From: Candidatus Zymogenus saltonus
GTDB lineage: Bacteria > Desulfobacterota > Zymogenia > Zymogenales > Zymogenaceae
Direction of reading: 5' to 3'
Assembly (NCBI GenBank): GCA_016929395.1
Contig: JAFGIX010000003.1
Coordinates: forward strand, 62,001 to 126,000
Length of the DNA stretch: 64,000 nt
Position 1 is the first letter of the stretch. Each line of letters starts with the position of its first letter. The position numbers and the translations under genes are program-made. The notes beneath the pieces are model-generated. The model was given only the letters and a program-made list of their open reading frames with translations. It was not told where the DNA came from and made no database searches. This document shows positions 1 to 64,000 of this stretch, one piece after another.

Positions 1-503
1 GGGAGGTCGTAAGCGAGGTCGCGAAAGGATACCCCGACGTTACGGTCGAGCATATGTACGTGGACAACTGCGCCATGCAGCTGATAAGGAGGCCGTGCGA
101 TTTCGATACCATTTTGACAACAAACCTTTTTGGTGATATAATAAGCGATGAGGCGGCTATGCTGACCGGCTCCATAGGGATGCTCCCGTCGGCGAGCCTG
201 GGGGAAGTCAAGGATGGGGGAGCGGGTGGTGTGGGGATGTACGAGCCGGTGCACGGGAGCGCCCCCGATATTGCCGGCAGAGGGGTCGCCAATCCGATAG
301 CCTCGATCCTGTCCGCCTCGATGATGTTGAGATACTCCTTGATGGAGATAGAGTCGGCCGAGATGATAGAGGGGGCGGTAAGGAGGGCTCTTGCGGACGG
401 CCTGATGACGGCGGATATCTTCATTGGGGAGGGAAGGAAGGTTTCCACCTACGAGATGGGCGATTATATAGCGGAAAATATTAAAACATTAAATGTTGGA
501 TAG
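1..503 (+). CDS. leuB: 3-isopropylmalate dehydrogenase, C-terminal part (5' end outside window)
   Basis: Catalyses the NAD-dependent oxidative decarboxylation of 3-isopropylmalate in leucine biosynthesis (cytosol). About 166 C-terminal residues are present out of a usual 350-360; the frame is open from base 3. Family hallmarks are [12 protein letters not shown], the metal/substrate loop [20 protein letters not shown] and [12 protein letters not shown]. Isocitrate dehydrogenases share this fold, but the DNCAMQL and LPSASLGE segments are those of LeuB. The TAG stop at 501-503 is followed after 22 bases by asd, so the two are probably co-transcribed; leuB-asd adjacency is common in proteobacteria. 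Only the truncation by the window edge is unusual. Confidence 0.95.
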
Positions 504-525
504 AAAAGGAGTGCTGAAGCAAGTT

Positions 526-1548
526 ATGGTTGAGAAGAAGTACAGCGTTGCGGTGGCCGGCGCAACAGGCGCCGTGGGAGAAGAGATGATAAGGACGTTG
601 GAGGGAAGGAAGTTTCCGGTCGCGGAGCTTAGACCCCTCGCATCGGAGCGCTCCAAGGGGAAGAAGATCAGGTGCAACGGCAGAGAATTTACGGTGGATG
701 TACTCGGGGAGGGTTCGTTTTCGGGCGTGGACATAGCCCTCTTTTCCGCCGGCGGGGACAGGAGCCTCAGGTTCGGCCCCGCCGCCGCGGACGCCGGGGC
801 CGTGGTCATAGACAATTCCAGCGCATTCAGGATGGAGCCGGATATCCCACTTGTGGTGCCGGAGGTAAATCCCCACGCCATTGCGGATTACAAGAACAGG
901 GGAATCATAGCCAATCCTAACTGCTCTACCATCCAGATGGTGGTGGTCTTAAAGCCGATTCACGACGTTGCGAGGATCAAGAGGGTCGTCGTCTCCACAT
1001 ACCAGGCGGTTTCCGGCACCGGAATGAAGGCGATAAAGGAGCTTACCGAGCAATCGAAGGCCGTGTTGAACTCCAGGGAGTGCAATGCCGTTGTCTATCC
1101 CCACCCTATCGCCTTTAACTGTCTTCCCCACATAGACGTCTTTCTCGAAAACGGCTATACGAAGGAAGAGATCAAGATGACAAACGAGACCAAGAAGATA
1201 ATGGAGGATGACAGCATCGAAGTTACCGCAACGACCGTGAGGGTCCCCGTATTCTACGGCCATAGCGAGTCAGTAAATATAGAGACCGAGAAAAAGCTCT
1301 CCCCCAATGAGGTAAGGGAGATCCTTAAAGGAGCCCCCGGAGTCCAAGTGGTGGACGATCCGAGTAACAATATTTATCCTCTGGCCACGGTCGCCGCGGG
1401 AAAGGACGAGACCTTTGTTGGGAGGATAAGGGAGGATTTCAGCATCGCCAACGGCATCAATATGTGGATCGTGTCCGATAACGTAAGGAAGGGAGCGGCG
1501 CTGAACGCCGTACAAATAGCCGAATATCTAATAGAAAACCATTTGTAG
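526..1548 (+). CDS. asd: Aspartate-semialdehyde dehydrogenase
   Basis: Reduces L-aspartyl-4-phosphate to L-aspartate 4-semialdehyde with NADPH, the branch point to lysine/diaminopimelate, threonine and methionine. The N-terminal nucleotide-binding motif is AVAGATGAVGEEM. The catalytic cysteine is C133 in NPNCSTIQ, followed by the SGTGMKAIKEL loop and the conserved histidine region YGHSESVNIE. At 340 residues the length is normal. ATG 526 is preferred because the conserved fold begins at once (VEKKYSVAVAGATG); an in-frame ATG at 493 would overlap leuB and add 11 residues unlike the family. An AAAAGGA lies at 504-510, rather far upstream. It follows leuB directly and is followed 9 bases later by the 812-residue unknown. 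Confidence 0.96.
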   Translation: MVEKKYSVAVAGATGAVGEEMIRTLEGRKFPVAELRPLASERSKGKKIRCNGREFTVDVLGEGSFSGVDIALFSAGGDRSLRFGPAAADAGAVVIDNSSAFRMEPDIPLVVPEVNPHAIADYKNRGIIANPNCSTIQMVVVLKPIHDVARIKRVVVSTYQAVSGTGMKAIKELTEQSKAVLNSRECNAVVYPHPIAFNCLPHIDVFLENGYTKEEIKMTNETKKIMEDDSIEVTATTVRVPVFYGHSESVNIETEKKLSPNEVREILKGAPGVQVVDDPSNNIYPLATVAAGKDETFVGRIREDFSIANGINMWIVSDNVRKGAALNAVQIAEYLIENHL

Positions 1549-1557
1549 TTTTCTAAA

Positions 1558-3996
1558 ATGACCATTGCAGGCATAGAAAAAGAATATCTCAAGCTCCTGC
1601 AGGAGGGGAATATTCCCACAGACGAGCGTCTTGCCTTATCCAAGGGGCTCCTTCCCGACGGCACACCCACTCCGCCCCGCGTCTTGGCCAGGCTTTTTCT
1701 TGACCAGGTGACTAACGTAAGGGAGGAGGCGAGAAAATCGATCTTGAGGCTGAGAGAGGATGCCCTTTCGCAGATTGCCTCCGACAACTCCACTCATCAA
1801 TCCCTCCTCCTTTTTTTGGCGAAACACTTCAACAAATCCCCCGTTGTGGGGACCTCGATTATCGCAAACAAGAATACAACGGAAAAGATCCTCTACTACC
1901 TCCAGGGAAGGGGGAATGAGATCGAAGATGAATCGGATAAGGGGCCGGTCGACAGGGCGGAGCTTTTTCGGGATCAGAAATTCGACGATTTCGAGATAGG
2001 CGAAGAGGTGGATATAGAGGTATCCACGCAAGAGGAGATTGTTCTGGAGGTGCCGGGGGAAGAGGAGGAGGTGGAGATCGAGAGGTCGTCGGATATGGGT
2101 TCTCTGGGCAGGACTCCCTCAAGGGACGTGCCGAAATCGGGAGTCGGATCGAGGGCGGGCAAGGATGAAGTGAAATTCGAGTTTGTCCCTGAGAAATATA
2201 CTGACAGAGATATGGAGGTGATTATTGAGCTGGAGGAGACCGATGACTTCGATGAGGAGGAGGAGATATTAATAGGCGAGGATACGGCGGTAACACGGGA
2301 GGAGAGTGGCGCCCGGGAGATAATACCCCCCAAGGTCGATCAGATAGGGATTATTCCCCGTGGTGAAGATCAAATTGTAGCAGGGCGTGATCGGTTTTCA
2401 GAGATGCAGACCCCCACGGAGGAGGAGAAGAGGGAATTCGCATCCACCGTTGACCGGATTGAGGATAAGGTAGGCGATATATTTGATATCGACCTTGGGG
2501 ATGCCCAGGGGGGAGGTTCCCTTGGGACGGCCGGGGCGGAGGTAGGAATTGACTTTGAAGCGGAACGATACACTTCCGGATTTGAAACTTCCACGGAGGG
2601 GCACGAAACGGCGGAGTTTGGAACCTCGACGGATTTTCCGAAGTGGGATTTGGATGATCGGTCGGTTAAAATGGACAGGGAGAAAATGGAGGTATCCCTT
2701 GCCTCGGACAGGTTTGTTACGCGTCTTCCCATGGGAAAATACATCCAGAAGGTATCCCCTTTTGATCTGATCGTGAGGTCGGTGAAAATATTTATTCCCG
2801 TGGCGGTTTTTCTTTTGATCTGCTTTATAATTTGGGCGACCCTTCCGAAAGGGGAGGCTTCAATCGAGGAATATGACAGCGGGATCAATAGAATCTTGGT
2901 GGAGATCAAGAAGGAGGGTTTCAATTCCAAGCTGAAAAATCCCTTTCCTGAAGGGGCGTTTCTCTCCAACTGGGAAACGGTAAAAACAGGGGATGAGGTG
3001 GACTTCGATGCCGGTGACGGCACATCCGGCGGGAGGAGATTAAGGGAGGACCTCGCCAATTTTAAAACCAAGTACACAAGAGAGCTCGAATATGATGGGG
3101 TAACGGAAGATCTCGCCATAAAAAAGAGGTCATATTCAAGGGTTTCAAAGAGGCTCAAGGCGATAGATAAAGAACTCTTCGTCTTCAATGAAGAGAAGGG
3201 GAGTTATTTTATGAGGTTTGGGGAAGAGGGTCTAAAAAGGAATGTCGCGATTGAAGAGCGTGATAAAGAGATAGGGAGTTTTAAAGAGAGCTTCAACAAG
3301 GAGAAATCGAAGATCGAGAAGATAGAGAAAGACATTGCCGACGCCAAGGAGAGGATCGCGGAGTTCGAGAGGTATAACGTCCCGACGGAAGAAGATCACG
3401 GTTATTACGCAAACAAGCTTGAGCTGGAGGAGTTGACGAAGGAGTATAGGAAGCTAAAGCCGATGTTTGACAGATTGCAGTCGAACTACGATGGAGCCAT
3501 TAAAAAGTTAGAGGATAAATACAATCAAAGGTTGAGCGCCATTGACAGGATAGAGATTATTGATAAAGAAGTCAGCAAGTTAAAGGGAGAGAAAATTCAG
3601 CTCGACATTGAGAAGAGGATTTATGGTGAGGAGATGGAGGAGCTTGAAAATAGGCGGGGCAAACTTGAGAAGGCCAAAGCGTCCGGGGAAAAAATAACAA
3701 GTGAGGGCCTGCCAATCTTCCTCGTAATGAGCAATTACATAAAGGAACATGAAAAATCGCTTTTAGATGAGGATATGGATGAGGATGAGGGGATATCGTT
3801 TTTTGAGAAGTATATGATTAAACAGAAGGAAGCTGTTTTAACTATTGCCATTTTAAATAAGGATGGGAAAGAAGAGAAGAGGAAATATTCCACCACCCTT
3901 ATGAGGATGATAACAAAAAAGAAGTTCCTTTTATTTGAATGGGACATTAATACCACGAAATGGGTTCTCACCTCAATATCTGAAATAAAAAAGTAG
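1558..3996 (+). CDS. Large unknown protein: helical N-domain, acidic linker, one TM segment, coiled coil
   Basis: I do not recognise the family. The 812 residues fall into four zones: an N-terminal alpha-helical part (about 1-125) that could be HEAT-like; a long, strongly acidic low-complexity part (about 130-400) with runs of E and D; a single hydrophobic segment at about 411-431 (around FIPVAVFLLICFIIWATL); and a highly charged C-terminal part with strong coiled-coil character (about 500-720) and a short globular end. The likely topology is cytoplasmic N-half, one inner-membrane anchor and a coiled coil on the far side. It lies 9 bases after asd and 9 bases before ecfT, so it is probably in the same transcript. 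No enzymatic motif is visible. A structural or scaffolding role is possible but is only inference. Confidence 0.8.
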   Translation: MTIAGIEKEYLKLLQEGNIPTDERLALSKGLLPDGTPTPPRVLARLFLDQVTNVREEARKSILRLREDALSQIASDNSTHQSLLLFLAKHFNKSPVVGTSIIANKNTTEKILYYLQGRGNEIEDESDKGPVDRAELFRDQKFDDFEIGEEVDIEVSTQEEIVLEVPGEEEEVEIERSSDMGSLGRTPSRDVPKSGVGSRAGKDEVKFEFVPEKYTDRDMEVIIELEETDDFDEEEEILIGEDTAVTREESGAREIIPPKVDQIGIIPRGEDQIVAGRDRFSEMQTPTEEEKREFASTVDRIEDKVGDIFDIDLGDAQGGGSLGTAGAEVGIDFEAERYTSGFETSTEGHETAEFGTSTDFPKWDLDDRSVKMDREKMEVSLASDRFVTRLPMGKYIQKVSPFDLIVRSVKIFIPVAVFLLICFIIWATLPKGEASIEEYDSGINRILVEIKKEGFNSKLKNPFPEGAFLSNWETVKTGDEVDFDAGDGTSGGRRLREDLANFKTKYTRELEYDGVTEDLAIKKRSYSRVSKRLKAIDKELFVFNEEKGSYFMRFGEEGLKRNVAIEERDKEIGSFKESFNKEKSKIEKIEKDIADAKERIAEFERYNVPTEEDHGYYANKLELEELTKEYRKLKPMFDRLQSNYDGAIKKLEDKYNQRLSAIDRIEIIDKEVSKLKGEKIQLDIEKRIYGEEMEELENRRGKLEKAKASGEKITSEGLPIFLVMSNYIKEHEKSLLDEDMDEDEGISFFEKYMIKQKEAVLTIAILNKDGKEEKRKYSTTLMRMITKKKFLLFEWDINTTKWVLTSISEIKK

Positions 3997-4005
3997 TCAT
4001 AATTC

Positions 4006-4803
4006 ATGAAATTCCTTCAAGATATAACCTTGGGTCAATACATGCCCCAGGATTCTTTTGTTCACAGGCTTGACCCCAGGGTGAAATTCTTTATTCTGCT
4101 CATCCTCATGGTCACCCTGTTCTTTATTGAGGCCCCGCTGAAATTTTTATTGATGGGGCTTATCGTATTTTTGATAATAAGGTTATCCAAGATCCCCACA
4201 GGGTACGTCTTGAAGGGGGTGGCCCCTTTCGTATGGCTATTTCTCTTTGCGGCCTGCGCCCATTTCTTCTTTACGCCCGGCAGATCCATCAGGCCCTTTC
4301 CCATCGGTTTCGTGAACGTGACCGTTGAGGGTGTGGTGAACGGGACGGTCATCACGTTGAGGATACTCCTTATTATCGTCCTCTCCTCGATGCTGACACT
4401 GACAACGACCCCCCTGGAGCTGACAACTGCCCTGAAGATGGCCTTGTCCCCCTTAAAGCGCTTCAAGGTTCCCGTCAATGACTTCGCCATGATGATGATG
4501 TTGACCATAAGGTTCGTTCCGATCCTGCTCCTCGAGGCCCAGAGGATCATCAACGCCCAGAGATCGAGGGGGATCAACTTCGAGACCGGAGGCCTTATCC
4601 AGCGGGCGAAAAAGCTCGTGCCGATATTGATACCTCTCTTTAACCTCTCTTTTTTGCGAGCGGACGAGCTTTCGGTTGCGATGATCTGCCGGGGGTACGC
4701 CACCGGAAAGGAGAGGACGAGTTTCAGGGAAGTCCGTTTTTCAACCCCCGATTTCTTCGCCCTTGCAGCGGTAATGCTTGTATTACCCTTCTTTTTCCTT
4801 TAA
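4006..4803 (+). CDS. ecfT: ECF transporter transmembrane subunit EcfT (CbiQ family)
   Basis: EcfT is the scaffold subunit of energy-coupling factor vitamin importers; it joins two ATPases to a substrate-specific S component in the inner membrane. The 265-residue protein opens with the typical HRLDPRVKFFILLI start of the first membrane segment and has several hydrophobic helices. It carries both coupling-helix signatures that contact the ATPases: AQRSRG near residue 185 and AMICRGY near residue 225. The S component BioY is encoded two genes downstream, with truA between them, so biotin is the likely substrate. No ATPase (EcfA) gene occurs in the window and must be elsewhere if the importer is complete. 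There is no clear Shine-Dalgarno; the ATG sits 9 bases after the preceding stop. Confidence 0.92.
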   Translation: MKFLQDITLGQYMPQDSFVHRLDPRVKFFILLILMVTLFFIEAPLKFLLMGLIVFLIIRLSKIPTGYVLKGVAPFVWLFLFAACAHFFFTPGRSIRPFPIGFVNVTVEGVVNGTVITLRILLIIVLSSMLTLTTTPLELTTALKMALSPLKRFKVPVNDFAMMMMLTIRFVPILLLEAQRIINAQRSRGINFETGGLIQRAKKLVPILIPLFNLSFLRADELSVAMICRGYATGKERTSFREVRFSTPDFFALAAVMLVLPFFFL

Positions 4804-4804
4804 A

Positions 4805-5545
4805 ATGAGAAATGTCAAGCTAACCCTCTCCTATGACGGCACCCATTTCTACGGATGGCAGATACAGTCTGAGGGGAGGACTGTGCAGGGAGTCGTCGAG
4901 GATTGCCTCGGCGTAATGCTTAAAGGTAAGGTGAGGATTAACGGATCGGGGAGGACCGATACGGGGGTTCACGCACTGGCGCAGGTTGCAAATTTCAGGA
5001 CATCAAGCGATATAGAATGTGACGGCTTTATGAGGGGCCTGAACTCCCTTCTTTCTGAGGATGTGAGGATTACGGGCGTTGATGATGAGGTGGATGACTT
5101 CGACGCCAGGAGGTCCGCCGTATCAAGGAGGTATCGGTATCTGATCTACAACGGAAAGGTGCCGTCCCCTTTTTTACGAAACTACGCCTGGCATGTAAAA
5201 AAACAGATCGATGTGGATGCCGTCAACGAGGCGGGGGCGGCGCTCCTCGAAAGCCACGACTTTTCCTCCTTCATCGGAGGTAAGAACGAGACGAACACCA
5301 GTGTGAGAGACGTTATCGATTTCGGGGCGGAAAGGCTGAACGGCGACTTCGTTTCGATAGAGATAGAGGCAAACGCCTTTTTGAGGCACATGGTCAGAAA
5401 TATTGTGGGGACGCTCATGGATGTGGGTTGGGGGAAGATGGGAACCGGGGAGTTCAGGGACATCATAAACGCCCGGGACAGGGGAGCGGCGGGGATTACG
5501 GCGCCCCCCCAGGGATTGTATCTTGTTGAGGTGACCTACCCGTGA
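4805..5545 (+). CDS. truA: tRNA pseudouridine synthase A
   Basis: Converts uridines 38-40 of the tRNA anticodon stem-loop to pseudouridine. The 246-residue length is normal. The start ATG 4805 follows the ecfT stop by one base and gives the usual TruA opening (NVKLTLSYDGTHFYGWQ). The catalytic aspartate is D52 in GSGRTDTGVHA. Later family segments are RRYRYLIYN, FLRHMVRNIVGTLMDVG and the C-terminal APPQGLYL. The 3' end overlaps the bioY start by GTGA, implying translational coupling. A housekeeping gene sandwiched between two transporter subunits is odd in function, although asd/truA neighbourhoods are common. Confidence 0.96.
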   Translation: MRNVKLTLSYDGTHFYGWQIQSEGRTVQGVVEDCLGVMLKGKVRINGSGRTDTGVHALAQVANFRTSSDIECDGFMRGLNSLLSEDVRITGVDDEVDDFDARRSAVSRRYRYLIYNGKVPSPFLRNYAWHVKKQIDVDAVNEAGAALLESHDFSSFIGGKNETNTSVRDVIDFGAERLNGDFVSIEIEANAFLRHMVRNIVGTLMDVGWGKMGTGEFRDIINARDRGAAGITAPPQGLYLVEVTYP

Positions 5546-6096
5546 AGAGGACTAAATCGCTAAAGATTTATATTTTGGCCTCGCTGTTCGCCGCCCTTAC
5601 GGCGGCGTCCGCCTTCATCAAGCTCCCCACGCCTTGGGTCCCCCTGACCCTCCAGACTCTCTTGGTTTACCTCTCCGGACTTCTCCTCGGCCCGTGGGGA
5701 GGGGCGATGTCGCAGATCCTGTATCTGCTTGTCGGCCTTGCGGGCCTTCCCGTCTTTACGGGAGGCTGCGGCCCTACCTACGTCCTGTATCCCACGTTCG
5801 GTTACCTCGTGGGATTTATTCCCGCCTCGTTTACGGCGGGTCTCCTTGCGGAGCGGGGGGGGTACCTTCTTCCCGCTCTGGGCACCCTGATATGTGTTCT
5901 GGTTATCTACGTTTTCGGAGTTCCCTATCTCTATTTCTCGGTAAATTATCTTTTGGGAAAGGAGATGGCTTTTTTGTCGGCCCTTAAAATAGGCTTTCTG
6001 ATCCCTATAGCCGGCGATATCTTCAAGGGGGGCGCGGCCCTGGGGATATTCTACCTGATCAGGATGAGGATGCCGATTCCGATAAGTAAACGATGA
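5542..6096 (+). CDS. bioY: BioY-family biotin S component
   Basis: Small integral membrane protein that binds biotin with high affinity and works with EcfT and EcfA ATPases, or in some bacteria alone. The 184 residues are nearly all hydrophobic, with about six helices. Recognisable BioY features are the PWVPLTLQTL segment, LLGPWGG, the GLAGLPVF motif and the final GDIFKG helix. The GTG start 5542 overlaps the truA stop (GTGA). The stop overlaps the start of the next gene (ATGA), so truA, bioY and the following gene form a translationally coupled string. I see no biotin operator or BirA-type palindrome before the string, so regulation is not evident. Confidence 0.93.
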   Translation: MKRTKSLKIYILASLFAALTAASAFIKLPTPWVPLTLQTLLVYLSGLLLGPWGGAMSQILYLLVGLAGLPVFTGGCGPTYVLYPTFGYLVGFIPASFTAGLLAERGGYLLPALGTLICVLVIYVFGVPYLYFSVNYLLGKEMAFLSALKIGFLIPIAGDIFKGGAALGIFYLIRMRMPIPISKR

Positions 6097-7058
6097 TTGA
6101 CGATAATCCGACATTGTTTGATGTTCCTAAGATAAAACTCAAGAGAGTGATGGAGGATATATCCATCCTAAACCTCGAGGGGGCGAAGGTAAAGATGTAT
6201 TCCCTCCTCAGGCAGTACCCCGAAAACGACGATGTGGGGAGAGAGGCTGAGATATTAAAGATCATCGAATCGGTTATGACCGAGGAAACTACGCCATCAC
6301 AGCTTTTGAGCGGCTTTTACTCCATCAAGAGGCATCTGAATTCGATTTCGTATCAACCCGAATATCTGGACGATCTGGAGATCGCCTTCTTTCAGAGGAT
6401 CGTGGATGCCTTTGGGGAGGAGGAGATAAAACCGGTCCAGGGGTATCCGGCGGGATTTTTGCTCATGAAGGCGGGGAGGTTCAAAGATGCGGAGGAGTCG
6501 CTCTTGGGAGAGCTCGACGATCCTTCCCTCCCCTTGAGCAAGAGGGCGCGTCTTCTCGGATACATGGGGGACCTCTTCTTTATGGTCGGTGACACCGAGG
6601 GAGGGAGGTCCCACTACCTGAAGGCGGTCCTTGCCGATTGGCGGGGGATCGACAAAAAAAATATCGTCGATGAGGACGTGTCGGCCCTGATTGCGGGAAC
6701 TTACATCCCCGAGGGAGAGGGAGGGATATGGGCGGCCCCCACGGGTCACATGCTGATGGTATTTCGATCAGGCTCGTTTGAGGACTCCGATGACCTTATG
6801 GATTTCTACAACGAGTTTATCCGCCTGAAATCCTTGGCCGCGGGGGACGATTCGGAAGAGGTGTGGGGGAAGCTGTTCTACTACGCCCTCGTCATCGAGG
6901 AGAACGAGGACGTCTTCAGGTCACTGAAGGGAATGGACAAGATGGCCCTGAGAAAGCTGATGAGAGAGTTGAACTCGGTGCTGTTCAAGCTCCACACGAA
7001 GCTGTCGGTTTCCAGGAGAGACGGGGAGGCCGATCCGGGTGAAGATATGGTCGGGTAG
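6093..7058 (+). CDS. Unknown helical (TPR-like) cytosolic protein
   Basis: I do not recognise the family. The 321-residue product has no signal peptide or membrane segment and is predominantly acidic and alpha-helical. The part from about residue 120 to 190 (PAGFLLMKAGRFKDAEESLL, then a second helix pair with GGRSHYLKAVLADW) reads like two degenerate tetratricopeptide repeats, suggesting a protein-interaction role. Its ATG overlaps the bioY stop (ATGA), so it is the last gene of the asd-bioY run. It ends at 7058, convergent with the DUF488 gene. Similar TPR-like proteins are a very mixed group, so no function is proposed. Confidence 0.82.
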   Translation: MIDDNPTLFDVPKIKLKRVMEDISILNLEGAKVKMYSLLRQYPENDDVGREAEILKIIESVMTEETTPSQLLSGFYSIKRHLNSISYQPEYLDDLEIAFFQRIVDAFGEEEIKPVQGYPAGFLLMKAGRFKDAEESLLGELDDPSLPLSKRARLLGYMGDLFFMVGDTEGGRSHYLKAVLADWRGIDKKNIVDEDVSALIAGTYIPEGEGGIWAAPTGHMLMVFRSGSFEDSDDLMDFYNEFIRLKSLAAGDDSEEVWGKLFYYALVIEENEDVFRSLKGMDKMALRKLMRELNSVLFKLHTKLSVSRRDGEADPGEDMVG

Positions 7059-7095
7059 CCCCCCCCTTGACCCTCTTCTCCGGTTCCCAATTTCC

Positions 7096-7131
7096 ATTCA
7101 AATATCTATTTAGATATCTATTCAAATATCT
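7096..7131. repeat. Three tandem 12-bp repeats across the 3' end of the DUF488 gene
   Basis: Three 12-mers follow one another: ATTCAAATATCT (7096-7107), ATTTAGATATCT (7108-7119) and ATTCAAATATCT again (7120-7131). Copies 1 and 3 are identical and copy 2 differs at two positions. The stop codon of the minus-strand DUF488 gene (7118-7120) falls inside the array, so the repeat encodes the last residues of that protein. The tract is AT-rich, in contrast to the C-rich stretch just before it. Confidence 0.85.
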
Positions 7132-7603
7132 TTTTAAAAAGGCCCGGAGGGCTTTGACCATCGTCCGCGACGGTCGTCGAGTCGGAGAGGATGTGAACCA
7201 CATCGACCCCCCTCCTCTTCAGCTCCCGGGAGATCAGGTGCTTTCGATGGCATCGATCCGGGTCTTTCTCCGCGCACATTATTGCAACTCTTTTTTCGCC
7301 CGCTGTTTTCATAAGCTCCTCTATCCCCGCGTGGAAGCCCTCTCTTTGGGAGATCTTGTAGAAAGCGACCGGTTTACCTTCCTCCCCCGAGTCCGTTCTT
7401 CCACCGAGGCGGTCGCCCATGTAAAGATACTTCACCCCCTCGGCCTCAAGGGACGCCGCTATCCTGTTCTTGTTGAAGTGGGGAACGTATCTGGAGTATG
7501 GCCTTGACCTTACATCCACGAGGAGCTCTATGCGGGCACCCATGAGGAGGGAAACAAATCTTGTGAAATCGTGGTTGCTGTGTCCTATAGTATATATCTT
7601 CAA
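7118..7603 (-). CDS. DUF488 domain protein
   Basis: Member of the DUF488 family of small cytosolic proteins of unknown biochemical role. The 161-residue protein starts KIYTIGHSNHDFTRFV, the characteristic beginning, so the TTG at 7603 is accepted as start. It has the conserved DVRSRPYSRYVPHFNK segment and the cysteine motif CAEKDPDRCHR near residue 117, the family's most conserved feature. The C-terminus (KKIFE) is encoded by the 12-bp tandem repeat. The next gene upstream on the same strand starts 823 bases away and ends 130 bases before this one, so co-transcription is possible. Confidence 0.9.
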   Translation of the reverse strand: MKIYTIGHSNHDFTRFVSLLMGARIELLVDVRSRPYSRYVPHFNKNRIAASLEAEGVKYLYMGDRLGGRTDSGEEGKPVAFYKISQREGFHAGIEELMKTAGEKRVAIMCAEKDPDRCHRKHLISRELKRRGVDVVHILSDSTTVADDGQSPPGLFKKIFE

Positions 7604-7733
7604 TAAAATCCCCGCCCTTTTTACATTAAGGTAGAATCTTCTTCGGCTCTCCGTTAAGAATAAACGGGGTTTCCCTCCAAGACCAACGAGAGGAGAACAA
7701 TTGGAGTGGAGTCAAACAGACGAGACAATCGAA

Positions 7734-8426
7734 TCAATATATTATCAGCGAGTGGAAGGAGGCTTCCACCCCCTTTTTGTACTCTTTGAATTTGTCCTCC
7801 GTGCCGAAAAAGGTAAGAGAGACCGTGTAGGTGGGGGTGTAGTATTCCACAATCCAGATTTTCTTTCCTCCGAAGAGCTTGTTGGACTCCGTCCCGAGGG
7901 CTATAACCGTTACCCCTGGATAACCTCTCAGCTCAACCGGCTTTATCTCGATCATGGAGTAGTTGGAGGTGGAAAATGTCCTCTTGTACTCAGACAGCTT
8001 TTCGTCCCTGAGCGTGATAATTTTGTTGTCCGGATCGGCGTCTTCATCCCCCTTTTTAACGTCTCTCCCCTTGAATTGCCCCCCTCCCCCCTCGGACTCC
8101 GGCCCCTTGTCGCTATTTCCACCCTTGCCTTCGGTGTTATCTTTTTCCTCCACTAAATAGGCTATCCGGGTGTCTTTGTCTCCAAAGGGTGAAAACAGGA
8201 CCTTCCCGTAGAAATCCCACTTGACCCAGCCTTCCGGCGGCAGAAAGGAGGAGATGTTCAGGGGGTCAGAAAACCTCGAATCTTTTTCGGTTCTCGATTC
8301 CTCGCCGGTTGTGGCCCCAATGAAATGGGCCGTGATAATCAATACGATTGCCGTCACGGCCAGGCGCCTTTTTGTGTTGAGGAGCCGCTCCTTGGGCGGG
8401 ATGTGTGTCCTTTGTGGTAATATCAT
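7734..8426 (-). CDS. Exported protein of unknown function
   Basis: Not recognised. The 230-residue product has a positively charged N-terminus followed by a hydrophobic segment (about residues 25-41, LAVTAIVLIITAHFIGA) that can serve as a signal peptide or anchor. The mature part begins with an aromatic-rich block (FLPPEGWVKWDFYGKVLFSP). A low-complexity hydrophilic linker rich in G, E, K and D follows (about 95-130), then a second beta-rich block. No lipobox cysteine is visible. The layout suggests a periplasmic or surface protein with two small beta domains. The gene is divergent from the adenylate cyclase gene, with 303 bases between them. Confidence 0.78.
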   Translation of the reverse strand: MILPQRTHIPPKERLLNTKRRLAVTAIVLIITAHFIGATTGEESRTEKDSRFSDPLNISSFLPPEGWVKWDFYGKVLFSPFGDKDTRIAYLVEEKDNTEGKGGNSDKGPESEGGGGQFKGRDVKKGDEDADPDNKIITLRDEKLSEYKRTFSTSNYSMIEIKPVELRGYPGVTVIALGTESNKLFGGKKIWIVEYYTPTYTVSLTFFGTEDKFKEYKKGVEASFHSLIIY

Positions 8427-8634
8427 AATATTATAAGGCCTACTATTTTATTCCGTAGTTTTATCTTATTCTCTTTATCTTCATCTATTATCACTCTCGA
8501 TTCTTCGGAGGTGTTTGCAGTCTAAATATTTTAAATCATTTCTCCCCCTTTGGCAATAGATTCTTTGGAATCCCTTTAAAATGACTCTTCAGCCTCGGCG
8601 TGCCATTTAACGGCTCTATTTGGCCGAAGGTTCG

Positions 8635-8663
8635 TTGACATCCTCTTATGTTCGTGGTAGACT
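8635..8663 (+). promoter_or_regulatory. Sigma-70 type promoter for the adenylate cyclase gene
   Basis: TTGACA at 8635-8640 and TAGACT at 8658-8663, 17 bases apart, lie 67 bases upstream of the cyclase ATG. The -35 is perfect and the -10 matches four of six positions. The rest of the 8427-8729 gap is AT-rich with no other recognisable signal. Confidence 0.6.
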
Positions 8664-8729
8664 TCTTTTTTATGAATAAAACTCGATTGGACAGATCATT
8701 CTCCTCAAAGTATAGGGCAGAAAAATTGA

Positions 8730-11204
8730 ATGAAAGACGACGGGAGCAAATATAAAGATTCTTCCCCCTTCAAATCCATCAGAAAGTCGGCGGGTATTAT
8801 TAAAAGGGAATTGAGGTGGAGGGGTCTCATCGCGAGGTTTTATGAGGGCATAGAAAAGAAAAAGAGGCGGCTTCTCGTTTCCGCCTGTTGTCTCTTCTTA
8901 TTTTTTCTATTGGTTGTTGGATTTATCCTTTTTTATCCCTTTCCCTATATCGGCGTTTCGGTTGGGGAAGACCTCTCGATCATTGGCGTCAGGAGCGGGA
9001 GCACCGCCAAAGATTCCGGGCTTGCGGTCGGGGACGTGATAATCGGTTTTGGTAAGGAAAAATTGACCCATTTCTTCGATTTTGAAAGACGGGTTGTCCG
9101 CTCCGACATCAATGACGGGATTAAATTGAGGGTGCTTAGCGAGGAGGGTCTGAATGACGTCATTGTGCTGGTCGAGAAGGTCCCCCTCTCCCCTATGCAT
9201 CTATTGATGGCGATAATCTCCCTTTTGCTGATAGGCTTTCTCCTCTTTATTTTGATCAAAAAGAAATACGAGACCACCGTCTTCCTTCTATTCCTTATCT
9301 CCTTTTTTCTCGCCCTTTTTCTATTTCTCCTCACAGCAAGGGAAATCACTTTTTTTCGCCCCTTTTTTGTCGATCTCATCATAATTTGTGCGGTCGCGGT
9401 GTCGCCGCTATTTCTTCACCTGACGTATATCTTCCCCAAAAAGAGGGTGGTTAGGTGGAGCAACGGCCTATTCTTCTACATGCCGGCTCTTATGGCGGCC
9501 GCCGTTGCTTCATATTATGCCTGCAGTTATGTGATTAATCCAACGGTTCCTCTGTCATCCGTGAAATATCTTGTATTGCCCGTCTTGATAGTAGTCTTTC
9601 TACTCTATTTCGGCCTGGGGATGTTTTTCCTGCTGGTGTCGTTCTATACCTCTCCGTTAAAGAAATTTGAGAATCAGGTGAAATGGTTTTACCTCGGAAT
9701 TGTATTAGGCGCGGTACCCCTGATTCTCTTTTTTATCCTTCTTGAGTTTATAGGTGTTCCGGTACTCTATTACGGGAGATACGATCTCTTTCTCTATATA
9801 TCGTTTCTCTTCCCCCTTTCGATCGTCTTCGCCATCACCGAATACCGCCTGATGGACATAGACGCCCTGCTGAACAGGATGATCGTATACACCCTTTTAG
9901 TCACTTCCCTCGTTTTAATATATATCGTCCTTGTATCGATCATAAAGTCTATCTTCGGGATAGATCGCCCAATCAGCCACACCTGGGTCGCTTTGATACC
10001 GGTCATCATCGTGGGCGCCCTATACGAGCCTTTGAGGAAGTGGTTTCAGGACACGGTGGACAGGTTTATCTTCAGGGAGAAGTTCACCCATCTCAGGATT
10101 ATCTCCGAGTACAGCCGGAATCTCCTCTCCATAATAGACCTGGAAATCCTCTTGAGGACTTCGTTGGACGCCTTAAGCGAGGTTATGGGCATCAAGAGGA
10201 GCGTTATATCCCTATTCGACCGGTCGAAGAGGGCCTTTCGTGTAAAGATCGCCTACGGCATCCCGATAAAGAGGGAGATTATTTTCCCGTCCCAGAGCTG
10301 GGTCAGGCAGTACATCGATGATTCCACCACGGTCGTCAAGCTTGAGCCGAACCCGCAGGAGGGGAGGGGAAGGGATTTGCAGCTTATGATGACGCTCAGG
10401 GGGCGGGACGGAATATTGGGCATAATGGGGCTTTCCGGAAAGGAGAAGGGAGAGCTTTTTTCATCGGAGGATTTTCGGCTCCTGGAGACATTCTCGTCCC
10501 AGCTCTCCATGGCCATTCAGAACTGCATAATGATCGAAGAAAGCAGGAAGGCGGCGAATACCAGGGAGGCATACGGCAGATTTCTCTCCCAGGCCCTTGT
10601 GGACAAGATTATGTCCGATCCCGAGAAGGTCGAGCTCGGCGGGGAAAACCTCGAGGTGGCGATCCTGTTTTGCGACCTCAGGGACTTCACCCAAACCACC
10701 GACGGAATGGCGCCCCACGATGTGGTCGGTCTCTTGAACGAGTATTTTTCGGCCCTGACAGACGTCATATTCTCCTTTGACGGCACCCTCGACAAATATA
10801 TAGGCGACGGGATAATGGCCCTCTTCGGTGCGCCCATCCCCAGCAAGGATGATCCCTTGAGGGCTGTAAACGCCGCGAGGAAGATGCAGGCGAGGGTATC
10901 GGAGATAAACGAGAGGCGAAAGAAAAACGATCAGGTAATTCTCGGACTCGGGGTGGGTGTAGACCTCGGTGAGGTTACGGTGGGGAATATAGGCTCGCCC
11001 AAGAGGATGGAGTACACGGCCATCGGAGATGCGGTCAATCTCGCATCGCGCCTCGTGGATAAGGCCGGCTACGGGGAGATACTCATCTCCAGCGAGGTGA
11101 ATTCAAGAATCGAAGACGAGGTCTTGACAAAGGCGGTCGGGGAAAAGATCAGGATAAAGGGGAAGGGACAGGTTCAGGTCTACCGGGTCGCATGGGAAGA
11201 TTGA
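8730..11204 (+). CDS. Membrane adenylate cyclase (class III) with PDZ, multi-TM and GAF domains
   Basis: Predicted to make cyclic AMP. Order in the 824 residues: cytosolic N-tail; TM helix (about 47-70); PDZ-like domain (about 72-140, IGVSVGEDL ... GLAVGDVIIGF); about seven or eight TM helices (150-445); GAF-like domain (about 460-610); class III catalytic domain (635-820). Catalytic residues are all present: metal aspartates D649 (FCDLRDFT) and D693 (DKYIGDG), purine-selecting K689 and D767, and transition-state N770 and R774 (IGDAVNLASR). The K/D pair points to ATP rather than GTP. The PDZ between the first and second TM would lie outside the cytosol and could sense an envelope ligand. The stop overlaps the next start (TGATG). 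A CRP-type site occurs at 53906 in this window. Confidence 0.92.
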   Translation: MKDDGSKYKDSSPFKSIRKSAGIIKRELRWRGLIARFYEGIEKKKRRLLVSACCLFLFFLLVVGFILFYPFPYIGVSVGEDLSIIGVRSGSTAKDSGLAVGDVIIGFGKEKLTHFFDFERRVVRSDINDGIKLRVLSEEGLNDVIVLVEKVPLSPMHLLMAIISLLLIGFLLFILIKKKYETTVFLLFLISFFLALFLFLLTAREITFFRPFFVDLIIICAVAVSPLFLHLTYIFPKKRVVRWSNGLFFYMPALMAAAVASYYACSYVINPTVPLSSVKYLVLPVLIVVFLLYFGLGMFFLLVSFYTSPLKKFENQVKWFYLGIVLGAVPLILFFILLEFIGVPVLYYGRYDLFLYISFLFPLSIVFAITEYRLMDIDALLNRMIVYTLLVTSLVLIYIVLVSIIKSIFGIDRPISHTWVALIPVIIVGALYEPLRKWFQDTVDRFIFREKFTHLRIISEYSRNLLSIIDLEILLRTSLDALSEVMGIKRSVISLFDRSKRAFRVKIAYGIPIKREIIFPSQSWVRQYIDDSTTVVKLEPNPQEGRGRDLQLMMTLRGRDGILGIMGLSGKEKGELFSSEDFRLLETFSSQLSMAIQNCIMIEESRKAANTREAYGRFLSQALVDKIMSDPEKVELGGENLEVAILFCDLRDFTQTTDGMAPHDVVGLLNEYFSALTDVIFSFDGTLDKYIGDGIMALFGAPIPSKDDPLRAVNAARKMQARVSEINERRKKNDQVILGLGVGVDLGEVTVGNIGSPKRMEYTAIGDAVNLASRLVDKAGYGEILISSEVNSRIEDEVLTKAVGEKIRIKGKGQVQVYRVAWED

Positions 11205-13864
11205 TGAAAAACAATAAAGATATAGAGACGTTTTTGGCCTCGGTTCTGCCGAAGGTCTCAAAGCCGGGTAGGTACATCGGAGGGGAGGTAAACTCCATCT
11301 CGAGAAACCCTGCGATGGACGACCTCCGGTTCGCCCTCGCATTCCCGGAACTCTACGAGATAGGGATGAGCCATAAGGGGATTTCTATCATCTACGGAGT
11401 CCTGAACTCAATACACGGGGTTCACGCGGAGCGGGTCTTTGCGCCGTGGCCGGACATGGCCGAAAAGATGCGGGATATGGATATAGGCGTCGATCTTTTC
11501 TCCCTGGAAACGAAGACACCCATAAAGGATTTTGACGTTGTCGGCTTCTCCCTCATGTACGAGCTTACCTACATAAACGTCGTCAACATGCTGAAGCTCG
11601 CGAATATCCCCCCCCTCTCTTCGGATAGGGACGGGTCTTATCCCCTTGTAATCGCCGGGGGCGCCCAGGCGCTGAATCCGGAGCCTGTGGCCGGTATCTT
11701 CGACGCCGTGGTTGTAGGGGACGGGGAGGAGGCGGCCGTGGAAATCTGCGAGGTTTTAAAGGGATTTCGCCCTCTCAAGGAAAATAGGAAGGGAATCCTC
11801 TCCGCCCTCGAAAAGATCGAGGGCGTTTACGTAACCACCTTTTACGAGCCGGAATATAAAAACGGAAAGTCCGCCGAAGGGGAAGGAGCTTGCGTCTTTT
11901 CCGGGATGGTCTATACGGGGGGCGGGGTGAAGGCCGAAAATGTTGCCGAAAAGGTTTATGTCGATGTTTCAGGCGAACCGGGGGGCGGCCGTCGGGTGAG
12001 AAGGCGAATTCTTGAAGATGTAGGAAACGGAATTTCTATCGGGTCTTTTCACATATCCCCGGTGGTCCCGAACGTAAAGGCTGTCCACGACCGCGTCAGC
12101 GTGGAGATCGCCCGGGGATGCGCGCGGGGGTGCAGGTTCTGTCAGGCGGGGTACGTCAACCGGCCGGTCAGGGAGCGGTCGGTCGAAGAGGTATTATCCA
12201 TTGCAAAGGAAGATCTCGAAAACACCGGAATGGAAGAGCTTTCGCTTCTTTCCCTCTCCGCCACGGATCACTCGAATATCACTTCGATAATAAAGAGCTT
12301 GATGAGGGCACTGAATACGGACGTTGGCGAAAGGAGCGTCGCCCTGTCCGTCCCGTCGATCAGGGCCGACACCCTGACCAATGATATAATCGGTGAGATA
12401 AAGAAGGTGAGGAAGACCGGATTCACGATAGCGCCGGAGGCGGGGAGCCAGAGGCTTCGGGACGCCATAAACAAGAACGTGACCGAGGACGAGATCGAGA
12501 GGACGGTCGATATAGTATTCAAGGCGGGATGGAACCTGATAAAGCTCTACTTTATGATAGGCCTCCCCACCGAGACCGACCGGGATATCGAGGAGCTGAT
12601 AGGGTTGGTGAGGAGGATGGCGAGGAGGCACATATCATCAAGAAAGGGTCGGATAAACGTTTCGATATCGACCTTCATCCCGAAGCCGAACACACCCTTT
12701 CAGTGGGAGCGGTTCATCGGGGTCGAGGAGACGGTGAGGCGTCAGGGGATGATTCGCAAGGGTCTTGTCGGGGAGGGTGTGAAGCTCAAGTTCCACGATC
12801 CTTATATGAGCCTCGTCGAAGCCGCCTTCGCCCGGGGTGGAAGGGAGCTGATGGGAGTTGTCCTCAAGGCCTCCGAACTGGGCTGCGGGTTCGACGGCTG
12901 GACGGAGCACTTCGACTTTGGACTCTGGGAGAGGGCCTTTCACGACTTGGGGATAGATATTCACGGGTACGCCGGGGCTGTTTTCGATGAGGCCTCTCCC
13001 CTCCCCTGGGATCATATCGATTCGGGGATCGAGCGCGGATTCCTGATCGACGAGAGGGATAAGGCCTATGTTGCGGAGACAACCCCGGACTGCGTCAGGG
13101 GCGAATGCGTGGGCTGCGGAGTCTGCGGGGAGGGGATCTCCAACGTCTTCGGGGGTGATATAACGGCTTCCCCGGCCGAGGCCGCATCTCCGGAGGTAGA
13201 GTCTGTCTCCGTGGGGGGGGAGCGGCTGAAATACTTGCTTTTCTTCTCTCGGAGTGGCAACGTCCGCTTCCTGAGTCACCTGGAGAACGCCTCCCTGATA
13301 ATTAGGGCGATGAAAAGGGGAGGCCTTCCGCTGAGATACAGCGAGGGATTCAACCCGAAGCCGAAGGTAAGCTTCAGGGGGGCGCTTCCGGTCGGGGTGG
13401 CGGCGGCGGCGGAGCCGTTCTTCGTCGAGCTTACACGCAAGGTCGATCCGGACGAAATAACCTCCCGCCTCAATGGGACGCTCCCATCGGGGATAAGGAT
13501 ACGCTCTGCGGTCGGTCCCGTCGATGATGCCAGGGATTTCGTCTCCCGGATTCCCGATCCGGTTTACCGGGTATTCCACAACGGGGCAGGCCTCGACCTT
13601 GGGGATGATGCCGGGGCGGTATCCGCATTTCTCGAAAGGGACGAGGCCTGGTACGAGTATAAAAGCAAGGGGAAGGATAAACGGATCAATATCAGAAAAT
13701 ATGTGGAGGGGGTAGAGCTTCTCGAGGACGGTGGAGGAATAAGGCTAAAGATGAAGACGATAAACGGCTCCTCCCCCAGCCCCTTCAAGGTATTATCCAC
13801 GATATTCGGGATGCCGGAGGGTGAGACGAGATCGCTTTCGGTTGTCAAGGAGGGGGACGTTTGA
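11204..13864 (+). CDS. Radical SAM protein with C-terminal DUF2344 domain (TIGR03960/TIGR03936 type fusion)
   Basis: Cytosolic radical SAM protein. The N-terminal part (1-280) resembles the B12-binding-like region of TIGR03960; the radical SAM core has the cluster motif CARGCRFC (C306, C310, C313 from this start). A short cysteine-rich linker (CVRGECVGCGVCGEG, about 625-640) may bind a further metal or cluster. The C-terminal 230 residues are a DUF2344/TIGR03936 domain (FFSRSGNVRFLSHLENA, RYSEGFNPKPK). At 886 residues it is a natural fusion of parts separate in some genomes. ATG 11204 overlaps the cyclase stop and has GGGAAG just upstream; ATG 11192 is possible. RNase G follows, the usual neighbour. 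The substrate is unknown; a link to ribosome or RNA biology is inferred from context. Confidence 0.93.
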   Translation: MKNNKDIETFLASVLPKVSKPGRYIGGEVNSISRNPAMDDLRFALAFPELYEIGMSHKGISIIYGVLNSIHGVHAERVFAPWPDMAEKMRDMDIGVDLFSLETKTPIKDFDVVGFSLMYELTYINVVNMLKLANIPPLSSDRDGSYPLVIAGGAQALNPEPVAGIFDAVVVGDGEEAAVEICEVLKGFRPLKENRKGILSALEKIEGVYVTTFYEPEYKNGKSAEGEGACVFSGMVYTGGGVKAENVAEKVYVDVSGEPGGGRRVRRRILEDVGNGISIGSFHISPVVPNVKAVHDRVSVEIARGCARGCRFCQAGYVNRPVRERSVEEVLSIAKEDLENTGMEELSLLSLSATDHSNITSIIKSLMRALNTDVGERSVALSVPSIRADTLTNDIIGEIKKVRKTGFTIAPEAGSQRLRDAINKNVTEDEIERTVDIVFKAGWNLIKLYFMIGLPTETDRDIEELIGLVRRMARRHISSRKGRINVSISTFIPKPNTPFQWERFIGVEETVRRQGMIRKGLVGEGVKLKFHDPYMSLVEAAFARGGRELMGVVLKASELGCGFDGWTEHFDFGLWERAFHDLGIDIHGYAGAVFDEASPLPWDHIDSGIERGFLIDERDKAYVAETTPDCVRGECVGCGVCGEGISNVFGGDITASPAEAASPEVESVSVGGERLKYLLFFSRSGNVRFLSHLENASLIIRAMKRGGLPLRYSEGFNPKPKVSFRGALPVGVAAAAEPFFVELTRKVDPDEITSRLNGTLPSGIRIRSAVGPVDDARDFVSRIPDPVYRVFHNGAGLDLGDDAGAVSAFLERDEAWYEYKSKGKDKRINIRKYVEGVELLEDGGGIRLKMKTINGSSPSPFKVLSTIFGMPEGETRSLSVVKEGDV

Positions 13865-13937
13865 AAAAGACGTTTGAGGAATCCCGACCTATTATGATTG
13901 AGCCCCATACGAAATTAAATTAGGTCTTACTTAAAAT

Positions 13938-15479
13938 ATGGTAAAAAGCATAATCTTAAACTCCCATCCATGGGAGACCCGGGCGGCCGTAACTGAGAAC
14001 GGCATATTGACCGAGCTTTACATAGAGCGGCCCAAGGACCTGGGGGTTTCAGGAAATATCTACAAGGGGAAGGTGGAGCGCGTTCTCCCCGGGATGGAGG
14101 CGGCGTTCGTCGACATCGGTCTTATGAAGTCGGCCTTTCTTTACGTAACCGATTTCTATGACGATTTCGACGAGCTGGAGGACCTTGTGGGGATGGAAGG
14201 CGTCGGGGGGATGGGGGACGGAGAGCATATTATCTCCAAAGGCGATTCCGGGGGAAAACCCTCTTTTACTGGCAACGGAGAGCTTATCGAGGGGATGGTC
14301 AGGAGGGGGCAGGACGTTCTGGTTCAGGTTGCGAGGGAGCCCCTAGGGGGAAAGGGGGCCAGGGTGACGTCCCATATCTCTCTGCCCGGGAAATATCTCG
14401 TCCTCCTCCCGACTGTGGATAGGGTCGGGGTGTCCCGACGCATCGAGGACGAGGAACAGAGGAATCGACTTAAGAGCATCGTGGAGGGGATAAAGCCACA
14501 GGGGGCCGGCTTTATCGTCAGAACGGCGGGTTGGGGCAAAAAGGAGGAGGAGATAAGGGAGGATATGGAGGTTTTGTTGAAGCTCTATGAGTCGGTTTTG
14601 AAGAAAAAAGAGAAGGCCCCCTCGCCGTCTCTGATCCACCGAGAGCTTGACCTACCGCACCGTCTCATCAGGGACTTCTTGACCCAGGACGTGGATCGAT
14701 TCGTGGTCGATTCCAGGCATGAGTTTACGAGGCTGTTGGAGTTTGCGGAAAACTTCTTGCCTGAGGTGTCGAGGAAGATAGAGTGTTTTAACGGCAGAAA
14801 GTCCATTTTCGACCAGTACGGCCTCGAGATGGAGATAAAGAGGGCGCTGGACAAAAAGGTGTGGCTGAAATCTGGGGGGTATATAATAATAGAGATAACC
14901 GAGGCGTTGACCGCCATCGACGTCAACACGGGGCGCTTCGTCGGAAAGAGGGATTTGGAAGACACGATTTTGAGGACGAATCTTGAGGCGGTAAAGGAGA
15001 TAGCCTATCAGCTCAAGCTCAGAAATATCGGCGGGCTGATCATCATAGACTTCATAGATATGGAGAAGTCACAGAATCGCGAGATGGTATACACGTCGCT
15101 GGACGAAGCGCTGAAGGCGGACAAGAAGAAGACGAATATCCTGAAGATATCCGAGCTCGGGCTGGTTGAGATGACCAGAAAGAGGACGAGGGAGAGCATC
15201 ACCCACGCGCTGACGGATATATGCCCCTACTGCGAGGGGCACGGTTATGTGAAATCGGTGAGGACCGTCTGCTACGAGATATTTCGTGAGCTCGTCGAGG
15301 GCACTAAGGGGGTTAAATCGGAGAAGGTGGTGATAATGGTAAACCCGGATGTGGCTGGTCTCCTTTACGATGATGAGCAGGAGCAGCTCGTGGAGCTTGA
15401 AGAGCAGCTCGGCATCAGGGTCGTAATCAGGAGCGTTCCCCAGCTTCACGTTGAGGAATACGATATAAGCCTTTCGTGA
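13938..15479 (+). CDS. rng: Ribonuclease G/E family endoribonuclease
   Basis: Single-strand-specific endoribonuclease of the RNase E/G family, acting in rRNA 5' processing and mRNA decay. The 513-residue length fits RNase G (no long scaffold tail as in RNase E). The protein starts in the family way (KSIILNSHPWETRAAV) and has an N-terminal S1 domain (NIYKGKVERVLPGMEAAFVD) with an insertion of about 35 residues rich in glycine. The catalytic aspartates sit in AIDVNTGRF and IIIDFIDM, and the zinc-link in CPYCEGHG. It follows the radical SAM gene by 73 bases, a widespread pairing. In many genomes rplU-rpmA come next; here groESL follows instead. Confidence 0.95.
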   Translation: MVKSIILNSHPWETRAAVTENGILTELYIERPKDLGVSGNIYKGKVERVLPGMEAAFVDIGLMKSAFLYVTDFYDDFDELEDLVGMEGVGGMGDGEHIISKGDSGGKPSFTGNGELIEGMVRRGQDVLVQVAREPLGGKGARVTSHISLPGKYLVLLPTVDRVGVSRRIEDEEQRNRLKSIVEGIKPQGAGFIVRTAGWGKKEEEIREDMEVLLKLYESVLKKKEKAPSPSLIHRELDLPHRLIRDFLTQDVDRFVVDSRHEFTRLLEFAENFLPEVSRKIECFNGRKSIFDQYGLEMEIKRALDKKVWLKSGGYIIIEITEALTAIDVNTGRFVGKRDLEDTILRTNLEAVKEIAYQLKLRNIGGLIIIDFIDMEKSQNREMVYTSLDEALKADKKKTNILKISELGLVEMTRKRTRESITHALTDICPYCEGHGYVKSVRTVCYEIFRELVEGTKGVKSEKVVIMVNPDVAGLLYDDEQEQLVELEEQLGIRVVIRSVPQLHVEEYDISLS

Positions 15480-15656
15480 TCGTTCTTTAAATGGATGCAT
15501 TTTTACGTGATTGATGATATGGATAATGAAAAATTGTCGACTCGAGGATTTTTAAGTTTTTAGTTGATATTTGAAGCATTTTTCACCTATTTCAAGCATT
15601 TCAACAATATTCCCCAATTCTTCAGAACAAAAACATTTTTTTTCCGCATTTTCCCC

Positions 15657-15685
15657 TTGCTATATAGACGGTCTTGCTTTATTAT
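15657..15685 (+). promoter_or_regulatory. Sigma-70 promoter of groESL
   Basis: TTGCTA (15657-15662) and TATTAT (15680-15685) with 17-base spacing. Transcription would begin near 15691, inside the CIRCE element, the usual arrangement for HrcA repression. The rest of the 15480-15806 gap is AT-rich, with only the operator and the AAAGGAG ribosome-binding site before groES. Confidence 0.75.
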
Positions 15686-15689
15686 TATA

Positions 15690-15716
15690 TTAGCACTCAC
15701 TTTGATTGAGTGCTAA
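15690..15716. promoter_or_regulatory. CIRCE operator (HrcA binding site)
   Basis: A perfect CIRCE inverted repeat: TTAGCACTC (15690-15698), nine-base spacer, GAGTGCTAA (15708-15716). It overlaps the predicted groESL start point, so groESL is very likely repressed by HrcA and released on heat or protein-folding stress. HrcA itself is not encoded in this window. Confidence 0.97.
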
Positions 15717-15806
15717 TAAATTTTTTCGGGCGCTTTCTCAGTATCCGAAAAATAAGAAAAATGAGGAAGAAATTTTCATACTATTAAAGAAAGGAGAAGA
15801 AAGGTT

Positions 15807-16097
15807 ATGAAAATCAGACCCCTACAGGACAGAGTCATCGTAAAGAGAATTGAGGAGAATGAAAAGACCGCGGGGGGAATCATTATCCCGGACACCGCCA
15901 AGGAAAAGCCCATGGAGGGCGAGATCGTGGCGGCGGGCAACGGTAAGGTTCTCGAAAACGGTACAAAGGTTCCGCTGGACGTGAAGGCGGGGGACAGGGT
16001 TCTTTTCGGGAAGTATGCGGGCACGGAGGTAAAAATCGATGGCGTGGAACACTTGATTATGAGGGAGGATGATATCCTTGGTATCATCGAAAAGTAA
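15807..16097 (+). CDS. groES: Co-chaperonin GroES
   Basis: Heptameric lid of the GroEL folding chamber in the cytosol. The 96-residue length is normal. It shows the standard [19 protein letters not shown] start, the mobile-loop region [15 protein letters not shown] (about 22-36), the conserved [18 protein letters not shown] and the terminal [10 protein letters not shown] strong AAAGGAG lies 10-15 bases before the ATG. It is controlled by the promoter and CIRCE element just upstream and followed 31 bases later by groEL. Confidence 0.98.
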
Positions 16098-16113
16098 AGG
16101 AATCGAAAAATAA

Positions 16114-17763
<1,650 letters not shown>

Positions 17764-17771
17764 ATCGCGAC

Positions 17772-17808
17772 AAGACCCCGTCCCCTTTCGGGTCGGGGTC
17801 TTTTTTTG
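17772..17808 (+). terminator. Rho-independent terminator of groESL
   Basis: Stem AGACCCCG / CGGGGTCT (17773-17780 with 17794-17801) with a loop of about 13 bases and a run of seven T, starting 9 bases after the groEL stop. Confidence 0.93.
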
Positions 17809-17882
17809 TCCAATCATATCCATTTCTAAAGGTTTCATACATATTCTTGACTTTTAAGTCGAAAAGTTATAAATAAGGTAAC

Positions 17883-18443
17883 ATGCGCAATTTAAAACCT
17901 AAAATAATCTTACTTTCGATACTGATTGCCCTCTTTGCGGTGTATCCTCGATTTGCATCGTCTCAGGAAGTGACTCCCATCGATCAGGTCAATGTCTACA
18001 AGCAGGTAATCCACAAAGCGACAGAGAAGATCAAGGAGAACGATAAGGACATCGAGGCCTACAGGGTCAGGGGTATCGCCCATTACAAATTGGGCGAGCT
18101 TTACAGGATCGTCTACAGTCCCGTCATGACAAAGGAGCGGGAGGAGGAGATATTCGATGAATTCGCCCTCGCGGCAAAGGATTTCACCTCGGTAATAAAG
18201 CTCAAGAAAGACTACTACACAATCTATCTCTATCGAGGAATATGTTACGGATGGATGGAGTTTTCTGAAAGCGCAATGAAGGACTTTGACTACGTGATCG
18301 AGCACGATCCGAAGAACGCCGAGGCGTATTATCTCAGGGGGAAGGAGCACTGGCGCCGCAAGGAAAAGGACCAGGCCAAAAAAGATTTCGATAAGGCCTG
18401 CGATTTGGACCCGAAATACAAAGGTGAATATTACAGACCATGA
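17883..18443 (+). CDS. Exported TPR protein
   Basis: Tetratricopeptide-repeat protein of 186 residues with a signal peptide (about 1-27, hydrophobic LLSILIALFAVYPRFASS), so probably periplasmic. At least three TPR units can be seen: IEAYRVRGIAHYKLGELYRI (about 58-77), YTIYLYRGICYGWMEFSESA (about 114-133) and AEAYYLRGKEHWRRKEKDQA (about 148-167). These fold into helical pairs that bind other proteins. The stop overlaps the start of a second TPR gene (ATGA), so the two are translationally coupled and probably work together. No partner is evident. A TTGACT and TATAAA pair just upstream (17847-17873), with a GACTT/AAGTC palindrome inside it, could be a regulated promoter but the spacing (15) is short. 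Confidence 0.85.
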   Translation: MRNLKPKIILLSILIALFAVYPRFASSQEVTPIDQVNVYKQVIHKATEKIKENDKDIEAYRVRGIAHYKLGELYRIVYSPVMTKEREEEIFDEFALAAKDFTSVIKLKKDYYTIYLYRGICYGWMEFSESAMKDFDYVIEHDPKNAEAYYLRGKEHWRRKEKDQAKKDFDKACDLDPKYKGEYYRP

Positions 18444-19066
18444 AGTTAAGATTGTTCATATCATTTATCGTTGCGGTCGTTTCCGCCGTTTTTTTTACGT
18501 TACCCATTCACTCGATGGCGGAAACCGCGACGGAGACACTTAAAGAGGGGATCGAGCTTGCCAACAACGGCAAACACAAAAAGGCCCTCGATCTGTATGA
18601 CAGGGCGATCGTCCTCGATCCCGGCATTGCCCATGCCTACGCCTACCGCTCCCTTACTTTGATCCAGCTGGGAAGGCTCGACGGGGCCATAAATGATTCG
18701 AAGAAGGCGATGGAGTTGAGCCAGGACAGGGGTGTCAGGCTCCTCTCCCTCTCGAATCTTGGAGCGGCCTATATTAAAAAAGGGGACTACAAACTTGCCG
18801 TTGAGCCCCTGAAGGAGCTTATCTCCATCGACCAAAACGACCCGATTCCTCATTTCCTCCTGGGGGAGGCCCTGAGGGGAATCGGCGGTGAAGACTCTCT
18901 CAAGAAGGCGGAGGAGTCCTACACGAAAGCGATCGAGCTCGATGAGAATTACGCCCTCGCCTACTTCTTCAGGGCCGAGGTGAAACGGAGGCTCGGGGAT
19001 GAAACGGGGGCCGATGAAGATCTGAAAACGGCGTGTGAGCGCGACGAGTCCTACTGTGGTAAATAG
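18440..19066 (+). CDS. Exported TPR protein (second of pair)
   Basis: 208-residue protein with a signal peptide (about 1-28: LFISFIVAVVSAVFFTLPIHSMA, cleavage probably after SMA) and four or more TPR units. Examples are LANNGKHKKALDLYDRAIVL (about 39-58), AYAYRSLTLIQLGRLDGAI (about 67-85) and YALAYFFRAEVKRRLGDETG (about 178-197). It is predicted to be periplasmic or membrane-associated. The ATG overlaps the stop of the previous TPR gene. The conserved alanine/glycine/proline spacing of canonical TPRs is better preserved here than in the first gene. The downstream flank holds a G-rich tract and then a terminator. Function beyond protein binding cannot be said. Confidence 0.86.
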   Translation: MKLRLFISFIVAVVSAVFFTLPIHSMAETATETLKEGIELANNGKHKKALDLYDRAIVLDPGIAHAYAYRSLTLIQLGRLDGAINDSKKAMELSQDRGVRLLSLSNLGAAYIKKGDYKLAVEPLKELISIDQNDPIPHFLLGEALRGIGGEDSLKKAEESYTKAIELDENYALAYFFRAEVKRRLGDETGADEDLKTACERDESYCGK

Positions 19067-19253
19067 TCCGCTTGGAGCGTAACGGGCCGGGTGATCATGG
19101 CTTTATTACATGGGGGGCACGGGGGGGGGTGGGGGTTTGGGGAAAAAGGGGCTGTGGAGAGGGGGGGCGGGGGGACAATTTTCAATTATTCTTAAATGCG
19201 ATGGGCTGGAGAGGGACGAGGGGTTTTTACCTATTAAAATAGAAAATTTTTTT

Positions 19254-19287
19254 ATGCCTCGCTCCAGTCAAGCGGGGCATTTTTTTA
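19254..19287 (+). terminator. Rho-independent terminator after the TPR pair
   Basis: ATGCCTCGCT (19254-19263) pairs with AGCGGGGCAT (19271-19280) through ten pairs, one a G-T wobble, followed by TTTTTT. It faces the plus strand and lies 188 bases after the second TPR stop. Confidence 0.85.
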
Positions 19288-19690
19288 ATATGCCATAAGG
19301 GAAAAGGATTTTCTTAAATGTTTTTTACTGGAAAAAAATCCACCCTTCGACGAAACGATCTGTGGATATGACAAACCCCCTTAGATGAAGGGATATTCAC
19401 CGAAGGATTGAAGGTTTTTTTCACTACAACCCCTTTTTTCGGCTTTTTTCAACGGGCAATCTCCTCTTAAAAAAGAGAGTCGTCTTTTTTAGTCCGGCCT
19501 GCGGAAATCCACCGACCCTTGTGATAAGGTGACGGTCAAAAAATGTAATTGTATGGCTATGCAATGTCACGATAGCTTAATGGGACAATAGCTCAATAGC
19601 TCAGTGGGGCAATAATGAAACATGGCAGCATAAAAGCGGGGCGGCGGATCAACGGTGCAACGTAGCAATTTAGAGGCAGGGCGAACGGAC

Positions 19691-19715
19691 GAAAAAACAG
19701 CAGATCAACTGTTTT
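19691..19715 (-). terminator. Possible terminator of the 19795-20196 lipoprotein gene
   Basis: On the minus strand AAAACAG, eight bases, then CTGTTTTTT. The T-run is part of the stem, so this is a weak candidate, 80-100 bases after the stop. Confidence 0.4.
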
Positions 19716-19794
19716 GTCTAATAAACGGGATGACGGGGCAAACAGAACGATCGGCGGGGGGTTTTAAAATCGGGTGGATAGGGCCTTGGTCGCC

Positions 19795-20196
19795 TCACAT
19801 CCTCCTGTCGAGCTCTATGTTTATTTCGTGAAACAGCTCGTTGATATCGAATTTGTACCTGTAGGTGGTACCGGGGGTAAACTGGGGAGGTATCTTCTCC
19901 TTTATCTCGAGCCATGTGCCGCTCCCCTCGGCCTTGAAAGTAAGCAGCAGCCGAACATTGACACCGGCAATCTTGGAGCTCATCTTGGCCTTAATGAGAT
20001 TTTCCGGCCTGTTCATCTCGGTTATCTTCCACTTTCGCTCCTTTAAAACCACAACAGAGGCATCCCAAACGCTATCCTTCGGGTACTCGTAGTACATCCT
20101 TCGCCCTTCCTTCCTGTCGATACTCAAAGAAGAGGAGTGGGCGCAGGAGAACAAAAAAAAGGCTAAAAAAAGAAATCCCCAAAAAGGTCTTTTCAT
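19795..20196 (-). CDS. Small lipoprotein of unknown function
   Basis: 133 residues. The N-terminus KRPFWGFLFLAFFLFSCAHSS is a lipoprotein signal peptide with the lipobox LFSC and Cys18 as the lipidation site. The residue after it is Ala, so export to the outer membrane is possible. The mature domain looks like a small alpha/beta fold (YPKDSVWDASVVVLKERKWK, then KAGVNV/LLLTFKAEGSGTWLEI strands), similar in feel to small DUF3568-like lipoproteins, but I cannot assign a family. It lies on the minus strand after the parvulin gene, with 84 bases between, and may be co-transcribed. Confidence 0.82.
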   Translation of the reverse strand: MKRPFWGFLFLAFFLFSCAHSSSLSIDRKEGRRMYYEYPKDSVWDASVVVLKERKWKITEMNRPENLIKAKMSSKIAGVNVRLLLTFKAEGSGTWLEIKEKIPPQFTPGTTYRYKFDINELFHEINIELDRRM

Positions 20197-20280
20197 TGTT
20201 TATCCCCCCCTCGTTCGGGCGAAAAGAACACTACTTTTAGAAATAATCGGACGTGCCTGTCTGGAATGGAAATGGGTAAA

Positions 20281-21117
20281 TCACTCCTCTGTATCCTCCT
20301 CCTCTTCTACCTTTTCCTTTTTAATGTCCTTTTTTAGTGTGAGGTTTTCGTAATATATCTTGTACTCTGCGGTTTCCTTTAGATCTTTGATATAATTGTC
20401 CAGTATTTTTTTCTTCTTGTTTGCCTGTAAATTTTCTATCAAGTGGTCTTTGTCGACGAGCTGAATAATATGGTAGCCGTATCTGGTTTGCACGATGTCG
20501 CTGATATCCCCCGGCTTTTTGAGTGCGAAGGCGGCGGCGTCAAACTCCGGAACCATTCGCCCCCTTTTATAGAAGCCCAAGTCGCCCCCCCTGGAGGCGG
20601 AGGGACCGACGGAATATTCGTTGGCCATCGTCTCGAAGCTTTCCCCCTTTTTGAGCATCTTCAGGATGTTTTCCGCTTCATCCCTCGTCTTTAAAAGGAT
20701 ATGTCTCGCCCTGATCGTCTCGGCGTTGTCAAAAGAATCCTTGTTTGTCTCGTAAAACTCGTCGATATCCGCCTGGGTGACCGGTATCTCATCTTTAAAT
20801 TTCCTGTCAAGGTATTCTTCGATAATGACTTTTCTCTCGGCGCTTTCGATTTTATTGAGCACCTCTTTATCTTTGGTGATGCCCTCTTTCTCCGCCTCTC
20901 TGCAGAGTATCTCTCTTAGAACGAGGGTTTCGATAAATCTTTTCTGGCCCTCATCGGTAGTCATATAGGCCGCTATGTCCGGAGGCAATGAGCTGAGCTT
21001 CTCCTTGAATTCCTTATCTCTAATTACCCACCCCTCGCCCTCCGCGACCTTCTTACCGCATCCGAAGATCGATATGGAAAGGGCGACAATAAGCAAAACG
21101 GTTATTTTTTTTGACAT
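20281..21117 (-). CDS. Parvulin-type peptidyl-prolyl isomerase lipoprotein (PrsA/SurA-like)
   Basis: Periplasmic folding catalyst for exported proteins. The 278-residue protein has a lipoprotein signal with lipobox ISIFGC, an N-terminal helical chaperone part resembling SurA_N (about 30-130), and one parvulin domain (about 140-235). Parvulin motifs are ARHILLKTRDEAENIL, SVGPSASRGGDLGFYKRGRM, VPEFDAAAFAL and YGYHIIQLVDK. The C-terminus is a charged helix ending in glutamates. ATG 21117 is preferred over 21132 because GGAG lies nine bases before it and the signal peptide then starts with MSKKITVLL. The gene stands alone on the minus strand and is separated from the aldehyde dehydrogenase by a terminator. 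Confidence 0.93.
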   Translation of the reverse strand: MSKKITVLLIVALSISIFGCGKKVAEGEGWVIRDKEFKEKLSSLPPDIAAYMTTDEGQKRFIETLVLREILCREAEKEGITKDKEVLNKIESAERKVIIEEYLDRKFKDEIPVTQADIDEFYETNKDSFDNAETIRARHILLKTRDEAENILKMLKKGESFETMANEYSVGPSASRGGDLGFYKRGRMVPEFDAAAFALKKPGDISDIVQTRYGYHIIQLVDKDHLIENLQANKKKKILDNYIKDLKETAEYKIYYENLTLKKDIKKEKVEEEEDTEE

Positions 21118-21227
21118 AATGAATAGCTCCATTTTTTTAAGTGAGTTTATCCGGCACGGGCCGATATGTCAAGGGGATAATTTTGTCTTTCTTTGACGGT
21201 ATATTTTTTTAACGGCAGCGCCGCGAA

Positions 21228-21265
21228 GAAAAAAAACCCCGAGCTCAATGCCCGGGGATTTTTTA
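21228..21265 (-). terminator. Terminator after the aldehyde dehydrogenase gene
   Basis: CCCCG (21237-21241) pairs with CGGGG (21253-21257). On the minus strand it is followed by eight T, on the plus strand by six T, so it can work in both directions. It ends the minus-strand gene whose stop is at 21469. Confidence 0.8.
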
Positions 21266-21394
21266 TATTTTAGTAGATCTAAGGCGATAAATTCGCTTCG
21301 GGTCGTCTTGAAACTTAAAGTAAATCGGATTTGATAAAACAACCTGCACGGTACCGCCTCATTTCACATCCCGTGTCGCATCGGGAGAAGGCGA

Positions 21395-21453
21395 CCGATT
21401 TACGCCCGATTCTTCGACTGCTCACTGATCCTTTGCGCCCGATTTACGCCCGA
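21395..21453. repeat. Two direct copies of CCGATTTACGCCCGA
   Basis: Identical 15-mers at 21395-21409 and 21439-21453, just downstream of the aldehyde dehydrogenase stop. The period is 44 bases. No function is apparent; they may be remains of a small duplication. Confidence 0.7.
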
Positions 21454-21468
21454 ACCTGCTACGATAAA

Positions 21469-23076
21469 TCAATCCTTTTTCGTGAAGGTCCTCATGAAGG
21501 TCTTCATCAGCTTGAGTCCGCCGCCCAATCTCTTTATCGGATTCTTTGCATAGGTGAAATTGATCATTCCCTGTATTCCGTCGTAGATCGATTTTTCGTG
21601 GGGGAACCACCACATGTTACGCTTTGCCCCTATGAGGTAGTCCTGTACGACACATATGGGCTGTGTCATCTCCTGCAATCCGAATTCCCCGTGGGTTCGC
21701 CCGATGCCCGATTCCTTGAATCCTCCCCAGGGTGTTTCCGGCAGGCCGTTGCACATCAAATGATCGTTGATCATAACGGCCCCGGCCTTGATCCTGCGGC
21801 CGTATTTTTCCGCCAGCTTCCTGTTCTTCGACCAGACCGATGCTGTGAGGCCGAGCTTGGAATCGTTGGCCAGCCTTAAGCCTTCGTCCATATCATCGAC
21901 CTTCATAACCGCGATGACCGGCCCGAAGGTCTCCTCGAGCATCACCCGCATGGTGTGGTTCACATCGGTCAGGAGAATGGCTGGCATAAAATTGCCCTTG
22001 CTGGCTCTCGGATAATCCGATTGGGCGTAGATCTTTGCGCCCTTGGCTACGGCATCGTCTATGTGATCTTGAATCGTGTTCATCTGGCTTGGGATGGTGA
22101 TGGCGCAGATATCGACGCAATAATCCACGTCCTGCCCGACCCTCAGGTTCCTGATCATTTCGCCGAGCGTGTCCACAAACTTTTGATGCACATCCTTGTG
22201 GACGTAGATCCTCTCGATGCTGGCACAGGTCTGCCCGCAGTTCGTCATGCCGGCCCAGAGGGCGCCCGATGCCGCCCGGAAGACGTCGGCGTCGGGGAAG
22301 ACCAGCATCGGGTCGTTACCCCCAAGTTCGAGGGATAAGGGTGTAAGGGTTTCGGAAGCATTTCTCATAAGCTCCTTTCCCACCTCGACGCTTCCGGTGA
22401 AGAAGAGCTTATCGATCCCCGCCGATAACATTGCGTCACCGGCAATGCGGCCCGGGAGGTTGAAATGGTAGAAGATCCCCTCGGGAAGCTCCGCCGCCTG
22501 AATGCACCGCTCTATGGCGCGTCCGATCATCTGGGTCTCCGTGGCCACCTTTAAGATTACGGCGTTTCCGGCCATCAAGGCCATGATGATTTCCACGAAG
22601 GGAATGGTGAAAGGGTAGTTCCATGGCGATATAATTCCAATTACCCCGAACGGGACCCTTACGATCTTGCTTACCTTGTAGGCGAGCATCGGATTGGACG
22701 GCCTGAGCCTCTTGTCTTTCAAAAAACGTTCCGCGTTCTTGGCCAGATAGTCGATGTGCATCACCGTTCCGAAGACCTCGGCCGTCATCGCCTCGGTCCT
22801 GGTCTTTCCGTTGTCCTTGTTGATTATCTCGGAAAGCTCATCCGCATGTTCGATGACGTAGTCGCGGATCTTAAACATTGCCTTTTTCCGCTCCTTGAAC
22901 GACTTTTCGGCCCACAGCGGCTGGGCCTCCCTGGCCTTTGCCACGGCAAGTTTCACGTCTTCCGGCGTGTTAAGCTCAGATCTCCCTATCTCCTCTCCCG
23001 TTGAGGGATCTTTGCAGATGGTAAAGCCTATATCCCTCTTTACCTCCCTTTCTGCGGTAGAAGCATCTCTGCTCAT
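21469..23076 (-). CDS. NAD(P)-dependent aldehyde dehydrogenase
   Basis: Oxidises an aldehyde to the acid with NAD(P). The 535 residues cover the full family: cofactor-binding GVIGIISPWNYPF, FFTGSVEVGKELM, the general-base glutamate in SLELGGNDP, and the nucleophile C284 in TNCGQTCASIERIY. The C-terminal motif ETFGPVIAV and the GFKESGIGR segment are also kept. The C-terminal extension (about 40 residues past the usual end, basic and aromatic) is slightly longer than in typical members and might bind a membrane or partner. The substrate cannot be told from sequence. The neighbourhood with 3-hydroxyacyl-CoA dehydrogenase suggests fatty-acid or aromatic-acid breakdown. The start is supported by GGAGGTAAC directly before the ATG. 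Confidence 0.95.
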   Translation of the reverse strand: MSRDASTAEREVKRDIGFTICKDPSTGEEIGRSELNTPEDVKLAVAKAREAQPLWAEKSFKERKKAMFKIRDYVIEHADELSEIINKDNGKTRTEAMTAEVFGTVMHIDYLAKNAERFLKDKRLRPSNPMLAYKVSKIVRVPFGVIGIISPWNYPFTIPFVEIIMALMAGNAVILKVATETQMIGRAIERCIQAAELPEGIFYHFNLPGRIAGDAMLSAGIDKLFFTGSVEVGKELMRNASETLTPLSLELGGNDPMLVFPDADVFRAASGALWAGMTNCGQTCASIERIYVHKDVHQKFVDTLGEMIRNLRVGQDVDYCVDICAITIPSQMNTIQDHIDDAVAKGAKIYAQSDYPRASKGNFMPAILLTDVNHTMRVMLEETFGPVIAVMKVDDMDEGLRLANDSKLGLTASVWSKNRKLAEKYGRRIKAGAVMINDHLMCNGLPETPWGGFKESGIGRTHGEFGLQEMTQPICVVQDYLIGAKRNMWWFPHEKSIYDGIQGMINFTYAKNPIKRLGGGLKLMKTFMRTFTKKD

Positions 23077-23805
23077 GTTACCTCCTTGTTTTTTTAAAAA
23101 AGTTATTCAAAACAGGGCCATAAAATTGAATTTTGATTGCATTTTTACAATTACGCCGATTTATCAACATGAGGTGAGCTCCGAGACTCTCCTTCCGATC
23201 GCTTCCTCCATGCACATGCGATTCAAGCATTATTAGGGCAGGAAGCCTTTACGGGGGCGTTTTTTGCCTCGGTACTTAGGATACGAGAAAACAGACACAA
23301 AGACACGGCGCAACAAAGAGACCGTTCGCCTCTCTTTCTGATTTGATTTTGTTTGGAAAGGAAAATAGGGATAGGATGACACAAAAATATAGTGTCATCA
23401 ATGAAGTGTCATTGACCCTTAAAAAATTCTCCTTTCCAAACACGGGAGGCACAGCCGTTTCCAGCTGAACCCTATCGGCCAGCCGCCATAGATGTGGACC
23501 ACTCTGTGTTAAATGGCCCCACCCATAGGCGGGTAGGCTCGAAGAATTTTCCAATATGATACCAGCGGAGGGCTTTTTGTCAATAAAAATCTTCTTGGAT
23601 TGACCTTTTGACAAAAAACGAGCGGTCCGTTCCTTTTGCGCCTCCCCTTTTCGACTCACATTGTCGGATACCCGTCAAGACGGGGAGAAGAAAAACGGTT
23701 GGATTATCGTGGGGGGTAGAGTGGGAAAAAGGCCTTTCCCGCCTCTTTAGTCGGCAATGCCCGCATGATCGCCGTCACGGCGGAGATTAATTTAACTTTC
23801 GATTC
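23077..23805. other. Long intergenic region with a palindrome; possible degraded element
   Basis: 729 bases without a convincing gene. An open frame runs on the minus strand (23276-23659) but has no conserved start context and looks non-coding. The region holds the palindrome GATGACAC/GTGTCATC (23375-23399) with a third GTGTCAT just beyond (23407-23413). A GC-rich segment (about 23440-23540) differs in composition from the AT-rich flanks and could be a remnant of a transposable element or a structured RNA. Confidence 0.5.
23375..23399. repeat. Palindrome GATGACAC-N9-GTGTCATC
   Basis: Perfect 8-bp arms (23375-23382 and 23392-23399) around AAAAATATA, with another half-site, GTGTCAT, eight bases later. 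It looks like an operator or a transposon-end palindrome. The nearest gene start is the aldehyde dehydrogenase ATG about 300 bases away. Confidence 0.6.
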
Positions 23806-24771
23806 TCACTCCTTTATCTTGATCTTGCCGTCGGACACCAGCCTGTTGAAGAGCTTCAGCTCCTCGATAAGCGCCCTATCCCTCTTGGTGATATGTTCTT
23901 CCTTGGTTTCCTTGGGGTAATCGTAAAAGCCCCCTTCTCCCTTGTAACCGAGCCTCCCCTCCTTGAAGAGATCGGAGATGGTCTTGGGGACTTCCGTGGT
24001 GTTTGCCAGAAGGGGAAAGACGAAGCCGGCGGCCGAGTTCAGGATGTCGATCCCGACCATGTCCATGTGCTCGAAGGGGCCATGGACCACGCCTCTCAAC
24101 GCGCTGCAGCACTTGAAGGCGGTGTCTATCTCGTCCGGCCCCGCAAGGCCCTCCTCCAGGAGAAACAGTGTCTCCCTGATGACGGCGATCTGCACCCTGT
24201 TTACCAGAAAGCCGGGGAGAAACTTGTTCAGCACCACGACGTATTTGCCGATCTTCCTGTAGAACGCCCTCAGAGACTTGATAGCGTCCTCTGGCGTTCC
24301 CTTTGCCCTCACGATCTCGACAAGGGGCATGATGTGGGGCGGATTGAAGTAGTGGGTGATGATTAGCCTTCCCGGCCTTATGTCCGGATACATCTCCGGC
24401 ACGGGAAGCGTCGACGTGTTGCTCCCTATTATCGCGGCCGGCTTCAAAAGGCGGTCGAGCTCCCTCAATACGGTCTCCTTCGTCTCGGGGACTTCCGAGA
24501 CCGCCTCGATCGCCAGGTCGGCGTCTTTGGCCGCGGCCTCGAGATCCGCCGTGAATTCGATCCTCCCCATTATCTCGGCGTCTTTGCCCTTCGGTATCAT
24601 CCCCTGGGATATGAATAGATCGACCCCCCTTTTGACAATCTCCCGGCCGGAGTTAAGGGCGCCGTCGTCTATGTCCGTGATGGAGACGGGTGTATCCCCC
24701 ATCGCAAAGCTCAGGGCGATCCCGGGTCCCATCGTCCCGGAGCCGCACACCAACGCCTTTTTAAAGTTCAT
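23806..24771 (-). CDS. 3-hydroxyacyl-CoA dehydrogenase
   Basis: Oxidises (S)-3-hydroxyacyl-CoA to 3-ketoacyl-CoA with NAD, a step of beta-oxidation or its reversal. The 321 residues match the stand-alone Hbd/FadB-dehydrogenase type. The NAD motif is GSGTMGPGIA with the acidic ITDID at the end of strand 2. SNTSTLPVPE and THYFNPPHIMPLVEI follow, the latter with the catalytic histidine. The C-terminal dimerisation domain starts near residue 185 (PGFLVNRVQIA) and ends with YKGEGGFYDYP. The ATG has a weak AAGGAGT before it. A TATAAT on the minus strand (24795-24800) may be its -10. The two inverted-repeat elements lie 157 bases and more upstream. Confidence 0.94.
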   Translation of the reverse strand: MNFKKALVCGSGTMGPGIALSFAMGDTPVSITDIDDGALNSGREIVKRGVDLFISQGMIPKGKDAEIMGRIEFTADLEAAAKDADLAIEAVSEVPETKETVLRELDRLLKPAAIIGSNTSTLPVPEMYPDIRPGRLIITHYFNPPHIMPLVEIVRAKGTPEDAIKSLRAFYRKIGKYVVVLNKFLPGFLVNRVQIAVIRETLFLLEEGLAGPDEIDTAFKCCSALRGVVHGPFEHMDMVGIDILNSAAGFVFPLLANTTEVPKTISDLFKEGRLGYKGEGGFYDYPKETKEEHITKRDRALIEELKLFNRLVSDGKIKIKE

Positions 24772-24927
24772 TACGGTTACTCCTTAATAGGGTATTATAG
24801 AGAGGACTAACAAGAAGCTAGGATTTTACATATTAGTTTCGTCAGGTTATTGAGTACCTTCTTAAAAGATTAATAGTTACATCTATAGATTTTTCTGTTT
24901 TTTAAGGTATGTATAGTAAATTTAAGG

Positions 24928-25029
24928 GTAGCAGAATCTCGAATTTTGTCAAGGGCGGCCCAAAGGGCCGTCGCTTTTGGCGATTATAACCCTTGATAAA
25001 ATTCAATTAATCTATCGGGATTCTGCTAC
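24928..25029. repeat. 102-bp branched inverted-repeat element (MITE or structured RNA)
   Basis: GTAGCAGAATCTCG (24928-24941) pairs with CGGGATTCTGCTAC (25016-25029), 14 pairs with one wobble. The helix continues directly with AATTTTGTCAAGGG (24942-24955) against CCCTTGATAAAATT (24990-25003), again 14 pairs with one wobble, leaving a 12-base bulge on one side (25004-25015). Inside lie a tight hairpin CGGCCC-AAA-GGGCCG (24956-24970) and, touching it, TCGC-TTTTG-GCGA (24971-24983). The result on paper is a three-way junction. There is no T-run, so it is not a terminator. It could be a non-autonomous mobile element, a cis-regulatory leader or a small RNA. Confidence 0.8.
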
Positions 25030-25040
25030 AATAGAAATAA

Positions 25041-25142
25041 AGCGGGGGGAAAATGGTTTCAATTAAAACTCGAAGGACGCTAAACATTTTTGGTTATAAA
25101 ATGTTACTATATTTAGAAACCGAAATACCATTTTCCCCCGCT
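25041..25142. repeat. Second inverted-repeat element, G-rich arms
   Basis: AGCGGGGGGAAAATGGT (25041-25057) pairs with ACCATTTTCCCCCGCT (25127-25142), 16 pairs with one bulged G. Nested inside are CTAAA/TTTAG (25080-25084 with 25112-25116) and AACATTTT/AAAATGTT (25083-25090 with 25098-25105). GGTTTC/GAAACC is an alternative inner pairing. It is 102 bp long like its neighbour, 11 bp away, but unlike it in sequence. Confidence 0.75.
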
Positions 25143-25281
25143 AAAAAACTCAAATATCCTTTGAGTTCTCAAAATTCGGAAGAAACACATATCAGAAGCG
25201 TCTATTCTAAAACCTAACAATATCTTAAAATGCGGTATCTGTCTATTTCTTAGGCCAATTTGACAGATTCCCCCCACCGGC

Positions 25282-26034
25282 CTAAAAGCCGAAGATCAGC
25301 CCCGCCCCCGCCATCGTCAATATCCCCGCCGCTATGATGTCGAAGGTCCGCTGGCTCGCCTTGATGTTGGAGCGGGAGCCAAGAAAAAGCCCCACCGCCA
25401 TCGCTGGAAGGAGTATCAGGGCGAACATGAGGTTGAACGGATTAAAAAGTCCCCCGAAGGTGTAGAGGGAAATCCTGAAGACGTTCTCGAAGATGATGAG
25501 AAGGACGATCTGGGCGCGAAACATATCCTTTTGGGGAATCCGGTACTTCAGATAGATCACTATAGGGGGGCCGCTGACGCCGAAGATCCCCCCCAGGACG
25601 CCGGAGACGGAGCCGGCGATGAAGCCCAAGAAGCCCCGCCGGTCTTTTATCTCCGGGGTCTGTTTCACGAAAAATATGTAGAGCGAGAATATCAGTATTA
25701 AAACGCCGAGGATGATCTTTAAGATCGGGATGTCGTAGGAGGAGAGAATATATGTGCCGATCACGTTTCCGGGGATCATCCCCAGAACGACCGGGAGGGC
25801 TATCCTCCAACTGAAGTATTTTTTCGTCTCGATCGTCAGGATGCCGGTGGCGGCCGCGTCCAAAATCAGATATGCGGGGACGACGAACCCTATCCCCGCC
25901 ATCAAAAGTATCAGGGGGACGCCGAAGACCGCCGAACCGAAGCCGGTAAACCCCCTCAAAAAGAATGCGGTGAACACGACGACTATCGAAAGGGCGATGG
26001 AAATCTCCACCGGAAATCTGAAAAAGGCCTCCAT
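25282..26034 (-). CDS. TauE/SafE-family membrane permease
   Basis: Integral membrane protein of the sulfite exporter TauE/SafE (DUF81) family, whose members move sulfite, sulfoacetate, taurine-derived or other small organic anions. The 250 residues have about eight hydrophobic helices. Both internal-repeat signatures are present: FLRGFTGFGSAVFGVPLILL (N-half) and GSVSGVLGGIFGVSGPPIVIYL (C-half). The substrate cannot be told. The start at 26034 is preferred over 26088 because GAGGTG precedes it closely and the first helix then starts at the usual distance. It is minus strand and divergent from asnS. Confidence 0.9.
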   Translation of the reverse strand: MEAFFRFPVEISIALSIVVVFTAFFLRGFTGFGSAVFGVPLILLMAGIGFVVPAYLILDAAATGILTIETKKYFSWRIALPVVLGMIPGNVIGTYILSSYDIPILKIILGVLILIFSLYIFFVKQTPEIKDRRGFLGFIAGSVSGVLGGIFGVSGPPIVIYLKYRIPQKDMFRAQIVLLIIFENVFRISLYTFGGLFNPFNLMFALILLPAMAVGLFLGSRSNIKASQRTFDIIAAGILTMAGAGLIFGF

Positions 26035-26236
26035 TTTCACCTCAAAAAGAGAGTAAGTGACTATACTACGACATAGACCTTTTGACAATCCCTTATGTAG
26101 GGGTGTTCAATTTTTTATCCGGTCACAACAAGATAATCTTATTTCAGTAATCTCCCTTTGAATCTGCCGGACGGGGTTCTTTTGTGCCTTGACTTTTAAC
26201 CGGTTCGTAAAATATAATTTGGCAAAAGGAGTTTCT

Positions 26237-27535
26237 ATGGCCGAGTTTACATCCATCAAGTACTTCAAGGACAACGTGGGCAAGTCCGTGACGATCCGCG
26301 GCTGGCTCATGCAATCGAGGGGGAGCGGGAAGGTGCGCTTTCTTATCGTCAGGGACGGGACGGGGATTACCCAGTGCGTTGTTGAAGAAGATGCGGTCGG
26401 GACCGAGCTCTTTGACCTCGTAAAGAAGTTCGGGCAGGAGAGCGCCCTCGAGGTCACCGGCACAGTCTCCGAGGAGCCGAGGGCCGAGGGGGGCTTCGAG
26501 CTTCACGCTGCGTCCCTTAAGATAATCGGCGAATCGGAGGAGTTCCCGATAACGCCCAAATCCCACGGAGCCGACTTCCTCCTCACCAACCGCCATCTCT
26601 GGCTGAGGTCGAGGAGGCAGCTCTCTATAATGCGGATAAGGGACGAGGTGGTAACGGCGATAAGGGAGTTCTTCAGGGAGAACGACTTCGTCCTGATAGA
26701 CACGCCGATTCTGACCGGAGCCATCGGGGAGAGCGCCGGCACCCTCTTCTCCACCCAGTACTTCGACCTCGGAAACGCCTACCTCGCCCAGACGGGGCAG
26801 CTCTATCTCGAGGCGGCCATCTACGCCTTCGAGAAGGTCTACTGCTTCGGGCCGACCTTCAGGGCGGAGAAATCGAAGACGAGGCGGCATTTGACCGAGT
26901 TCTGGATGACCGAGGGGGAGATGGCATTCGTGGACAACGACGGGAACATGGACTTCCAGGAACGGCTCGTCTCCTTTGTTGTTAAAAAGGTCCTCGACCG
27001 GAAGGCGGGCGACCTGGAAGTGCTGAAGAGGGACACGGCCCGCCTCGAAAAGGTGACCCTACCCTTCGAGAGGATCTCCTACGACGAGGCAGTAAAGCTC
27101 CTGAAAGGCAAGGGGAAGGAGGTCGAGTGGGGAAAAGACCTGGGCGGGGAGGACGAGACGATCCTGACCAAGCTCTTTACGAAGCCGGTCTTCGTCTACG
27201 ACTATCCGAAGAGGGCTAAGGCCTTCTACATGAAGCAGCACCCGGAGAGGGAGGAGCTCGTCAAGTGCAGCGACCTTTTGGCCCCGGAGGGGTACGGCGA
27301 GATCATCGGCGGCTCGGAGAGGGAGGATGACTACGACAGGCTCCTCGCGAGAATCAGGGAGGAAAACCTCCCGGAGGAGGCTTACGGCTGGTACCTTGAC
27401 CTTCGGCGCTACGGCTCCGTTAAACACTCCGGCTTCGGCCTGGGGGTAGAGAGGACGGTGGCATGGATATGCGGCATCGAGCACCTCAGGGAGGCGATAC
27501 CGTTTCCGAGGATGATGGGGAGGATATATCCTTAG
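26237..27535 (+). CDS. asnS: Asparaginyl-tRNA synthetase
   Basis: Charges tRNA-Asn with asparagine in the cytosol. The 432-residue protein has an N-terminal OB-fold anticodon-binding domain (about 1-105) and a class II catalytic core: motif 2 at FRAEKSKTRRHLTEFWMTEGE's first half (FRAEKSKTRRHL), motif 3 at GFGLGVERTVAWICG. The segment YLDLRRYGSVKHSGFGLG favours AsnRS over AspRS, and the core lacks the bacterial AspRS insertion. ATG 26237 is chosen because AAAAGGAG lies six bases before it and the family start (MAEFTSIKYF) fits; 26189 would add 16 unlikely residues. It is monocistronic, with no T-box or other leader visible. Confidence 0.94.
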   Translation: MAEFTSIKYFKDNVGKSVTIRGWLMQSRGSGKVRFLIVRDGTGITQCVVEEDAVGTELFDLVKKFGQESALEVTGTVSEEPRAEGGFELHAASLKIIGESEEFPITPKSHGADFLLTNRHLWLRSRRQLSIMRIRDEVVTAIREFFRENDFVLIDTPILTGAIGESAGTLFSTQYFDLGNAYLAQTGQLYLEAAIYAFEKVYCFGPTFRAEKSKTRRHLTEFWMTEGEMAFVDNDGNMDFQERLVSFVVKKVLDRKAGDLEVLKRDTARLEKVTLPFERISYDEAVKLLKGKGKEVEWGKDLGGEDETILTKLFTKPVFVYDYPKRAKAFYMKQHPEREELVKCSDLLAPEGYGEIIGGSEREDDYDRLLARIREENLPEEAYGWYLDLRRYGSVKHSGFGLGVERTVAWICGIEHLREAIPFPRMMGRIYP

Positions 27536-27858
27536 ATTATCCCTTCTACCACGGCCTTAAATCTTGCCTAAATATTTCTTGCTAAGATATTTATATTGTG
27601 TCGGCCTCAACGGTGGGCGTGATTCCGAATATAACAGGTTGGTTTTTGTTTGCGGCTCATTCAAAAATGGGCGGCAATCTCTTGAATTGAAAATTTTCGC
27701 CGGCCAAATCTCAACCCACGGTGAAGACCGGCATCGTTGATCCTCGGTTCGATTTTCTCGATGCCCGGCCGCTTTTCGTATAAAATCGCTTATGTCCGTT
27801 GAGCGAGGATTCGTCCATTCAAAAAAGTGACTGAAATTTTAACCTTCGGCGTTTTCCC
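27536..27858. other. Intergenic region with a stray copy of the addA 3' end
   Basis: 323 bases. On the minus strand, 27711-27731 reads CCGGTCTTCACC-G-TGGGTTGA, nearly identical to the last codons of addA (CCGGTCTTCACC-A-TGGGTTAA at 27859-27879), encoding PVFTVG-stop against PVFTMG-stop. Otherwise there is no gene or signal. Confidence 0.65.
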
Positions 27859-30800
27859 TTAACCCATGGTGAAGACCGGCGCCGTCACTCCGGTGCGGAC
27901 GAAGTGGACGACCCCCCTTATCGATCTCCCCTCGGCTTTTTCGCCCATAGCCGATGCGACCGCCTTTACGTATGTCTCCATCTGAGACCGGTATTTTTCC
28001 GCCGCCTCTTTTTCACTCCCGGCGCCGACATTGTCCGTCTTGTAGTCGAGGACAACGATTTCGCCATCCCTCCCGTAGATCAGGTCTATCCTCCCCACCA
28101 ATGTTTTCTCGCCCTTCGATGTGATCACCGGAACCTCGCTGCCAATTATCTCCGACGAGGCGATCTCCTTTGCCGCGTCCGAGGCGAGGAATTTTTTTAC
28201 GAGCGCCACAGTCTCGGAGGCGACCTCGTCTCTTATATCATCCCCTATTTGCAGGGAGATGGACGCCCTTTGCACCAGCTCTTTAACTCCGTCTCCTTTC
28301 GGCGGTTCGGCGAAGTCGATTCCCTCAAGGGCGGCGTGGAGGAGGCTCCCCACGAGAAGGGGGACGTCCCCGGCGGGTGGCATAGGCCCCGTACCCCCCG
28401 CAAACATCCTTCCCCGACCCTCCCCCTCGAATGAGCCGTCTACGTATGAATCGACACCCCTGAACGCCTCCGAAACATCCTTGGCCTCCCCGGTCACTGA
28501 GCCGTAGAGGGCGGTGTCCAACGCCCTCTTGTACTCCTCTTGTCTATTTCTCTCCCTATCCCTCGCCTCCTTTATTTCCCTTGTGTTCCCCCCGCCAATG
28601 GTGAAGTCGGACATCTTTTGTCTCTTCCTCTTGACGGCGGTTTTTTGTCCCTCTTCCGGCTTCTTGAGGGGAACGAGCCGGCACCTGAACTTCGGCCATT
28701 CGCGCTCATCGACTCCAAGAAATCCGCGAATATCCTTCATGAGGTTGTCTGTGGGGACATCCTTTTTCCCCAGGAGTATCAGCCTGTCCCTCGCCCTGGT
28801 TGTCGCAACATAAAAGATCCGTCTCTCCTCCGCCAAGTTTCTTTGTCTCTCCCTCTCCTTGAGATACATGTTGTATCCTAAATCTGACATGAGCCGCTTC
28901 CTTTTCGTCTTCAGGTTTACTCCGGAAATTGTACCCTTAGAGGTAGTATCGACGTAAATCCCGCCCCTCGGATCCAGCTTGAGTTTACTGCCGAGGTTCG
29001 GGAGAAAGACGACCGGAAATTCGAGACCCTTTGCCTTGTGAACCGTCATGATCCTCACGGAGTCTTCCACCTCCTCGGTTATCACTGCCTCCCCCTCGTC
29101 GGGATCGCTCTCAACGAACTCCCTCAGGAGGTGGATAAAGGAGGTGAGGGTGACGGGGCCGGCCGATTCCAGCTCCATTGCGATTTTCCCTATCTTCGTC
29201 AGGTTTCCCACCCTCTGCGTTCCCCCGGTTCCGAATCCATTTATCTCCATTATCTCCGTCCTGTCGAAGACTTCGTCTAAGAGGCCGGAGAGAGTCCTGC
29301 CCCCCCTGATCCTGTGGAGGTGTCTCAAGACCTTGTAGGCCTTCTCGACACGGTCGTCTCCCGCTTTAACCCTGTAGTTCAGCTTGTCCCCTTCCGCAAG
29401 CCGGTATATGGTCTCGTCGTCGATGCCGAAGACGGAAGACCTCAAGACGCCCACGAGCGCCCTCTTGTCTGTGGGATCAAGGACGACCGAGAGGATATTT
29501 ATCAGGTCGCTTATCTCCTGACGCTGGTAGTAACCCCTCCCGCCCACTATGATATAGGGGATGTTCTCCCTCTTCAGCGCCTCTTCGTATATCGAGACGC
29601 TCGTCATGGTTCGTATGAGTATCGCGATGTCGCCGTATTTGACCGCCCTTGGCTCTTTAGTCTCCTTATCCCTGACGATCTTTCCCTCCGCCTGCCCCTC
29701 CACCATGTCAAGGATGCGGGTCGCGATATATTCCGCCTCTTCTTCCCTGACCTCATCCGCAAGGCCTCCGCCGGTTGAATTAGAGATGACGATATCGACG
29801 GCGGATTCCCCGTCGATGTTGGGGATGTCCTCGATCCTTGGGGTCAGGGGATCGTAATCGACGGCGTATCTCTCTTCCTCATATCCTATATAGCTGGAAA
29901 ATAGTGCGTTGTGAAATTCGACCAGGTGCTTCTGGCTCCGGTAGCTGTTGGCGAGCTCCTGCTTTTCCCCACCGGAAATTTTGATCTTATCGGCTACATC
30001 ATAGAAGACCCCGATCTCCGCCTCGCGGAACCTGAAGATCGACTGCTTCGGGTCGCCCACGATGAAGAGCCTGTCGCCCCCTACTTTTACGTCCTCCGGC
30101 CTCTCGGCCTTTGCGCCGTCTTCGGCCAGAAAGAGGATTATGTCCCCCTGTATCGGGTCAGTGTCCTGGAACTCGTCCACGAGTATGTAGTCGAACTCCC
30201 GCTGGTAGCGCCTCCGGACCTCGAGGTTCTTTTGAAGGAGCCTCTTCGCCTCGTAGATCAGGTCGAAGAAGGTGAGCACGCCCCGCCCGATCCTCTCCTC
30301 CCTGATGAAGCGGACGAAGCCTGACATGACGCGGACGGCGGTCTCGGCAATTTTGTCGTCCTCGAGCTGTTTAAGGAAGGGTTTCAGCTCCTTTAGTGTA
30401 TCGATCACACCTCCCGGTTGATAGAACATCTCCTTTACTGAAGTGAAAGTATCGGCTGAAGCCCAGTTTTCTTCCCTGCCCACGACCCTTCTCGAATCCA
30501 CTCCATTTAATGAATCCGCCATCTCCTCAAGACTGTTTTTGGCGAGTATCTCAGTTGTCTTTATACACTTCTGGTAGAGGAGGTCTTCCTCCTTGGCCTC
30601 AATATCGGATCCTGACAGTTCATCCCTTATTTTCGCAAGCAGCTTCTGAAACTCCTTCCTCTCCGCCTCCCCGTCGACCCTGTATCTCAGGTAGTCGTCG
30701 ATCCTGTCGGGGCGCTTTGAGAGCTCCATCCCTATCGCCTTTATCCCCTCGGTGCCGAACCTCTTGATGAGCGTCACGAGGTCGTCGTCGTATTCGTGCC

Positions 30801-31233
30801 CGCCCCAGAGGTTCTCCTTGGCCCACGCATCCCATATCTCCTCGGTCAGGAGAATATTGATCGTTTCCTCCTCCTCCTTAAAGTCCGGGTCTATCCCCGC
30901 CTCGATCGGATTTTCCCTCAATATCCTTGCGCAAAGCGAGTGGATGGTGCTTATCTGGGCCCGCTCGAGGTCGTTTAGGGCGATCTTCCATACCTCGCCC
31001 ATTTCGGTCTTTGCCCTCTTCCCTATCTCGACCCTCAGGCGCTCCACCATCTCGGCGGCGGCCGCCTTTGTGAAGGTGATGGCGAGGATCTTCTCCACCG
31101 GGATGTACGCCTCGCCGATAAGCGTTATCACCTTTTCAACGAGGCAGGTCGTCTTTCCCGTTCCCGCCCCGGCGGTCACCACCATGTTGCCCTTGATTGC
31201 CTTGATTGTGGTTGATATGTCGTTTCTTCCCAT
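27859..31233 (-). CDS. addA: UvrD-type helicase/nuclease AddA-like (RecB family)
   Basis: Helicase-nuclease subunit of an AddAB enzyme that resects double-strand breaks for RecA. In 1124 residues: Walker A AGAGTGKTT (21-29), motif Ia ITFTKAAAAEM, Walker B LVDEFQDTDPIQGD, motif III FIVGDPKQSIFRFREAEIG, motif V/VI around MTVHKAKGLEFPVVFL and FYVATTRARDRLILLGK. A C-terminal PD-(D/E)XK nuclease domain has VGRIDLIYG and VVLDYKTD near residue 1050. All helicase motifs look intact, so it should be active. The gene follows addB by 53 bases on the same strand. A short stray copy of its 3' end lies about 130 bases downstream. Confidence 0.93.
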   Translation of the reverse strand: MGRNDISTTIKAIKGNMVVTAGAGTGKTTCLVEKVITLIGEAYIPVEKILAITFTKAAAAEMVERLRVEIGKRAKTEMGEVWKIALNDLERAQISTIHSLCARILRENPIEAGIDPDFKEEEETINILLTEEIWDAWAKENLWGGHEYDDDLVTLIKRFGTEGIKAIGMELSKRPDRIDDYLRYRVDGEAERKEFQKLLAKIRDELSGSDIEAKEEDLLYQKCIKTTEILAKNSLEEMADSLNGVDSRRVVGREENWASADTFTSVKEMFYQPGGVIDTLKELKPFLKQLEDDKIAETAVRVMSGFVRFIREERIGRGVLTFFDLIYEAKRLLQKNLEVRRRYQREFDYILVDEFQDTDPIQGDIILFLAEDGAKAERPEDVKVGGDRLFIVGDPKQSIFRFREAEIGVFYDVADKIKISGGEKQELANSYRSQKHLVEFHNALFSSYIGYEEERYAVDYDPLTPRIEDIPNIDGESAVDIVISNSTGGGLADEVREEEAEYIATRILDMVEGQAEGKIVRDKETKEPRAVKYGDIAILIRTMTSVSIYEEALKRENIPYIIVGGRGYYQRQEISDLINILSVVLDPTDKRALVGVLRSSVFGIDDETIYRLAEGDKLNYRVKAGDDRVEKAYKVLRHLHRIRGGRTLSGLLDEVFDRTEIMEINGFGTGGTQRVGNLTKIGKIAMELESAGPVTLTSFIHLLREFVESDPDEGEAVITEEVEDSVRIMTVHKAKGLEFPVVFLPNLGSKLKLDPRGGIYVDTTSKGTISGVNLKTKRKRLMSDLGYNMYLKERERQRNLAEERRIFYVATTRARDRLILLGKKDVPTDNLMKDIRGFLGVDEREWPKFRCRLVPLKKPEEGQKTAVKRKRQKMSDFTIGGGNTREIKEARDRERNRQEEYKRALDTALYGSVTGEAKDVSEAFRGVDSYVDGSFEGEGRGRMFAGGTGPMPPAGDVPLLVGSLLHAALEGIDFAEPPKGDGVKELVQRASISLQIGDDIRDEVASETVALVKKFLASDAAKEIASSEIIGSEVPVITSKGEKTLVGRIDLIYGRDGEIVVLDYKTDNVGAGSEKEAAEKYRSQMETYVKAVASAMGEKAEGRSIRGVVHFVRTGVTAPVFTMG

Positions 31234-31286
31234 ATCTTTTTTTCAGGCCGTCCGATATTTCAAGTTTGAAATGCGCCCCGCCCTCG

Positions 31287-34200
31287 TCAAATCTTTCCTT
31301 CCCCTTCGGTCCTCTCCACCCTTTTTTTGTTTATGCCCTTTGTGATGTACCGGCAGATGTCTTTGTAGGAGCAGTAGTCGCAGGGGCCGGAGGCGTCCGG
31401 GTAAAAAATTCCCCCCTCGATGGAATCGATCACTTTTAAAGCGTTCTCCCTCATCCTTTTAAATATCAATTCAATATCTCCTCCCAGTATATCCTCGGTC
31501 TTTTTACCCTCCTCGTATTCAATAAAGACCAAAAGCCCTTCGTATGGATTAAACTTGTTTGATAAGATGACCTCTTTAGCGGCCAAAAGATAGATGGGGA
31601 TCTGAAAGTGGCTTCCCTCCTCAACCTGACTTGAAAGCACTTTTGGTTTACTCTGTTTCTTTTTGTAGTCAATTACCCGAAAGGCCCCCTCCCCCTCGTC
31701 TACGTCTATCCTGTCGATCCTGCCGGTGAAGGGGATTTTCCTGCCGTGTATCTCGATCACGAGGGGGGGGTATGTAGGCTCCTTCCCCTCGATACGTCTC
31801 TCGCCGAATGAGACCTCGAAGTGTGCGGGGATGAATCTATCCCCCTCCGGCCTCTCTTTGAACTCCCTCTCGATTAACTCCCCGAGCGTCTCCTCTAAAA
31901 GCTCTTTCCTCGCCCTGACGACGAGCCTCGGGATCCTGCCGGCCAGCTTCTTCTTTGCGTAGTCTTCGATTATCTCCCCAAGGCGCCTTGACGCCTCGGA
32001 GTGATTCTCCCTTGAAAGGGGGAGGAGCCGATTTTCTTTAAGCTCCTTAGATAGGCGGGCGAGCGTCCTGTGGTAGATGGTGCCGATCTCTTTCGCCTCG
32101 ATGTCCTCCTCCTCGTCCGGCTCCTCGGTTATGTCCACATCGATCACGTATTTCATGAAGAATCGGAAGGGACACTCGGCGTAGGTTTCAAGCTTACCGG
32201 CGCTCATAGGGAGGAGCTTTTCGAGAATTCCGTCCGACTTTCCCATAACGCCGTCGTAGGTCGAAAACGGCTTTTCCGTCGACCTGGCATCCAGGGATAT
32301 AAGCCCGTCCTTCAGAAAACTCGATTCGAAGACGACCCCCCTGACCTTTTCTATATCGGCAGAGCCGCTCCCGAGGGCGGTCGACACCCGGAGGTCCTTT
32401 TCGGTGTATTTTGAATTTTTTTCCTCCGTTTGGAGGAGTCTCGGGTAGTGAACGGCCGAGTCTCCCGGGAGGGCCTCCTTTTCCCCATAGATGTCATGCC
32501 ATTTTCTCCCCCCACTCTCGGCCCACGAGAGGAGCTCCCTCAAAAAAACGGAGTATATCGATTTTCTCCCAGAGTCGTCGCTTCGCTGGTAGGATAGGAC
32601 AAGTCTCTCCCCTGCCGACCTTACGGCCAGGGCGAAGAGTAGCCTTTCCTCATCGAGACGGTTTCTTGCGATGGGCAACCCCAGTTTATTTCTCGTCTGC
32701 TCCGATATGAGAGGGTCGATCCTTAACGTTCTAGGAAACTTCCCCTCGTTCAGCCCCATGAGAAACAGCGTCGTAAACGAGAGCCCCCTGATTCCCATGA
32801 CCGAGGAGACGAAGACGCTCTCCACATCCCTGTTGGAGACGACCCTCCCATCGGCGATCTCCTTTTTCAGAAGGGAGATGAAATCGTTTAGCGTTATATT
32901 GTCGTTCGAGGCGGGGAGTTTCTTGCCGATATTTTCCATCGAATAAACTATTTCCTTGACCGCCTCGTAGGGGGCTTTGTCGTCCCCTCGCGGGATGATA
33001 TATTTCAGGAGGATATCCGCAAATCTTCCCGAGTGCTCTTCGGGGGTCGATGGGTCGGGAATGTCCGTTATGTCGTCGATCAGGCCCGTTATCGCCTCTC
33101 TCGTGAGAAGCTTGAACTTCTCCATGTCCAGGCGCCTCTCCCTCCTGAATATCAGGGAGGCCTCGTCTTCATCGCTGTAGTCTTCGACGGCGATTTGCGC
33201 CCCCCCCTCCTCCCAGGCCTTTTTCCACTCGTTTGCGCCGGAGACGACCCCGGCGTCCCTGGCGATCGCTTCCGCGAGGTGGGAGTTGTCCCTGACCCAC
33301 TCCTCTTCCTCATTGGGAATCCCGGGCCAGGAGAAATAGTCTGAGAAGAGTAGTGTGGTTATCTCCTTTCTCTTCAGCTTCGTTGCACAGACGGAGAGGA
33401 GATTCAGGAAGGTCGCGACCTCCGGATAGGGTTCGAGGGGGGTCCCGCCGTCGAAACAGACCGGGATAGAGTACTTCTCAAAGACATCCTTAAGGTTTTC
33501 CCTTTGAGCCGCGAGGTCGCGCATGGTGACTCCTATATCCCTCCATTTAAGGTCGGGAGACTCCTCCCTGATCCGAAGGATCTGTAAGGCGACGGCCTGG
33601 GCCTCTCCCGATTCCCCGGAGGCGGTGACGACCCTTATAGACCCATCTGGGTCTGTCCCGCCGTCCGCCTCCGTCGAAAAGAGGCGGCTGGATAGGGCGA
33701 AAAGGGCTCCCCGGTCGTCGGGGACGGCGTCCGTAATCTCGCCGTCGTTCTCATCCATCAGGGAGCGGAAGAAATCGAGGGTCGGCCTTCCGTATCCGGA
33801 GAAAGGCTCTTTCCCTGTAAGGGGGGAGAAGATGTGGAGGTCGCCGACCCCGCTCAGCGTCCTAACAATATCCCGCTGAATTGGATTAAGGTCGTAAAAT
33901 CCGTAGAGGATTGCATTTCTCAAGAGGGGATTGTCTTTGTCGTCGCCGATCTTTTGTGAGGCGATCCTGATTATCTCCTCCCTGGTGTAAATTGGATTGC
34001 CGTCCTCTTCAGCCCGGACTTTTTCCATGTTGTATCTATGGAAGAGGGAGAGGACGGCGTTCTCGGGCCCACCCCCGCCTTTCAGCGCCGAGACCTTGTA
34101 GGAGGTCAATTGGGAGAAGAGGCTCAAGAGGCGATCTGCGTAGCTGTCGTAGGTGTTGAGGCTTTTTACGATTTCATTCTCCTCGGCCGCACTTACCAGC

Positions 34201-34502
34201 ATCTCTTTTATCAGGCGGCGAAGGACCGCGCCGGCGGCCGGCCTCGATAAATCGAATCGCATAGCCTTAAGGATTCTCTCGGAGAGCGTGTAGAAGGTGA
34301 AGAAGTGGAGGTTGATCCAGGTCCTTCCCTCATTTTCGGGAGCTGGTGCGGTAAGAAGCGCCGTCAGCCTTTTCAGGAGCGTCCCCGTGGGGGTGATTAT
34401 CGTTATGGAGACAAACGGGTCTTCCCCCTTTATTCTTGAGATCAGCTCTACGAAATTGTCTTCGAGGAAGGGTTGGAAGGGGCCTGAAAAAAGTCTTGCC
34501 AT
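31287..34502 (-). CDS. addB: AddB-like helicase-nuclease subunit with Fe-S staple
   Basis: Partner of AddA. In 1071 residues the N-terminal half is a UvrD-like helicase fold with degenerate motifs: where a Walker A would be, the sequence reads ITPTGTLLKRL, without the GKT. It is therefore probably not an active ATPase, as in many RecC/AddB-like partners. The C-terminal nuclease domain has FTGRIDRIDVDEG and RVIDYKKKQSKPK (PD-(D/E)XK). The four cysteines of an iron-sulfur staple are one in YAECPFRFFMKY and three in CDYCSYKDIC. The gene is first of the addB-addA pair. The 326-bp upstream region has an AAGCATCG/CGATGCTT hairpin but no clear promoter. Confidence 0.9.
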   Translation of the reverse strand: MARLFSGPFQPFLEDNFVELISRIKGEDPFVSITIITPTGTLLKRLTALLTAPAPENEGRTWINLHFFTFYTLSERILKAMRFDLSRPAAGAVLRRLIKEMLVSAAEENEIVKSLNTYDSYADRLLSLFSQLTSYKVSALKGGGGPENAVLSLFHRYNMEKVRAEEDGNPIYTREEIIRIASQKIGDDKDNPLLRNAILYGFYDLNPIQRDIVRTLSGVGDLHIFSPLTGKEPFSGYGRPTLDFFRSLMDENDGEITDAVPDDRGALFALSSRLFSTEADGGTDPDGSIRVVTASGESGEAQAVALQILRIREESPDLKWRDIGVTMRDLAAQRENLKDVFEKYSIPVCFDGGTPLEPYPEVATFLNLLSVCATKLKRKEITTLLFSDYFSWPGIPNEEEEWVRDNSHLAEAIARDAGVVSGANEWKKAWEEGGAQIAVEDYSDEDEASLIFRRERRLDMEKFKLLTREAITGLIDDITDIPDPSTPEEHSGRFADILLKYIIPRGDDKAPYEAVKEIVYSMENIGKKLPASNDNITLNDFISLLKKEIADGRVVSNRDVESVFVSSVMGIRGLSFTTLFLMGLNEGKFPRTLRIDPLISEQTRNKLGLPIARNRLDEERLLFALAVRSAGERLVLSYQRSDDSGRKSIYSVFLRELLSWAESGGRKWHDIYGEKEALPGDSAVHYPRLLQTEEKNSKYTEKDLRVSTALGSGSADIEKVRGVVFESSFLKDGLISLDARSTEKPFSTYDGVMGKSDGILEKLLPMSAGKLETYAECPFRFFMKYVIDVDITEEPDEEEDIEAKEIGTIYHRTLARLSKELKENRLLPLSRENHSEASRRLGEIIEDYAKKKLAGRIPRLVVRARKELLEETLGELIEREFKERPEGDRFIPAHFEVSFGERRIEGKEPTYPPLVIEIHGRKIPFTGRIDRIDVDEGEGAFRVIDYKKKQSKPKVLSSQVEEGSHFQIPIYLLAAKEVILSNKFNPYEGLLVFIEYEEGKKTEDILGGDIELIFKRMRENALKVIDSIEGGIFYPDASGPCDYCSYKDICRYITKGINKKRVERTEGEGKI

Positions 34503-34828
34503 CTTTTCGTGACGTTCATTAAATTACGGTTACATCATTTGATCTGTTGTTTTATTAAGCATCGGTTTTTCGATGCTTTAGTTTACTAATTGGGAGCATA
34601 TATATGGTAAGTCGAGGTAAGTCGGCTTGATTACTATATCTGCATATCTGTATTGTGATATGTCTATATAGCGATGTGGCGATATGGGCGACATGTTGAT
34701 ATTAAACATCAAGAGGGCACATTAATCCGACTTTCCCCGTGAGACTACCTCCCCATAAAGGGTGATTGTAAAGAGAATTGATCCCCCCTGTTTTAAAGAC
34801 AACGAGAAGTACCCTGTGGCCCTGATGA
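34503..34828. other. Intergenic region upstream of addB
   Basis: 326 bases, AT-rich. It holds the perfect hairpin AAGCATCG-GTTTTT-CGATGCTT (34557-34578), without a T-run, and a stretch of loosely repeated words ATATCTG, GATATG and GCGATG around 34640-34710. No gene. Confidence 0.7.
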
Positions 34829-35884
34829 TCAGAAGCAGTTCCAGTAGTTTTTTTGAACCGATACCACGGCTGCAATTATCTCGTTTGAGATCCTCCCGAA
34901 GGCGTCGTCGATATCCTTTTTGGTTATATCGGGATCGGTCGAATCCTTTCCCATCAGCTCTTTTATTACGCTCTTTACGCCATCTCTTAGCCCCCCGAGA
35001 TGGTATCCCCCCTCCAGCGTTATCAGGAGCTTTCCGCCGGCGCTTTTCTCGGCAATCGACATGAGGACCTGGGCTAGGGCCGCAAAGCCCTGGGGCGTTA
35101 CCTGCATCCCTCCCAGCGGGTCTTTGAAATATATGTCGAAGCCGGCCGAAACGATCACGAGCTCAGGCTTGTATTCCTCGGCTATCGGCTCCAAGACCTT
35201 TTTGAATATCTTGTAGTATTCGGCGTCGCCGTTTCCTATGTTCAGAGGAACGTTGACGGTAAATCCCTCTCCCTTTCCGCCTCCCACCTCCCTGAGGCTT
35301 CCGGTCCCGGGATAGTATGGGAACTGGTGGGTGGAGAAGTAGAGGACGCGGTCGTCTTCCCAGAAGGAGTGCTGGGTGCCGTTTCCGTGGTGGAGGTCCC
35401 AGTCGCAGATCAGGACCCTTTTTAGGGAATATTTTTTTATCGCGTAGAGCGCCGCGATGGCGGCGTTGTTGAAGAGGCAAAAGCCCATCCCCCGGTCCGC
35501 CTCGGCGTGGTGTCCCGGCGGGCGCACCAGGGCCAGGACGTTGTCGAGCTTCCCATCGTACATATCGTCTATACCCAGGAGGAGGCCGCCGGCGGCGAAG
35601 AGGGCCGCGTCGAACGACTTCTCCGAGGTCTGGGTGTCCGGGTCAAGAGAGGAGTGGGAAAGGCCCGCTGTGGCGGCGACCTTGTCGAAATACGAGGGCT
35701 TGTGTATCAGCCCGATCTCTTCCCGGGAGGCCTTTCTGGGAGTGATCTGGACGAACTTTCCGGCAATGTCCTCGTCTTCGAGCATCTTGTAAAGTACCAC
35801 GAGCCTTTCCGAGCTTTCGGGGTGGAATCTCCCTGTATCGTGCTCGATGTAAATAGGGTCCGTAACTATACCGGTCTTTGTCAT
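34829..35884 (-). CDS. Histone-deacetylase-family hydrolase (acetoin utilisation/APAH type)
   Basis: Zinc-dependent deacetylase of the arginase/HDAC fold; bacterial members act on acetylpolyamines, acetyl-lysine or related amides. The 351-residue protein carries the full HDAC signature: HPESSERL, the charge-relay RPPGHHAEADRGMGFCLFNN, zinc ligands in DWDLHHGNGTQ and SAGFDIYFKDPLGG, and the LEGGYHLGGL loop. The catalytic histidine pair and the zinc Asp-His-Asp set are present, so it should be active. ATG 35884 is preferred over 35947 because GAGGAG lies seven bases upstream and MTKTGIVTD is the family start. It is divergent from the kinase gene at 36148. Confidence 0.94.
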   Translation of the reverse strand: MTKTGIVTDPIYIEHDTGRFHPESSERLVVLYKMLEDEDIAGKFVQITPRKASREEIGLIHKPSYFDKVAATAGLSHSSLDPDTQTSEKSFDAALFAAGGLLLGIDDMYDGKLDNVLALVRPPGHHAEADRGMGFCLFNNAAIAALYAIKKYSLKRVLICDWDLHHGNGTQHSFWEDDRVLYFSTHQFPYYPGTGSLREVGGGKGEGFTVNVPLNIGNGDAEYYKIFKKVLEPIAEEYKPELVIVSAGFDIYFKDPLGGMQVTPQGFAALAQVLMSIAEKSAGGKLLITLEGGYHLGGLRDGVKSVIKELMGKDSTDPDITKKDIDDAFGRISNEIIAAVVSVQKNYWNCF

Positions 35885-36147
35885 CGCTACACTCCTCAAA
35901 TATTTGATATGTGGGGGTAAGATCTCTCCACCTCTAATAAATATCACTAACGGCGGAAAAAATCAATGTTTTTAGGCGGCAATTTAAATATAAATTTAAC
36001 TGGTGATTTGGCCGGCAATTGACGTTTGACAATTGATATTTCTATTTGATATTATACAAAAAGAGAGGACTCTTTGATTTCTTGCAAGCTGTTTGAAATC
36101 GTGATTTTCAATCAAGACGGGGCTTAATTTAAAAAAGGTCTTATTTT

Positions 36148-37230
36148 ATGAAGAAAGTTACTGAAGAGCTGGAAACCCTTAGGGAATTTACCGAGAGCAT
36201 GGTCGAGGTCGTTCAGGACGGCCTTATCTCCATCGACAAAAAAGGTAAGATCACATACTTCAACAAGTCGGCGGAGGATATTTTGGGTTACAGGAAGGAG
36301 AAGGTTATCGGGATGGATTTGAAGGAGATCTTCAGTCCCGATGACTATAACTATATCGTCTCGTCCAAGTTCAGGGCGGGGGAGGTGAGTGTGGGCAAGG
36401 AGACGAATGCCAAAAAAGAAAATGGCGAAGAAATCTCCATCGGCTTCAGCACGGCCGCCCTCTCCGATGATGCGGGAGGTTTGGGGGGTCATATCATTAC
36501 ATTCAAGGACTTGACGGAAATCCACAGGATGCAGGAGGAGATTCTGAGAATGGACAGGCTCTCCTCGCTGGGGGAGATTTCGTCCGGTATAGCCCATGAG
36601 ATCAGAAATCCCCTTGCCGCCATAAAGACCACCGCCCAGGCGATGGAGGAGGAGATCGACGAGTCCGATCCGAAGAGGGAGTTCTTGAGCAGGATAGTAA
36701 AGGAGATAGACCGCCTGGACTTGATGCTCAGGACATTCTTCTCCTTTGCAAGACCCAAAAGGCCCGAGCTTACCAACTGTGACATAAGGGAGGTTATCAG
36801 GGAGGTCCTTCTCCTCTTAAACAAAGACATTAACAATAACAAAATCAAGGTGGTGGAAAAATACGATGATAATCCCTTTTCCGTATATGCGGATTTCTCC
36901 CAGCTCCAGCAGGTATTTCTAAATCTTTTCTTAAACGCAATTATCTTCATGGAAGAATCCAAGGAGAGAAAGATCGTTATCTCGGTAAAAAACAAAAAGG
37001 AGAAGAAAGAGGAGTTTTTGGAGATCATCCTGGAGGATACAGGCATCGGGATAGACGAGGAGCATATAAACAAAATCTTCGATCCGTTTTTTACAACCAG
37101 GGCGAGGGGGGTCGGTCTCGGCCTTTCCATAACATATCGAATCGTTACAAAGCACGGGGGCAACATCGTTGTCCACAGCAAGAAGGGAGAGGGCGCAAAA
37201 TTCGTTATCACCCTTCCCGCTATGGCTTAA
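36148..37230 (+). CDS. Cytosolic PAS-type sensor histidine kinase (NtrB-like)
   Basis: Sensor kinase of 360 residues without membrane segments. A PAS domain covers about 8-125 (VVQDGLISIDKKGKITYFN, GYRKEKVIGMDLKEIF). The DHp helix has the phospho-acceptor H150 in SGIAHEIRNPLAAIKTT. The ATPase domain (about 250-358) has the N box NLFLNAI, the G1 box DTGIGIDEEHI, the F box FDPFFTT and G2 GVGLGLSI. It would sense an internal signal through PAS. It is followed after 3 bases by an NtrC-like regulator, its obvious partner. The upstream region is AT-rich with no strong sigma-70 match. Confidence 0.95.
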   Translation: MKKVTEELETLREFTESMVEVVQDGLISIDKKGKITYFNKSAEDILGYRKEKVIGMDLKEIFSPDDYNYIVSSKFRAGEVSVGKETNAKKENGEEISIGFSTAALSDDAGGLGGHIITFKDLTEIHRMQEEILRMDRLSSLGEISSGIAHEIRNPLAAIKTTAQAMEEEIDESDPKREFLSRIVKEIDRLDLMLRTFFSFARPKRPELTNCDIREVIREVLLLLNKDINNNKIKVVEKYDDNPFSVYADFSQLQQVFLNLFLNAIIFMEESKERKIVISVKNKKEKKEEFLEIILEDTGIGIDEEHINKIFDPFFTTRARGVGLGLSITYRIVTKHGGNIVVHSKKGEGAKFVITLPAMA

Positions 37231-37233
37231 AAA

Positions 37234-38571
37234 ATGAAACCAATTGTTTTGATTGTTGAAGACGACCAGTTGATGTCCGATTCCCTCAAGAAGGTCCTCA
37301 ATGGAGAGGGATTCAGTGCGATTTCGGCCGCGACCGGGGCCGAGGCGAAAATGCTGATCGAAGACTCGGTCGTTCATCTCGTGCTTCTGGATATAAGACT
37401 GCCCGATACGGACGGACTTGATCTGCTGAAGGTAATCAAGGAGTTCGAGCCGGACATACCGATACTCGTTATGACCGCCTATTCGGATGTGACGGTGGCG
37501 GTCAACGCCATGAAGAAAGGGGCCACCGATTATATACAGAAGCCCTTCGAGCTGGACGAGCTCAAGTTCATCGTTCATAGGGCGCTGGAGGATTCAAAGC
37601 TAAAGAGCGAGCTTACTACCTTAAGAAGGGCGAGGGGGGCCGAACACACGGAGATTGTAGGCAGAAGTCCGAAGATGAGGGCGCTCAAGGAGCTTATCGA
37701 CGTGGTTGCGGAGACCCCCAGGACCCCGGTCCTCGTTGTAGGAGAGAGCGGAACCGGAAAGGAGCTGGTGGCCGCGGCCATCCACAGGGCGTCGGACAGA
37801 AAGGACGCCCCGCTGGTCAAGATAAACGTCAGCGCAATCCCCGAAAACCTTCTGGAGTCGGAGTTCTTCGGCTATAAGAAGGGCGCATTTACCGATGCAA
37901 AGGAGAACAAGAAGGGTCTCTTCGAGCTCGCCCACGGCGGCACCCTCTTTTTGGATGAGGTAGGTGAGATGCAGCTATCCCTCCAGCCGAAGCTCCTCAG
38001 ATTCTTGGAGACCCAGTCGTTCAATCCGATAGGAGGCGTTAAAGAGATAAAGGTGGATGTCAGGGTTATCACCGCGACAAACCAGGACCTCTCCCTGCTG
38101 GTCTCGCAGGGCAGGTTTCGTGATGACCTCTATTATCGCCTTAAGGTAATGGTCATCGAGGTGCCGCCCTTAAGGGACAGGGCGGAGGATATCCCCGAAC
38201 TTATAGACCTCTTCCTCTCCATGGCGAATAAGGAGCTGAGGAAAAACATCCTATCCGTTTCCAGAGAGGCCCAAGACATCCTCATGAACTACAATTGGCC
38301 CGGGAACGTCCGGGAGCTCAAGAACGTTATAGAGCGCGCCGTTATCCTCTCTCATTCCGACGAGCTTGACGTTGAAAACCTTCCCATGGAGCTGGTCAGC
38401 GGCGGGGAGGCGCAGATGGGCGTGGATTTGAAGAAGATCTCCGAGGTGGAGCGGGACTATATAAAGAAGGTGCTCTATCATACATCGGGGAACAAATCCG
38501 AGGCCGCCAAGATCCTGGGGATATCCCGATCGACCCTCTTTGAAAAGCTCAGAAAATACGAGTTAGATTAG
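37234..38571 (+). CDS. Sigma-54-dependent response regulator (NtrC family)
   Basis: Activator of sigma-54 promoters, 445 residues: receiver domain (about 1-120) with phospho-acceptor D53 (VLLDIRLPD); AAA+ domain (about 142-370) with Walker A GESGTGKE (170-177), Walker B GGTLFLDEVGEM and the R finger region DLYYRL; and a Fis-type helix-turn-helix at the end (EAAKILGISRSTLFEKL). The sigma-54-contacting loop reads GAFTDA (217-222) instead of the usual GAFTGA. Its kinase gene is 3 bases upstream. A sigma-54 promoter lies 171 bases after its stop, so the receiver-PATAN/Roadblock genes are the likely local target. Confidence 0.96.
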   Translation: MKPIVLIVEDDQLMSDSLKKVLNGEGFSAISAATGAEAKMLIEDSVVHLVLLDIRLPDTDGLDLLKVIKEFEPDIPILVMTAYSDVTVAVNAMKKGATDYIQKPFELDELKFIVHRALEDSKLKSELTTLRRARGAEHTEIVGRSPKMRALKELIDVVAETPRTPVLVVGESGTGKELVAAAIHRASDRKDAPLVKINVSAIPENLLESEFFGYKKGAFTDAKENKKGLFELAHGGTLFLDEVGEMQLSLQPKLLRFLETQSFNPIGGVKEIKVDVRVITATNQDLSLLVSQGRFRDDLYYRLKVMVIEVPPLRDRAEDIPELIDLFLSMANKELRKNILSVSREAQDILMNYNWPGNVRELKNVIERAVILSHSDELDVENLPMELVSGGEAQMGVDLKKISEVERDYIKKVLYHTSGNKSEAAKILGISRSTLFEKLRKYELD

Positions 38572-38741
38572 TGTCCGAATTTAGGACGCCCCGATTGTCC
38601 GATTTCCGGTCACCGGCGAAATCCATTCAAGAAAATCGCCTCTATAAAAAATATCCTGCCGAAAACACTCTCTAAAGCCCTGTAATTATTGATATAATTC
38701 CCGCCGGAAAATTGCCGCAAAATTCCCACCCACAACCACTT

Positions 38742-38757
38742 TGGCACAATAATTGCT
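38742..38757 (+). promoter_or_regulatory. Sigma-54 promoter
   Basis: TTGGCAC-N5-TTGCT: TGGCAC at 38742-38747 and TTGCT at 38753-38757, with exactly ten bases between the GG and GC doublets, matching the -24/-12 consensus closely. It lies about 48 bases before the ATG at 38805, directly behind a sigma-54 activator gene. No activator palindrome stood out in the 38572-38741 stretch. Confidence 0.87.
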
Positions 38758-38804
38758 CTTATATGACAGTGCATTGAAGAATTGAAAGATTAGGAGATTA
38801 TAGT

Positions 38805-39719
38805 ATGGCCGATCTTGACAAAGTCTTGATAGTTGATGACGAGGAAACCCTTACTTGGAGCATGTCCAAAAGCCTCTCAAAGGATAAGGACAAATTCGAT
38901 GTAATCGTTGCAAATAGCGCCGAAGACGCCCTGAAGGTACTGGAAGCCCAAAAAAATATTAAGCTCGTCATCACGGACATCAGAATGCCGGGAATCTCCG
39001 GGCTCGACCTGCTAAGTAAGATAAGGAAGGAATACCCGGACGTTAAGGTCATAATTATTACCGCCTACGGATCTCCAAGCGTTCAGAGAGAAGCAAATAT
39101 GAGGGGATCGCTCTACTACATCGAGAAACCCTTCGAGATAAAAGAGATCAGAAAAATCATAATAGACACCCTGAAGGAGGAGAGGAAGGGATTCGAGGGA
39201 CAGCTTTCAGACCTCCTACTCACGGACGTCATCCAGATGAAATGCCTCGGGAAGTCAAGCTCTTCCCTCTCAATCAAGAGCGGGGCGAGAGAGGGGAAAA
39301 TCTTCTTTAAAGAAGGCAAGATAGTACACGCCGAAACCGGCAATGCCACAGGGGAGGATGCGTTCTATCAAATCCTTAGCTGGCCGGAGGGCACATTTGC
39401 ATCCACACGGGCGGACACCCCGAAGAAAAGCACCATCGAAAAGGACTGGCAGTTTCTCGTCATGGAGGGTCTGAGAATAGCGGATGAGGCATCGAAACCG
39501 GTCGAAGGGAAAAAGATCGCCGTAAAAGTGGATGAGAAAGAAGAAGACCTCTCTGAATTCTTTGAACATCTCGATATGGGTTTTATATATCTCAAGGAAA
39601 ATGATCTGAAGAAAGCCAAAAAGGAGTGGGATCAGGCCCTGAAACTCCAACCGGAAAACGAGATGGTCAAATTCAACTTGAGAAAACTCGAAGAGAGAGA
39701 AGCCAAGGCGAAAAGCTAG
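38805..39719 (+). CDS. Response regulator with receiver, DUF4388 (PATAN) and C-terminal TPR-like tail
   Basis: 304-residue signalling protein. Receiver domain (about 4-122): acidic pocket VDDEE, phospho-acceptor D58 (LVITDIRMPG), then TAYGS and EKPFE, the usual switch residues. PATAN/DUF4388 domain (about 130-235): FEGQLSDLLLTDVIQMKCL, GKIFFKEGKIVHAE, GEDAFYQILSWPEGTF. A TPR-like helix pair ends the protein (LKENDLKKAKKEWDQALKL). PATAN proteins often act with Roadblock proteins and small GTPases in gliding, polarity or signal networks. A Roadblock gene follows 73 bases later. It is expressed from the sigma-54 promoter just upstream; AGGAG precedes the ATG. Confidence 0.93.
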   Translation: MADLDKVLIVDDEETLTWSMSKSLSKDKDKFDVIVANSAEDALKVLEAQKNIKLVITDIRMPGISGLDLLSKIRKEYPDVKVIIITAYGSPSVQREANMRGSLYYIEKPFEIKEIRKIIIDTLKEERKGFEGQLSDLLLTDVIQMKCLGKSSSSLSIKSGAREGKIFFKEGKIVHAETGNATGEDAFYQILSWPEGTFASTRADTPKKSTIEKDWQFLVMEGLRIADEASKPVEGKKIAVKVDEKEEDLSEFFEHLDMGFIYLKENDLKKAKKEWDQALKLQPENEMVKFNLRKLEEREAKAKS

Positions 39720-39792
39720 GCAAAGGATTAATAACTACCCTGAAATTTTAAGGGAACATACAAAAAAAATAGAAATATCAAAGGAGGTCTAA

Positions 39793-40161
39793 ATGGCCAG
39801 CAGAACTGAAAGCATGACAAATATTCTGAAGGACTTGGAAGCCGGTACCCCGGATATAGAGGCATCCGCTATCGTCAGCGTGGACGGCCTTATTATGGCT
39901 TCGGCACTTCCCCAGGATGTCGAAGAAGACAGGGTAGCCGCAATGTCGGCGGCCATGCTGTCCCTCGGTGAAAGGACAGCCCAGGAGCTCAACAGGGGTA
40001 AGCTCGATCAAGTCTTCATCAGGGGAGTGAACGGATATGTGCTGCTCATGAACGCAGGCGAGGATGCCGTTCTCACAACACTCGTCAGAAAAGACGCCAA
40101 GCTCGGGATTATATTCCTCGACATGAAAAGGGCTGTAGAAGATCTCTCCAAGCTCGTTTAA
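39793..40161 (+). CDS. Roadblock/LC7 domain protein
   Basis: 122-residue Roadblock/LC7 protein of the MglB-like group, whose members regulate Ras-like GTPases or build signalling dimers. Family features are PDIEASAIVSVDGLIMASAL near the start, AAMSAAMLSLGERTAQEL, and VLLMNAGEDAVLTTLVRKDA. A very strong AAAGGAGG lies 6 bases before the ATG. It follows the receiver-PATAN gene and probably shares its sigma-54 transcript. No MglA-type GTPase gene is in the window, so its partner must be elsewhere or absent. The 3' flank is a long polypurine tract. Confidence 0.94.
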   Translation: MASRTESMTNILKDLEAGTPDIEASAIVSVDGLIMASALPQDVEEDRVAAMSAAMLSLGERTAQELNRGKLDQVFIRGVNGYVLLMNAGEDAVLTTLVRKDAKLGIIFLDMKRAVEDLSKLV

Positions 40162-40167
40162 CGCGGG

Positions 40168-40340
40168 GGGGGTAGGAAAAGGGGGAGAAGAGGGGGAAGA
40201 GAGGAAAACGGGGGTAAGGGGGGGAGGAGGAGAAGAGGGGGAGAAAAAGGGAAGATGGGGAGAAAAGAGAGAGACGGGGGGAAAAGAGGGAGATGGGGAG
40301 AAAAGAGGGAGATGGGGAGACGGTCGGGGGATGAAACGGC
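40168..40340 (+). repeat. Polypurine G/A-rich low-complexity tract
   Basis: About 170 bases almost without pyrimidines on the plus strand, dominated by GGGGG, GAGG and GAAAAG words. It contains a near-perfect tandem duplication of about 20 bp (AAGAGGGAGATGGGGAGA). G-runs could form quadruplexes in the transcript, and the duplex could form a triplex. Confidence 0.85.
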
Positions 40341-40591
40341 AAAATTGGGGTGGGGAAGTTGATAGATAAGGAGGGGGTGGACGGGTGTCCGGGAAAGACA
40401 GGGGTGGATCGTTTGTCAGGAACGGAATTTGGGGATTCGTGGAGTTGTCGGTCAGTTTGTTTATGACGAGTTCTCCCAATCCTCGAGGCATAATCGGCCG
40501 GTCACAGCCCGATTTACCCCTTTATCTATGAAAGGTTGTTCATGTGAAAAACCGATAATAGTCTATAGAACATTGAGTGAATAATCTTGTC

Positions 40592-40617
40592 AGGGGCCTA
40601 AAAAAGGCCCCTTTTTT
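40592..40617 (+). terminator. Rho-independent terminator after the Roadblock region
   Basis: AGGGGCCT (40592-40599) pairs with AGGCCCCT (40605-40612) around AAAAA, followed by a T-run. It lies 430 bases after the Roadblock stop, beyond the purine tract. Confidence 0.92.
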
Positions 40618-40706
40618 TATTGAAAAGTGAGTTCCTTAACCTCCCTTTGCCTTGACGTGGAAGGAGTAAAGTAATATCATTAAATCAATAATTTGGTGTC
40701 AAATCC

Positions 40707-41609
40707 GTGACTCTTCAGGATAAAATCAACCGTCTGAAAAACCTGATGTACGTCAGGCCGCAGCGCCCCGCAGTTGATTTTCTTGAATTGGACTTCGGCG
40801 GCGCGGTCGATGAGCTCATCTACAAAAAGAGGGGGGGACTCTTTCTGAATCTCTACTCTTCGGAGGAGCTTTTGGACCTTTTTTGCGAAATGGAAATTAA
40901 TGACAAGATTTCCGAGTGCGGTTTTTCAAATATCAAAATGAAGATCAGCGGGGAGAACTCGTTCGACCACAGGTTGAGGCTATATTCGGAATGGGACGGT
41001 AAGGACGTTCTCCTTATGGAGCTTGTCGTAAAAGAGGGGATATTCGAGCCGAAGAAGACCTTTATAGAGGACTTCAGCTTTAGAAACGTAAGAATGCTTA
41101 TGATCGAGTGGTTGAGTCTACAGAATCCTAATGCGAAATTTGAAAAAAATAGGCCGAGACTCCCGGGCCAGAAGTTTCCGGGGCTCGGTATACTGATGGA
41201 TCTAGAGAGGGTCTTGGTATGTATCTGCGAAAGGCTCGGATACGAGGGTGTTGTCGATGTCCCCGAATACTTTCACGGGGCGCTCATGTACAGTCCAAAG
41301 TTCTTCTTTTACGATCCCGAAATGGAAGGAAAGCTCCGCGCAATGATGAGGGACCTTAAAGATATTCCCCTCGCCACGGCCTCAACGGCCGTGCTTTTGA
41401 ATTGCGTGATAAACGAGGTAACCGGTGAGTATGTTGATTGGTCACCGGGGGAACAGATATTGCCGATATCAAGGGAAATTGAAGATTACTTTAAAAGCGA
41501 CGGCTATCGCGATCTGGTGCTGAGGGCGGAGATGGAAAACTCATTTGCGGTGGACAATGGTAAACTCGAAATGGAGCTTGAATCCGAGGTTAATAAGTTT
41601 CTTATATAG
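40707..41609 (+). CDS. Unknown cytosolic protein
   Basis: Not recognised with certainty. The 300 residues have no signal peptide or membrane segment. The middle part has a striking proline/glycine motif (RPRLPGQKFPGLGI, about 151-164) followed by a helix with LVCICERLGYEGVVDVPEYF and the aromatic-rich YSPKFFFYDPEMEGKLRAM. The pattern resembles an acyltransferase-like or small-ligand-binding fold, but this is only an impression. The GTG start has no clear Shine-Dalgarno, though the frame has no better start. It is first in a plus-strand run with the DUF2520 gene, AsmA and rfaE2, so an envelope-linked role is possible. Confidence 0.78.
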   Translation: MTLQDKINRLKNLMYVRPQRPAVDFLELDFGGAVDELIYKKRGGLFLNLYSSEELLDLFCEMEINDKISECGFSNIKMKISGENSFDHRLRLYSEWDGKDVLLMELVVKEGIFEPKKTFIEDFSFRNVRMLMIEWLSLQNPNAKFEKNRPRLPGQKFPGLGILMDLERVLVCICERLGYEGVVDVPEYFHGALMYSPKFFFYDPEMEGKLRAMMRDLKDIPLATASTAVLLNCVINEVTGEYVDWSPGEQILPISREIEDYFKSDGYRDLVLRAEMENSFAVDNGKLEMELESEVNKFLI

Positions 41610-41627
41610 CTTTATTTGGGGGGGCTT

Positions 41628-42548
41628 ATGATGGCCGACAAAGGTAAAGGTGTAAAACGTAAGATCGGAATCGTTGGCGTCGGTAAGGTCGGAACGGCGA
41701 TAGGCGTCCTTTTGAAGGAGCACGGCTACGAGATAGCCTTTATATCGAGCACAAATAAGGATAAGCTTGAAAAAGCCTCGGTGGAGATGGGGGGCGTCAA
41801 AACGATAGACAATCCCGTCGACGGAAATGACAGGTCTGTCGTCGAAAGCTTTCACGGCGCGGACATCATCTTTATCACTACCCCGGACAGGGCGATCGGC
41901 GACGCCGCCAAGGAGATGGCGGAGGGAGGGTGTCTGAGGCCGGGGCAAATCGTCCTGCACATGAGCGGCTCCTTGACCTCGGACGTCCTCGCAGCGGCGA
42001 GGACGTCGGGGGCGCTGCTCGCGTCCATGCATCCCCTGCAGAGCTTTGCCGATTTCTCTCAGGCGGCAAAGAACATCCCCGGCTCGATCTTCTGCTTGGA
42101 GGGGGACAAAGATGCCATGCCTCCGCTTAAGGAGATAATCAAACTCCTCGACGGTATCGAGCTAATCATCCCAAAGGAGGAGAAACCCCTCTATCACGCC
42201 GGGGCGGTGGTTGCATCGAACTACCTCGTCTCTTTGGTGTGGGCGGCCGTCCAGATGTACGCGGCTATCGGAATGAGAGAGAAAGACGCCATAAACGCCC
42301 TCATGCCCTTGATCGAGGGGACGCTGAACAACATCAAGAAACTGGGAACGCCCAAGGCCCTCACCGGCCCCATCGCCAGGGGCGACTGCGAGACAATCTC
42401 GGATCATATCGAGACAATAAGGGTAAAGGTCCCTCACCTCATGGAGTTCTATCGCGTGATGGGGATGTTGACGGTCGACGCCGCCGAAAAGAACCAAAGC
42501 ACGACAGAGGCGATCTTAAAAAAGATGAGGGGAACCCTCAGGAATTAA
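41628..42548 (+). CDS. Rossmann-like NAD(P)-binding protein with DUF2520 C-terminal domain
   Basis: 306 residues. The N-terminal Rossmann domain (KIGIVGVGKVGTAIGVLL, about 13-30) has the GxGxxG motif and FITTPDRAIGDAA. The central block ASMHPLQSFADFSQA and the helical DUF2520 domain (AVVASNYLVSLVWAAVQMYA ... GTLNNIKKLGTPKALTGPI) are typical of this family, which resembles pyrroline-5-carboxylate and ketopantoate reductases. The substrate is unknown. The start is ATG 41628 or 41631 (AlaAsp start), behind a GGGGGGG stretch; the upstream TTG is unlikely. It lies 18 bases after the preceding gene and 25 before AsmA. Confidence 0.9.
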   Translation: MMADKGKGVKRKIGIVGVGKVGTAIGVLLKEHGYEIAFISSTNKDKLEKASVEMGGVKTIDNPVDGNDRSVVESFHGADIIFITTPDRAIGDAAKEMAEGGCLRPGQIVLHMSGSLTSDVLAAARTSGALLASMHPLQSFADFSQAAKNIPGSIFCLEGDKDAMPPLKEIIKLLDGIELIIPKEEKPLYHAGAVVASNYLVSLVWAAVQMYAAIGMREKDAINALMPLIEGTLNNIKKLGTPKALTGPIARGDCETISDHIETIRVKVPHLMEFYRVMGMLTVDAAEKNQSTTEAILKKMRGTLRN

Positions 42549-42573
42549 TAGAATATAAATGCTTTGAAAAACA

Positions 42574-45159
42574 ATGCCCGTAATTAGTAAAAAGGTGAGA
42601 ATAGGGATTGAGGCCTTCGTCCTTATCTTCCTGATATTTCTCCAGCTTCTGATAATAGCCGTAACTTCCATTGACCTTGAAAAATACAGGCCGGAGATAA
42701 TAAAGAGCTTGAAGGCGGTTCTGGGGGACGATGTCTCCCTCGGAGAGATCGACTTTTCCCTGTTTCCCTATTTCGGCGTCAGGGGAAGAAGCTTCTCGTT
42801 CGCCGGCAAAGGCAACGGGCCCTCGATTGACGCCGAAGAGGTTATCTTCGGGATAAGGTTCCTGAAGCTCCTTTCCGGCGAGGTCATGCCCAAAAAGGTA
42901 AGGGTCATTTCGCCGAAAATATCAATTACGATCGAGAGCGATGAGGATATCGAAAATAAAGCCCTATCTTATCTCGACACCTCCGTTTCCGAGATAACGG
43001 GGGAAACGAGCCTGAAAGAGGTCTTGATCACCCACGCGGTGGTCGAGATCAAGGACAAGAGGCCGACCGAGGACAAGGACTACACGTTCATCCTCTTCTA
43101 CTTGAGGTTGATGGGCAATTTCGGAAAGGGGAAAACCGAATACACAATATCTTTTTCACCGCCAGGGGGCGATTTCGAAGGGAGGATCAAATCGATCGGG
43201 GAGTATAACGGAAAGAAGGGACTCGTTTCCAAGGTCTGGATAAGAGATGTGCGCCTCGATTTTCTGGATCTCATCTTCGAAGGTCAGTATAACGCCTCCG
43301 TCAGGGGGATTGTCGACGGCGAGATAGACATATTCTATAAGGACGGCAAGAACTGGGGAATGAACGGGGGGGTAAAGGGTGAGGGTCTGCGCCTTTCGGG
43401 GATTCCTCTCTATCCGGAAGGTCTGAATCTCGACCATATGGCCCTGACGGGAGAGGTTGTATCCAATCCGGAAAATGTTTTGTTAAAAGACCTCGATATA
43501 TCGAGGGGCTCCATGGATACCTCCCTGAACCTTTCTATCAAGCGGAGGCCGAAGGGGAAGGAGGCCCCGCCCACTGTCGACCTGAGGTCGAAGGTTACCG
43601 ATTTTGATCTAAAGCGGGACCTGTCGCTTCTGCCCCTTCACCTTATGGAGGATCAGCTGAGGGAGGAGCTGGAGGAGCTTATAGTGTCGGGGGAGGTGGA
43701 TGCCGATGTCAGATTGAAGGGAAATCCCCTGAAGATAGGCGATAAGGATACGGTTTTTAAGATAAAGTCGAAGATCAAAGACACCGTCTTGAACTTCGAG
43801 GAGATCGTGGTCAGGGGATGCTCCGCCGATGTGTCGATTAACGGCGATGTGGTTAATGTAAAAAACGTCGCCTTTAAGTCTCCTGCTGGAAAGATATCCG
43901 AATTTCACTGGAAGATCGTGGATTCGTTCACGGTTCCCTATATGAGGGACTTCTACGTAAAGGTGGAGGACATGGCGTTTGAGGACGTCAAGGACATCCT
44001 GGCGTCTAAATTCCTGGATATCCTCCCGTTCCTATCCCAAACAGAGGGGGTCGGGCGGGCGAGGGGCTGGATGAAGATAGATGGGCCGATAGCCGAAATT
44101 TCCGACCCCCCGGTTATATTCGGTGAGGTGGAATTGGTGGACTGGTCTATGAAGGTGCCTTTCGTAAACGCAACCTTTGTGCCCTTAAATACATCCCTGA
44201 TCTTCGAGGGCGATCATATGGACATCCCGCCGGTGGAGCTTGATTTTCCCGAATCAAAGCTGAGGGGAAAGGGCATGTTGACGAACTTTGAAAATCCGAG
44301 GCTCAGCATGTCGATCGAGGCCCCCTACGTAGACCTCGTTGAATTTTTCGGAACGGGGGATAGTTCCCTCTTTATCAGGGATTTTTCGACAAACCTCTTC
44401 TTCGAGGATGGGTATCTCCTCTTGAAGGATATGGGTTTTACCCTCTATGGCGGAAGCTGCTACGGAAGCTGGGGGTATATATACACCGACTCGGAGGAAG
44501 ACGAGGGACTGTTTTACCTCAACCTTACGGGGGAGGGGACCGATCTCGCCTCATTTTCTTCGGACACGATGATCCTGAAAGACCTGGCGGGAAAGCTGAA
44601 TTTCATGCTCTCCTTGAAGTCCGAACCGGGAAAACCGGGACGTATCCTCGAAACGTTTGACGGAGACGCCAGGATTGAGATATATAACGGAAATATAAAA
44701 AAACTGAGCGTCCTGTCGAAGATCATCTCGATTATGAAGATATCGAACTACTTGAGCTTGAAGTTCCCGAAGATCACAACGGAGGGCGTCCCCTTTGAAA
44801 AGATAACGGCCGATTTTGTCATCGAAGACGGTGTGGCGACTACGAAGAACCTGTTTATGGACAGCAGGGTGATAAAGGTCACCGGCGTCGGGAGCGTCGA
44901 TATGGTCAAAGAGGAGATCGACATGGTTCTGGGCTTTCAGATGCTCGAGACGATAGATCTCATTGTAAACAAGATACCCGTCGTTGGATATGTCCTGACC
45001 GGCGACAGCGGGAACCTCTTCACGACATATTTCAAGGTAACCGGCTCCTTTGAAGACCCTCAGGTAAGTTCTATGACCCTAAAGGCGCTGGGGGAGGGGA
45101 CGCTTAACATATTCGAGAGAATTTACAAATTCCCCCTAAAGGGGCTTATTCCGAGGTAG
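42574..45159 (+). CDS. AsmA-family envelope protein
   Basis: 861-residue inner-membrane-anchored periplasmic protein of the AsmA/TamB-like group, thought to take part in lipid transport to the outer membrane. One N-terminal TM (about 10-31, FVLIFLIFLQLLIIAVTSI) leads to the typical AsmA start (EKYRPEIIKSLKAVLGDDVSLGEID, in parts). Long beta-rich stretches follow, with repeated patterns (KVTDFDLKRDL, YGGSCYGSWGYIYT). The C-terminal AsmA_2-like domain has VTGVGSVDMVKEEIDMVLGF and the ending QVSSMTLKALGEGT. It is in one run with rfaE2 12 bases later, supporting an outer-membrane role. Confidence 0.92.
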   Translation: MPVISKKVRIGIEAFVLIFLIFLQLLIIAVTSIDLEKYRPEIIKSLKAVLGDDVSLGEIDFSLFPYFGVRGRSFSFAGKGNGPSIDAEEVIFGIRFLKLLSGEVMPKKVRVISPKISITIESDEDIENKALSYLDTSVSEITGETSLKEVLITHAVVEIKDKRPTEDKDYTFILFYLRLMGNFGKGKTEYTISFSPPGGDFEGRIKSIGEYNGKKGLVSKVWIRDVRLDFLDLIFEGQYNASVRGIVDGEIDIFYKDGKNWGMNGGVKGEGLRLSGIPLYPEGLNLDHMALTGEVVSNPENVLLKDLDISRGSMDTSLNLSIKRRPKGKEAPPTVDLRSKVTDFDLKRDLSLLPLHLMEDQLREELEELIVSGEVDADVRLKGNPLKIGDKDTVFKIKSKIKDTVLNFEEIVVRGCSADVSINGDVVNVKNVAFKSPAGKISEFHWKIVDSFTVPYMRDFYVKVEDMAFEDVKDILASKFLDILPFLSQTEGVGRARGWMKIDGPIAEISDPPVIFGEVELVDWSMKVPFVNATFVPLNTSLIFEGDHMDIPPVELDFPESKLRGKGMLTNFENPRLSMSIEAPYVDLVEFFGTGDSSLFIRDFSTNLFFEDGYLLLKDMGFTLYGGSCYGSWGYIYTDSEEDEGLFYLNLTGEGTDLASFSSDTMILKDLAGKLNFMLSLKSEPGKPGRILETFDGDARIEIYNGNIKKLSVLSKIISIMKISNYLSLKFPKITTEGVPFEKITADFVIEDGVATTKNLFMDSRVIKVTGVGSVDMVKEEIDMVLGFQMLETIDLIVNKIPVVGYVLTGDSGNLFTTYFKVTGSFEDPQVSSMTLKALGEGTLNIFERIYKFPLKGLIPR

Positions 45160-45171
45160 CGGACTTAAAAA

Positions 45172-45648
45172 ATGTCGAGAGATAAGATCTACAAAAGTGA
45201 TGAGCTGGCCGGGGTCATAAGGGGCCTCAAGGCGGAGGGAAAGACGGTCGTTTTTACCAACGGCTGTTTCGATATCCTCCACGTGGGGCACGTCAGGTAT
45301 CTGGCCGTTGCAAAGGGGGAGGGGGATGTCCTTGTGGTCGGCGTAAATTCAGACAGCTCGGTGAGGGGGCTTAAAGGTCAAGGCCGCCCCGTGCAGGATG
45401 AAGAGAGCAGGGCCGAGATCATCGCCTCCCTCCGGTCGGTCGACTACGTGGTGATCTTTGACGAATCGGATCCGCTCTCCCTGATATTGAAGCTCAAGCC
45501 CGATGTGCTGGTAAAGGGGGAAGACTGGCAGGCGGGGGAGATAATAGGGGGAAAGGAGGTGGAGTCCTGGGGCGGAAGGGTGGTCAGGGCGAAGCTCTCC
45601 CCGGGGAGTTCCACCACATCGATCATCGAGAAGATCAGGGGCGGTTAA
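45172..45648 (+). CDS. rfaE2: D-glycero-beta-D-manno-heptose 1-phosphate adenylyltransferase
   Basis: Makes ADP-heptose from heptose-1-phosphate and ATP for the LPS inner core. The 158-residue protein is the stand-alone nucleotidyltransferase half of HldE. The HxGH signature is in NGCFDILHVGHVRYL; other family parts are LVVGVNSDSSVRGLKGQGRP, VLVKGEDW and the ending SSTTSIIEKI. The kinase half (rfaE1) is not in the window. It follows AsmA closely. Its presence marks the organism as a heptose-LPS-bearing diderm, in line with the GT9 gene at 60349. Confidence 0.95.
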   Translation: MSRDKIYKSDELAGVIRGLKAEGKTVVFTNGCFDILHVGHVRYLAVAKGEGDVLVVGVNSDSSVRGLKGQGRPVQDEESRAEIIASLRSVDYVVIFDESDPLSLILKLKPDVLVKGEDWQAGEIIGGKEVESWGGRVVRAKLSPGSSTTSIIEKIRGG

Positions 45649-45881
45649 GTTTTGTTGTTGGAAGAAGACCGGATTTGTAACGACGTTTAGGTGTCGGTTG
45701 CTCTCCTAACCTTGTCTGTATTGGGACGGCCCCCGACTTTTTTGATTAGCGCATTTGATACACTGAAAGGTGTAATGGCGTGAGGCTTCTTTATATATGA
45801 CCGTGTCGGTTACGGCCGAGATATGTAGATATGTGGCATATAAAATCAGGGTTGGTATGTGATCTCTAATATCTGTTCAAA

Positions 45882-45912
45882 TAAAAACACGGGCAAGTTG
45901 CCTTGTCCGTGT
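45882..45912 (-). terminator. Terminator of trxA
   Basis: ACACGGGCAAG (45887-45897) pairs with CTTGTCCGTGT (45902-45912), 11 pairs with one wobble and a four-base loop. On the minus strand a T-run follows. It lies 290 bases after the trxA stop. Confidence 0.85.
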
Positions 45913-46022
45913 CGTTAAAACGATAGTTTTTTAAAATCAGCGGTCGCTCAAAATGGGGAGTTAAATCGAACTCAGAATCACTCCATTATCTCAAGGTCCT
46001 CTAATTGTCTAATGTCTATCGA

Positions 46023-46080
46023 CCCACTTCCCGCTGTCCAACCGCCCACTTCCCGCTTTCTGTCCGCTCACTCCCAGCTT
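46023..46080 (-). repeat. Repeated G-rich words in the trxA 3' flank
   Basis: AGCGGGAAGTGGG occurs twice on the minus strand with a 22-base period, and a third copy is degenerate. GCGGTTGG between the copies is also part of the 17-bp repeat at 54711 and 54761. Confidence 0.75.
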
Positions 46081-46200
46081 TTCTTCGACCCGCTCTCCAC
46101 TAATATTGGCGTAATATCTAACCAACCAACCAAATCCCAAATTCAATTGTCCCGTCTGCCAAAAAACCTTTTCCAATCTTAACGACGGCGGTGTCTGTTC

Positions 46201-46530
46201 TTAAAGAGAATCGTTGATCGCCTTTTCCAGATGGTTCTTCGGGACCGCCCCGACGATCTGGTCTTTTGGCTCTCCGTCCTTGAAGAGAATCATCGTTGGG
46301 ATTCCCCTGACGCCGTAATTGGAAGCCGTGCTCGGGTTGTCGTCCACGTTGAGCTTTGCGAACTTTACCTTCCCCTCGTATTCCGCGGCCAGCTCATCGA
46401 TTATAGGTCCTATTATCTTGCAGGGTCCGCACCAAGGAGCCCAAAAATCCACCAGTGTGAGCTTGTCCGATTTCAAGACCTCGCTGTCAAAACTGTCGTC
46501 ATTTATCTCCAACACGTTATTTGATGCCAT
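46201..46530 (-). CDS. trxA: Thioredoxin
   Basis: Small disulfide reductase of the cytosol. The 109-residue length is normal. The active site is WAPWCGPCK, with D26-type residue in LVDFWAPW and the cis-proline loop GIPTMILFKDG. ATG 46530 is preferred: GGAGGTG lies seven to eight bases before it, whereas the upstream GTG at 46539 is part of that Shine-Dalgarno. A TTGATT and TATTAT pair with an 18-base gap lies on the minus strand (46577-46606). It is divergent from the PLP enzyme gene at 46784 and stands alone. Confidence 0.97.
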   Translation of the reverse strand: MASNNVLEINDDSFDSEVLKSDKLTLVDFWAPWCGPCKIIGPIIDELAAEYEGKVKFAKLNVDDNPSTASNYGVRGIPTMILFKDGEPKDQIVGAVPKNHLEKAINDSL

Positions 46531-46576
46531 TATGGTCACCTCCAGATTTAGTGTTCATCTTTCTATAAATGAGATG

Positions 46577-46606
46577 ATAATATAATTAATAGGTTTCAAA
46601 AATCAA
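46577..46606 (-). promoter_or_regulatory. Possible sigma-70 promoter of trxA
   Basis: On the minus strand TTGATT (46606-46601) and TATTAT (46582-46577) are 18 bases apart, 47 bases before the trxA ATG. Confidence 0.5.
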
Positions 46607-46638
46607 GGAAGAAATTGAAAAAAGCACATAATATATAC

Positions 46639-46667
46639 TTGACTTTCAAAATTGTAAACATGATTAT
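46639..46667 (+). promoter_or_regulatory. Possible sigma-70 promoter of the PLP enzyme gene
   Basis: TTGACT (46639-46644) and GATTAT (46662-46667) with a 17-base gap, 117 bases before the ATG at 46784. Confidence 0.45.
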
Positions 46668-46783
46668 GGGCATTGCAATCGATATTTCAAACCGTGACGG
46701 AAAAAGCAGGCATTGGTGAGGGGGGCGAGTGGGGGATGTACCCTCAAAAAATTCGGGCGGTTTCCAGATAATAGGAGGAATAC

Positions 46784-47863
46784 ATGAGAGTCAAGACGAA
46801 AAAGGAATATATAGATACTCCCGCATTGATAATCGACCTTGAGAAATTCGAGGGCAACCTCAGAAAGATGGCCGACTATTTTAGGGGCGTGGACTCGGAC
46901 ATCAGGCCCCACATAAAGACCCACAAGTGCCCGGTGATGGCGATAAAACAGGTAAACGCCGGGGCGATCGGTATTACGTGCGCCAAGGTGGGCGAGGCGG
47001 AGGTGATGGCAAAGGCCGGGATAGGCGATATATTGATTGCCAATCAGGTGGTGGGCGCCTCGAAGATCATGAGGCTATTGGATCTCCTTCACCTCGCCGA
47101 CGTGAAAGTGGCGGTGGAAGATAAAGCCAACGCGGCCGAGCTCAACGATGGCGCCAAAAACAGAGACAAAATCTTGAAGGTCATCATCGAGGTGGACGTG
47201 GGGATGGGGAGATGCGGCGTCAGGAGCTTTGAAGAGGCCGTCGGGCTGGCAAAGGAGATAGAGGGGATGAAAAACCTCGAGCTCGCCGGCATCATGGGCT
47301 ACGAGGGGCACATAATCTTCACGTTCGAGAAGGAGGAGAGGGTAAGGCTCGGGACCGGGTGCATGGAGGCCCTCGTGGATTATAAGAACGGCCTCGAAAA
47401 GGAGGGCTTTGAGGTCCCCATCGTCAGCGGAGGGGGGACCGGCACCTACGACATCGCATCGAAGGTCAAGGGGGTGACCGAGGTTCAGGCCGGGTCGTAC
47501 CTTACGATGGACGTCACATACGGCTACCTGAACCTCGGCTTCGGGCAGGCGCTGACCATCCTGACCTCGGTAATCTCGATCCACGGGGATCACGTTATCC
47601 TCGACTGCGGGATGAAGTCGGTAAGCTCCGAGTTCGGCCAGCCCCATGTTGTCGGGATCGAGGGGGCTTCTGTCTCCTCCCTTTCGGAGGAGCACGGCCA
47701 CATGACCTTCGAGGGCGCCTCGAAGCTCAAGATCGGCCAGAAGGTCGAGCTTGTCCCGACACACGGCTGCACCACAATTAACCTCCACGACAGGTTCTAC
47801 GTGGTGAAAGACGATATTCTCGAAGGGGTATGGGAGATCTCCGCCAGGGGCAAGTTCGTTTAG
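46784..47863 (+). CDS. PLP enzyme of the D-threonine aldolase/D-serine dehydratase-like family
   Basis: Fold-type III PLP enzyme of 359 residues: an alanine-racemase-like N-terminal barrel followed by a metal-binding domain. It likely cleaves or dehydrates a D-beta-hydroxy amino acid. The PLP lysine is K45 in RPHIKTHKCPVMA. The phosphate-binding part is IVSGGGTGTYDIAS. The C-terminal metal site has the paired motifs EEHGHMTF and PTHGCTTINLHD, giving histidine and cysteine ligands. AGGAGG precedes the ATG closely. D-threonine aldolase, D-serine dehydratase and related lyases cannot be separated by eye. It faces away from trxA and is followed 90 bases later by the CreD-like gene. Confidence 0.9.
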   Translation: MRVKTKKEYIDTPALIIDLEKFEGNLRKMADYFRGVDSDIRPHIKTHKCPVMAIKQVNAGAIGITCAKVGEAEVMAKAGIGDILIANQVVGASKIMRLLDLLHLADVKVAVEDKANAAELNDGAKNRDKILKVIIEVDVGMGRCGVRSFEEAVGLAKEIEGMKNLELAGIMGYEGHIIFTFEKEERVRLGTGCMEALVDYKNGLEKEGFEVPIVSGGGTGTYDIASKVKGVTEVQAGSYLTMDVTYGYLNLGFGQALTILTSVISIHGDHVILDCGMKSVSSEFGQPHVVGIEGASVSSLSEEHGHMTFEGASKLKIGQKVELVPTHGCTTINLHDRFYVVKDDILEGVWEISARGKFV

Positions 47864-47953
47864 ATATTAAGATATTTTTGGAACCATGTTTTCCCCTTTT
47901 TGTCGGAAAGGGAAAGGAAAATTGTTTTAGAAGCGGATTAAAAGGGGATAATC

Positions 47954-49186
47954 ATGGTTAAGAAGATCGCGGCGCTCGTATTTATTTTTATCTGCACATC
48001 CATTGCGTGGATGATCCTAGGGGCGACCCTCGAGGTCAGGAGCAGCGAGGTCGACGAGAGGCTCGGGTACGAGGTGGACAGCCTCTACGGCCCCGCCCAG
48101 CACCAGGTCGCGCCCCTCTTCGGCTATTCCTACAAGGTCGACACGTCCAGTTACGATGAAAAGCTGAAGAGGAAGGTTAAGACCTTTAGGACCGTGTCGG
48201 GGAATCTCCCGATCGAGAGGAGCGACATAGATGTGGACCTCTCCCTCGACTACAGGAGGAAGGGGCTTCTGTGGTACAGCACCTACGCGGTCGGCTTTGA
48301 CGGCACCTATAAGACAAAAAACAGCACCGACAACAAGGTCGATCTCAATATCCTGTTCAGGTTTCCATCCTCAAACAACGAGTACGACGACTTTCATTTT
48401 TACATCGACGGCAAGGAGGTTGAAAAGCTTGATTGGGGAAAGGAGGGTGTGGGGAAGACCGTAAGCCTTGGACCCAACGAGGAGCTGACGTTCAGGGCGG
48501 TCTATCTGTCCCGTGGCAAAACGGAGTGGGCCTACAAGTTCGGCGACGAAGATATTGTGGAGGTGGTCGATTTTTCTATGACGGTAAATACCGACTTCAA
48601 GGCCGTCGATTTTCCGGAAGGCTCCATCTCCCCAACCTCGATGGAGGACACGGATTCCGGGAAGAAGCTGACCTGGGATTACGAGAAGAAGATCTCAGGG
48701 AAGATGATCGCCGTCGAGATGCCGACGAAGCTGAACCCGGGACCGCTGGCGGCAAAGATAACCTTCTTCGCGCCGGTGTCCCTCTTCTTTTTCTTCTTCA
48801 TCATATTTATCATAACCACGCTGAGGGATATACGGATTCACCCGATGAACTTCTTCTTCCTGGCATCCGCCTTTTTTGCCTTTCACCTCCTCTTCGCATA
48901 CCTCGTCGATCATCTCGATGTCAACCTCTCGTTCATTATCTCGGCGGCGGTGTCGGTGCTTCTGGTGGTGAGCTACTTGAGGCTTGTGGTGGGGGCCAGG
49001 TTTGCGCTCGTGGAGGCGGGCATATCACAGATCGTTTATCTGGTCCTCTTTTCGTACAGCTTCTTCTTCAAGGGATACACGGGCCTAATCATAACGATCA
49101 CCTCCATCATCACCCTTGCTATCCTGATGCAGATGACGGGGAGGATAGACTGGGACGAGAAGTTTAAGGCCCTCCCCAAAAAATAG
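47954..49186 (+). CDS. CreD-like inner-membrane protein
   Basis: 410 residues with one N-terminal TM (about 5-24), a large beta-rich external domain (about 30-265) and five or six C-terminal TM helices. The C-terminal part resembles CreD/inner-membrane protein YjhL-like proteins: HPMNFFFLASAFFAFHLLFA, the AYLVDHL loop and the final MTGRIDWDEK. CreD proteins in enterobacteria belong to the cre regulon and are linked with envelope integrity, but the biochemical role is unknown. No CreBC-type two-component genes are next to it here. The start is supported by AGGGGATAATC before the ATG. The similarity of the outer domain to CreD is weak. Confidence 0.82.
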   Translation: MVKKIAALVFIFICTSIAWMILGATLEVRSSEVDERLGYEVDSLYGPAQHQVAPLFGYSYKVDTSSYDEKLKRKVKTFRTVSGNLPIERSDIDVDLSLDYRRKGLLWYSTYAVGFDGTYKTKNSTDNKVDLNILFRFPSSNNEYDDFHFYIDGKEVEKLDWGKEGVGKTVSLGPNEELTFRAVYLSRGKTEWAYKFGDEDIVEVVDFSMTVNTDFKAVDFPEGSISPTSMEDTDSGKKLTWDYEKKISGKMIAVEMPTKLNPGPLAAKITFFAPVSLFFFFFIIFIITTLRDIRIHPMNFFFLASAFFAFHLLFAYLVDHLDVNLSFIISAAVSVLLVVSYLRLVVGARFALVEAGISQIVYLVLFSYSFFFKGYTGLIITITSIITLAILMQMTGRIDWDEKFKALPKK

Positions 49187-49638
49187 TGCTCTTTGGGGAT
49201 TTCTGTCCTTAAGCCGTGTCTGTCGCTTTCGGCGGGGGGGAATGGCACTTTGATTTTAAGCAAAGGCCGTTTCCCCCGCTGCGTCTCTGATGCATGAGAA
49301 TCCCCGGAGAATTGCATTAAGGGTTTCGATTGCAGATGGTGACGTCCCCTTGAGCCTTTAACCGAAAAATTTGCGGTTCCGCTTCCCTCCTATTTTTTGC
49401 CTGTATACAAAATTGAAAGGTTTTTTTGCCTTTTTACTCGTATATGCGATAAACCGCAGTGATCGCAACAATCGGACGGGTTGAAAATAAGTTGTTGTAT
49501 GGAAGGTAAAATAAGGGTAGAATACTAAACATTGTTTTAAGATTTGGAGCAATCGGTTTTAAAGGATTTCAGCCTCGATTTTCTAAACATGTATATATCT
49601 ACTTATAACCAAAATTCATAATTTATGGAGGAATCGTT
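49187..49638. other. Intergenic region upstream of the acyl-CoA ligase
   Basis: 452 AT-rich bases. A weak hairpin AACCG/CGGTT lies near 49360-49376. A TGGCAC at 49243 is not followed by a -12 GC, so it is not a sigma-54 site. No gene or clear promoter. Confidence 0.65.
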
Positions 49639-51369
49639 ATGGCAGATGAAAAAAATTATAAGGCTTGGCCAAAGGGGAGGCCGAAATCCCTTTATTACCC
49701 CGAAATCCCCGTGTATCAGATTCTTAACTCCACCGCGACGAAACATCCGGACAGGGTGGCAATCCGATTTGCGGGGATGGAGCTTACCTATCAGGAGCTT
49801 CTGACCCTCTCCCACAAGTTCGCCCATGCGCTGAAGGCCAGGGGCGTGAAGAAGGGAGATAGAGTGGGTATCCACCTTCCGAACTGCCCTCAGTTCGCCA
49901 TTGCCTACTATGCGGTTTTGAAGCTGGGGGCCATCTTCGTCCCCTTCTCGCCGCTGGGGGGAGAGAGGGAGCTGGAATACCAGATGAACGACTGCGGCTG
50001 CGAGACCTTCATCACCCTCGATCTGATAATGGCTCCCGTACTGAATGTCTACAAGAAGACTAAGGTAAAAACCCTGATAGTTGTATCTCTGGCGGACACC
50101 TACCCGCCCGTGACCGCGCCGGTAAAGACGCTTAAAAAATTCCCCGTCCAGACGGGGGAGGACTTTCAGCTCCTCCTCGAGGAGGGGGGCACCGACCCGG
50201 TAAACGTCGAGGTAAATCCGAGAGAGGATATCGCACACCTCTCGTACACCGGCGGGACGACGGGGTTGAGCAAGGGGGTTATGATAACGCACCTGAACGT
50301 GATCGCCAACGTGGCGCACACGACCCACTGGTTCTCCGGCGGCAACGTCACGTACAAGGACGGCATCCTGGATATCGACCTCTCCCTTGTCGAGAAGGAA
50401 ATAACTAAAAACGATGATCAGCCGCTGAAGATGGGTCTGACGGTTTTGGTAGTGGTCCCCTGGTTCCACGCCATGGGGACCATAGGCTACCTGAACAACC
50501 TCATATACGGCTCGCACACGCTGATCGTATTTCCACGGTTCGATCCCTACGAATATATCAGAGCTGTGGAGAAGTACAAGGCGGATATGATGGGCGGAGC
50601 GCCCCAGCTCTACATCCCGCTGGTGCAGCACCCGGAGTTTAAAAAGGTGGATATGTCAAACATCAAGCTCGCGGTCTCCGGAGCGGCGCCGCTGCCCGTC
50701 CCCGTTCTCGACCAGATGCTCAAGGCCTTCTCAGGAATCGTCAGCGAGGCCTACGGCATGACCGAGGTGACGATGTTGGGGATGGCAAATCCTCCCTCGA
50801 GAAAGGCGCTGAAGCCCGGCTCCGTCGGCATCCCTGTCTTTGACACCTACGCCAAGGTGATCGACCTGACGACGGGCGAGCCCCTCGGGCCAGGAAAGGA
50901 GGGGGAGATATGCATGAAGGGGCCCCAGGTCATGAAAGGCTACTGGAACAAGCCGGAGGAGACCAAGATGGTCTTGATCGACGGCTGGGTCCACTCCGGC
51001 GACATCGGCTGCTGCGACAAGGACGGTTATTTCTACATCACCGACCGAAAGAAGGATATGGTCATATACAAAGGCCACAACGTCTACCCGAGGGAGCTCG
51101 AGGAGATAATCTTCGAGCATCCAAAGGTTGCCCACTGCGCCGTTGTGGGGAAAAAGGACGAAAAGGGGGGCGAGATACCGGTGGCCTTCATCCAGCTAAA
51201 GCCGGATACCAAGGCCGCGGCCGAAGAGATCATGGGCTTCGTCAACGAGAAGATCGCCCAGTACAAGCACGTTCGGGAGGTCCATTTCATAGACGAGATC
51301 CCCGTCAGCGGCGCCGGGAAGGTACTGAAGAGGGTCTTGAGGGACAGGCTCGAAGAGGAGAAGGATTGA
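49639..51369 (+). CDS. Acyl-CoA synthetase (AMP-forming, FadD-like)
   Basis: Activates a carboxylic acid to its CoA thioester via an acyl-adenylate. In 576 residues: P-loop-like motif YTGGTTGLSKGVMITHLN (about 206-223), SEAYGMTEVTMLG, the hinge aspartate region SGDIGCCDKDGYFYITDRKKDMV, and the catalytic lysine in SGAGKVLKR near the C-terminus. The length and the YKGHNVYPRELEE motif suggest a medium- or long-chain fatty acid or aromatic acid as substrate. GGAGG precedes the ATG. It stands alone and is closed by a strong terminator 55 bases after the stop. Together with the aldehyde and hydroxyacyl-CoA dehydrogenases it supports fatty-acid metabolism. Confidence 0.94.
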   Translation: MADEKNYKAWPKGRPKSLYYPEIPVYQILNSTATKHPDRVAIRFAGMELTYQELLTLSHKFAHALKARGVKKGDRVGIHLPNCPQFAIAYYAVLKLGAIFVPFSPLGGERELEYQMNDCGCETFITLDLIMAPVLNVYKKTKVKTLIVVSLADTYPPVTAPVKTLKKFPVQTGEDFQLLLEEGGTDPVNVEVNPREDIAHLSYTGGTTGLSKGVMITHLNVIANVAHTTHWFSGGNVTYKDGILDIDLSLVEKEITKNDDQPLKMGLTVLVVVPWFHAMGTIGYLNNLIYGSHTLIVFPRFDPYEYIRAVEKYKADMMGGAPQLYIPLVQHPEFKKVDMSNIKLAVSGAAPLPVPVLDQMLKAFSGIVSEAYGMTEVTMLGMANPPSRKALKPGSVGIPVFDTYAKVIDLTTGEPLGPGKEGEICMKGPQVMKGYWNKPEETKMVLIDGWVHSGDIGCCDKDGYFYITDRKKDMVIYKGHNVYPRELEEIIFEHPKVAHCAVVGKKDEKGGEIPVAFIQLKPDTKAAAEEIMGFVNEKIAQYKHVREVHFIDEIPVSGAGKVLKRVLRDRLEEEKD

Positions 51370-51423
51370 GATTCGTCTCTTTGATTCTTTTTCCCGGCCT
51401 GAAAATTTGGAAGTCAAATGTTT

Positions 51424-51453
51424 GGGGGGCAATATTTATATGCCCCCCTTTTT
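51424..51453 (+). terminator. Rho-independent terminator after the acyl-CoA ligase
   Basis: GGGGGGCA (51424-51431) pairs perfectly with TGCCCCCC (51441-51448), then five T. Confidence 0.95.
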
Positions 51454-51527
51454 CTGCAGGCGGCTTTCACATTCAAAAGCTGAATTTGCCGTCCCCGCCG
51501 ATCCAAAAAAAGTCAATCTTGATTATC

Positions 51528-52580
51528 TTACAGGATGTGGCGGATGAAGGGCTCCCTCCTCGATTCCTTGAGGTAGATGCACCTTCTCCCCGGTATCATG
51601 GCCGCCGAAATGGAGGTCTTGTAGTATCCCTCCGTAAGATAAAGGAGGTCCTTACCGGATGAGATGGCGTCGGTTATTCCGCTTACGTTCCACCTGATCT
51701 TGCTCTTTATTACATCGCAGGTCTCCTCGAACCTCCTCTCGCTCAGGTCGTATATCCTCCTCTCAAACAGCTCCGGGGGCGAAGTCTCGGGGTGAACCTC
51801 GAGGTGGGGCAGATCCACGCTCATGAGGCGCTCCGACAGGAAGTGCTGCGTCGACACGATGAAGCCCTCCCTTTCTCCCCTTACGGAAAAAGAGTCGGGT
51901 GTCAGCTCGACGACGGCTATTTCGTTCGGGTCGGCGATTGCCATCATGCCGGAAGCCCCCCTCGGGATTTTGCCGATCAATTCTTTTGCCGTGTCCACGC
52001 TCTTGCATTTCCTCAATATCTCGGAAATGGTTCCGGACAGGGGTAAAAAGCCTTTGCCGTTCCCCTCGAAGGGCTTCAGACCCAGGGCAACGGACAGCCC
52101 CCCGTCGTTGATACCAAAGATCGCTCCCGGGGACGTGATGAGGGAGACCTCGAGTCGGGAGAACTCGTCATCGGCGTATATCTTCTTGAAGGTCATAAAG
52201 GGGTGCAGGTAAAAGGGCGCGTCGAGGTTGACGCAAAGGGCCGGGAATCCTTCCTCGAAGTTCTTATAGGACAGGCCCATAAGAAGGGCCGTGGTTGGCG
52301 GGGCGTACCGGAAGACCTCTCCCAGCTCCGTCAAATAAATCTTGAAAAGCTCCTCCGGCTCGATGACCGCCCCCCTCGAGAGGGCGTTTATCCTTTTAAG
52401 TTCCATTTTAAGCGATTCGCCGTAGGCCCTGCCCATCTTCTTGGAAAGCGCCCGCCCGTCCATGTTGTCTATCTGCTTGAGGGCGTCTCCCCAGATGATT
52501 TTCTCCAGAATATCCTTTATGTACCTTCCCTCTTCAAAACCCCTCGTCTCTATGTTCCCCTCAAGGGAGATCGTTATCAT
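51528..52580 (-). CDS. C45-like Ntn-hydrolase family protein lacking the usual cysteine
   Basis: Resembles the C45 peptidase/acyl-CoA:6-aminopenicillanic-acid acyltransferase family, which cleaves or transfers acyl groups on small amides. Family marks (350-residue numbering from 52580 +4): GINDGGLSVAL near 160-170, a DTAKELIGKIPRGASGMMAIAD block, VVELTPDSFSVR and STQHFLSERLM. Where most members have the catalytic G-C-T, this protein reads PPTTALLMGLS (T100/T101). The nucleophile could be threonine, or the enzyme may be inactive. No signal peptide is seen. ATG 52580 is preferred to TTG 52592 because GGGGA lies before it. The family assignment is by pattern and moderately sure. Confidence 0.75.
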   Translation of the reverse strand: MITISLEGNIETRGFEEGRYIKDILEKIIWGDALKQIDNMDGRALSKKMGRAYGESLKMELKRINALSRGAVIEPEELFKIYLTELGEVFRYAPPTTALLMGLSYKNFEEGFPALCVNLDAPFYLHPFMTFKKIYADDEFSRLEVSLITSPGAIFGINDGGLSVALGLKPFEGNGKGFLPLSGTISEILRKCKSVDTAKELIGKIPRGASGMMAIADPNEIAVVELTPDSFSVRGEREGFIVSTQHFLSERLMSVDLPHLEVHPETSPPELFERRIYDLSERRFEETCDVIKSKIRWNVSGITDAISSGKDLLYLTEGYYKTSISAAMIPGRRCIYLKESRREPFIRHIL

Positions 52581-52768
52581 TTTATTCCCCAAAAGACTCG
52601 TAAGTGTTTTTTAAAAATGCAAGGTCTGTCTAAACTTGAATATGAAACGTAACATCTTGAAATCGGCCATTTTTACACTATTAGGCCGTTTCTCATCTCT
52701 TAACAATTTCCCCGGCAGGCCCGTATCTTCAAGGTAATCGCCATTTGCAGGGAATCAGGCCGTGGAAT

Positions 52769-53725
52769 TCAATCACCACCGCTTTTAAAAAATTCCACGG
52801 CTCCCGGGTGGTACTCTATCACCTTGTATCTTTGGCTCATCTGAGCGTCTATCGGAAGATTGACTGAATTGAGATATTCCATGCTCTTTGCATCAAAGAG
52901 GTCTGACAAGAGAGCCTTCGCCGTCTTCTTGTTCAACGATCTTGTAGACACAAGTAGGATAGGTTTTGCCACAGTTACCACCGGCTCTTTTTGTTTGGGG
53001 TATTTGTTTGCGGCAATCGTGTGCGAAAACCAGATCGGGGAAGACCCCCTTAACTCCGAGACGGCGGAATCGTCGACCGACAGGATAACGAGGGAGCTTC
53101 CCATGACCTTTTTAATATCTTGAACCGCCTTAACCGGGGGAATTCCAAAATACACGGCCCCGTCTATAGAGCCGTCGATCATCAGCTCCGCGGACGTTTC
53201 GTAATCCCACTCGTTTCCCCCCTCGTGGAAGTTTTCAACCCCGAGAGACTTCAGGCTTACGTATGCCCCGTATCTCCTGTAATCGCCCTTTCTCCCGAGA
53301 TAGATCATCTTTTCCGTCATGTCCAAGACGTTGTTTTTTTCGGACTTTGCGGAAACCAGCACAAAATGCTCCACCTCGAGCCCTAAAACGGCCAGGGCAA
53401 GGACGTCCCTCCTCAGAAGCTTGGAAAATCTTCCCACCCCCGAAGTGGCTTCGTAGGCGGAGAGGGCGTCAACAATCGCGAGGTTGGAGTCATGAGAAAA
53501 GAGCATCTTTATGCTCTCGTAAGGGCCTGAAGATGAGATCAGTTGGACGTCGGGCCCGCCCCCCTTGGAGCTGATCTTTACCTCGGTCAGGGCGGAGCCG
53601 ATATGGTTCGACAGTTTCCACATGTCACTGTTCTTGGGCCCGCAGACCATCTTCAGCTCTTCGGAAGCCGATACAAGAGATATTATCAGAACAAAGAGTA
53701 ATGTGAAAAAAAATACCTTTTTCAT
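52769..53725 (-). CDS. TAXI-family solute-binding protein
   Basis: Periplasmic binding protein of the TRAP-associated extracytoplasmic immunogenic (TAXI) type, 318 residues. It has a signal peptide (about 1-20, KKVFFFTLLFVLIISLVSA). The mature part has the family pattern: MWKLSNHIGSAL, the SSSGPYESIKMLFSHDSNLAIVD region, and the C-terminal YHPGAVEFFKSGG, which is typical. The ligand is unknown. No TRAP permease gene is in the window, which is unusual because the fused permease is normally next to it. ATG 53725 is taken because it starts the signal peptide; the upstream ATG 53767 would add 14 residues. It is divergent from 53931. Confidence 0.85.
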   Translation of the reverse strand: MKKVFFFTLLFVLIISLVSASEELKMVCGPKNSDMWKLSNHIGSALTEVKISSKGGGPDVQLISSSGPYESIKMLFSHDSNLAIVDALSAYEATSGVGRFSKLLRRDVLALAVLGLEVEHFVLVSAKSEKNNVLDMTEKMIYLGRKGDYRRYGAYVSLKSLGVENFHEGGNEWDYETSAELMIDGSIDGAVYFGIPPVKAVQDIKKVMGSSLVILSVDDSAVSELRGSSPIWFSHTIAANKYPKQKEPVVTVAKPILLVSTRSLNKKTAKALLSDLFDAKSMEYLNSVNLPIDAQMSQRYKVIEYHPGAVEFFKSGGD

Positions 53726-53862
53726 GGTTTTTCCCGATAAAAAGTTAAATATGAATCGATTTTGCATAACACTATCGCCTATTTTTATTGAAAGTTAGGA
53801 AGATGTCAAGAATTTTAAAAAGTATTGCACCTATGTATTAAGGAAATTTAATTATTTTTATA

Positions 53863-53892
53863 TTGACAAAATCGCGCCATTTTCTGTACGCT
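53863..53892 (+). promoter_or_regulatory. Possible sigma-70 promoter of the 53931 gene
   Basis: TTGACA (53863-53868) and TACGCT (53887-53892), 18 bases apart. Transcription would start near 53899, just before the CRP-type palindrome. Confidence 0.5.
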
Positions 53893-53905
53893 ATTCAATC
53901 GGAAA

Positions 53906-53921
53906 TGTGACATATATCACA
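53906..53921. promoter_or_regulatory. Perfect CRP-type palindrome TGTGA-N6-TCACA
   Basis: TGTGA (53906-53910), CATATA, TCACA (53917-53921): exact match to the CRP/FNR-family consensus, and the central six bases are also nearly palindromic. It lies between the predicted start of transcription and the start codon, a position more suited to repression than activation. An alternative GTG start (53907) would lie within it. Confidence 0.7.
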
Positions 53922-53930
53922 AAAGTTGCC

Positions 53931-54644
53931 GTGAAAAGAACAAAGAAATTTCTCAGCACTTTATCTCCGTTGGCGGCGGCGATCTTTCTCATCTTTAATT
54001 CAGGGATAATGTCGGAAACGGCCCATGCCGTTGAACTTTCCCTCGATTTCATCGATTTTCCCAAAAAAACGGCTGACCTCTTCAGGGCCGGTTTCCCGGA
54101 AATTAAAAAAGAGCTCGAAAATATAAATGATTTCAGGGATTCAACCGGCAGCCTTTTTATTTATCGGGACAGCGAGAGGGACGAATACAAGGCAACATTC
54201 ATCCTCGGTCTTGATCTCTCCGTTTTCGGCGTGGATGAAAGGAGGATTTCGAAGGAGAAGCTGGATCTCAGGCCCTTTGCCCCTCTGTTTCTCGCCTTGG
54301 ACGACTATATAGAGTCGGTGAGGGTCTCGTCAAGCGACATGGAAGAGAGAAGGCTCATATCGAAGATCGTCATGAGCATAATGCTCATAAACGAAAAGGG
54401 CGACAGTTTCGAGTTCTATGCAGATACCGATTATTTCATGGGACTCAGGGAGGTGATTATCTCCCCGAATTTTGTCTTCGAGAAGAGGGAGGAGGGGGAA
54501 AAGAAAGGGAAAAAGGTCTTCGCCATCTACATGGAGCCGACGGAGATCGTAAGCCAGATATTCATTTTGCCCCCCGCAAGGGATGAGAACGGCACACTGA
54601 ACCCTGTAAGCCTCCTCTACGAATTCCTCTACTTTGAATACTGA
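53931..54644 (+). CDS. Exported protein of unknown function
   Basis: 237 residues, not recognised. The GTG at 53931 gives a textbook signal peptide (KRTKKF, then SPLAAAIFLIFNSGIM, cleavage after TAHA). An earlier GTG at 53907 would add eight residues and lie inside the palindrome. The mature domain is alpha/beta, with the acidic segments FIDFPKKTADLFRAGFPEIK and the beta-rich FIYRDSERDEYKATFILGL. It has no lipobox and no further TM, so it should be periplasmic. The CRP-type palindrome in its leader suggests control by a cAMP- or redox-type regulator. The downstream flank is G-rich and repeated. Confidence 0.78.
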   Translation: MKRTKKFLSTLSPLAAAIFLIFNSGIMSETAHAVELSLDFIDFPKKTADLFRAGFPEIKKELENINDFRDSTGSLFIYRDSERDEYKATFILGLDLSVFGVDERRISKEKLDLRPFAPLFLALDDYIESVRVSSSDMEERRLISKIVMSIMLINEKGDSFEFYADTDYFMGLREVIISPNFVFEKREEGEKKGKKVFAIYMEPTEIVSQIFILPPARDENGTLNPVSLLYEFLYFEY

Positions 54645-54710
54645 CGGGGGGCCGGCCGTATATTCTAGTTGGACGCAAGTTTTTGGTTGGCCGCATGTTT
54701 TAATTCGATA

Positions 54711-54830
54711 GGCGGTTGGGGGAACGAGGCGATTGGGGGATGGGGCGATTAGAGGGACGAGGCGGTTGGGGGAACGATAAAAGGGATTGGGCGATGGGGG
54801 GAGGTTATTAGGGAGGGGCAGGGATTGTGT
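54711..54830 (+). repeat. G-rich repeat tract with two copies of a 17-mer
   Basis: GGCGGTTGGGGGAACGA occurs at 54711-54727 and 54761-54777 (50-base period), with degenerate copies between and after (GGCGATTGGGGGATGGGGCGATT). Plus-strand G-runs dominate. It lies about 65 bases after the stop at 54644. Confidence 0.85.
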
Positions 54831-55004
54831 CAGGATATTTGATGAGACAGTCAATAGAATAGAATTAACAAAGCGGGTGACGGAAGTGGGTGGGAGCGGT
54901 GGGAGCGGTAGTGAAATATTGTGATTGGTTCAAAAAGAATTCACAACAAGGTTATTTAAGGCCATGTTTGTGAGGATTTGGATTTGAATAGTGGAGACAA
55001 CTTT

Positions 55005-55433
55005 ATGAGCTTGTGCAGAAGATTTGTTTTTGTGTTGTTGGTGGCGTCGGTTTTCTTTGTGGTTTCCGGCCTTGACGCCAGGGCGGAGTGGAACGGGATC
55101 GTTCCGAACGTTACCACAAAATCTCAGGTGCTCTCGATGCTCGGCGAGCCGTCGCTCGATTCGGGACTCGTCATGATCTACGACGGACAGAAATCCCCCG
55201 AGGACACCAAGGGGGTGGCGATCTTCCTCGTGAACGATATAGTCGTGATGGTCAGGATCATTCCCGGGAAACAACTTACAATGAAGTGGGTTTCGGTGAA
55301 ATTTGGAGATCCCAAGCAGGTTTCCGTCAAAAATCCCGAGCTGGAGGAGCATGTCTTTGATTCCGAATCGGGCAAGGTAATTGTAATTTTTACCAAGAGA
55401 AACAAGACGCCCATAAGGATCGACTACCTGTAA
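55005..55433 (+). CDS. Small exported BamE/SmpA-like protein
   Basis: 142 residues with a signal peptide (about 1-27: CRRFVFVLLVASVFFVVSGL, cleavage after ARA). The mature start AEWNGIVPNVTTKSQVLSMLGEPSLDSG follows the BamE/SmpA pattern (a W, an N-x-TT-x-x-V helix and L-G-x-P). BamE is a lipoprotein of the outer-membrane assembly machine, but this protein has no lipobox, so only the fold is suggested. ATG 55005 is chosen because GGAG lies eight bases before it. It is followed by a terminator and then the phosphoglycerate kinase promoter. Confidence 0.82.
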   Translation: MSLCRRFVFVLLVASVFFVVSGLDARAEWNGIVPNVTTKSQVLSMLGEPSLDSGLVMIYDGQKSPEDTKGVAIFLVNDIVVMVRIIPGKQLTMKWVSVKFGDPKQVSVKNPELEEHVFDSESGKVIVIFTKRNKTPIRIDYL

Positions 55434-55463
55434 ATTCAAAAGAAAAGACAGATTTACTTTTAG

Positions 55464-55488
55464 GGCCGTCCACAGGGACGGCCTTTTT
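55464..55488 (+). terminator. Rho-independent terminator
   Basis: GGCCGTC (55464-55470) pairs with GACGGCC (55477-55483) around six bases, followed by five T. It ends the transcript of the BamE-like gene. Confidence 0.93.
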
Positions 55489-55513
55489 ATTTTGTTTACA
55501 GCACATTTTGTTT

Positions 55514-55541
55514 TTGACATATACTCCCATAGTTTTATAAT
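55514..55541 (+). promoter_or_regulatory. Strong sigma-70 promoter of the PGK gene
   Basis: TTGACA (55514-55519) and TATAAT (55536-55541), both perfect, 16 bases apart, 33 bases before the ATG. Confidence 0.85.
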
Positions 55542-55574
55542 ACGTTTAATAATCGTGATAAGAGGATAAACGCC

Positions 55575-56873
55575 ATGAATAGGAAATTTGATGGTGTGGA
55601 CGCGGCGGTCCCAAAGATTCAGGACGCCGACCTTGACGACAAGGTCGTCCTCGTGAGGGTCGACCATAACGTCGTAAAGAGAGGAGAGATCACCGACCCC
55701 TTCAGGATAGACTCCACTATAGGCACCCTCTACAACATCGTCGAGAGGGGCGGACGACTTATCTTGATGACCCATGTGGGACGGCCAAAGAATAAAAAGA
55801 CGGGCGAGATATCGGTCGACCCGGATACCTCCGTAAAGCCGATAGTGGAGTATCTCGAGAGGAAGCTCCACACAGACTTCATCGTCCCCGAGTTTAAATC
55901 GACTCCCCAGGGCATAGCCGGTATCGACACATCGATAAACCTTCACATCAGAGACCTGAGAAATCACAAGATAGGGGGAATCTATCTCCCGAACACCCGG
56001 TGGTTTTCCGGCGAGGAGGCGGGAGGACAGGAGCAGGAGGCCTTTGCCATCATGCTGGCCGGACTTGCCGATGTCTTTGTCAACGACGCCTTCGGTTCCT
56101 GGCAGCCCCATGCCTCGACCTACGATATTGCAAAGCTCCTCCCAAGCTACGCCGGGTACCTGCTGCAGCAGGAGATATCGAACCTGACCCACGTCCTTAA
56201 TCCGAAACGGCCCTTTCTGGCCGTCGTCGCAGGCGCAAAGTTCGACACCAAGATAGACCCCCTGAGGAAGCTCTACGACGAGGTCGATTGTCTGATCCTG
56301 GGAGGCGTCATCTACAACACTTATCTCGCCGCAAAGTACGGAATCAAGATTTCCGGAGTTACCGAGGACGAGATGGAGATGGCAAGGGAGCTTGTGGAGA
56401 AGGACGAAAAGGGAAAAAAGATCTTGGAGCTGCCCGTAATTGTGGAGTCCGATACGTTGGAGGGCAAGATGGAAGGGAAGTACAGGAGCGTCGAGATAGA
56501 AAAGCTGAAGAAGGGCGATTCACTGAATTACATCCTCGACATCGACCCGGTATCGTTCGAGGAGAAGGGGGTGATGGACGCCATCCTCGGCGCGGGGACT
56601 ATATTCGTCAACGCAGTGATGGGCTTTACCCCTCACTTCACCGAGGGATCTAAGGCCCTCGACAATGCCATCGATAAAAACCGGGACGCCAAAAAGATGT
56701 ACGGCGGAGGCGATACCTTAAAGGAGTTCAAGGACCTCCTCCCCGGTCTCTACCTGGCGGTCCTGGACGATTCCCGCTACTACTTCTTTACCGGCGGCGG
56801 CGCGGTGCTCAAGGCGATCAAGGAGGGCGACCCGTACGGGCTTCCTCCCGTAAAGGCCTTGATGAAAAAGTAA
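55575..56873 (+). CDS. pgk: Divergent phosphoglycerate kinase
   Basis: Phosphoglycerate kinase family, moving a phosphate between 1,3-bisphosphoglycerate and ADP in glycolysis. At 432 residues it is about 35 longer than usual. Kept are VRVDHNV, ILMTHVGRPKNKK, VNDAFGSWQPHAST, AGAKFDTKID with both lysines, and the nucleotide motif GGGDT. Changed are the usual FNVP (here HNVV), the WNGPMGVFE block (here VNAVMGFTPHFTEG) and the STGGGASLE end (FTGGGAVLK). It could be the main enzyme of the organism or a second, specialised copy. The promoter is near-consensus. A hairpin GGCCG/CGGCC follows the stop without a T-run. Confidence 0.85.
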   Translation: MNRKFDGVDAAVPKIQDADLDDKVVLVRVDHNVVKRGEITDPFRIDSTIGTLYNIVERGGRLILMTHVGRPKNKKTGEISVDPDTSVKPIVEYLERKLHTDFIVPEFKSTPQGIAGIDTSINLHIRDLRNHKIGGIYLPNTRWFSGEEAGGQEQEAFAIMLAGLADVFVNDAFGSWQPHASTYDIAKLLPSYAGYLLQQEISNLTHVLNPKRPFLAVVAGAKFDTKIDPLRKLYDEVDCLILGGVIYNTYLAAKYGIKISGVTEDEMEMARELVEKDEKGKKILELPVIVESDTLEGKMEGKYRSVEIEKLKKGDSLNYILDIDPVSFEEKGVMDAILGAGTIFVNAVMGFTPHFTEGSKALDNAIDKNRDAKKMYGGGDTLKEFKDLLPGLYLAVLDDSRYYFFTGGGAVLKAIKEGDPYGLPPVKALMKK

Positions 56874-57116
56874 ATTGGCCGAAATCGGCCGGCAAAAGGC
56901 TTCGGGGGTTTGTTCTCTCTCGATATGTCTACGCCGAAACTGCTTGATAACTCCGAGGACGGCGGAATATTTTCGTCGTCGAGTCCGTTTCCTGTCAAAC
57001 AATTTATGCGGATTTTTCTTGCCTAATAAAAATCGTTCGGGGGGCGGGCTGCCTTTAAGTAAAACACATTAAGTAACACAGTATTTAAGAAACACATTTT
57101 ATAAAGGGAATTAAAA

Positions 57117-58634
57117 ATGAGTAAATCTAAGGACAAATCATTTAAGGGAATTTTGGGATTGGAGGACGTGAGGATGTTGAGAAGGGAGTTCCTCCTCTCC
57201 ACCTCCTTTGCGACGGCGTCTCTCCTTTTTGGGGGAATACTCCCAGCCGGCTGCACCGGCCCGAAGGAGAAGATCGCGCCGGCCTTAGGAAAAAAGGCGC
57301 TCCACAACTTCCTCCTCTTTGACGGAATTGAAAACGGTCTGAAGAAAGATAAGGTCATTCTGATAGAGGACGACAGGATTATCGACATCGAGACCGGCTG
57401 GGATGTGGAAAAGTACTCGGGATTCGAGCCGGTCGACCTCAACGGGCTGACCCTGATCCCCGGACTCATCGACAACCACGTCCACATCACCGTTCCCTTC
57501 GTCCGCGATCCGACCTTCGCCGCCGTAACGAGCACTTCCGCCCAGATCGAGAGGAATCTCTTGAGCTGTATCCTCTCCGGCGTCACCACCGTGAGGGACG
57601 TGGGGGCGTTTCCGAAGAAGATCCAGGGCTTCCGCGACAGGGTCAACGCCGGCGATCTCCCCGGCCCGAGGATCCTGTGCGCCAACTCGTTTATCTCCAC
57701 CCCCACAGGTCCGCCGGAGGGAGTGCCTCACCTGAATCCGGCCGTAGAGTTCTTCATGGGGGGCCAGTTCGTCGAGAGGATCACGACCCCGGAGGAGGTT
57801 AGGATGGTGGCAAACGAGATGTGCGACCTTGGGGCGGACTGGCTCAAGACCGGGTACCAGTCGGTCTCCTATACCTTCAGGTCAAAGCCGACCGTGCCCA
57901 GCGACGAGTATTTGAAGGCGCTCCTGGAGGTGGGAGAAAAGCGGGGCAAGAAAATCTGTATGCATCAGCCCTTCCTTGAGGATTTCCTCAAGGGCGTCGA
58001 GATGGGGATTCACACCCTGGAACACTGTCCCAACGACAAGCTGATCCCGGAAGAGGCAATCGAGACCTTCATCGAGAAGGATATGGCGATACTCCCCACG
58101 ATGATGGCCTTCGGGGACGCCCTCGAGATGAAGGAGATTCTTGCCTGGTTGACGGAGAACGGCCGTAAATACCTCGAGGAGGAGCCGCTGCGTCAGGTAA
58201 TGGAGTCCGTAAAAATCGAAACCTCGCTTCCCTATCCCCCGGATGATTATCTCGAGAGGGGCTACTACAATTACGAGCTTATGGTTCCCCTCTTCCCGAC
58301 GTTGGTCGAGAACGTTTCGAGGTTGAGGAGAATGGGAGCCACGGTGGGCGTGGGGACCGATCTAGGGGGCACCATGACGGGATTGTTCGGGTTCTACCAC
58401 AAGGAGCTTGAACATCTGAGCAACGCTGGGTTCTCCAACTTCGAGATACTCAAGAACGCAACGGCCACAAACGCAAAAATAATAGACATGGCCGACGATA
58501 TCGGGACTATCGAGGCGGGTAAGTACGCCGACTTTGCGGCGGTCGAGGGGGATCCCCTCTCGGATATCGGCGTGATGAAGGATGTGAAGATGGTCATGAA
58601 GGGAGGGGCCTTTATCCTTCGGCATCAAGTGTAG
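57117..58634 (+). CDS. Amidohydrolase-superfamily protein, exported as a Tat lipoprotein
   Basis: Metal-dependent hydrolase of 505 residues. The N-terminus, after about 19 unusual residues, has the twin-arginine motif RREFLLS followed by a hydrophobic stretch and lipobox PAGC, so it looks like a Tat-exported lipoprotein. The amidohydrolase core has HxH at H121/H123 (DNHVHIT), the carboxylated-lysine region DWLKTGYQSV, metal histidines in CMHQPF and LEHCPND, and the catalytic aspartate in GTDLGG. The closing segment GKYADFAAVEGDP is typical. Substrates of this group are imidazolonepropionase- or dipeptide-like; none can be named. Monocistronic. The unusual leader suggests ATG at M20 (57174) could be the true start. 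Confidence 0.9.
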   Translation: MSKSKDKSFKGILGLEDVRMLRREFLLSTSFATASLLFGGILPAGCTGPKEKIAPALGKKALHNFLLFDGIENGLKKDKVILIEDDRIIDIETGWDVEKYSGFEPVDLNGLTLIPGLIDNHVHITVPFVRDPTFAAVTSTSAQIERNLLSCILSGVTTVRDVGAFPKKIQGFRDRVNAGDLPGPRILCANSFISTPTGPPEGVPHLNPAVEFFMGGQFVERITTPEEVRMVANEMCDLGADWLKTGYQSVSYTFRSKPTVPSDEYLKALLEVGEKRGKKICMHQPFLEDFLKGVEMGIHTLEHCPNDKLIPEEAIETFIEKDMAILPTMMAFGDALEMKEILAWLTENGRKYLEEEPLRQVMESVKIETSLPYPPDDYLERGYYNYELMVPLFPTLVENVSRLRRMGATVGVGTDLGGTMTGLFGFYHKELEHLSNAGFSNFEILKNATATNAKIIDMADDIGTIEAGKYADFAAVEGDPLSDIGVMKDVKMVMKGGAFILRHQV

Positions 58635-58759
58635 AGATTTCGTATAGATTGGAGATTGATATTTTCGCAGAGTTGGAAGATAACAACGCCGGGAAGCGGA
58701 CCGATTCCCCTCGGCGGCTTTAGAAACAAAAGGATTTTTTCAGAGAGGCTTGTTGGCTC

Positions 58760-59563
58760 GTGAGGCCGAAGATCCGAATTTCAAAAGGCGGGGTAGCGCT
58801 TAAGGGCGTCCTCTCCGCTGTCGCAGACCTCCTCTTTCCACCCCTCTGTATCGGATGCGGAGAGATTCTGCCGGAGGGAGGGGGGTTTGCCTGCAAGTCT
58901 TGCCTGGCGGAGGTTGAAGGGATCGAGGCGCCATACTGCTCGATCTGCGGCAAGCCCCTCTTCGGCGTCGAGGGAACGGCCGGGAGCGATATTATTGTCT
59001 GTGAAAACTGTGCGGGTATGAAGCCACCGTTCGACGTCGCCGGGTCGGCCTTTGTCTACGGCGGGATCGTCCTCGAGGCCGTAAAGATGTTCAAATATTA
59101 CGGAAGGGCAAGCCTCGCCGGGCCCTTGACCGTCTTGGCCCTGAGGGAGGGCGCATGTTTCGGGAATAGGGGCATTCCCGGAACCCTCGACCCCGCCGCA
59201 TTCGACCTCATGGCCCCCGTTCCCCTCTACAGAAAGAGGCTCTACGAGAGGGGGTTCAATCAGTCCTTGGAGATCGCAAAGGAGTTGAAGAGGAGGTGTG
59301 GCGGCAAACTTTCCATAAACCGAGCCGATCTCGTCCGGACGAGATATACGGTTCCCCAGACCACCCTTTCAATGGAGGAGCGAAAGGTCAACGTAAAGGG
59401 GGCCTTCGCCGTCAGGGGGAGGGCCTTTCACAAAAAAAGGGTACTTCTCGTTGACGACGTCTTTACCACGGGATCAACGGTATCCGAATGTGCAAAGGTC
59501 CTCAAGAATGCTGGGGCGGAGAGGGTGGGGGTCTTTACGCTCACCCGCTCCGTAATGAAATAG
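58760..59563 (+). CDS. ComF/phosphoribosyltransferase-family protein
   Basis: 267 residues. N-terminal zinc-binding region with four-cysteine sets (LCIGCG, CKSCLA, YCSICGKPL, CENCAG, about 32-91) and a C-terminal phosphoribosyltransferase domain with the PRPP loop VLLVDDVFTTGSTVSECA (about 231-248) and PVPLYRKRLYERGFNQS. ComF is needed for DNA uptake in naturally competent bacteria, but many members have no proven role. The GTG start gives the usual distance to the first cysteine pair. It converges with the lipoprotein gene at 59590, leaving 26 bases. Confidence 0.93.
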   Translation: MRPKIRISKGGVALKGVLSAVADLLFPPLCIGCGEILPEGGGFACKSCLAEVEGIEAPYCSICGKPLFGVEGTAGSDIIVCENCAGMKPPFDVAGSAFVYGGIVLEAVKMFKYYGRASLAGPLTVLALREGACFGNRGIPGTLDPAAFDLMAPVPLYRKRLYERGFNQSLEIAKELKRRCGGKLSINRADLVRTRYTVPQTTLSMEERKVNVKGAFAVRGRAFHKKRVLLVDDVFTTGSTVSECAKVLKNAGAERVGVFTLTRSVMK

Positions 59564-59589
59564 AAGTTATTGGAAACCCCCTTTTTCCC

Positions 59590-60075
59590 CTATTCCTTTT
59601 CAACCTCAATCGTTTTTCTGATGTAGAGGGTTCCCCCCCCGATCTTGTCCCTTACGTTTATCTCTATCGTTACCTTGCCCGGCTCGACCACCTCCGGAAG
59701 CGTGATCTTGTTTGTTACACGCCACCACTCCGTGCCTTCCGGGGGCTTTACCTTCTCGTCAATGATGTTGGACTCGTTTAGAATAATCTTCCCGTCGCCG
59801 CTTATCATCGTCAGATCTTCCTGTATCCATGCGTTTCCGGCCTCGTCCAGGTCGTATTCCGAAATCTCGAATTGCATATAAAATTGCTCGCCGGCTTTGA
59901 AAACGGGGGGACTTGCCTTTTCCCCGCCCCTTTCCCGGGATACCACGAGGTCTCTCGCCTCGAGACCGAAGGAGATTATCTTTTGATCCGTACATGAGAT
60001 TAGCGATACGAGAATCATAACGGCCATCAGGCCGAAGAGACACAAAGATGGCGCCTTCTTTATCCTTTTAAACAT
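59590..60075 (-). CDS. Lipoprotein of unknown function
   Basis: 161 residues, not recognised. A lipoprotein signal (FKRIKKAPSLCLFGLMAVM, lipobox LISC) is followed by an aspartate at +2 (CTDQ), the inner-membrane retention signal in enterobacteria. The mature domain is beta-rich (EQFYMQFEISEYDLDEAGNA, WWRVTNKITLP, GKVTIEINVRDK), like a small immunoglobulin-type or DUF fold. ATG 60075 is preferred over 60105 because GGAGG lies closely before it. It is divergent from the glycosyltransferase gene and convergent with the ComF-like gene. Confidence 0.82.
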   Translation of the reverse strand: MFKRIKKAPSLCLFGLMAVMILVSLISCTDQKIISFGLEARDLVVSRERGGEKASPPVFKAGEQFYMQFEISEYDLDEAGNAWIQEDLTMISGDGKIILNESNIIDEKVKPPEGTEWWRVTNKITLPEVVEPGKVTIEINVRDKIGGGTLYIRKTIEVEKE

Positions 60076-60348
60076 CGTTTCCTCCGCTAAATTTCGTTCT
60101 TTCATGTTAAATAGTTAAACCGGGTGGTTGATCTTGATTTTATACCATAATGTTAATTCATAATGTTTGGATATTTCAATTTTGTCAAGGACTTTACGGA
60201 GTTTTTTACCCCTTTTTTGTATTGCCATTTTGGGCACGCTGTGGTAGTAATTAAATTTCGAATATATATTGTAACAGGTATGATTGTAAAGGCGGGCGGC
60301 CGATGAAATACGGAAGGTTGCCTTCTCTTGACTTTAAAGATAAGGGCA

Positions 60349-61458
60349 ATGACCTCAGATATAGATAAAAAGGAGATAGAGAGTATTCTCATCATTAGGC
60401 TCTCCGCCATCGGGGATGTAATCAGGGTGCTTCCCTCTCTTGGTCTTTTGCGCAAGCGCTTTCCCATGGCAAAAATATCGTGGGTTGTGGAAGAGGCCGC
60501 GTCGGATATCCTCGGAGGGATGGGGGAGATTGATGAGATCATTGTCTTTCCCAAAAAGAGAATATTAAGAAAGCTTGGAAGGCCCTGGACTTTTTTCGGC
60601 GCCGTTGGCGAATTCGTAAAATTCTCGAAGGAGTTGAGACGAAGTTCTTTCGATGTCGCCCTCGATTATCACGGTCTGTTAAAGAGCGGGTTAATCTCGT
60701 TTTTTTCCGGCGCCCCGGTAAGGCTCGGTTTTGCGAAGGGCTTTTCGAAGGAGCTGAACCACCTGTTCAACAACAGGAAGATAAAGCTTCCGGTCCCGAA
60801 GCTTTCGAGGATTACGAGAAACCTCCTGCTGACCGAGGGGCTGACGGGAGTGGACGGTGTGCCCGAGATTCATATCGGGACGACGCCGGAAGACAGGAAG
60901 GTTGTGGACATTATCGAGGCGGAGTATCTCTCCGGGGAGAGGCCGAGGATAGTAGTTCATCCGAGCACATCGCCGAGGACACCTTATAAGAGGTGGGGGG
61001 CGGAGCGCTACGCCGCTCTCTCGGACATCCTTGTTTCGAGGCTTAAGGCTGAGGTAATCATCACCTTTGGGCCGGGCGAGGAGGATACGGCCAGGGAGGT
61101 TAGGGACGGTATGAAACATGGGGCCACGATCTTGGACAGGCCCATGAGGCTGAGGGAGCTTGCCGAGCTGTACCGCCGCTCGGACGTCTATGTTGGGGGA
61201 GACACGGGCCCGATGCACATCGCCTCCTTTGTGGGGACGCCCGTGGTTGCGATATTCGGGCCGACCGACCCGATTGAGAACGAGCCTTACGTAAAGACGC
61301 CCTTCGTCATGATAAGAAGGCCTACAGACTGCAGCCCCTGCAGGAAGAAGGGCTGTACCCGGGGGGATTGCTTCGAGGGGATTACCCCCGAGGAGGTGGC
61401 GGACGAGGTGATCCGGCTCCTGGGGGGATACCGAAAGGCGATCGCTTATGGGATATAA
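60349..61458 (+). CDS. Family 9 glycosyltransferase (heptosyltransferase-like)
   Basis: LPS core glycosyltransferase of the GT-B fold, 369 residues, probably adding heptose from ADP-heptose. It opens with ILIIRLSAIGDVIRVLPSL, the family start. The nucleotide-binding half has VYVGGDTGPMHIASFVGTP and IFGPTDP, the hallmark of GT9. The C-terminus has CSPCRKKGCTRGDC, a cysteine cluster often seen in this family. ATG 60349 is chosen; an upstream TTG at 60328 is unlikely. It overlaps the next gene by 11 bases, so the glycosyltransferase genes are one operon. Which acceptor it serves is not known. Confidence 0.93.
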   Translation: MTSDIDKKEIESILIIRLSAIGDVIRVLPSLGLLRKRFPMAKISWVVEEAASDILGGMGEIDEIIVFPKKRILRKLGRPWTFFGAVGEFVKFSKELRRSSFDVALDYHGLLKSGLISFFSGAPVRLGFAKGFSKELNHLFNNRKIKLPVPKLSRITRNLLLTEGLTGVDGVPEIHIGTTPEDRKVVDIIEAEYLSGERPRIVVHPSTSPRTPYKRWGAERYAALSDILVSRLKAEVIITFGPGEEDTAREVRDGMKHGATILDRPMRLRELAELYRRSDVYVGGDTGPMHIASFVGTPVVAIFGPTDPIENEPYVKTPFVMIRRPTDCSPCRKKGCTRGDCFEGITPEEVADEVIRLLGGYRKAIAYGI

Positions 61459-62626
61459 GGTCGCTTTTGTGATTGATAAATTCGACCCTGCAAGGGGCGG
61501 GGCCGAGGGGTACGCAAGAGATCTCTGCAGGGGTCTTGCCGACAGGGGATTCGAGGTGCACGTCCTTGCAAGGGTCGGGAGGACGGACGACGAGAGGATT
61601 AATATACACATCATCCCGGCCGTCCGGTATCCCAAGTTTTTGAGGCTTTACACCTTTGTGGAGGGGGTTGAGAGGGAGATAGAGAGGGGGGATTACGATA
61701 TAGTCCACGCCGTGGGGTACAACACCGGGATTAACGTCCTCAACCCCCACTCCGGCGTCGAGCAGTCGTGGATAGATGGGGACGACAACTCCAGAGAGTC
61801 CGGGATCGGGAGGCGGCTTGCGTGGATAAAGAGGCTCCTCTCGCCGCGCCACCACCTGATCCTTTCCCTCCAGAGGCGCCAGTACGGGGATATGGGGGTA
61901 AAGGCGATTATAGCGATAGCGGAGATGGTCAAAAGGGATATTGTTAAATATCACAACGTTGATGAAAAGAAGATAGAAGTGGTGTATAATGGTGTGGACA
62001 TGGGGAGGTTCTCAACAAAGAAAAGGGAGCTATACCGCGCAGGGGAGAGGGAGCGTCTCGGGATAGGAGAGGACGAGATCATAATTCTTCTCGTCTCGAA
62101 CAACTTTAGATTGAAGGGGGTTCTCCCGGCGATCGAGCTTCTGCCCGTCTTGAGGGAGCGGGCCGGGGAGGGCCGCGGCAAATTCAGGCTTATGGTCGTC
62201 GGACGGGACAATCCCCGAAGATACTTGAGGGTGGCGAGGAGGCTTGAGGTGGATGAACTTGTTCGGTTTATCGATTATGTGCCAGACCTCGTCCCCCTGT
62301 ATGCCGCGGCGGACATCTATTTTCACCCGACCTTCTATGACTCCTGCTCCCTTACCGTTATCGAGGCCCTTGCTTCGGGACTGCCTGTTGTGACGACCGA
62401 AAAGAACGGGGCCTCGGGATTGATCGAGTCCAAGGAGACGGGATGGGTCATCGACGATCCAAGGAATAAAGACGAGTCCGCCCGGGCCCTCCTTTACTAT
62501 TTCGACGACGGCCTCCGTAAAAGGGCGCATCGGGCGGCCGAACGATTTGGAGAGAGACTCTCTTTCGATAGAAATATCGACAGAGTGGTACAAATATACG
62601 ACAAGGTTGTTTCCCTTTCAGGTTGA
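61448..62626 (+). CDS. Family 4 glycosyltransferase
   Basis: GT-B glycosyltransferase of 392 residues, probably for LPS core or O-antigen. The start KVAFVIDKFDPARGGAEGYA has the donor-side GGAE motif; the C-terminal domain begins at VVYNGVDMGRFS and has the E-x7-E nucleotide-sugar motif in FYDSCSLTVIEALASGLPVV. It resembles WaaG-like glucosyltransferases. The start overlaps the GT9 stop. The next gene is a GT2 enzyme 57 bases later. Confidence 0.93.
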   Translation: MGYKVAFVIDKFDPARGGAEGYARDLCRGLADRGFEVHVLARVGRTDDERINIHIIPAVRYPKFLRLYTFVEGVEREIERGDYDIVHAVGYNTGINVLNPHSGVEQSWIDGDDNSRESGIGRRLAWIKRLLSPRHHLILSLQRRQYGDMGVKAIIAIAEMVKRDIVKYHNVDEKKIEVVYNGVDMGRFSTKKRELYRAGERERLGIGEDEIIILLVSNNFRLKGVLPAIELLPVLRERAGEGRGKFRLMVVGRDNPRRYLRVARRLEVDELVRFIDYVPDLVPLYAAADIYFHPTFYDSCSLTVIEALASGLPVVTTEKNGASGLIESKETGWVIDDPRNKDESARALLYYFDDGLRKRAHRAAERFGERLSFDRNIDRVVQIYDKVVSLSG

Positions 62627-62683
62627 GTGCAAGATTGACTGAATTATTAAAGTTCATAAAAACCCTTTTCAGGAGTGACCGTA

Positions 62684-63475
62684 ATGAAGGGTGATAAGCT
62701 TCCGATTTCGGTATATATAATTACCAAGGACAATATCCGAACGCTAAAAAAGGCCCTATTGAGCGTTTCGGACTGGGCGGACGAGATAGTCGCCGTGGAC
62801 TCCGGCAGCAGCGACGGCACCCTCGAGTTATTGAAGGAGTTCACCGACAGGGTCTATCACAGGGACTGGCCAGGCTTCAGGGAACAATATCAACACGCCC
62901 AGGATTTGACCAAGAACCGCTGGGCGATCTTTATAGACGCCGATGAGGAGGTGTCTCCCAAGCTGGTCGAGGAGATAAAGGATTTGTTTAAAAATGGTGA
63001 GCCTGAAAAGGACGGTTACATCGCCCACAGAAAGACCTACTTTCTCGGAAAGTGGATAAAGTACGGCGGCTGGTCGAGGGATTACGAGATTCGTCTTTAC
63101 AAAAAGGATATGGGGAGATGGGAGGGGGGACTCCACGCCAAGGTTCATCTTAAAGGGAAGGTGGGGGAGTTCAAAAACTATTACCTTCATTACACCTACA
63201 GCGATATATCCGACCAGATAAAGACAATGGACCTCTATTCGAGGATGGCTGTGATGGATATGGTAGAGGCCAAAAGGAAGCCGAGTATTTCAAAGCTCAT
63301 CCTGAACCCCCTCTTCCGTTTTTTTAGGGATTACTTTTTCAGGCTCGGATTTTTAGGGGGCATCCCGGGGCTGGTCATAGATGTGACCAATGCGTATTAC
63401 GTTTTCCTGAAATACGCTAAGCTTTGGGAATACTGGCACGTGTCCAGACGAGACGAAGAGGTTAAAGATAAATGA
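62684..63475 (+). CDS. Family 2 glycosyltransferase (WaaE/KdtX-like)
   Basis: GT-A glycosyltransferase of 263 residues. Family motifs: [32 protein letters not shown], the metal-binding [10 protein letters not shown] and the acceptor-side [13 protein letters not shown]. This is the pattern of LPS core beta-1,4-glucosyltransferases, with a C-terminal membrane-associating basic helix. ATG 62684 is preferred to the GTG at 62675, because the GTG lies inside the Shine-Dalgarno AGGAGTGACC. The stop overlaps the DegT start (ATGA). Confidence 0.93.
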
Positions 63476-64000
63476 TTCCGGTCTCCGATCCAAAGAGGGG
63501 CGCGGCGGCGTTGAGGGATGAGATAGTATCGGCCATGACAAGGGTCGTCGATTCGGGGTGGTACATCCTGGGCGGGGAGGTCTCCGCCTTTGAGGAGGAG
63601 TTCGCCCGATACGTTGGGATAAAGCACGCCGTATCCGTGGCCTCCGGGACGGACGCCCTGACCCTTTCCCTTATGGTCTTGGGAGTAGGTCCGGGGGACG
63701 GCGTTGTGACGGTCCCGAACACCGCCTTTCCCACCGCCGCTGCTATAACAAGGGCGGGCGGGAGGCCGGTTTTTGTGGACGTCGATCCGGTATCCCGCAC
63801 GATGGACCCCTACCTCTTGGAGGAGCTTCTTAAGTCGGGAGGAGGCGGCGCTAAGGGGGAGGGCGAAATAAAGGGGATCATTCCCGTCCACCTCTACGGC
63901 GGGCCGGCGGATATGGACGCCGTCAACGATATTGCAAAAAAGAACGGCCTCTTTGTCCTCGAGGACTGCGCCCAGGCCCACGGCGCCCTCTATAAGGGGG
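63472..64000 (+). CDS. DegT/DnrJ/EryC1/StrS aminotransferase, N-terminal part (cut by window)
   Basis: PLP-dependent sugar aminotransferase, here 176 residues before the window ends. The start [17 protein letters not shown], the donor/PLP region [14 protein letters not shown] (about 45-58), [18 protein letters not shown] and [11 protein letters not shown], and the aspartate of [10 protein letters not shown] (about 165-174) are typical. The catalytic lysine lies beyond the edge. It would make an aminodeoxysugar, probably for O-antigen or capsule, fitting the glycosyltransferases upstream. ATG 63472 overlaps the GT2 stop. Confidence 0.93.

Follow-up and report, generated by a model that had tools for sequence, protein, structure and literature searches.

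Several non-autonomous, transposon-like repeats (MITEs) are known to carry promoters, among them the Correia repeat enclosed elements (PMC10969869). The Correia elements, found in Neisseria, are short, non-coding and dispersed, have terminal inverted repeats and often lie upstream of genes, and their sigma70-like promoters drive the adjacent genes (PMC10969869). MITEAba12, BrickBuilt, QMITE1 and SonMITE_1 are likewise non-autonomous and contain sigma70-like promoter sequences (PMC10969869). The element described here, from Candidatus Zymogenus, resembles the Correia elements in being short, non-coding and dispersed, with terminal inverted repeats and promoter-like sequences, and by analogy is proposed to work alike. 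It differs from them in sequence and host, is longer, and has promoter-like arms that sit inside the element, some 90 bp from its left end and outside the terminal repeats. Its ends, found in Candidatus Zymogenus, also appear to differ from the Correia repeat. Correia elements have a TA target duplication, whereas that of the Zymogenus element is probably 8 bp long. No sequence relation to the other four MITEs was seen: plasmid and phage collections contained no match to the element, and in the genomes searched the family occurs in one genus alone. The ends resemble those of the ISL3 family of insertion sequences (an 8-bp duplication, an A/T-rich target and similar first repeat bases). This is a lead only, and no ISL3 transposase was found in the four genomes of the host's family.

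The window, the whole 64,000-nucleotide stretch of DNA analysed, contains a 102-base feature (24928–25029) that a sequence-only reading had described as a three-way junction closed by a bulged 28-bp helix. The fold is genuine. On the + strand, positions 24920–25040 have a minimum free energy (MFE) of -54.4 kcal/mol (z -8.4 against dinucleotide shuffles), a stability matched by 0 of 200 shuffles; the - strand gives z -7.2. The described architecture was found as stated: an outer 14-bp pairing of 24928–24941 with 25016–25029 (single T.G wobble at 24939/25018), an inner 14-bp pairing of 24942–24955 with 24990–25003 (single G.T wobble at 24948/24997), a 12-nt one-sided bulge (25004–25015) and two abutting hairpins, the second of which has 5 bp in the MFE structure (TCGCT-TTT-GGCGA). 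A scan of the region for terminator-like sites returned none. The only ORFs are tiny and none in the element is convincing (the longest overlapping it is 54 aa and runs beyond the element end), and the start of the 3-hydroxyacyl-CoA dehydrogenase gene (24771, Pfam 3HCDH) does lie 157 bases away.

What did not hold are the boundaries. Similarity among aligned copies reaches far beyond 24928–25029, and the unit ends at 24836 and 25186. The sequence-only reading had overlooked the terminal inverted repeats, the flanking 8-bp direct repeat and a second palindrome at 25041–25142. The features of the window copy are as follows.

24828–24835, no strand: left flank ACATATTA, probable target-site duplication, 7/8 identical to 25187–25194
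24836–25186, + strand: whole dispersed element, read as a MITE, 351 bp; ends set by a terminal-repeat profile, and three full-length copies can be aligned over their whole length
24836–24866, - strand: left terminal inverted repeat, reading outward ...GGTACTCAATAACCTGACGAAAC; profile score 28.0 bits, and motif search
24925–24952, - strand: left helix arm, outward and promoter-like, TTGACA-N16-TACCCT with TGC before the -10, toward the 3HCDH gene; pattern match G000:C3:86925-86952
24928–25029, + strand: core, the bulged 28-bp helix closing a three-way junction, the feature first noticed; folding and covariation
24992–25034, + strand: right helix arm, outward and promoter-like, TTGATA followed by the extended -10 TGCTACAAT; window sequence, with pattern and alignment in other copies
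25041–25142, + strand: right-wing palindrome (GCGGGGGGAAAATGGT ... ACCATTTTCCCCCGC); fold z -4.7, kept in other copies
25156–25186, + strand: right terminal inverted repeat, reading outward ...AGTTCTCAAAATTCGGAAGAAAC; profile score 29.2 bits, and motif search
25187–25194, no strand: right flank ACATATCA, probable target-site duplication, 7/8 identical to 24828–24835

Complete units are about 330–386 bp long. Their terminal inverted repeats (5'-GGTTCATCCGATTAATGAGTACC) span ~23–31 bp, and within an element each end is an imperfect inverted copy of the other. When the flanks of the nine elements with both ends were compared in different registers, identity peaked at 8 bp, where 42/72 positions matched against a null mean of 31.2 (p 0.0015, or about 0.02 once the 12 duplication lengths tried are corrected for). 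The duplications are degraded and several copies have no recognisable one. The element probably generates an 8-bp duplication of an A/T-rich target.

The search for further copies of 24928–25029 proposed by the sequence-only reading found them both in the window's own assembly (G000) and in G001, the one other genome of Candidatus Zymogenus compared, whose assembly is fragmented into about 550 contigs; target duplications were degraded, with 7/8 positions retained in the window copy. By DNA search, G000 holds two further, diverged copies of the core, on contigs C63 (86%) and C27 (72%), and among relatives real copies were found in G001 only. Searching with a full G001 copy (C223:642-987, 346 bp) gave 22 places in that genome and 4 in G000. 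At E up to 0.01, a covariance model of the core detected 3 loci in G000 and 6 loci in G001, and two extra rows were the reverse strand of loci already counted; it matched none of the 57 remaining genomes. Reading outward, the end motif GGTACNCAWWAWYCGGAWGAAC is found at 36 places in G001 and at 4 in G000, with 0 in both for the reversed-pattern control. Across 84,980 species genomes, a pattern scan matched only contigs of Candidatus Zymogenus sp. CSMAG_2390. Two other candidates were rejected: a viral-contig match (L178) was a chance 22-mer with the rest of the element absent, and a weak match in G018 (L009) had none of the element in its surroundings. Among the genomes searched, only those of Candidatus Zymogenus contain the family. 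One G001 contig (C480, 9.7 kb; L036, L027 and L076) has three intergenic gaps ~1 kb apart, each with one element end.

Orthologous gaps were compared by finding, in G000, the genes that flank the G001 copies. The G000 gaps at kdsB, leuD, atpF and one further gene pair (L039) are without the element that is present in G001, and the gap lengths at these loci differ between the genomes by about one element length. At the last of these, the 72-bp G001 copy interrupts a terminator T-tract that is unbroken in G000. The window locus is the reverse case: its gap measures 510 bp in G000, where it is filled, versus 191 bp in G001, and the neighbours (3HCDH, a TauE-like transporter, then an asparaginyl-tRNA-synthetase-like gene) are common to both species. 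An element remnant was considered at the G001 orthologue of this site, where a left-end 10-mer (CGTCAGGTTA) is shared, and was dismissed when the alignment proved no better than that of shuffled sequence. Internally deleted copies of 72, 170, 186 and 239 bp retain both ends. On G001 contig C149 (L069) there is also a ~60-bp miniature that consists of little besides two facing ends; its flanks are ATGCAAAA and ACACAAAA.

The sequence-only reading had left two choices, a MITE or a structured RNA, and the copies, the terminal repeats, the degraded 8-bp duplication, the filled and empty sites and the miniatures all speak for the first. At 351 bp the element is short (under ~600 bp) and non-coding, and it shows what MITEs are recognised by: terminal inverted repeats, a probable target-site duplication, and multiple scattered copies whose sites are filled in one species and empty in the other. 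The 102-base feature is very probably the central part of an old MITE that is specific to Candidatus Zymogenus. The suggestion that it might be a recent mobile element fails for this genome, as the copies are mostly 70–86% identical; in addition, the argG–argH gap holds element pieces in both species, so some insertions are older than the species split. The end-motif search showed no gene-length pair of ends, and neither it nor the ISL3 search turned up a transposase with such ends. The element's movement would have depended on a transposase supplied in trans that the assemblies no longer show. It appears to be a new, apparently undescribed family of a known kind, and a striking fold in an uncultured bacterium would thereby be explained as part of a genus-specific MITE.

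The two arms of the long helix look like promoters facing outward. The left arm is the best-conserved segment of the element (81–100% among copies, against 7–53% for the adjoining left wing). The pattern TTGACA-N13-17-TGCTANNNT has 13 matches in each of G000 and G001 versus 1 for the reversed control in each, mostly outside the element, and is therefore a genuine promoter layout in these genomes. In the right arm, the L002 and L008 copies read TTGACA-N20-TATAAT with TGC. The right-arm spacing is 20 in most copies and 28 in the window copy, compared with a normal 16–18, which makes the right promoter doubtful, except as an extended -10 promoter. A generic promoter scan of the region called neither arm. 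Whether the arms are active promoters is close to an even call, falling slightly on the side of no.

Orientation is also biased. Of 15 right ends, 11 face gene starts, and of 20 left ends, 16 face gene stops (Fisher p 0.0024), the gene calls being longest ORFs and hence approximate. The window copy runs against this trend: the left end faces the start of 3HCDH and the right end faces the stop of the transporter. Many left ends in G001 lie only about 5–35 bp past the stop codon of the upstream gene; their positions suggest that insertion favours the 3' ends of genes, or terminators. The long helix would result from two outward sigma70-type promoters placed back to back, one the inverted repeat of the other (TTGACAAAATTC...GATTCTGCTANNNT), and an inserted copy could drive or add transcription of adjacent genes. 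The RNA fold would then be mainly a by-product, which any read-through transcript would still form. If the arms are active, this would be one more mobile element that spreads promoters, an idea that the orientation bias makes testable. The stronger proposal, that the hairpin arms are a conserved promoter pair whose oriented insertion just past stop codons rewires the next gene and is selected for doing so, is unlikely.

The high stability of the core fold would also suit a small RNA or cis-regulatory leader selected at the RNA level and dispersed as a family. The copies often lie between one gene's end and another's start, and hairpin 1 of the L008 copy still pairs despite its altered sequence. 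The covariation check that had been proposed was run on seven related cores: 91% of cells pair, only 5 pairs show two-sided changes and the score is above that of 500/500 shuffles, although kinship alone among so few sequences can beat such shuffles. The long arms, moreover, carry many unpaired changes. An RNA under selection on the + strand should favour G.T over A.C faults. A hand alignment of eight copies gave 19 G.T and 15 A.C on that strand, about equal and favouring neither strand, so the claim that the wobbles imply selection at the RNA level fails. An Rfam search of the core returned no match up to E = 1, gene context is not fixed and the miniature copies have no core at all. This evidence leans against a selected RNA, which we regard as improbable; a very strong fold with wobbles, it warns, need not be a functional RNA.

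The orientation bias toward downstream gene starts and the conserved promoter-like arm could instead reflect an immobile promoter or leader cassette, common to many genes in the manner of a regulon. The linked genes are not the same in the two species, however, and the element is missing upstream of the same genes in the other species at five loci; where orthologous genes lack it, at atpF and kdsB, native promoters are in place. Terminal inverted repeats with a direct repeat outside them are also at odds with such a cassette, and its probability is slightly lower again than that of the RNA. Lowest of all is that of a REP/BIME-like extragenic palindrome mobilised by a RAYT (Y1) transposase: the element is palindromic, intergenic and multicopy as these are, but its terminal inverted repeats are long, it probably duplicates 8 bp of target, and complete units measure 330–386 bp. 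The old MITE remains the preferred reading.

A separate perfect palindrome, GACAAGGGGCTTAAGCCCCTTGTC or its variant AATGGGTTTAAACCCATT, occurs between genes at 21 places in G000 (e.g. L148–L164) and 29 in G001; two other genera of the family lack it, and the control gave 0. In several G001 elements it stands in place of the apex of the right-wing hairpin. Finally, an in-frame TGA is conserved in both species within a gene reading ...CDTYGNILPC-I-(TGA)-ENKRLGGYARRATLING... (G001 C428, L040; G000:C22:38000-38650, L143). In the alignment a GC-rich stretch lies directly downstream of the TGA, and the gene possibly encodes a selenoprotein.
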